From Myxococcales bacterium (GTDB lineage: Bacteria; UBA10199; 2-02-FULL-44-16; JAAZCA01): a DNA stretch of 19,458 nucleotides. Where the stretch lies: positions 1 through 19,458 of the forward strand of contig JAAZCA010000002.1 in the NCBI GenBank assembly GCA_012513515.1, given 5' to 3'. The translations under genes were made by a program, and so were the position numbers. Position 1 is the first letter of the stretch. Every line of letters starts with the position of its first letter. Of the stretch, positions 1 to 19,458 are shown piece after piece. A model generated the notes under the pieces. That model was not told where the DNA came from. It did no database searches and saw only the letters and a list, made by a program, of their open reading frames with translations.

Positions 1-51
1 ATTTGCTTGGGGGTGGTGGATGAGACCCCACGGTTCGCACGCAGCCGTTAG

Positions 52-82
52 AACAGCGGATGCGAATTTTGCAGACGCTGTT
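52..82. other. Interrupted inverted repeat (hairpin)
   Basis: AACAGCG (52-58) pairs with CGCTGTT (76-82), and TGC (61-63) pairs with GCA (71-73). The two stems are separated by a GA/GA internal loop and closed by a 7-nt AT-rich loop. It lies downstream of the truncated ORF6N gene on the minus strand. No long T-run follows on either strand, so a canonical terminator is not supported. Role unknown. Confidence 0.4.
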
Positions 83-83
83 A

Positions 84-389
84 TTACGGATGCGGGTCCC
101 GCCGCATGGCGGGGAATCCCTGCCCCCCGAGCAGTTCGACTCGCGGCGAGGAGAACTGTAGTGAGCGAGGAGCGCATGCGACGAATTGAAGGTCATATCG
201 TTTTTCAAGTGTAGCAAGTTGAAATGCAACATCCGCTGGAAATCTATCTCGGTTTCTCTTGAAAGCACGATTCAGAGCGCCGGTTTCTACATCGTAAGGC
301 GCTTCCAGATCAGAATCCAACATGACCTTAGATTCTCGAATTAGACAAATACGTTTTTCGATATACTCACGTGGAACCGATGAACTCAT
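84..389 (-). CDS. Truncated ORF6N-domain protein
   Basis: The first about 65 residues match the ORF6N domain (a KilA-N-associated DNA-binding domain of phages and mobile elements). After a short N-terminus one sees VMLDSDLEAPYDVET, then ALNRAFKRNRDRFPADVAFQL, which is the family's LDsDLa.lYgV...l..avkRN..RFP.df.FqL pattern. The start has an AAGAAGG ribosome-binding site about 9 nt upstream. After about residue 68 the protein stops resembling the family: the usual LRSQ...GGRRYLPYAFTEQGVAML segment is missing. It is replaced by a GC-rich reading that runs through a REP-like hairpin at 98-113 and stops at 84. Members are usually much longer (150-300 aa), so this is probably a broken gene. In intact relatives the domain is thought to bind DNA in phage regulation. 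It sits directly downstream of the FGE-fold gene on the same strand. Confidence 0.6.
   Translation of the reverse strand: MSSSVPREYIEKRICLIRESKVMLDSDLEAPYDVETGALNRAFKRNRDRFPADVAFQLATLEKRYDLQFVACAPRSLQFSSPRVELLGGQGFPAMRRDPHP
97..115. repeat. REP-like GC-rich hairpin
   Basis: CCCGCC (98-103), a GCAT loop, then GGCGGG (108-113), within a GGGTCCCGCC...GGGGAATCCC context. It resembles the dispersed tcattcCCGC...GCGGgaatcc palindromes, one of which is also at 5765-5788. It lies inside the 3' end of the ORF6N reading frame, where homology to that family has already been lost. Confidence 0.45.
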
Positions 390-408
390 CGTTCACGCCC
401 TTCTTTAA

Positions 409-425
409 GATGCCAAATTGGCATC
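409..425. promoter_or_regulatory. Perfect palindrome between FGE-fold gene and ORF6N gene
   Basis: GATGCCAA-A-TTGGCATC is a perfect 8-bp inverted repeat with a 1-nt centre. As a hairpin it gives a 7-bp stem with a 3-nt loop. It lies 26 nt past the FGE-fold stop codon and 20 nt before the ORF6N start. It could be an operator for the ORF6N gene, a weak terminator (no proper T-run follows), or the cruciform element that some DGRs carry just beyond the variable region. Confidence 0.5.
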
Positions 426-450
426 TCAAAAAGCCATTACAGTTACATTA

Positions 451-1197
451 CTACTTGGAGTCCTGGGCCGACGAACCACAACGGAACCCAATATTAAAGT
501 TACTGCGGCCGGGATTAACCCTGCTGCGGTAATCAGCCTGCAGGAGCCAGAGTATGCTAATGCCAAAGGAACCGCCGCTAGTATAATAATCGCCCGAAGG
601 ATCAAGTGTCCACTCCCAGACGTTTCCGTTCATATCGCAAATCTCTTTACCGCCGAACTCAATATAACGTCCGGCTGCTTTGCACACCTGACGAGTTGCG
701 CCTGCACCATAATGCACTCCACTGTCGAGTTTGCCGCTTCTTGTAGAATATCGTTTTGCGCCGCCCTGTGAAGCAACATATTCCCATTCAATGGGTGTCA
801 AGAGTCTCTTCCCTTGTGCCTCACAGAATTGTTTTGCTTGGTAACCGTCAACATCTACTTGTGGCTGATTAGGTTTATCAAAATCTTTTGGCGAAACTAA
901 ACTTGGAAGCGCGCTAACCGCTCTTAAAAAATAACCGGCAATTCCTTTTGTCAAATCGGGCCCCCTTGCCGCAATTTTTGCCCATAGTGCTTTAGGGTCT
1001 TTCCCTGACTCAACGACTTCAACTGTACTCCCACTTGGACTAACCGACATCAGCTGATATTGACCTGCTGTTTGAGCGGCAACCCTTGAGGTGTCAGCAT
1101 TTGTAAATTCATGTTGATCTACGCACAAATCAGGAATCGTCTGACCTTTATATCGACCGCCTTTTACGAAGACCATTCCTTCTTGGCAGTTGCCCAT
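451..1197 (-). CDS. FGE/SUMF1-fold protein, candidate DGR variable protein
   Basis: A 248-aa protein of the formylglycine-generating-enzyme (FGE-sulfatase, C-type-lectin-like) fold. Landmarks in order: GMVFVKGGRY (7-16), CVDQHEFTN (25-33), GYQAKQFCEAQGKRLLTP..EWEYVA (118-142), ICDMNGNVWEWT (187-197), SGGSF (207-211) and RSRVNPG..NFNIGFRC (224-240). No signal peptide is seen, so it is probably cytoplasmic or virion-borne rather than a secreted enzyme. The C-terminal 33 residues have the layout of DGR variable regions: GGS, scattered divergent residues, R, NP, then NIGFR. Codons at the divergent sites end in a pyrimidine, as expected from AAY template codons. An AAGGAG ribosome-binding site lies about 7 nt before the ATG. 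If not a DGR target, it is an ordinary SUMF1-domain protein of unknown substrate. True catalytic FGE activity is not supported. Confidence 0.8.
   Translation of the reverse strand: MGNCQEGMVFVKGGRYKGQTIPDLCVDQHEFTNADTSRVAAQTAGQYQLMSVSPSGSTVEVVESGKDPKALWAKIAARGPDLTKGIAGYFLRAVSALPSLVSPKDFDKPNQPQVDVDGYQAKQFCEAQGKRLLTPIEWEYVASQGGAKRYSTRSGKLDSGVHYGAGATRQVCKAAGRYIEFGGKEICDMNGNVWEWTLDPSGDYYTSGGSFGISILWLLQADYRSRVNPGRSNFNIGFRCGSSAQDSK
470..576 (-). other. Candidate DGR variable region (VR)
   Basis: This covers residues 208-242 of the FGE-fold protein. Relative to the usual GGSWNNN..NLR...R NRN NPDNRNNNIGFR pattern, the differing codons are TTT, GGC, ATT, AGC, CTC, CTC, TAC, AGC, GTT, GGC, CGC and TTT. 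All are NNY and each is reachable from AAC or AAT by changing adenines only. The invariant parts (CTGCAGGCTGAT, ATTGGGTTCCG) would be the fixed scaffold and initiation-of-mutagenic-homing side. The template repeat and reverse transcriptase are not in this window. Confidence 0.4.
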
Positions 1198-1381
1198 ATT
1201 AAACTCCTTGTTTTATTTTTGACACGTGAGGCCAATTTTGCTCTCGTGTTGTCGGCTGACATCGGGGAAAATTGCTAACTTTTTGCAGATTTTATTTACT
1301 TTATATATCCGCCACTTATCACGCATTTTCTCTGAGTCAACGTTTATTCGCTTTTTCAAGTCCGCCCAATGCCCCAGTTTT

Positions 1382-1413
1382 CACCTCCTGCATATATCCC
1401 TGCAAAGGAGGTG
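1382..1413 (+). promoter_or_regulatory. SD-sequestering inverted repeat
   Basis: CACCTCCT (1382-1389) is the exact complement of AGGAGGTG (1406-1413). The stem extends by GCA/TGC past an AA bulge, leaving an 8-nt loop. On the plus strand the right arm is the ribosome-binding site of the tail-tube-like gene starting at TTG 1424, so the transcript can fold its own Shine-Dalgarno into a hairpin. By symmetry the minus strand also carries an AGGAGGTG. Confidence 0.5.
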
Positions 1414-1423
1414 TGTCATACCA

Positions 1424-1858
1424 TTGGCAACACCTGCAAACCCCAGAAAGGAGTTCCCGTGGACTGTTGAATTCGAAGGTCTGGAACCTGCGCTTGTCCA
1501 GCGCGTCAAAATTCCGGTCGTGTCGGTAGAGGTAGCCGAACACGGTTCTTCGAATATCCTCATCAAGACCGGAAGCATGGTCAAGGTCTCAGATATCGAG
1601 CTAAACAAAATCATGTTCATGGATAAAAACAAGAACTGGGCCTACGATTGGCTTCGCAAGGTCAGCGATCCCGAGACCGCCAGACTCCCTATCAATATCG
1701 ATCAGCTGAAATCGAAGTGGATCGTAGATATCCGGCGGGCGGCGAAGGATACGGAATGTGCCTTGGATGCGATGATGGAGATCAAGTGTCCGCATTGCAA
1801 AACGATGAATACTAATCCTGTTGTTTGGATTCGATACATTTTATGCTCTATTGCCTGA
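1424..1858 (+). CDS. Phage tail-tube-like protein remnant with altered C-terminus
   Basis: TTG start placed 12 nt after GGAGG; no ATG lies near. Residues 1 to about 105 (FPWTVEFEGLEPALVQRV, VVSVEVAEHG, IKTGSMVKVSDIELNKIM, NWAYDWL, DPETARLP) resemble small tail-tube-type proteins of contractile-tailed phages (T4 gp19-like fold) as I know them from Mu-like prophages. The expected C-terminal strands are absent. Instead the frame ends with MMEIKCPHCKTMN, which looks like the second Cys knuckle of Mu Com-type zinc-finger proteins, followed by an unrelated tail. I read it as a phage remnant, possibly a deletion fusion of two phage genes. It is the only plus-strand gene in this half of the window. 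The family call is by eye; whether it is still expressed is unknown. Confidence 0.5.
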   Translation: MATPANPRKEFPWTVEFEGLEPALVQRVKIPVVSVEVAEHGSSNILIKTGSMVKVSDIELNKIMFMDKNKNWAYDWLRKVSDPETARLPINIDQLKSKWIVDIRRAAKDTECALDAMMEIKCPHCKTMNTNPVVWIRYILCSIA

Positions 1859-2167
1859 GCGCCAACTTCCAAAAACAGTTGATAAATCAATAATATACCT
1901 TGGCTATCGTCAATTTAGGGGGGATATCTTTCGCGCGGACGTTATACGGTTGCATAGCGGAGCAAGGCACATGCATTCCAACACACCACATAAGGGTTTA
2001 CTCTATAAGATTTTCAATATCGACGGCAAAAATGTTTATTTTGATAGCAGAAGCTACGCCATACACAATAGTTCAGATATTTGAACTTCTGATATTTACT
2101 CAGTGTCATCCCAAAGGTGGCCTTGGAGATTTCAGCGAGGGTGGGGTAACGAGGTTTCCTGCTGGAT
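1859..2167. other. Gene-poor AT-rich gap
   Basis: Short overlapping open frames exist on both strands but none has a ribosome-binding site or a recognisable family. Probably decayed phage-associated DNA. Confidence 0.4.
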
Positions 2168-2198
2168 AAAAAAAGGCCCCGTATCGCTACGGGGCCTT
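2168..2198 (-). terminator. Rho-independent terminator of the Cys-rich repeat protein gene
   Basis: A perfect 9-bp stem (GGCCCCGTA 2175-2183 with TACGGGGCC 2188-2196), extended by AA/TT, with a 4-nt loop. It is followed on the minus strand by a run of Ts (2174-2168 complement). It lies about 53 nt beyond the stop codon of the 2252-4123 gene. Confidence 0.9.
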
Positions 2199-2251
2199 AA
2201 AAGTTCTATCGGCCTTCATTGCCGACATCATTCCTCTTCGGCATGGCGAAA

Positions 2252-4123
2252 TCAGCGCCTCCTTCTCCATCTGGCGGCAGCCAGTGGGGAGAGGAAAAGC
2301 CCGGCAAGGAGGATCTGCGCAGCAAATCCCGCAGCAGGGATGGACGCAGAAACTACGCAACCACACCCGCCTCCGCCTTGCACCGAATCCTTCCCCATGC
2401 CATCCGTGCCATCACCATCAGCTATACTGCTGTCTGCATCGCCGCTACCATTACCATCGCCATCCGGGGAAACTGAATGATCTGTCTCCTTTTCAATTTT
2501 GCACGCCGATGAACAGCCATCCCCGTCATCGAGATTTCCATCATCGCACTCTTCCAGCCCGACCGCTACAAAACCATCGCCGCAGGTGGCAAGCGCGCAG
2601 GTAGAGAGGCAATCATCGGAATTATCAGCATTGCCGTCGTCGCACTCCTCGCCATCGTCCATGACGCCATCTCCGCAGGAGGGATTCATGCAGGTAGTAC
2701 GGCAGGCATTGGGATCATCGTCGCTGTTCAGAATGCCATCATCGCATTCCTCACCATCATCCTTGATGCCATCGCCACAGGTGGGGAGGGAGCAATCGTT
2801 TCTGCAGCCGTCCATATCATCCATATTCCCGTCATCGCAGCCCTCGCCGGCATCAACTACGCCGTCGCCGCAGATTGGATTTACGCAGGTCGTTCGGCAG
2901 GAATTGGGATTATCGTCGCTGTTCAATTCCCCCTCGTCGCATTCCTCAACGCCGACCTGGACCACGCCATCGCCGCAGGTGGCAAGCTTACACGTATTGA
3001 GGCAGCCGTCCGTATTGTCCGTATTCCCGTCATCGCACTCTTCGCCGGTGTCAACAACACCATCGCCGCAGAAGGCAAAACGACAGTTCGTGCGGCAAGC
3101 ATCTGGAAGTGTATCGCTGTTCAGAACGCCAAAATCACACTCTTCAACTCCGTTATATACGAAGCCATCACCGCATGAGGCCTCAACGCAGGTGGAGAGG
3201 CATGAGTCGGTGTTGTCGTCGTTTCCGTCATCGCACTGTTCCGGATACTCCTCAGTGGGCTCGAGCACGCCATCGCCGCAGGTGGGGAAGGAACAATCGT
3301 TTCTGCAACCATCTGAATCATTGCTATTGCCATCGTCACAGGCTTCGAAAGAATCGACAACGCCGTCACCGCAGACAGGCAATGTACAATTCGTACGGCA
3401 TGAATCAGGATCCGTATCGCTGTTGAAGAAGCCGGAATCGCATTCCTCGCCATCGGTGATGACGCCGTTGCCACATCTCGTGAATGTACAGTTGGCATCG
3501 CAACCATCGCCGCTTATGAGGTTGCCGTCATCACACTCCTCGTCATCGTCCAAATTGCCATCACCGCAGGACTCGTGCATGCAGGAGCTATCGCAGCCAT
3601 CGAGGTCTTCAAGATTTCCATCATCGCACTGCTCGTCCCCCTCTTTCACACCATCGCCGCACTCGTAGGCCAGCTTGCTGCTGAGCCCTATCTTCAGCGG
3701 CCTCGTACGCCACGAGAACAACGCATTATGCGGAATTTCCAAAACGGCTGTCTTGTCCGAGCCCCGGCTCTGAGGAGAAAAAACCACTTCTATCGTGCAC
3801 GAGCGAAGCTGAAAAACCCCTAGCGAAAAACTTTTCTCTGAACACTGATCGGAGGAAATAGTAAAATCCTCTGCATCAGGCCCCGTGATCGTAGCTTTGC
3901 CAGTGTCGATGTCGCCGGACACGAGCCCAAAGAAGTACACCTTACCCTTCCTCGCGGCACTGACAGATCCCACCTTGGTACCTGAGAAGACCAAGTTCTC
4001 ACGATTGTGAGGAACGAAGGCCACATTTAAGCCGCTCGCATCTGCAGTCTCTGCAAATACCAGCGAGATTGAAAACACCAATGCAAAAAAGACAGCGACC
4101 AGGGTTCTTCTTCTCGTAAACAT
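2252..4123 (-). CDS. Cell-surface Cys-rich (DUF4215-type) repeat protein with MYXO-CTERM-like sorting tail
   Basis: A 623-aa exported protein. Residues 1-24 form a Sec signal (MFTRRR then a hydrophobic run, likely cleaved after VFA). Residues about 32-150 resemble a choice-of-anchor-D / ASPM-SPD-2-Hydin-type beta domain ([23 protein letters not shown]). Residues 154-541 hold twelve tandem modules of about 30-35 aa with the pattern CGDG...EECDDGN...DGC...C, acidic and calcium-binding in look. A Gly/Asp/Ser linker follows. The tail is GGGGCGC (C587, C589), a hydrophobic segment (about 594-615) and an RWRRRR end, the tripartite layout of MYXO-CTERM signals processed by myxosortase. The expected result is a surface-anchored, disulfide-rich protein; function unknown. 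The ATG sits only 1 nt after AAAGGAG, unusually close, with an in-frame TAA just upstream and no better start. Confidence 0.85.
2501..3664 (-). repeat. Twelve tandem Cys-rich coding repeats
   Basis: Coding repeats of roughly 93-105 bp encoding CGDG-x-EECDDGN-x-DGC-x-C modules. Two module types partly alternate: a short one with DDGN...DGC, and a longer one with NSD..P..CRT.C (modules 3, 6, 8, 10). This suggests that pairs of modules were duplicated together. The region keeps long shadow frames open on the other strand. Confidence 0.85.
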
Positions 4124-4178
4124 TCTCCTTTAGGGTTAATTGAAAAAGCGATCCGTCGAATTCAATGGCGCGGCCTCT

Positions 4179-4207
4179 ATCAGATGGGAACGATGAATTC
4201 AAGTCAA
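4179..4207 (-). promoter_or_regulatory. Possible sigma70-like promoter of the Cys-rich repeat protein gene
   Basis: On the minus strand TTGACT (4207-4202), a 17-nt spacer and TCTGAT (4184-4179) lie about 55 nt upstream of the ATG. The -10 is poor (4 of 6), so this is a weak candidate. Confidence 0.25.
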
Positions 4208-4320
4208 ATGTGCTAAATTTCGAACTTTGTAGTCAGAACTGCACCTTTAATGAGACAGGACGCCTGGAAAGGCCAGCCACGACTGAAGATAGCGGATGCC
4301 AAAAATTTTGGGGGATCGCC

Positions 4321-4497
4321 ATGGTGCTCCGTCTGACGAAAAAGTCATAAAAAACAAGCTCTTATCCTGTTCCACCCGACGAAGGGGCAGATGAAAAAGC
4401 AAGCTTCATCAAGCCCAAAAACTTGCCGGGATATTCCTCGACATCATCATGCTCCGTCTGATGGAAAAAACTAGAAAAAACAAATTGCTGTCTTATT
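4321..4497. repeat. Imperfect direct repeat pair in the gap 4124-4536
   Basis: Two copies of about 50 bp (4321-4370 and 4446-4497), 125 bp apart, share TGCTCCGTCTGA (4325-4336, 4450-4461). Each is followed by an A-rich tract, an AAAAAACAA element and a CTTAT-type end. The rest of the 413-bp gap between the surface-protein gene and cysK has no gene that I can support. It could be a duplicated leader or regulatory segment, or a small degraded repeat. Confidence 0.5.
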
Positions 4498-4536
4498 TCA
4501 TTAAACCTCTACATCTAACAAAGAGACCGGATCCCT

Positions 4537-5466
4537 TCATGCGAAGAGATTTGTGCTCAGATACCTCTCGCATGTGTCGGGCAAAATGATCACGACCGTC
4601 TTGCCCCTGTTTTCGGGGCGTGCTGCCACAGTCAGAGCGGCGCTGACAGCGGCGCCGGAGGATATCCCTGCGAGTATCCCCTCCTCCTTCGCCAGCCTTT
4701 TTGCCGCAGCAAAGGCATCATCATTAGATACCTGAACTATTTCATCTATCAGGCTTCTATCCAGGAGACCGGGCACAAACCCGGCGCCGATCCCCTGAAT
4801 CTTGTGAGGGGATGCCTGCCCGCCGGAAAGCACCGGAGAGGCCTGCGGTTCCACAGCGATCGCCTTGAACGATGGCCTCCTAGATTTGATGACGGATGCA
4901 ATCCCGGCGATCGTCCCGCCTGTTCCGACCCCTGCGACGAGGATATCGGGTTTCCCCTGCGTATCACGCCAGATCTCTTCGGCAGTGTTCTTCCTGTGGG
5001 CATCGGGATTGGCCGGATTTTCGAACTGCTGCGGCATGAATGAACCGGGAATTTCGGAATGAAGTTCCTGAGCCTTTCCGATGGCCCCCTTCATCCCTTC
5101 AACCCCCGGGGTTAGAACGATCTCAGCGCCAAGCATCTTTAGAAGGGCTCTGCGCTCCAGACTCATCGTCTCGGGCATGGTGAGGATGATGCGATATCCG
5201 CGCACAGCGGCGACCATCGCGAGCGCTATTCCTGTATTGCCACTAGTAGGCTCGATGATCGTGCCCCCTTTTTTCAAAACCCCGTCCTTCTCCGCCTCAT
5301 CGACCATGTTCACCCCGATGCGATCCTTTACGGAGCTGCACGGGTTGAAGAATTCCAGCTTGCAAAGCAAGGTTGCGTCGATACCTGCAGAGATCTTGTT
5401 GAGCCTGACCATCGGGGTGTTGCCGATCAGCTCGGTAACATCGCTTGCAATTCCTCTTCGCTCCAT
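4537..5466 (-). CDS. cysK: Cysteine synthase A (O-acetylserine sulfhydrylase)
   Basis: A 309-aa PLP enzyme of fold type II making L-cysteine from O-acetylserine and sulfide in the cytoplasm. Visible motifs: [10 protein letters not shown] (13-22), NPCSSVKDR with the PLP lysine K47, substrate loop TSGNTG (74-79), phosphate-binding GTGGT (181-185), [10 protein letters not shown] (221-230) and GISSGA (267-272). Length and order are normal for CysK. The start is the ATG with GGGAGAG just upstream. A TTG 12 nt earlier would add four residues (MGET) but would overlap this ribosome-binding site. No cysE or other cysteine gene is adjacent; the gene stands alone between two intergenic repeat regions. 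CysM or cystathionine beta-synthase-like paralogues are the main alternative; the motif set favours CysK. Confidence 0.93.
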
Positions 5467-5498
5467 CGTCTCTCCCAAAATTGCCCGGCGCGACGCAT

Positions 5499-5536
5499 CA
5501 ACACCGACATATCTCGGCAGGTCGCCAACACCGACA
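5499..5536. repeat. Direct repeat in the cysK leader
   Basis: CAACACCGACA occurs at 5499-5509 and exactly again at 5526-5536, 27 bp apart, beginning 33 bp upstream of the cysK start. Two copies about 2.5 helical turns apart could be a regulator site, but nothing else supports this. Confidence 0.35.
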
Positions 5537-5677
5537 GAAAAATTTTATCAAAGCCTCAAAGCTGACATGGCGCTGACCATGCATGAATATCATCGCTTTA
5601 TCAAGCATGCGCTCACATCGCCCCTCAGAATAAGAGTTAAGTAACCTCTAAAAAGCTATCTTATGAAAGCCGTCTGC

Positions 5678-5841
5678 CACCAGTCACGGTCGTTGCGGGA
5701 TCCCCGATAGAACCATTCGGGGATGACACCCTTTTCGTCGCTCTAGGATGACACCGTGAATGTCATTCCCGCGGTCTTAAGCGGGAATCCCCTTCCAACC
5801 GTTCACCAGTCACCAGTCACAAGTCACGGCTGTTACGTGGG
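5678..5841. repeat. Composite intergenic repeat with REP-like hairpins
   Basis: The segment is flanked by near-identical direct repeats: CACCAGTCACGG-TCGTTGCG (from 5678) and CACAAGTCACGG-CTGTTACG (from 5818). Between them are two perfect 8-bp inverted repeats, ATCCCCGA/TCGGGGAT (5700-5724) and ATTCCCGC/GCGGGAAT (5765-5788). There is also a duplicated GGATGACACC (5721, 5746) and a 7-bp tandem repeat CACCAGT CACCAGT CACAAGT (5804-5824). No coding potential. It looks like dispersed REP-type intergenic DNA. Confidence 0.7.
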
Positions 5842-6042
5842 TGGTCGAATCCTGATCGCTGACCTTTGATCAGCCTTTTGTAAGACTGGATTATATCCGT
5901 AAATAATCGTTATTAAGAACAGGATCAAAATTAAGATGAAGATTAGGATTAAGATGCGGAAAGGATTTTTTCTCAACCTCAGCCTTAACCTGTTTTTTCG
6001 GTCAATGATCTATGGTCCATTGTCAATCGTCTTTGCGGATCC
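5842..6042. other. Non-coding gap with short hexamer repeat
   Basis: Four tandem hexamers ATTAAG-ATGAAG-ATTAGG-ATTAAG lie at 5930-5953. Simple-sequence-like stretches follow (AACCTCAGCCTTAACC, then TCAATGATC/ATTGTCAATCG) up to the stop of the radical SAM gene. No gene supported. Confidence 0.5.
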
Positions 6043-7386
6043 CTACGATCGCAGATGGGAGAGGTTATATTCCCTAATTTCGTCGATAAGTGAAATTATA
6101 TCCTCCCGTTCGAAGTCCTCTCCAAAACAGTTGAAAGTGCTGCTGCGGCGTGCGACATGGTCGCTGACGTATTCATACTTCTTCATCTGATTGAATATCG
6201 GCATTCCGGGGACGTTGTAAAATACCGAAGGGGATATGAGCGTTTTCATCCCTCTCAGATACTCTATCGTATAGCGCATCTCTGCAATTGGCTGGGCCGG
6301 AATACCGATGATCACGTATGTCGTAACCGAAAGCCCCGCATCATTCGCGGCCTGAAGAACCTGTTCATACCGACCGATGCTCTCTGGCCTGTGCAGAGAA
6401 TTGCGAAATCCGACATCGCCCGTAGCGATCGCAAGATCGAGTTTCCTGAATCCAGCGCGCCTCATGATATCGATCATCTCAGAAGTCAGCCCCGAAACGT
6501 TCAGGCCATTTGACGCCATCACCCTGAGCCCTGTTTTTGAATGCCTATCTGCGATGTGCTTCAGAATCGAAAAGGCCCTGTCGCGCTCGAAAAGAAAGTT
6601 GTCGTCCTGAAAATCTATAGTGCGAACTCCCATCGATACGCATCTATCTATCTCTTCAATGACCGAGCCGACCGATCGTCTCCTGTATCTCTTACCCGAC
6701 AACGAGTGGACGGAGCAAAAGGAACAGTCGTGCGGACAACCTCGGGAAGTCAGGATCATCACATACGGCTCCCCTTCAAAAAGATAGCTCCCTGTAGGCA
6801 GGATATCCCGCAATGGAAATGGAATCACATCCAGACTCACCGCCCTGAACGGCGCGCCAGCATCGTTGATAATCCCTTTCTCCGGACGCCCACCCCGAAG
6901 GAGCTCTGGCAGCGCAACTTCACCCTCACCTGAAAATACCGAGTCGATAGCACCTGACTCCAGAAGGCTCAAAGGGTCAGCTGTAGCATGATGCCCTCCT
7001 GCCATCACATGACAGGAAGGCACGGCTTTTTTTGCTGCCGCTGCGGTAGCGATGACCTCCCTTAAGTACGGAGTGAACATCGACGATACGCATACTATGT
7101 CGGGAGAATATTCCAAAACACGCCGGGATATTTCCTCATAGGAAAGCCCGAAATGTTTGAACCCGCAGAAAGGGCCGCGCCCGCTTTGCGCAAGTTCGGC
7201 GATCGACATAAGTTCATCGTAAGGGGTAACTGCTTTCGGCTTTCGGCACCTGCGGGCATCGAGAATTTCGGCTTGAAAACCGGACTTTCGCAAGGAGGAG
7301 GCGAGATACATCAACCCGATCGGATACTCGCGAAACACAGTTCTGTAAAAATCCCGTATCGGCGGCTGAACGAGAAGAATTTTCAT
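6043..7386 (-). CDS. B12-binding radical SAM protein
   Basis: A 447-aa cytoplasmic protein with the class B architecture. An N-terminal cobalamin-binding Rossmann domain spans about 1-165 (KILLVQPP start, YPIGLMYLASSLR, SPDIVCVSS, AGGHHATADP, GEGE). It is followed by a radical SAM barrel with the 4Fe-4S motif C217-x3-C221-x2-C224 (GCPHDCSFC). The DxHxxG histidine is absent, as in many members. Such enzymes often methylate unactivated carbons, or act in lipid, cofactor or RiPP biosynthesis; the substrate cannot be told here. It begins 59 bp after the rtcB stop on the same strand and is probably the last gene of that run. The ribosome-binding site is weak. No terminator is visible; the repeat-rich gap follows. 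Confidence 0.85.
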   Translation of the reverse strand: MKILLVQPPIRDFYRTVFREYPIGLMYLASSLRKSGFQAEILDARRCRKPKAVTPYDELMSIAELAQSGRGPFCGFKHFGLSYEEISRRVLEYSPDIVCVSSMFTPYLREVIATAAAAKKAVPSCHVMAGGHHATADPLSLLESGAIDSVFSGEGEVALPELLRGGRPEKGIINDAGAPFRAVSLDVIPFPLRDILPTGSYLFEGEPYVMILTSRGCPHDCSFCSVHSLSGKRYRRRSVGSVIEEIDRCVSMGVRTIDFQDDNFLFERDRAFSILKHIADRHSKTGLRVMASNGLNVSGLTSEMIDIMRRAGFRKLDLAIATGDVGFRNSLHRPESIGRYEQVLQAANDAGLSVTTYVIIGIPAQPIAEMRYTIEYLRGMKTLISPSVFYNVPGMPIFNQMKKYEYVSDHVARRSSTFNCFGEDFEREDIISLIDEIREYNLSHLRS

Positions 7387-7445
7387 CCCAAGTCAACTTT
7401 CAACATGGATCGGATATCCCTCCATCAAACAAAGTTCAGACAGAG

Positions 7446-8882
7446 TCATCCCTTAACAACGCCAAGCGGCCTTAAACGGGCGATCTTTCTGGCAAGCCCT
7501 GCCCCCTCCACCGCCATAACGACATCCGCGGCATCCTTGTAGGCGAAGGGGGCCTCCTCAAAAATCGTGTTTCGTGACGATGCCCGAAGAAAAATGCCGG
7601 CCCTCCTCATCTCATCGCGAGGATCCCGCGAACGCGCCACTTTTTTTGCCTTATGCCGGCTCATCAGCCTGCCTGCGCCGTGACATGAGGAACCAAATGC
7701 CTCCTTCATCCCATTTTCGGTGCCGACGAGGACGAATGAGTATCTCCCCATATCACCCGGAATCAAAACTGGCTGCCCGACGTCGCGATAGACAAGCGGA
7801 AGCTCCGGGTGTCCGGCCGGAAATGCACGTGTAGCCCCCTTCCTGTGCACGCACAGCCTTTTGTTCCTACCGCCGACTACGTGCTCTTCGAATTTGGCGA
7901 TATTGTGCGCTACATCGTAGACCGTGCTCATACTTAAATCCCGCGGAGATATACCGAGCGCTCTCTCGATCGCCAGCGAGATGTAGCATGAAATGATCTG
8001 CCTGTTGGCGAAAGCGAAGTTGGCTGCCGCCGCCATGGCAGCAAAATACCGCTTCCCCTCATCGGAATTGATCGGAGCGCAGCATAGCTGCTTGTCGGGA
8101 ATTTCAATCCCGTATTTTCTCGAAGCCGCAAGCATCTCGGAAAGGCTGTCATCGCAGACCTGGTGACCCAGCCCACGGGACCCGGTGTGAATGGATATTA
8201 CGATCTGGTCCTTGAAAAGGTCCATGGCATTTGCCGAATGTGAATCGAAAATTTCATCGACGATATCGATTTCTATGAAATGATTTCCACTGCCGAGCGT
8301 GCCCAGCTGCCCCAATCCTCTCGTTATCGCTCTATCACTTACCGCCTCGGCGATCGCGCCGCGTATCTTGCCGCACGCCTCGATCCTTTCAAGGTCGTAT
8401 GGCGAACCAAACCCCTCGGAGACAGCCCACGCTGCACCATCCTCCAGAACTCGCCTCATATTCTGACGCGATATTTTAAGATCCTTTCTACAGGAGCCGA
8501 CCCCGGCAGGAACGTCTGAAAAAATAGCATCCACCATTCTTTCAATATCTTTCGATATTTTGGAAAACTCAAGGTCGGTACGAAGAATCCGCACGCCGCA
8601 GTTGATATCGTACCCGACTCCACCCGGGGATATAATTCCCGATTCAGAATCGAATGCGGCGACGCCGCCTATTGGGAAACCATAACCGCTGTGGACATCA
8701 GGCATCGCTATCGACGCGCCAACGATTCCGGGAAGGGTCGCAACGTTGCACACCTGCTGCAAACTTTCATCTGCGGATGCTGCATCCACAATCTGCCGTG
8801 AACCATACACGATTCCATCGACGCGCATGGAGCCTCGTTTGGGGATTCGCCACGCATATTCGTGAATCTTTTCCAAATTCAT
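7446..8882 (-). CDS. rtcB: RNA-splicing ligase RtcB
   Basis: A 478-aa GTP- and Mn-dependent RNA ligase joining 2',3'-cyclic phosphate or 3'-phosphate ends to 5'-OH ends. Motifs in order: PDVHSGYGFPIGG (61-73), GGVGYDINCGVR with metal ligand C95, GSGNHF with H201, HTGSRGLGHQ with H232, YDVAHNIAK with H326, HRKGATRAFPAGHP (346-359), and SSCHGAGR with H401. C95, H201, H232, H326 and H401 line up with Pyrococcus Cys98, His203, His234, His329 and the guanylylated His404. The enzyme therefore looks intact. The start ATG overlaps the TGA of the upstream peptidase gene (ATGA), which suggests translational coupling. Its activating cofactor archease is encoded about 3.2 kb upstream in the same run. In bacteria the role is RNA repair or tRNA healing after nuclease damage. 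Confidence 0.96.
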   Translation of the reverse strand: MNLEKIHEYAWRIPKRGSMRVDGIVYGSRQIVDAASADESLQQVCNVATLPGIVGASIAMPDVHSGYGFPIGGVAAFDSESGIISPGGVGYDINCGVRILRTDLEFSKISKDIERMVDAIFSDVPAGVGSCRKDLKISRQNMRRVLEDGAAWAVSEGFGSPYDLERIEACGKIRGAIAEAVSDRAITRGLGQLGTLGSGNHFIEIDIVDEIFDSHSANAMDLFKDQIVISIHTGSRGLGHQVCDDSLSEMLAASRKYGIEIPDKQLCCAPINSDEGKRYFAAMAAAANFAFANRQIISCYISLAIERALGISPRDLSMSTVYDVAHNIAKFEEHVVGGRNKRLCVHRKGATRAFPAGHPELPLVYRDVGQPVLIPGDMGRYSFVLVGTENGMKEAFGSSCHGAGRLMSRHKAKKVARSRDPRDEMRRAGIFLRASSRNTIFEEAPFAYKDAADVVMAVEGAGLARKIARLRPLGVVKG

Positions 8883-10555
8883 AATAAAAGGAGTCTGCCG
8901 CCCATATCAGAATCTATGTAAAATTCCTTCCAGGCCTCAACAGAGACTCCACCTCCGGTATAAAGCTCGAGAAACCTGTTCCATGGATAGCGCTCCCCCT
9001 GAGCCAGAAAATCATTCATCAGCCAGCCGCCGAGTTCGCGCGAATTGAAATACGAAAGACCGTGCGCAGGACGCCCTATCTTTTTTGCGAAAAGATCGAC
9101 GAACTGCACGTTGGCAACACGCCCTATGGCATAGTTGGAGTAATATAGAAGAGAAACATTGGGAATGTGGTATTTGGCAAGCGCGTCGGGATTTACCCAT
9201 CCAGCCGGTCGCTTCAACGACTGATGTCTCCGCCTGCACTCCCACCAGAGCTCTCCGATATCCTGATCGGGGTTGGAATAAAATTCTTTTTCAAACTCGT
9301 AAATTGTCGAAGACCATCGTAAAAATATTATCTGATCAGCGTAATCTATCAGCTGAACAGCGGAAGCTGCCCTGGAAGCCGCCGACTGATCGGCTCCCAA
9401 TCTCACAAACCACTCCTCTGTCTGCGTCTGCTTTTCCATCAGCATCGCAAAGGCCTCGGTGAGCATAGTAGGTTCCCGAAGAAGATATGGAAGAGCTTTG
9501 TTGGCCAGCACGGACTTGTAGTTGATGTCATGCGCAAGCTCATGCACAAGCGTAGAGACATCCCCTGCCTTTGGAGATGCAGGTGGTTCCGGCAGGTTCA
9601 TGATGAGCGTGGCGCTATCGGGGTCATCCGGATTCAAATACCAAGCGACGGCATGAGGATTTTTTCCGGGCTTCGGAAAGAGACTCGAGCCCTTCACGAT
9701 TCCGGATATATCGACCCCTATGCTCCCGTAAAATTCGACGACCTGCGAAATAACCCTGTTCGAATCCAACCCCTTGTAAAACCTATCCAGATCAACCTCT
9801 CCAAATATGGAGTTCGGCGCCTCCTGAAAAAATGAATTCTGATAATGCCATGGCATGAGATCAGCTGCCGAAACCCCAAAGCGTTTTGCCAACCTCGGAT
9901 CGATAAACTTCTCCTTCAGCTCTTTAAAAGCCAACTCGCTGGCATCACGGAGGTCGGTGTAAAACCTGTTAACCATATCGAGATCAAACTCGGAAAGCTC
10001 CGCAAACATCTCAAGCGCCCCCGCGTAGCCCAGATCGCGCGCAATTTCGTTTTTAAGCGCAACCATTTCCCGAAAATCCTCCTCGAGAATAGGTGCTACA
10101 AGATGTTGCCCCTTCCATACCTTTTCGAGAAGCGAGCTGTCCTTAGAATCCGAGATTATATGATCGACTTCGACGGGAGAAAGCTCCCTTCCATCGACTT
10201 TGGGTCCGTAGTCGTTGAACTTCTCCTGCAGCGATCGTTCTAATTTTGTCAGCCGTTTAAGTTTGTCGGGCGATATCTGATTCGGAAGATGTCTGAAATA
10301 GCAGATCTCCACCTCGCGCCTTAAAAGCTCGTCTTTTATTTCATTTCTGCCATCGTAGAATTTCTTGATCAGCGCGAAACGTCCGCGGTCGCTGTTGAGC
10401 TTTCTGATATCCAGCTCTATAGTTTCGAGAGCTTCGGATGCCGCCTTGTCGCCGGTGGTTTCATACCTGTACCAGTTCTTGCGAAGCTTCAGATCGAGCG
10501 GACGATATTTCGCCAAATAATCGTCGATAATTTCCCTGATGCGCTTCTGATCCAT
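8879..10555 (-). CDS. Gluzincin metallopeptidase (M2/M3-like)
   Basis: A 558-aa protein with a zinc motif TLVHELAH (H338, E339, H342) and a third ligand E367 in LTEAFAM, 25 residues after the second His. This is the spacing of M2 (ACE-like) and M3 (oligopeptidase) families. The N-terminal half is alpha-helical and charged with no signal peptide, so it is cytoplasmic. PWHYQNSFFQEAP (235-247) recalls bacterial M2/M3-type enzymes. The likely role is oligopeptide degradation. The ATG was chosen because GGAGG lies 6 nt upstream; a TTG one codon earlier is possible. Its stop overlaps the rtcB start by 4 nt, and the symporter gene lies 72 bp upstream. The exact family (M2 or M3) cannot be settled by eye. 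Confidence 0.8.
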   Translation of the reverse strand: MDQKRIREIIDDYLAKYRPLDLKLRKNWYRYETTGDKAASEALETIELDIRKLNSDRGRFALIKKFYDGRNEIKDELLRREVEICYFRHLPNQISPDKLKRLTKLERSLQEKFNDYGPKVDGRELSPVEVDHIISDSKDSSLLEKVWKGQHLVAPILEEDFREMVALKNEIARDLGYAGALEMFAELSEFDLDMVNRFYTDLRDASELAFKELKEKFIDPRLAKRFGVSAADLMPWHYQNSFFQEAPNSIFGEVDLDRFYKGLDSNRVISQVVEFYGSIGVDISGIVKGSSLFPKPGKNPHAVAWYLNPDDPDSATLIMNLPEPPASPKAGDVSTLVHELAHDINYKSVLANKALPYLLREPTMLTEAFAMLMEKQTQTEEWFVRLGADQSAASRAASAVQLIDYADQIIFLRWSSTIYEFEKEFYSNPDQDIGELWWECRRRHQSLKRPAGWVNPDALAKYHIPNVSLLYYSNYAIGRVANVQFVDLFAKKIGRPAHGLSYFNSRELGGWLMNDFLAQGERYPWNRFLELYTGGGVSVEAWKEFYIDSDMGGRLLLL

Positions 10556-10627
10556 CAAATCCTCCGATGCGATTTTATACTAAAAATTTATTCAGTCAGA
10601 TGTCACTGCATAAAATTCCTACCACAC

Positions 10628-12028
10628 CTACGCCTCATTCTCCATCGGAGCCATCTCCATAGGTGCGTCCGACTCCAAAACGGAGGCCCCATAATCCTTC
10701 ATATAAGCCTTAAGCGATTTTGCTACGACGCCGGAAAGAAGCCAGAGCGCGAGAAGGTTGGGGAATGCCATCAGCAGATTAGCGATATCGGCATAGGCCC
10801 ACACCGTGCCTACCCATGCCGTTGTCGAGCTGGCAATGGCACCGAAGAACAGGACGATGCAGTAAATTATGCGAAAGGGCATTATCGCCCTTCGCCCCAG
10901 AAGATATTCGAAGGCGCGATCGCCGTAATAGCTCCATGAAATCGCGGTTGAATAAGCGAAAAGAGGTATCGTAAATGTGACTATATAACGTCCGCCAGCA
11001 AAACCATTTTCGAATGCGGCAGATGTCAGAGGGGCGTCGCGAAGCCCGGAGCCACACAGATCGGAAGTGACAATTACGAGCGCTGTCATCGTACAGATAA
11101 CAAGGGTGTCTATAAATGGCTCTAGCAAAGCTACCAGCCCTTCCCTTACCGGAATTCTCGTCTTTGCGGCAGCGTGGATTATCGGAGCAGATCCCAGCCC
11201 TGCCTCGTTTGAGAAAAGCCCCCTACTGACACCGGAGCGGAGCGCCAGCATGATGGCAGATCCAGCAAAACCTCCGGCGGCCGCAGTCCCTGTGAAAGCG
11301 CTCTTGAATATGAGCGCTAGCGATGGGATGATTGCACCGGCATTCATCGCAAGTATCACGAGAGCACCGCCCACGTAGGCGATCGACATGAACGGCACGA
11401 GGATTCCCGCCACCTGCCCGATGCGCCTCATCCCTCCGACTATTACGAGTCCGGTCATTATGGAAATCACTACGCCGGTAATCACCGGAGGAATGCCGAA
11501 GGTGCTGTCGAGGATCTGAGCAACTTGATTTGACTGCACCATGTTGCCGATTCCAAAGGATGCAAACACGGTAAAGAAGGCAAATAGAATCGCCAGAGGC
11601 TTGAATTTTCTGCCAAGCCCTCGCTCTATGTAATACATCGGACCGCCGGAGACGGTCCCATCCTCATGGACGATTCTGAATTGCTGAGCCAGCGTACACT
11701 CGGTGAATTTAACAGCCATGCCGAGAATCGCAGTCATCCACATCCAAAAGACCGCTCCGGGTCCACCTATCGCTATTGCTGCGGCAACACCCGCTATATT
11801 GCCTACGCCCACCGTAGCAGAAAGAGCCCCGCACAGCGCCTTAAAATGTGTAACATCGCCGGGATGCCTCGGGTCGTTGTACTTGCCCGACGTTATCCTT
11901 ATCCCCTCGATGAGCCCGCGGAACTGCACGAACTTCATCCTGAAGGTCAGGAAGAGACCGGTGCCAAGAAGGGCCACTATCAAGACAGGGCCCGTCAGGT
12001 AAACGAGCAAAGCATTCAAGTGCTGCAT
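10628..12028 (-). CDS. Sodium:alanine/glycine symporter (AGCS family)
   Basis: A 466-aa inner-membrane protein with about 11 hydrophobic segments. AGCS signatures are clear: ALCGALSATVGVGNIAGVA (64-82), IGGPGAVFWMW (87-97), GGPMYYIERGLG (128-139), GLFSNEAGLGSAP and ISWSYYGDRAFEYLLG. Length is typical (450-500). It takes up alanine, glycine or a related amino acid using a Na+ (or H+) gradient. It has GGGGGA just before the ATG and lies 51 bp after the archease gene. Downstream is the oligopeptidase, which would fit amino-acid salvage, but a functional link is only inferred. The C-terminal tail is acidic and Met-rich (APMEMAPMENEA). Confidence 0.92.
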   Translation of the reverse strand: MQHLNALLVYLTGPVLIVALLGTGLFLTFRMKFVQFRGLIEGIRITSGKYNDPRHPGDVTHFKALCGALSATVGVGNIAGVAAAIAIGGPGAVFWMWMTAILGMAVKFTECTLAQQFRIVHEDGTVSGGPMYYIERGLGRKFKPLAILFAFFTVFASFGIGNMVQSNQVAQILDSTFGIPPVITGVVISIMTGLVIVGGMRRIGQVAGILVPFMSIAYVGGALVILAMNAGAIIPSLALIFKSAFTGTAAAGGFAGSAIMLALRSGVSRGLFSNEAGLGSAPIIHAAAKTRIPVREGLVALLEPFIDTLVICTMTALVIVTSDLCGSGLRDAPLTSAAFENGFAGGRYIVTFTIPLFAYSTAISWSYYGDRAFEYLLGRRAIMPFRIIYCIVLFFGAIASSTTAWVGTVWAYADIANLLMAFPNLLALWLLSGVVAKSLKAYMKDYGASVLESDAPMEMAPMENEA

Positions 12029-12079
12029 AGTCCCCCTATTGAAATATCGGATTCAAAGCGGCATTGAATTTCATTCGCA

Positions 12080-12496
12080 TCAGACGTCAAAAATAATCTT
12101 TGCACTCCACGACCCGTCGTCGAGCTTCGAGACATCTATGTTATGATATGTAACACCCTTGACGAGAAGTTTTTGCCTGTGACGGAGGGGGTCGTATTTC
12201 GCTCCCTTGGCGCTTCCTATCAGATGGCGCTCATCTATCTCATCTATCCAGAAAGAGGAAAAAACCAGGCGCCTCGTCTCGGAAACAAAAAGTATCTCCT
12301 GTAGCCATCTCACGAGAAGTTCCTCAAGGCAAGGGGCCTCGATAAAGATCGGGACGTCGATAGATGGAATCTGATTTTTGACAATATCGACCGATATATC
12401 CGTCAGGGCTGACGCGCAGGAAACGAAGAGATCTCGCAAATTGGGAGCGCCAACACGAACGCCGACGTCAGCCGTATGATCTATCATTTCATACAT
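12080..12496 (-). CDS. Archease (RtcB cofactor)
   Basis: 138 aa, normal length. The N-terminus DHTADVGVRV carries the conserved metal-binding Asp (D10). The middle LEELLVRWLQEILFVSET matches the family's helix, and the C-terminus KGVTYHNIDV...WSAKIIFDV ends with the second conserved Asp (D137). Archease promotes guanylylation and multiple turnover of RtcB, which is encoded downstream in the same run. The start is the ATG; an adjacent GTG one codon earlier is possible, and both share a weak GAGG site. It begins 36 bp after the ndk stop. The pairing with an intact rtcB strongly supports the call. Confidence 0.92.
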   Translation of the reverse strand: MYEMIDHTADVGVRVGAPNLRDLFVSCASALTDISVDIVKNQIPSIDVPIFIEAPCLEELLVRWLQEILFVSETRRLVFSSFWIDEIDERHLIGSAKGAKYDPLRHRQKLLVKGVTYHNIDVSKLDDGSWSAKIIFDV

Positions 12497-12532
12497 CACG
12501 GCAACCCGCCTCTTGAAAATGGATAGACGTCA

Positions 12533-12967
12533 TTACATCCAGTCGTAACTGACGATATCATTCGCTTCAAAAAAGTAGGCGATTTCGAACTTTGCAGTCT
12601 CCGGAGCATCGGAACCGTGAACGGCGTTGCGCTCTATGCTGGTTCCAAAATCGCGGCGTATCGTCCCTTCAGCGGCCTGTTCTGGATTCGTCACCCCCGC
12701 GGCATCGCGCCAGCGCCTTATGGCATTTTCCCCTTCGAGAGCCATAACAACGACCGGACCCGAGGTCATGAACGATATGAGATTTCCGAAAAAGGGCTTG
12801 CCTTTATGAACGGCGTAGAAGCCTTCTGCCTTCGCGCTGTTCATATGCATCATGCGCATCGCGACGATCTTGAGGTTCGCCTCTTCGATTCTCTTGGATA
12901 TTTCACCGATCACGCCCTTCTCGACGGCATCAGGTTTGATGATTGCCAGCGTCTTCTCAACGGCCAT
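12533..12967 (-). CDS. ndk: Nucleoside diphosphate kinase
   Basis: A 144-aa cytoplasmic enzyme moving the gamma-phosphate from ATP to NDPs through a phospho-histidine. It shows [15 protein letters not shown] with K11, [14 protein letters not shown] (66-79), and the active-site RNAVHGSD with H117. Length is normal (about 140). AGGAGAT lies 4 nt before the ATG. It is 60 bp downstream of the lipoprotein gene and 36 bp upstream of archease. Confidence 0.97.
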
Positions 12968-13027
12968 ATTGATCTCCTTTTGATTTTATGACGAAGCAAG
13001 CTATATTACGTAAACCCCATTGTAAAG

Positions 13028-13873
13028 CTATTTGCGCTTGGCAGGGGGCTTCCTTTTTTTATTTTGCTGTACAATCGGGAGTCCCTTTTTATCGATGCTC
13101 TTCATCCTGGCATCGACGACCTTCTGGTTGGGATAATCCGAGCTTCGCTCGGTAACATTCCGGGCCGCACCTAGCCTTCCGGTCTCTTCAAAGCAGGTAG
13201 CCATGTGGAGCTTTGCCTCCGGCGCCAGCTCGGAGTCCGGAAAGTTTTCTATAAGCGCATCGTACCAGCGGATAGCCTCTTCGGGCCTGCCCCCGAGAAA
13301 AAAACTCTCTGCGTACATGAATATCGCATTAGCGACGTATTCCATGGGGGCAGACTCCGCCTCTATCACCGGGATTAGTTCCACCCTAGCCTGCGAATAT
13401 GCGCCGGATGCGAGGTATCCGCCCGCCAGAAGTATCCTGTATTTATGGATGTCATCGCCGGAGGCATACTTCAGCAAAGCCGTGTAATCTTCGATCGCGG
13501 ACTCGAAGTTTCCACGCCCCTCTTCAAGGGAAGCGCGCAACTCCCTCGCGTTGGCCGCCCACGTGGAGCCCGGGTATTCCGATATCACCCTGCCATAGCT
13601 CTCCACCGCCCTGTCGATATCCCCCAGAAATATCTCGTACAGCTCGGCAATCTTGAAAAATATCTTGGGGCGCGCAGGGTCATTCGGAAAATCGGAAAGC
13701 ATCTCATCGTAAATTCTAAGGGCGCTTCCGATCTTGCCAACCCCCAGGTCAGCCTCGGCCTTGCGAAAAAGTTCATCGGCGCCACCACGATTGCACGAGG
13801 TGATGGGGAAAAGCAAAAGGAGGATCGCCAGCGCAAGAAAACTTGTCGATAGTGCGAAAGCTTTACGATTCAT
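13028..13873 (-). CDS. TPR-containing outer-membrane lipoprotein (BamD/YfiO-like)
   Basis: A 281-aa protein starting at an ATG that overlaps the gyrA stop by 11 nt. An upstream start would add 15 Ser/Arg-rich residues before the signal peptide and is less likely. Residues 1-26 are a lipoprotein signal ending in the lipobox ITSC (C27), followed by Asn, so an outer-membrane destination would be expected under the E. coli +2 rule. Residues about 33-255 are tandem TPR-like helices with the SALRIYDEML..FP, AVESYGRVISEYPGS, AIRWYDALIENFPDSELAPEA pattern seen in BamD/YfiO and Tol-Pal-associated proteins. The C-terminus is a short basic tail (KKRKPPAKRK), which is unusual for BamD. It may be BamD itself or a general TPR lipoprotein. 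Confidence 0.8.
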   Translation of the reverse strand: MNRKAFALSTSFLALAILLLLFPITSCNRGGADELFRKAEADLGVGKIGSALRIYDEMLSDFPNDPARPKIFFKIAELYEIFLGDIDRAVESYGRVISEYPGSTWAANARELRASLEEGRGNFESAIEDYTALLKYASGDDIHKYRILLAGGYLASGAYSQARVELIPVIEAESAPMEYVANAIFMYAESFFLGGRPEEAIRWYDALIENFPDSELAPEAKLHMATCFEETGRLGAARNVTERSSDYPNQKVVDARMKSIDKKGLPIVQQNKKRKPPAKRK

Positions 13874-16292
13874 CTTCGACGACCTTGGCGACGGTGACGA
13901 CCTTCTCATCCTTGCCAAGAGAGATCAACCTTACGCCCTGCGTGTTGCGGCCTATGGTCGGGATCTCCTTGGCTGCGGACCTGATCACTATACCGCCGTC
14001 GGTTACAAGAATTATATCGTCGTTGTCGGTGACCTGCATCACGCCGGTCACGGGCCCGTTTTTATCGGTGACCTTGATAGTTATGATCCCCGAGCCGCTG
14101 CGGGATTGAACGCGATAGTCATCGCGGGGGCTCCTCTTGCCATAACCGCGCTCGGTGACTGTAAGGATCGAGGCTTCATTATTGAGAACCTCCATGCCCA
14201 CGACGGAATCGCCTTTCTTCAGATTGATCGCCTTGACCCCTCTAGCGGAGCGGCCCATCGGGCGAACTTCATCTTCCTTGAAACGGATCGCCTGCCCTTT
14301 CCGCGTAGTTATGAATATTTCGCTCTTGCCATCGGTAAGGCGAACGGAAATCAGCTCGTCGCCATCGTCTATCGTGGTGGCTATTATTCCTCCGGAGCGC
14401 GGATTGGAATAAGCCATAAGTTCCGTTTTCTTGATGACGCCATTTTTAGTCGCCATCACCACGTACTGACCATCCTCGAATTTTTTAACGGGGAGAATGG
14501 CGGCTATCGATTCAGTGCCAGACATGTTTATCAGGCTGGTTATCGACTGACCTTTCGCCACGCGGCCTATCTGGGGAATCTCGTGGACTTTCAGCCAATA
14601 GACCTTGCCCAACGAAGAGAAGATGAGGACGTAGCTATGGGTCGACGCGACAAAGAGATCCTCGACAAAATCCTCTTCCCTCGTCGTCATCCCCTGCTTG
14701 CCCCTGCCGCCGCGCCTCTGCGCCCGGTAGATGCTGATCGGGCTTCTCTTGATGTACCCGCGGTGGGAGACGGTGACCACCATCTCCTCCTCCTGAATCA
14801 GATCCTCTATTTTGAGATCCTGTGTTTTGGACTGGATCTTGGTTCGCCTCTCGTCGCCGTATTTTTCGCGGATTTCAAGCAGCTCATCCTTTATGATTTT
14901 GTAAATCCTCTTCTCGTCGGAAAGAATCAGCTTGAGTTCCTTTATCAGCTTCTGGATTTCATTGTACTCGGCTATTATCTTATCTCGTTCTAGGCCTGTA
15001 AGGCGATGGAGCCTCAAATCCAAAATAGCCTGAGCCTGCACGTCCGATAGCGAATATTTTTTCATCAAGCTCGCCTTGGCTACAGCGGGCTCCTTGGACT
15101 TCTTTATTATAGCGATGACCTCGTCGATATTTTCCACCGCGATCTTTAGCCCGGCCAGGATATGCGCCCTCTCTTCCGCCTTGCGTAGATCGAAGGTTGT
15201 CCTTCTCGTGACGACCTCTTTCCTGTGGTCGATAAAGAGGTCGAGCGCCTCCTTCAGATTCAGGATCTTCGGCTGCCCGCCGACGATTGCCAGAAGTATT
15301 ATGCCGTAGCTGGACTGCATCTGCGTATGTGCGTAGAGTTGATTCAGGACTACGCCGGCCACGATGCCGCGTTTGAGTTCGACCACGATGCGCATACCGT
15401 CCCGGTCTGACTCGTCGCGAATATCGGATATCCCCTCTATCTTTCCCTCCTTCACGAGTTCCGCAATGCGTTCGACGAGCCTGGCTTTGTTGGTCTGATA
15501 TGGGATCTCGTTGATCGCGATAAGCTCTCTATCACCGCGAGCTATCGGTTCTATGACGGCCTTTGCCCTGATTTTCAACGAGCCCCTTCCGGTCTTGTAA
15601 GCGCTGGCGATCCCATCGCGACCATCTATGAAACCGCCGGTGGGGAAATCAGGCCCGGGGATGAACTTCATCAGTTCGTCAATGGTGATTGAAGGCTTGT
15701 CGATGATCGCGACGCAGCCATTGATGATCTCGGCAAGGTTATGAGGCGGAATTTTCGTCGCCATCCCTACAGCGATGCCGTCGGAGCCGTTTATCAAAAG
15801 GTTTGGAATCCTGGAGGGAAGCACGCAAGGTTCCACTGTGGTGCCATCGAAGTTGGGGACGAAGTCAACGGTCTCCTTGTCGATATCAGCGAGCATCTGC
15901 TCGGCGATCGAGCGGAGTCTGGCCTCGGTGTACCTGTAGGCCGCTGCGGAATCTCCATCTATGGAGCCGAAGTTTCCCTGCCCCTCGATGAGGGTGTAGC
16001 GCATATTCCAGTCCTGCGCCATTCTCACCATAGTGTCGTAGACGGCAGCGTCTCCATGTGGATGGTATTTCTTCAGAACTTCGCCGACGACTCCGGCAGA
16101 CTTCGAAAAGCGCTTGCTTGAAAGAAGCCCTTCTCTCAGCATCGCGTAGAGGATCCTCCGGTGCGCAGGCTTGAGGCCATCGCGAACATCGGGAATCGCC
16201 CTTCCTATGATCACGCTCATCGCGTAATCCAGGTAGGAGCTTTTCATTTCCTCTTCTATATTTATGGGGAGAACCTCTGAGGTTCGGTTCAT
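13863..16292 (-). CDS. gyrA: DNA gyrase subunit A
   Basis: An 809-aa type II topoisomerase subunit that breaks and rejoins DNA, with GyrB, to introduce negative supercoils. The N-terminal breakage-reunion domain has DVRDGLKPAHRRILYAM (35-51), KYHPHGDAAVYDT (75-87) and the catalytic Tyr at Y121 in AAAYRYTEARL. A coiled region with LDLRLHRLTGLE (425-436) follows. The C-terminal beta-pinwheel begins with the GyrA box QRRGGRGKQG (525-534), which separates it from ParC. The residue matching E. coli Ser83 is Ala (A82); Asp87 is kept (D86). GGAGG lies 8 nt before the ATG. gyrB is not adjacent. The downstream lipoprotein start overlaps the stop. Confidence 0.97.
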   Translation of the reverse strand: MNRTSEVLPINIEEEMKSSYLDYAMSVIIGRAIPDVRDGLKPAHRRILYAMLREGLLSSKRFSKSAGVVGEVLKKYHPHGDAAVYDTMVRMAQDWNMRYTLIEGQGNFGSIDGDSAAAYRYTEARLRSIAEQMLADIDKETVDFVPNFDGTTVEPCVLPSRIPNLLINGSDGIAVGMATKIPPHNLAEIINGCVAIIDKPSITIDELMKFIPGPDFPTGGFIDGRDGIASAYKTGRGSLKIRAKAVIEPIARGDRELIAINEIPYQTNKARLVERIAELVKEGKIEGISDIRDESDRDGMRIVVELKRGIVAGVVLNQLYAHTQMQSSYGIILLAIVGGQPKILNLKEALDLFIDHRKEVVTRRTTFDLRKAEERAHILAGLKIAVENIDEVIAIIKKSKEPAVAKASLMKKYSLSDVQAQAILDLRLHRLTGLERDKIIAEYNEIQKLIKELKLILSDEKRIYKIIKDELLEIREKYGDERRTKIQSKTQDLKIEDLIQEEEMVVTVSHRGYIKRSPISIYRAQRRGGRGKQGMTTREEDFVEDLFVASTHSYVLIFSSLGKVYWLKVHEIPQIGRVAKGQSITSLINMSGTESIAAILPVKKFEDGQYVVMATKNGVIKKTELMAYSNPRSGGIIATTIDDGDELISVRLTDGKSEIFITTRKGQAIRFKEDEVRPMGRSARGVKAINLKKGDSVVGMEVLNNEASILTVTERGYGKRSPRDDYRVQSRSGSGIITIKVTDKNGPVTGVMQVTDNDDIILVTDGGIVIRSAAKEIPTIGRNTQGVRLISLGKDEKVVTVAKVVEDES

Positions 16293-16368
16293 GACGGTAG
16301 ATCCTCCATAATGTTGGATGTTTTATTGCGGTCCTTAAAGCGATTTCTCCGCAAATCAAATTCGCGGG

Positions 16369-16397
16369 ATTTTGCATCCCGGTAGCATAAAAGTCAA
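16369..16397 (-). promoter_or_regulatory. Candidate gyrA promoter
   Basis: On the minus strand TTGACT (16397-16392), a 17-nt spacer and CAAAAT (16374-16369) lie about 77 nt upstream of the gyrA ATG. A small GGGAT/ATCCC hairpin (16366-16380) overlaps the -10. Supercoiling control of gyrA is common but nothing here proves it. Confidence 0.4.
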
Positions 16398-16562
16398 CGG
16401 TAAGTTGCCCTCCAAATGCCGCAAACTCCGCTCCGGAGATGTAGGTTTTACAAGGGTTTGCGCATGCACAGCTGAAGTTACAAAAAGCCCTTTCCGAAAA
16501 GGAAAATGCTTGTACATCCACCGCAAAATCAGGCGATACCTACATTCAACGACGATTTTTAT

Positions 16563-16591
16563 TTGACATGACAGTCCCCATCGCGTACATT
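16563..16591 (+). promoter_or_regulatory. Sigma70-like promoter of the HU gene
   Basis: A perfect TTGACA (16563-16568), a 17-nt spacer and TACATT (16586-16591, 4 of 6) lie about 90 nt upstream of the HU ATG. This is the best promoter match in the window. Confidence 0.7.
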
Positions 16592-16680
16592 GCGCTCCAC
16601 GGTGAGCGGGAAATGCACGGCATCTCTGAGTCTCAGCGTTCACGATTGCCGAATCCAATAACGGGAGGAGGTGAAAACAA

Positions 16681-16953
16681 ATGACAAAGGCAGAACTCAT
16701 CAACTACGTTTCCAAGGATTGCAAGATTTCGAAGGCTCTGGCGGAAAAGGCTCTCAACTCGATCACGCACAATATAGGCAAATGCCTTCGCAAGGGTGAC
16801 AAGATAACGCTCACGAATTTCGGAACGTTCTACGTCTCCAAGCGCCGCGCTCGTACAGGCCGCAACCCGCAGACTGGCGCGGTGATCCAGATCAAGGCTC
16901 GCAAGGTGCCGCGTTTCAAACCGGGTAAGCAGCTTAAGGATTGGGCTATGTAA
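16681..16953 (+). CDS. HU-family DNA-binding protein
   Basis: A 90-aa histone-like protein that bends and compacts DNA as a dimer. It has the N-terminal MTKAELINYVSKD helix pair, TLTNFGTFYVSKRRARTGRNP (44-64) leading into the DNA-binding beta arm, and KVPRFKPGKQLKD at the C-terminus. The AAGGAGGT-like site GGAGGAGGTG lies 7 nt upstream. It is transcribed divergently from gyrA and ends at a strong terminator, so it is a single-gene unit. HU and IHF subunits are hard to separate by eye; the length and arm sequence (GRNPQTG) favour HU. Confidence 0.95.
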   Translation: MTKAELINYVSKDCKISKALAEKALNSITHNIGKCLRKGDKITLTNFGTFYVSKRRARTGRNPQTGAVIQIKARKVPRFKPGKQLKDWAM

Positions 16954-16972
16954 TTTTGCTTCAGACTTTTTG

Positions 16973-17004
16973 AAAAAGGCGTTCCCGAACGGAACGCCTT
17001 TTTT
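16973..17004. terminator. Bidirectional rho-independent terminator
   Basis: GGCGTTCC (16978-16985), a 5-nt loop, then GGAACGCC (16991-16998), flanked by AAAAA on the left and TTTTTT on the right. The A/T flanks serve both the plus-strand HU gene (20 nt after its stop) and the convergent minus-strand TatD-radical SAM gene. Confidence 0.92.
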
Positions 17005-17038
17005 ATTTCGCCAAAAATAATTCAAATGAGCCGATCAT

Positions 17039-18433
17039 TCAACCGACGTTCATGTATTCCCTGACCCTCAAAGGAACGCCGAGCTCTTTCGCTCTCGCCT
17101 CGCAGGCCTGCACATCCTGACCCGGCACGGTGACCACCGAGGCGACCACTTCCGGAATGAATTTTTTGGCTTCGACTATAAAATCGCAAACGGCGCCATA
17201 GGCTGCCTCGCCGTATTTCGACGGGCACACCTTGGCATAGAACTCCGCATTTGGCGCGTTTAAGGATATCGAGATGGAATCGATCAGCCCTGTGAGTTCC
17301 GGCAGGACATTTCTTCCATAGAAAAGGTTGGCGAGCCCGTCCGTGTTCAACCTGACGCGCTTCACTCCGCACTGTTTCATCCTCTCAGCGATAACTTTTA
17401 CAAGTTCGATGCGCCTGGTGGGCTCCCCATAGCCGCAGAAAACCACCTCATTATAGGCCTCGGGCTGACCGATGGACCGAAAGACCTCGTCAACATCCGG
17501 CTCATGATCGAGCTTCAGGTAGTGTCCTTTCACTTCGAAGTCGATGAACTTCGGGCAGAACTTGCACGCAAGATTGCATCCGTTTGTTATATTGAGATAG
17601 AGGGAATTCCTGATCACATAGGCGATCGACCTCTCCACCTCCGATCCTGGAAGGGAAAAAAGCCGCCTGGCGTTCAGCGAAGTGACACGCGCCACATCGG
17701 CCACGGAAAGGGACTTCAGCTTCGCGATCTTTTCGGCTACGAGAGTAACGAATGCGGGCTCATTTCGCTTTCCCCTGTGATGAGCTGGGGCCAGGAAGGG
17801 ACAGTCCGTTTCTATCAGCATCTTCTCGAGAGGGACTACGCTAGCCACCTCCTGAAGAGTCGAGGCATTATCAAATGTGACGATTCCGGGGATGGATATC
17901 AGGAAGCCCATCGATAAAACCTCCTCGGCAAAGCGAAGGTCTCCGGAAAAACAATGAAAGACTCCTCCCCTTTCAGAGATACCCACATCCTTTATCACAG
18001 CGATGACATCATCATGCGCATCCCTGTCATGAATGACGACCGGTTTATCGACGAGCCGCGCCATCTCGAGCGAACGCCTGAAGACCTCCCTCTGCACTTC
18101 CGGAGAAGAATGCTTGTGAAAATAATCGAGCCCTGTTTCTCCTATCGCCACGACCTTGGGATCTGAGGCGAGCGCCCTCAATTCATCATAGTGAGAGGGG
18201 ATAACTGAACCGGCATCGTGCGGATGAATTCCAACCGTGGCAAATATCCTGGGGTCTTTTCTGGCCAGATCGAGAGCCCTCACATTTCCATCGAGGCCAT
18301 AGCCGGAACCGATGTTGATGATGAACTCGAGGCCGGCCTCCCATGACCGGGAGAGGACATCTTCGATATCATGCTCATACTTTTCAGAGGAAAGATGGGC
18401 GTGCGAATCTATGAATTTAGGACTCTTCTGCAA
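17039..18433 (-). CDS. TatD-family nuclease fused to radical SAM domain
   Basis: 464 aa in two parts. Residues 1 to about 262 are a TatD metal-dependent DNase: DSHAHL (9-14), GIHPH (68-72), IGETGLDYF (97-105), VIHDRDAHDD (133-142), FHCFSG (159-164), ETDCPFLAP (208-216). Residues about 275-464 are a short radical SAM domain with C286-x3-C290-x2-C293 (GCNLACKFC) and CGYGEPT (333-339). Radical SAM proteins linked to TatD are a described but functionally unassigned group, as I recall. The start is TTG, with GGAGA about 7 nt upstream, and it overlaps the end of the upstream TPR gene by 17 nt. Both active sites look complete. A role in nucleic-acid or peptide processing cannot be chosen from sequence. 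Confidence 0.88.
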   Translation of the reverse strand: MQKSPKFIDSHAHLSSEKYEHDIEDVLSRSWEAGLEFIINIGSGYGLDGNVRALDLARKDPRIFATVGIHPHDAGSVIPSHYDELRALASDPKVVAIGETGLDYFHKHSSPEVQREVFRRSLEMARLVDKPVVIHDRDAHDDVIAVIKDVGISERGGVFHCFSGDLRFAEEVLSMGFLISIPGIVTFDNASTLQEVASVVPLEKMLIETDCPFLAPAHHRGKRNEPAFVTLVAEKIAKLKSLSVADVARVTSLNARRLFSLPGSEVERSIAYVIRNSLYLNITNGCNLACKFCPKFIDFEVKGHYLKLDHEPDVDEVFRSIGQPEAYNEVVFCGYGEPTRRIELVKVIAERMKQCGVKRVRLNTDGLANLFYGRNVLPELTGLIDSISISLNAPNAEFYAKVCPSKYGEAAYGAVCDFIVEAKKFIPEVVASVVTVPGQDVQACEARAKELGVPLRVREYMNVG

Positions 18434-19127
18434 ATCGATTCTCCAATGAACCCTCTCCAGTTTCTCCGAGAAGTTCAGGGAAGTCGGCGTCGAAGGCCTG
18501 AAGCATTTTACTCGTCAGTTCGATATACTTCTCTTCTCCGGTAGCCTCGGCGAAGGAATTCGCCTTCACCAAAAATTCCCGGCAACTCTCAAGCCCCAAA
18601 CCCCTGCCTATCAGCGCCTCCAGCAGCTCGAAGTCTATATTTTGGGCGGAAATAAAATTGGAAAAATCCTCCCCCCAGGACTTTTCTAGCATCTCGATTG
18701 CCTTTTTCCTATCCCCCTTCTTACAATATGCGAGCCCCATCGTCGTATACGCCTGGTGCGCAAAAACGGGGTTTGCAGGAGCCAGCTCCAAAACCTTTTT
18801 CGCCTTTTTTATTGCCTGGTTGTATTCGGAAAACTGGTCGATGAGAAGACGGGCGGATATGATCTTCAGGGCCGGATCTTTGGGGAGCAACTTCTCAGCC
18901 CTGCCATAGTGACGCCAGGCCGTCTTGAATTCCCCCTGGATTTTAAAGAGGACTCCCATCACAGAATGATAGAGGGCGATAGCAGCATCGTCCTCGCTCC
19001 TGGCCATGTTGTTCGCCAGAAGTTTTTCGGCTTCCCCGTATTGCTTGGCAGCTATGAGTTGAAATGCCCTATGGCATACGTCGCTGGGCTTTGCCTCTTC
19101 GCGCTCTTTTTTATTTGGATCTATCAA
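18417..19127 (-). CDS. TPR-repeat protein
   Basis: 236 aa, cytoplasmic (no signal peptide or membrane segment). It contains TPR-like helices: RAFQLIAAKQYGEAEKLL, YHSVMGVLFKIQGEFKTAWRHY..AEKLLPKDP, and AYTTMGLAYCKKGDRKKAIEMLEKSW. The rest is helical and charged. It is probably a protein-interaction scaffold; no specific family recognised. The start is TTG at 19127, since no ATG or GTG lies between the upstream in-frame TAG and this codon. The ribosome-binding site is weak (GGCGCGGG). It overlaps the TatD-radical SAM start by 17 nt, so the two are probably co-translated. Confidence 0.75.
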   Translation of the reverse strand: MIDPNKKEREEAKPSDVCHRAFQLIAAKQYGEAEKLLANNMARSEDDAAIALYHSVMGVLFKIQGEFKTAWRHYGRAEKLLPKDPALKIISARLLIDQFSEYNQAIKKAKKVLELAPANPVFAHQAYTTMGLAYCKKGDRKKAIEMLEKSWGEDFSNFISAQNIDFELLEALIGRGLGLESCREFLVKANSFAEATGEEKYIELTSKMLQAFDADFPELLGETGEGSLENRFAEES

Positions 19128-19296
19128 TCCCGCGCCCTTTCCAGATAAAATACCTATGGGAACCTGATTCTACGTTTTTATACGCTAAATCCAAGAAATT
19201 TCTGAGGCGGTTTAAAAATGGTCGCCCAGCTCACACCGACTCCCATAAGCTGCGGGAGATAATGATGGGGCCGTTATACGTAACGCCGCTGTCCTA

Positions 19297-19458
19297 TCAT
19301 GACCTTGAGCCCGTTTCCCCTGCGACCTCGGCTATCATGATGGTCTCTATGGCTCCGCCATGTTTCATCAAAACTGGGAGCATTGAACTCGTCCCGGCTA
19401 AGAAGCGCTGGTCTGAAGAGTTTTGAGATATCACCTCTCCGCGACGAGAAGAGCGCTC
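19297..19458 (-). CDS. Partial unrecognised open frame at the right edge
   Basis: At least 53 codons open from the window edge to two consecutive stops (TGA TAG). The reading contains MLPVLMKHGGAIETIMIAE-VAGETGS and has no family I can name. After the stops the same frame continues fairly open through 19170, broken once by TGA at 19231, so it could be the decayed end of a gene or chance. A plus-strand frame (to 19426) overlaps it. The gap between this and the TPR gene (19128-19296) has an AT-rich TATAAA (minus) that might belong to a promoter, but no -35. Confidence 0.25.
   Translation of the reverse strand, partial: ERSSRRGEVISQNSSDQRFLAGTSSMLPVLMKHGGAIETIMIAEVAGETGSRS

What the first reader, a model, noticed from the sequence alone, without database searches (positions are those of the whole stretch)
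470..576. Possible diversity-generating retroelement target: C-terminus of an FGE-fold protein with NNY-only divergence
The last 33 residues of the 248-aa FGE-fold protein keep the scaffold GGS...QAD.R.R.NP....N.NIGFR. The divergent positions carry codons TTT, GGC, ATT, AGC, CTC, TAC, GTT, CGC and so on, all NNY and all reachable from AAC/AAT by adenine change alone. That is the signature of adenine-mutagenised DGR variable regions, and FGE/C-lectin folds are the classic DGR targets. Neighbouring genes look phage-derived. No template repeat or reverse transcriptase is within the window.
Basis: partly seen in the sequence, partly recalled or inferred. Interest (0 to 1): 0.75.

Follow-up and report, generated by a model that had tools for sequence, protein, structure and literature searches.

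The report
Orphan target of a hypermutating retroelement
The gene is a real target of a targeted-hypermutation system (a diversity-generating retroelement) whose enzyme and template are absent from this genome assembly, and related bacteria carry the same system with a stuttering four-base DNA repeat inside the enzyme gene that looks like an on/off switch.

Summary
The C-terminus of the 248-aa FGE-fold protein (window 454-1197, minus strand) is a genuine diversity-generating retroelement (DGR) variable region. Besides a pyrimidine-ending codon bias, it carries the lineage's homing site: GCCCAGGACTCC at window 457-468, with a hairpin at 408-426. In the window's phylum (46 genomes held), nine encode one DGR family. 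Its variable regions end in CAG-GAC and its templates in CAG-CAC, and five intact template/variable pairs differ essentially only at template adenines. The window's own assembly (1.79 Mb, 99.3% complete) has no matching reverse transcriptase (RT), template or Avd. The contig that overlaps the window's left edge by 75 bp puts a tRNA-Gln about 0.5 kb from the target gene, leaving no room for a cassette. So this is an orphan (or trans-served) target, as described for Treponema denticola.

Unexpected: in relatives, most RT genes of this family carry a tetranucleotide repeat exactly before motif B, with different units in different genomes. It puts the two RT halves out of frame in six of seven measurable cases. 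It was absent from 80 viral DGR RTs. The half after the repeat is under purifying selection and the variable regions look recently mutagenised. Phase variation of a DGR RT is therefore likely but unproven.

The parts
454..1197 (-). FGE-fold (C-type-lectin superfold) target gene, 248 aa
   Evidence: PF03781 E 2.9e-16; single copy in the genome; best homologue in the phylum is G023:C36, 44% identity, followed by a degraded Avd/RT
493..567 (-). core of the variable region, codons 211-235
   Evidence: 20/25 NNY codons; third-base A nearly absent in codons 208-242; aligns with variable regions of DGR targets in the phylum
457..468 (-). initiation-of-mutagenic-homing-type site GCCCAGGACTCC, the variable-region form (G, not C, at the mark)
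   Evidence: same site at the ends of the phylum's variable regions, with templates carrying CAGCAC; 1 of 243 GFR-like motifs in other-phylum homologue loci has anything similar
408..426 (-). hairpin AGATGCCAATTTGGCATCT about 33 nt past the homing site
   Evidence: 8-bp stem; variable regions of relatives carry 7-15 bp hairpins at +34 to +75; stems of 8 bp or more occur in about 3% of random 130-mers
84..389 (-). ORF6N (KilA-like, phage antirepressor type) gene fragment lying where relatives have Avd and RT
   Evidence: PF10543 E 3e-15 over residues 13-71 only; phrog_4792 anti-repressor
114..127 (.). 14-bp copy of the 3' end of the neighbouring tRNA-Gln, possible integration scar
   Evidence: exact 14-bp repeat between tRNA-Gln (C3) and the window in the joined contig ends
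1..75 (.). exact overlap with the end of contig C3 (73,903 bp), i.e. the inferred left neighbour

Best explanation
The gene is a DGR target. Its variable C-terminus was written by mutagenic retrohoming: an RT-Avd complex copied a template RNA with random substitutions at adenines, and the cDNA replaced the variable region, with the GCCCAGGACTCC site and downstream hairpin marking the recipient. In the sequenced genome the cassette (Avd, RT, template) is not present, so the target is now an orphan, or depends on a cassette outside the assembly. Shown: target family, homing site, hairpin, codon signature, absence of the cassette from the assembly, complete cassettes of the same family in relatives. 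Inferred: past mutagenesis of this particular gene, and loss rather than non-assembly of the cassette. In relatives the same system probably has a phase-variable RT: a tetranucleotide repeat just before RT motif B, whose slippage would switch the RT frame and so switch target diversification on and off (inferred).
For: Homing site shared with the phylum's variable regions and set apart from templates by one base. Hairpin in the same place. Third-base bias confined to the C-terminus. Best homologue sits about 400 bp upstream of an RT remnant. Template/variable pairs in relatives, mismatches at template A: 15/16, 19/19, 16/16, 20/20, 21/21, and 22/25 in one pair whose alignment runs past the homing site. 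No RT, Avd or template in the assembly; the same profile and the template-tail pattern do ring in 9 and 8 of the 46 genomes. Left neighbour inferred from a 75-bp overlap. RT repeat.
Against: No template exists to prove the A-only pattern for this gene itself. No population reads were available. Contigs shorter than about 2 kb are absent from this assembly (smallest 2,029 bp), so a short cassette fragment could have been lost. The join to contig C3 rests on a 75-bp overlap, not on spanning reads.
Confidence: 0.9

Rival explanations
1. The target is live: the Avd-RT-template cassette exists in the organism but was lost from the assembly (short unbinned contig or strain heterogeneity) and works on this gene in trans.
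For: Smallest contig is 2,029 bp, so shorter pieces are missing. In G036 the RT is broken between two contigs exactly at its repeat. Targets far from any cassette exist in relatives (G036:C118). The window's reading frame, homing site and hairpin are all intact.
Against: Assembly 99.3% complete; no trace of RT, Avd-RT or template tail in 1.79 Mb. Two other genomes with variable regions (G017, G035) also lack RT and template tail, so loss is common.
Confidence: 0.3
2. Ordinary FGE-domain gene that never had a DGR; the C-terminal pattern is simply FGE-family conservation plus codon bias.
For: GGS...GFR is conserved in FGE proteins generally; the NNY bias alone is only moderately significant.
Against: The 12-bp homing site with the variable-region mark, the hairpin in place, and 1/243 in the control; the nearest homologue lies beside an RT remnant.
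Confidence: 0.04
3. In relatives, the repeat-split RT genes are decaying pseudogenes or use ribosomal frameshifting, not phase variation.
For: Only one of seven measurable repeat-bearing RTs is in frame, and that one looks N-terminally truncated. G023 copies carry deletions. An in-frame relative without a repeat exists (G045).
Against: Five RTs are otherwise intact on both sides of the repeat. The downstream half is under purifying selection (mismatch 0.31/0.17/0.58 by codon position). The variable regions differ from their templates essentially only at A, which implies recent activity. The repeat sits at the same site with five or more different units and occurs nowhere else in 274 kb. No common slippery sequence is shared by the units (my reading).
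Confidence: 0.35

Closest known systems
Treponema denticola DGR (TvpA-type FGE-sulfatase targets, remote targets, and target genes in isolates lacking a complete DGR; PMC4891356)
   Same: FGE-fold target with C-terminal variable region, IMH/IMH* pair differing at a few positions, remote targets, and target genes interpreted as remnants where the core DGR is incomplete
   Different: Different homing-site sequence and cassette. The phylum here has RT genes interrupted by tetranucleotide repeats; the T. denticola paper text has no 'frameshift'
Bordetella phage BPP-1 DGR (Mtd; described in PMC6642488, PMC8867640)
   Same: C-type-lectin-fold target, TR/VR/RT/Avd, IMH at the end of VR with a modified copy at the end of TR, stem-loop features flanking IMH
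   Different: Here the mark between recipient and donor is essentially one base (GGAC versus GCAC); FGE-type target in a bacterial chromosome; cassette missing in this genome
Tetranucleotide-repeat contingency loci (slipped-strand phase variation of surface and modification genes in pathogens; general knowledge)
   Same: Repeat unit of 4 bp inside an otherwise intact ORF, so that copy-number change shifts the frame
   Different: The gene carrying the repeat here is an RT that drives targeted mutagenesis; no switching has been observed yet

Membership tests
DGR target gene (variable region recipient) | C-type-lectin/FGE fold target with C-terminal variable region | tested here: met
   PF03781; alignment with DGR targets of the phylum
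DGR target gene (variable region recipient) | IMH-type homing site at the 3' end of the variable region | tested here: met
   GCCCAGGACTCC, the variable-region form
DGR target gene (variable region recipient) | stem-loop downstream of the homing site | tested here: met
   hairpin at 408-426
DGR target gene (variable region recipient) | differences from a template confined to template adenines | not testable with these tools
   no template in this genome; met in five relatives' pairs
complete DGR at this locus | DGR-type reverse transcriptase | tested here: not met
   none in the whole assembly by PF00078, lineage profile or lineage protein
complete DGR at this locus | template repeat | tested here: not met
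   no copy of the variable region and no template-tail pattern in the assembly
complete DGR at this locus | Avd accessory protein | tested here: not met
   12 four-helix-bundle (PF05635) proteins exist, but none of those checked resembles the lineage Avd and none lies by the target
phase-variable gene (RT genes of relatives) | simple repeat of non-triplet unit inside an otherwise intact ORF | tested here: met
   period 4 or 8 repeats in 8 of 11 RT matches; both sides open in five RTs
phase-variable gene (RT genes of relatives) | observed reversible copy-number change within a population | not testable with these tools
   no reads or strain series; only a contig break at the repeat in G036

The most novel reading that the evidence does not exclude
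DGRs of this phylum are phase-variable contingency systems: slippage of a tetranucleotide repeat just before RT motif B turns a targeted mutator on and off, so target diversification is confined to rare 'on' cells. The window's orphan gene is what remains after the cassette is lost.
Probability: 0.55. Interest if true: 0.78.

Novelty: new variant of a known kind. Interest (0 to 1): 0.6.

Why it matters
How DGR activity is regulated is, to my knowledge, largely open. A four-base repeat in the RT gene would be a simple genetic switch placed on a mutator: 'off' most of the time, with occasional 'on' cells that diversify the target and then switch off, preserving a good variant. It can be tested by counting repeat lengths in reads. 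The orphan target shows the endpoint, a frozen variable gene that keeps its homing site and hairpin after the mutator is gone, and gives three genomes (G000, G017, G035) in which to study decay after loss. The window's gene taken alone is only a new member of a known kind; the 'new variant' rating rests on the repeat-split RTs of its relatives.

Tried and rejected
Looking for the RT at contig ends via four-helix-bundle genes of G000: those fetched are unrelated to the lineage Avd. AlphaFold model of the target from 11 sequences: mean pLDDT 57 with the variable region near 30, too poor to use, so no fold search was run. Reading the NNY bias as sufficient proof: rejected, because FGE composition contributes; the homing site carries the argument. 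Close viral relatives of the target: only distant FGE homologues. Treating ORF6N as part of the DGR: no sign of this; it looks like a fragment. Chance origin of the RT repeat: rejected by 0/80 viral controls and by no other repeat of 4 or more tetranucleotide copies in 274 kb. Tandem repeats in the window itself: none of the tetranucleotide kind.

Full report
What is there. Window 451-1197 (minus) encodes a 248-aa protein with an FGE-sulfatase domain (PF03781, E 2.9e-16). Its last part reads GGSFGISILWLLQADYRSRVNPGRSNFNIGFRCGSSAQDSK. Third codon positions in codons 208-242 are pyrimidine in 28/35 against 103/207 elsewhere, and A in 1/35 against 66/207 (Fisher p = 6e-4 and 7e-5).

The window's genome. 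The window is the whole contig G000:C2. The assembly has 1,786,840 bases in 42 contigs and is 99.3% complete. No RVT_1 match, no second copy of the target or of the variable region, no match to a lineage RT profile, no match to a lineage Avd-RT protein, no template-end pattern and no template-tail pattern were found. The first 75 bases of the window equal the last 75 bases of contig C3, and that stretch occurs nowhere else in the assembly. Other contig ends in this assembly often share exactly 127 bases. I read that as the assembler's k-mer length, and the shorter unique 75-base overlap as a coverage dip rather than a repeat. Joined this way, the target gene is followed by an ORF6N fragment, a 14-bp copy of a tRNA 3' end, and tRNA-Gln, all within about 0.5 kb. 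The last 7.4 kb of C3 listed are ordinary chromosomal genes, and no RT match lies anywhere on that contig. A DGR cassette therefore does not fit beside the target, provided the join is real.

The DGR family of the phylum. The phylum held (46 genomes, the same set as the class) contains one DGR RT family in nine genomes. A template/variable scan found six pairs. Mismatches at template adenines were 15/16, 19/19, 16/16, 20/20, 21/21, and 22/25 for one pair whose alignment runs past the homing site. The order, read out in G001, is target, Avd-like gene, RT, template. The targets are FGE-fold proteins, many ending in QDSK-like tails. At DNA level the variable regions end in CCAGGAC and the templates in CCAGCAC. 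The window ends GCCCAGGACTCC, the recipient form. In homologue loci of other phyla only 1 of 243 GFR-like motifs is followed by anything within one mismatch of this site. Downstream of the variable regions a hairpin of 7-15 bp usually sits at +34 to +75; the window has an 8-bp one at +33 to +51. The closest homologue of the window's gene, G023:C36 (44% identity), stands directly before a shortened Avd/RT remnant. These points together place the window's gene in the DGR family as a recipient, independently of the codon bias.

State of the system in G000. The recipient is intact in frame, homing site and hairpin, but the cassette is not in the assembly. G017 (two recipients) and G035 (one recipient, which by my reading has a one-base deletion) are similar: they hold recipients but no matching RT or template tail. 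Target genes left behind in genomes without a complete DGR have been described in Treponema denticola (PMC4891356). The best reading is an orphan target; a cassette on an unbinned short contig remains possible, since the smallest contig is 2,029 bp.

An unexpected feature of the family. In the RT genes of relatives, the segment just before motif B (GIPIGNLTSQFFAN) carries a simple repeat: (CAGC)9.5 in G001, (CAGC)10.5 in G021, (CATCACTC)4.6 in G005, (TCAC)8 and (CAAT)12 in two loci of G043, (CATC)8.5 in G023:C36, (CAGA)4 in G030, and (CAGC)5 at a contig end in G036. That is 8 of 11 RT matches; the others are a degraded repeat (G024), a deletion copy (G023:C70) and a repeat-free outgroup-like RT that is open throughout (G045). 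The distance from motif A to motif B is out of frame in six of the seven repeat-bearing copies that could be measured, and also in G024. Five RTs are otherwise open on both sides. Among 80 viral DGR RTs found with the same profile, none has such a repeat and 79 of 80 are open for at least 150 aa upstream; the other is cut by the locus edge. In 274 kb of phylum DNA every tetranucleotide repeat of four or more copies lies in these RT genes. In G036 the two halves of the RT lie on two contigs that break at the repeat. The half after the repeat is conserved as protein (mismatch by codon position 0.31/0.17/0.58).

Mechanism. Variable regions that differ from their templates essentially only at adenines need a working RT in the recent past, while the assembled RTs are out of frame only at the repeat. 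Reversible slippage explains both. Decay would not predict a conserved downstream half or a repeat at the same site with different units. Ribosomal frameshifting is possible, but the units share no obvious slippery sequence. I put phase variation at about 0.55. It is not shown in G000, which has no RT.

Literature. Searches of the open-access library for DGR together with phase variation, tetranucleotide repeats, slipped-strand terms or 'slipped' returned no paper that describes a repeat-switched DGR RT (judged from titles, abstracts and counts). A survey of DGRs in the global microbiome mentions neither phase variation nor frameshift. Absence from this library is weak evidence of novelty.

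Limits. No reads were available. The structure model was too poor to use.

Noticed in passing
G001 L131:7756-7790; G005 L132; G021 L133:803-842; G023 L129:5645-5676; G043 L137:1565-1596 and L138:5086-5133; G036 L136:7107-7126; G030 L175: Tetranucleotide (or 8-bp) repeats directly before RT motif B in the phylum's DGR RT genes, mostly out of frame; candidate phase-variation switch.
   Followed up: partly
G029:C10:107856 (L346) and G036:C42:8464 (L348): Template-type tails (CAGCACTCC plus the conserved GGGAGTCCAGA...CCTGGT motif) attached to sequences that already look adenine-mutagenised, as if a template had itself been overwritten or copied into a target.
   Followed up: no
downstream of templates in L342-L352: Conserved motif GGGAGTCCAGA-N8-CCTGGT about 80-100 nt past the template homing site in 8 of 46 genomes, zero control matches; probably part of the structured template RNA.
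   Followed up: partly
G000:C14:17858-18587, C30:23713-24442, C9:84489-85219: Four-helix-bundle (PF05635) genes in divergent pairs, 12 copies in the genome, unrelated to the lineage Avd.
   Followed up: no
window 2252-4123 (-): 623-aa protein with DUF4215 repeats (7 matched stretches), a cysteine-rich surface-type protein beside the DGR target.
   Followed up: no
window 1226-1858 (+): Weak match to T4 gp19 tail-tube (PF06841, 24.6 bits, below cut-off) next to the target gene, divergently oriented.
   Followed up: no
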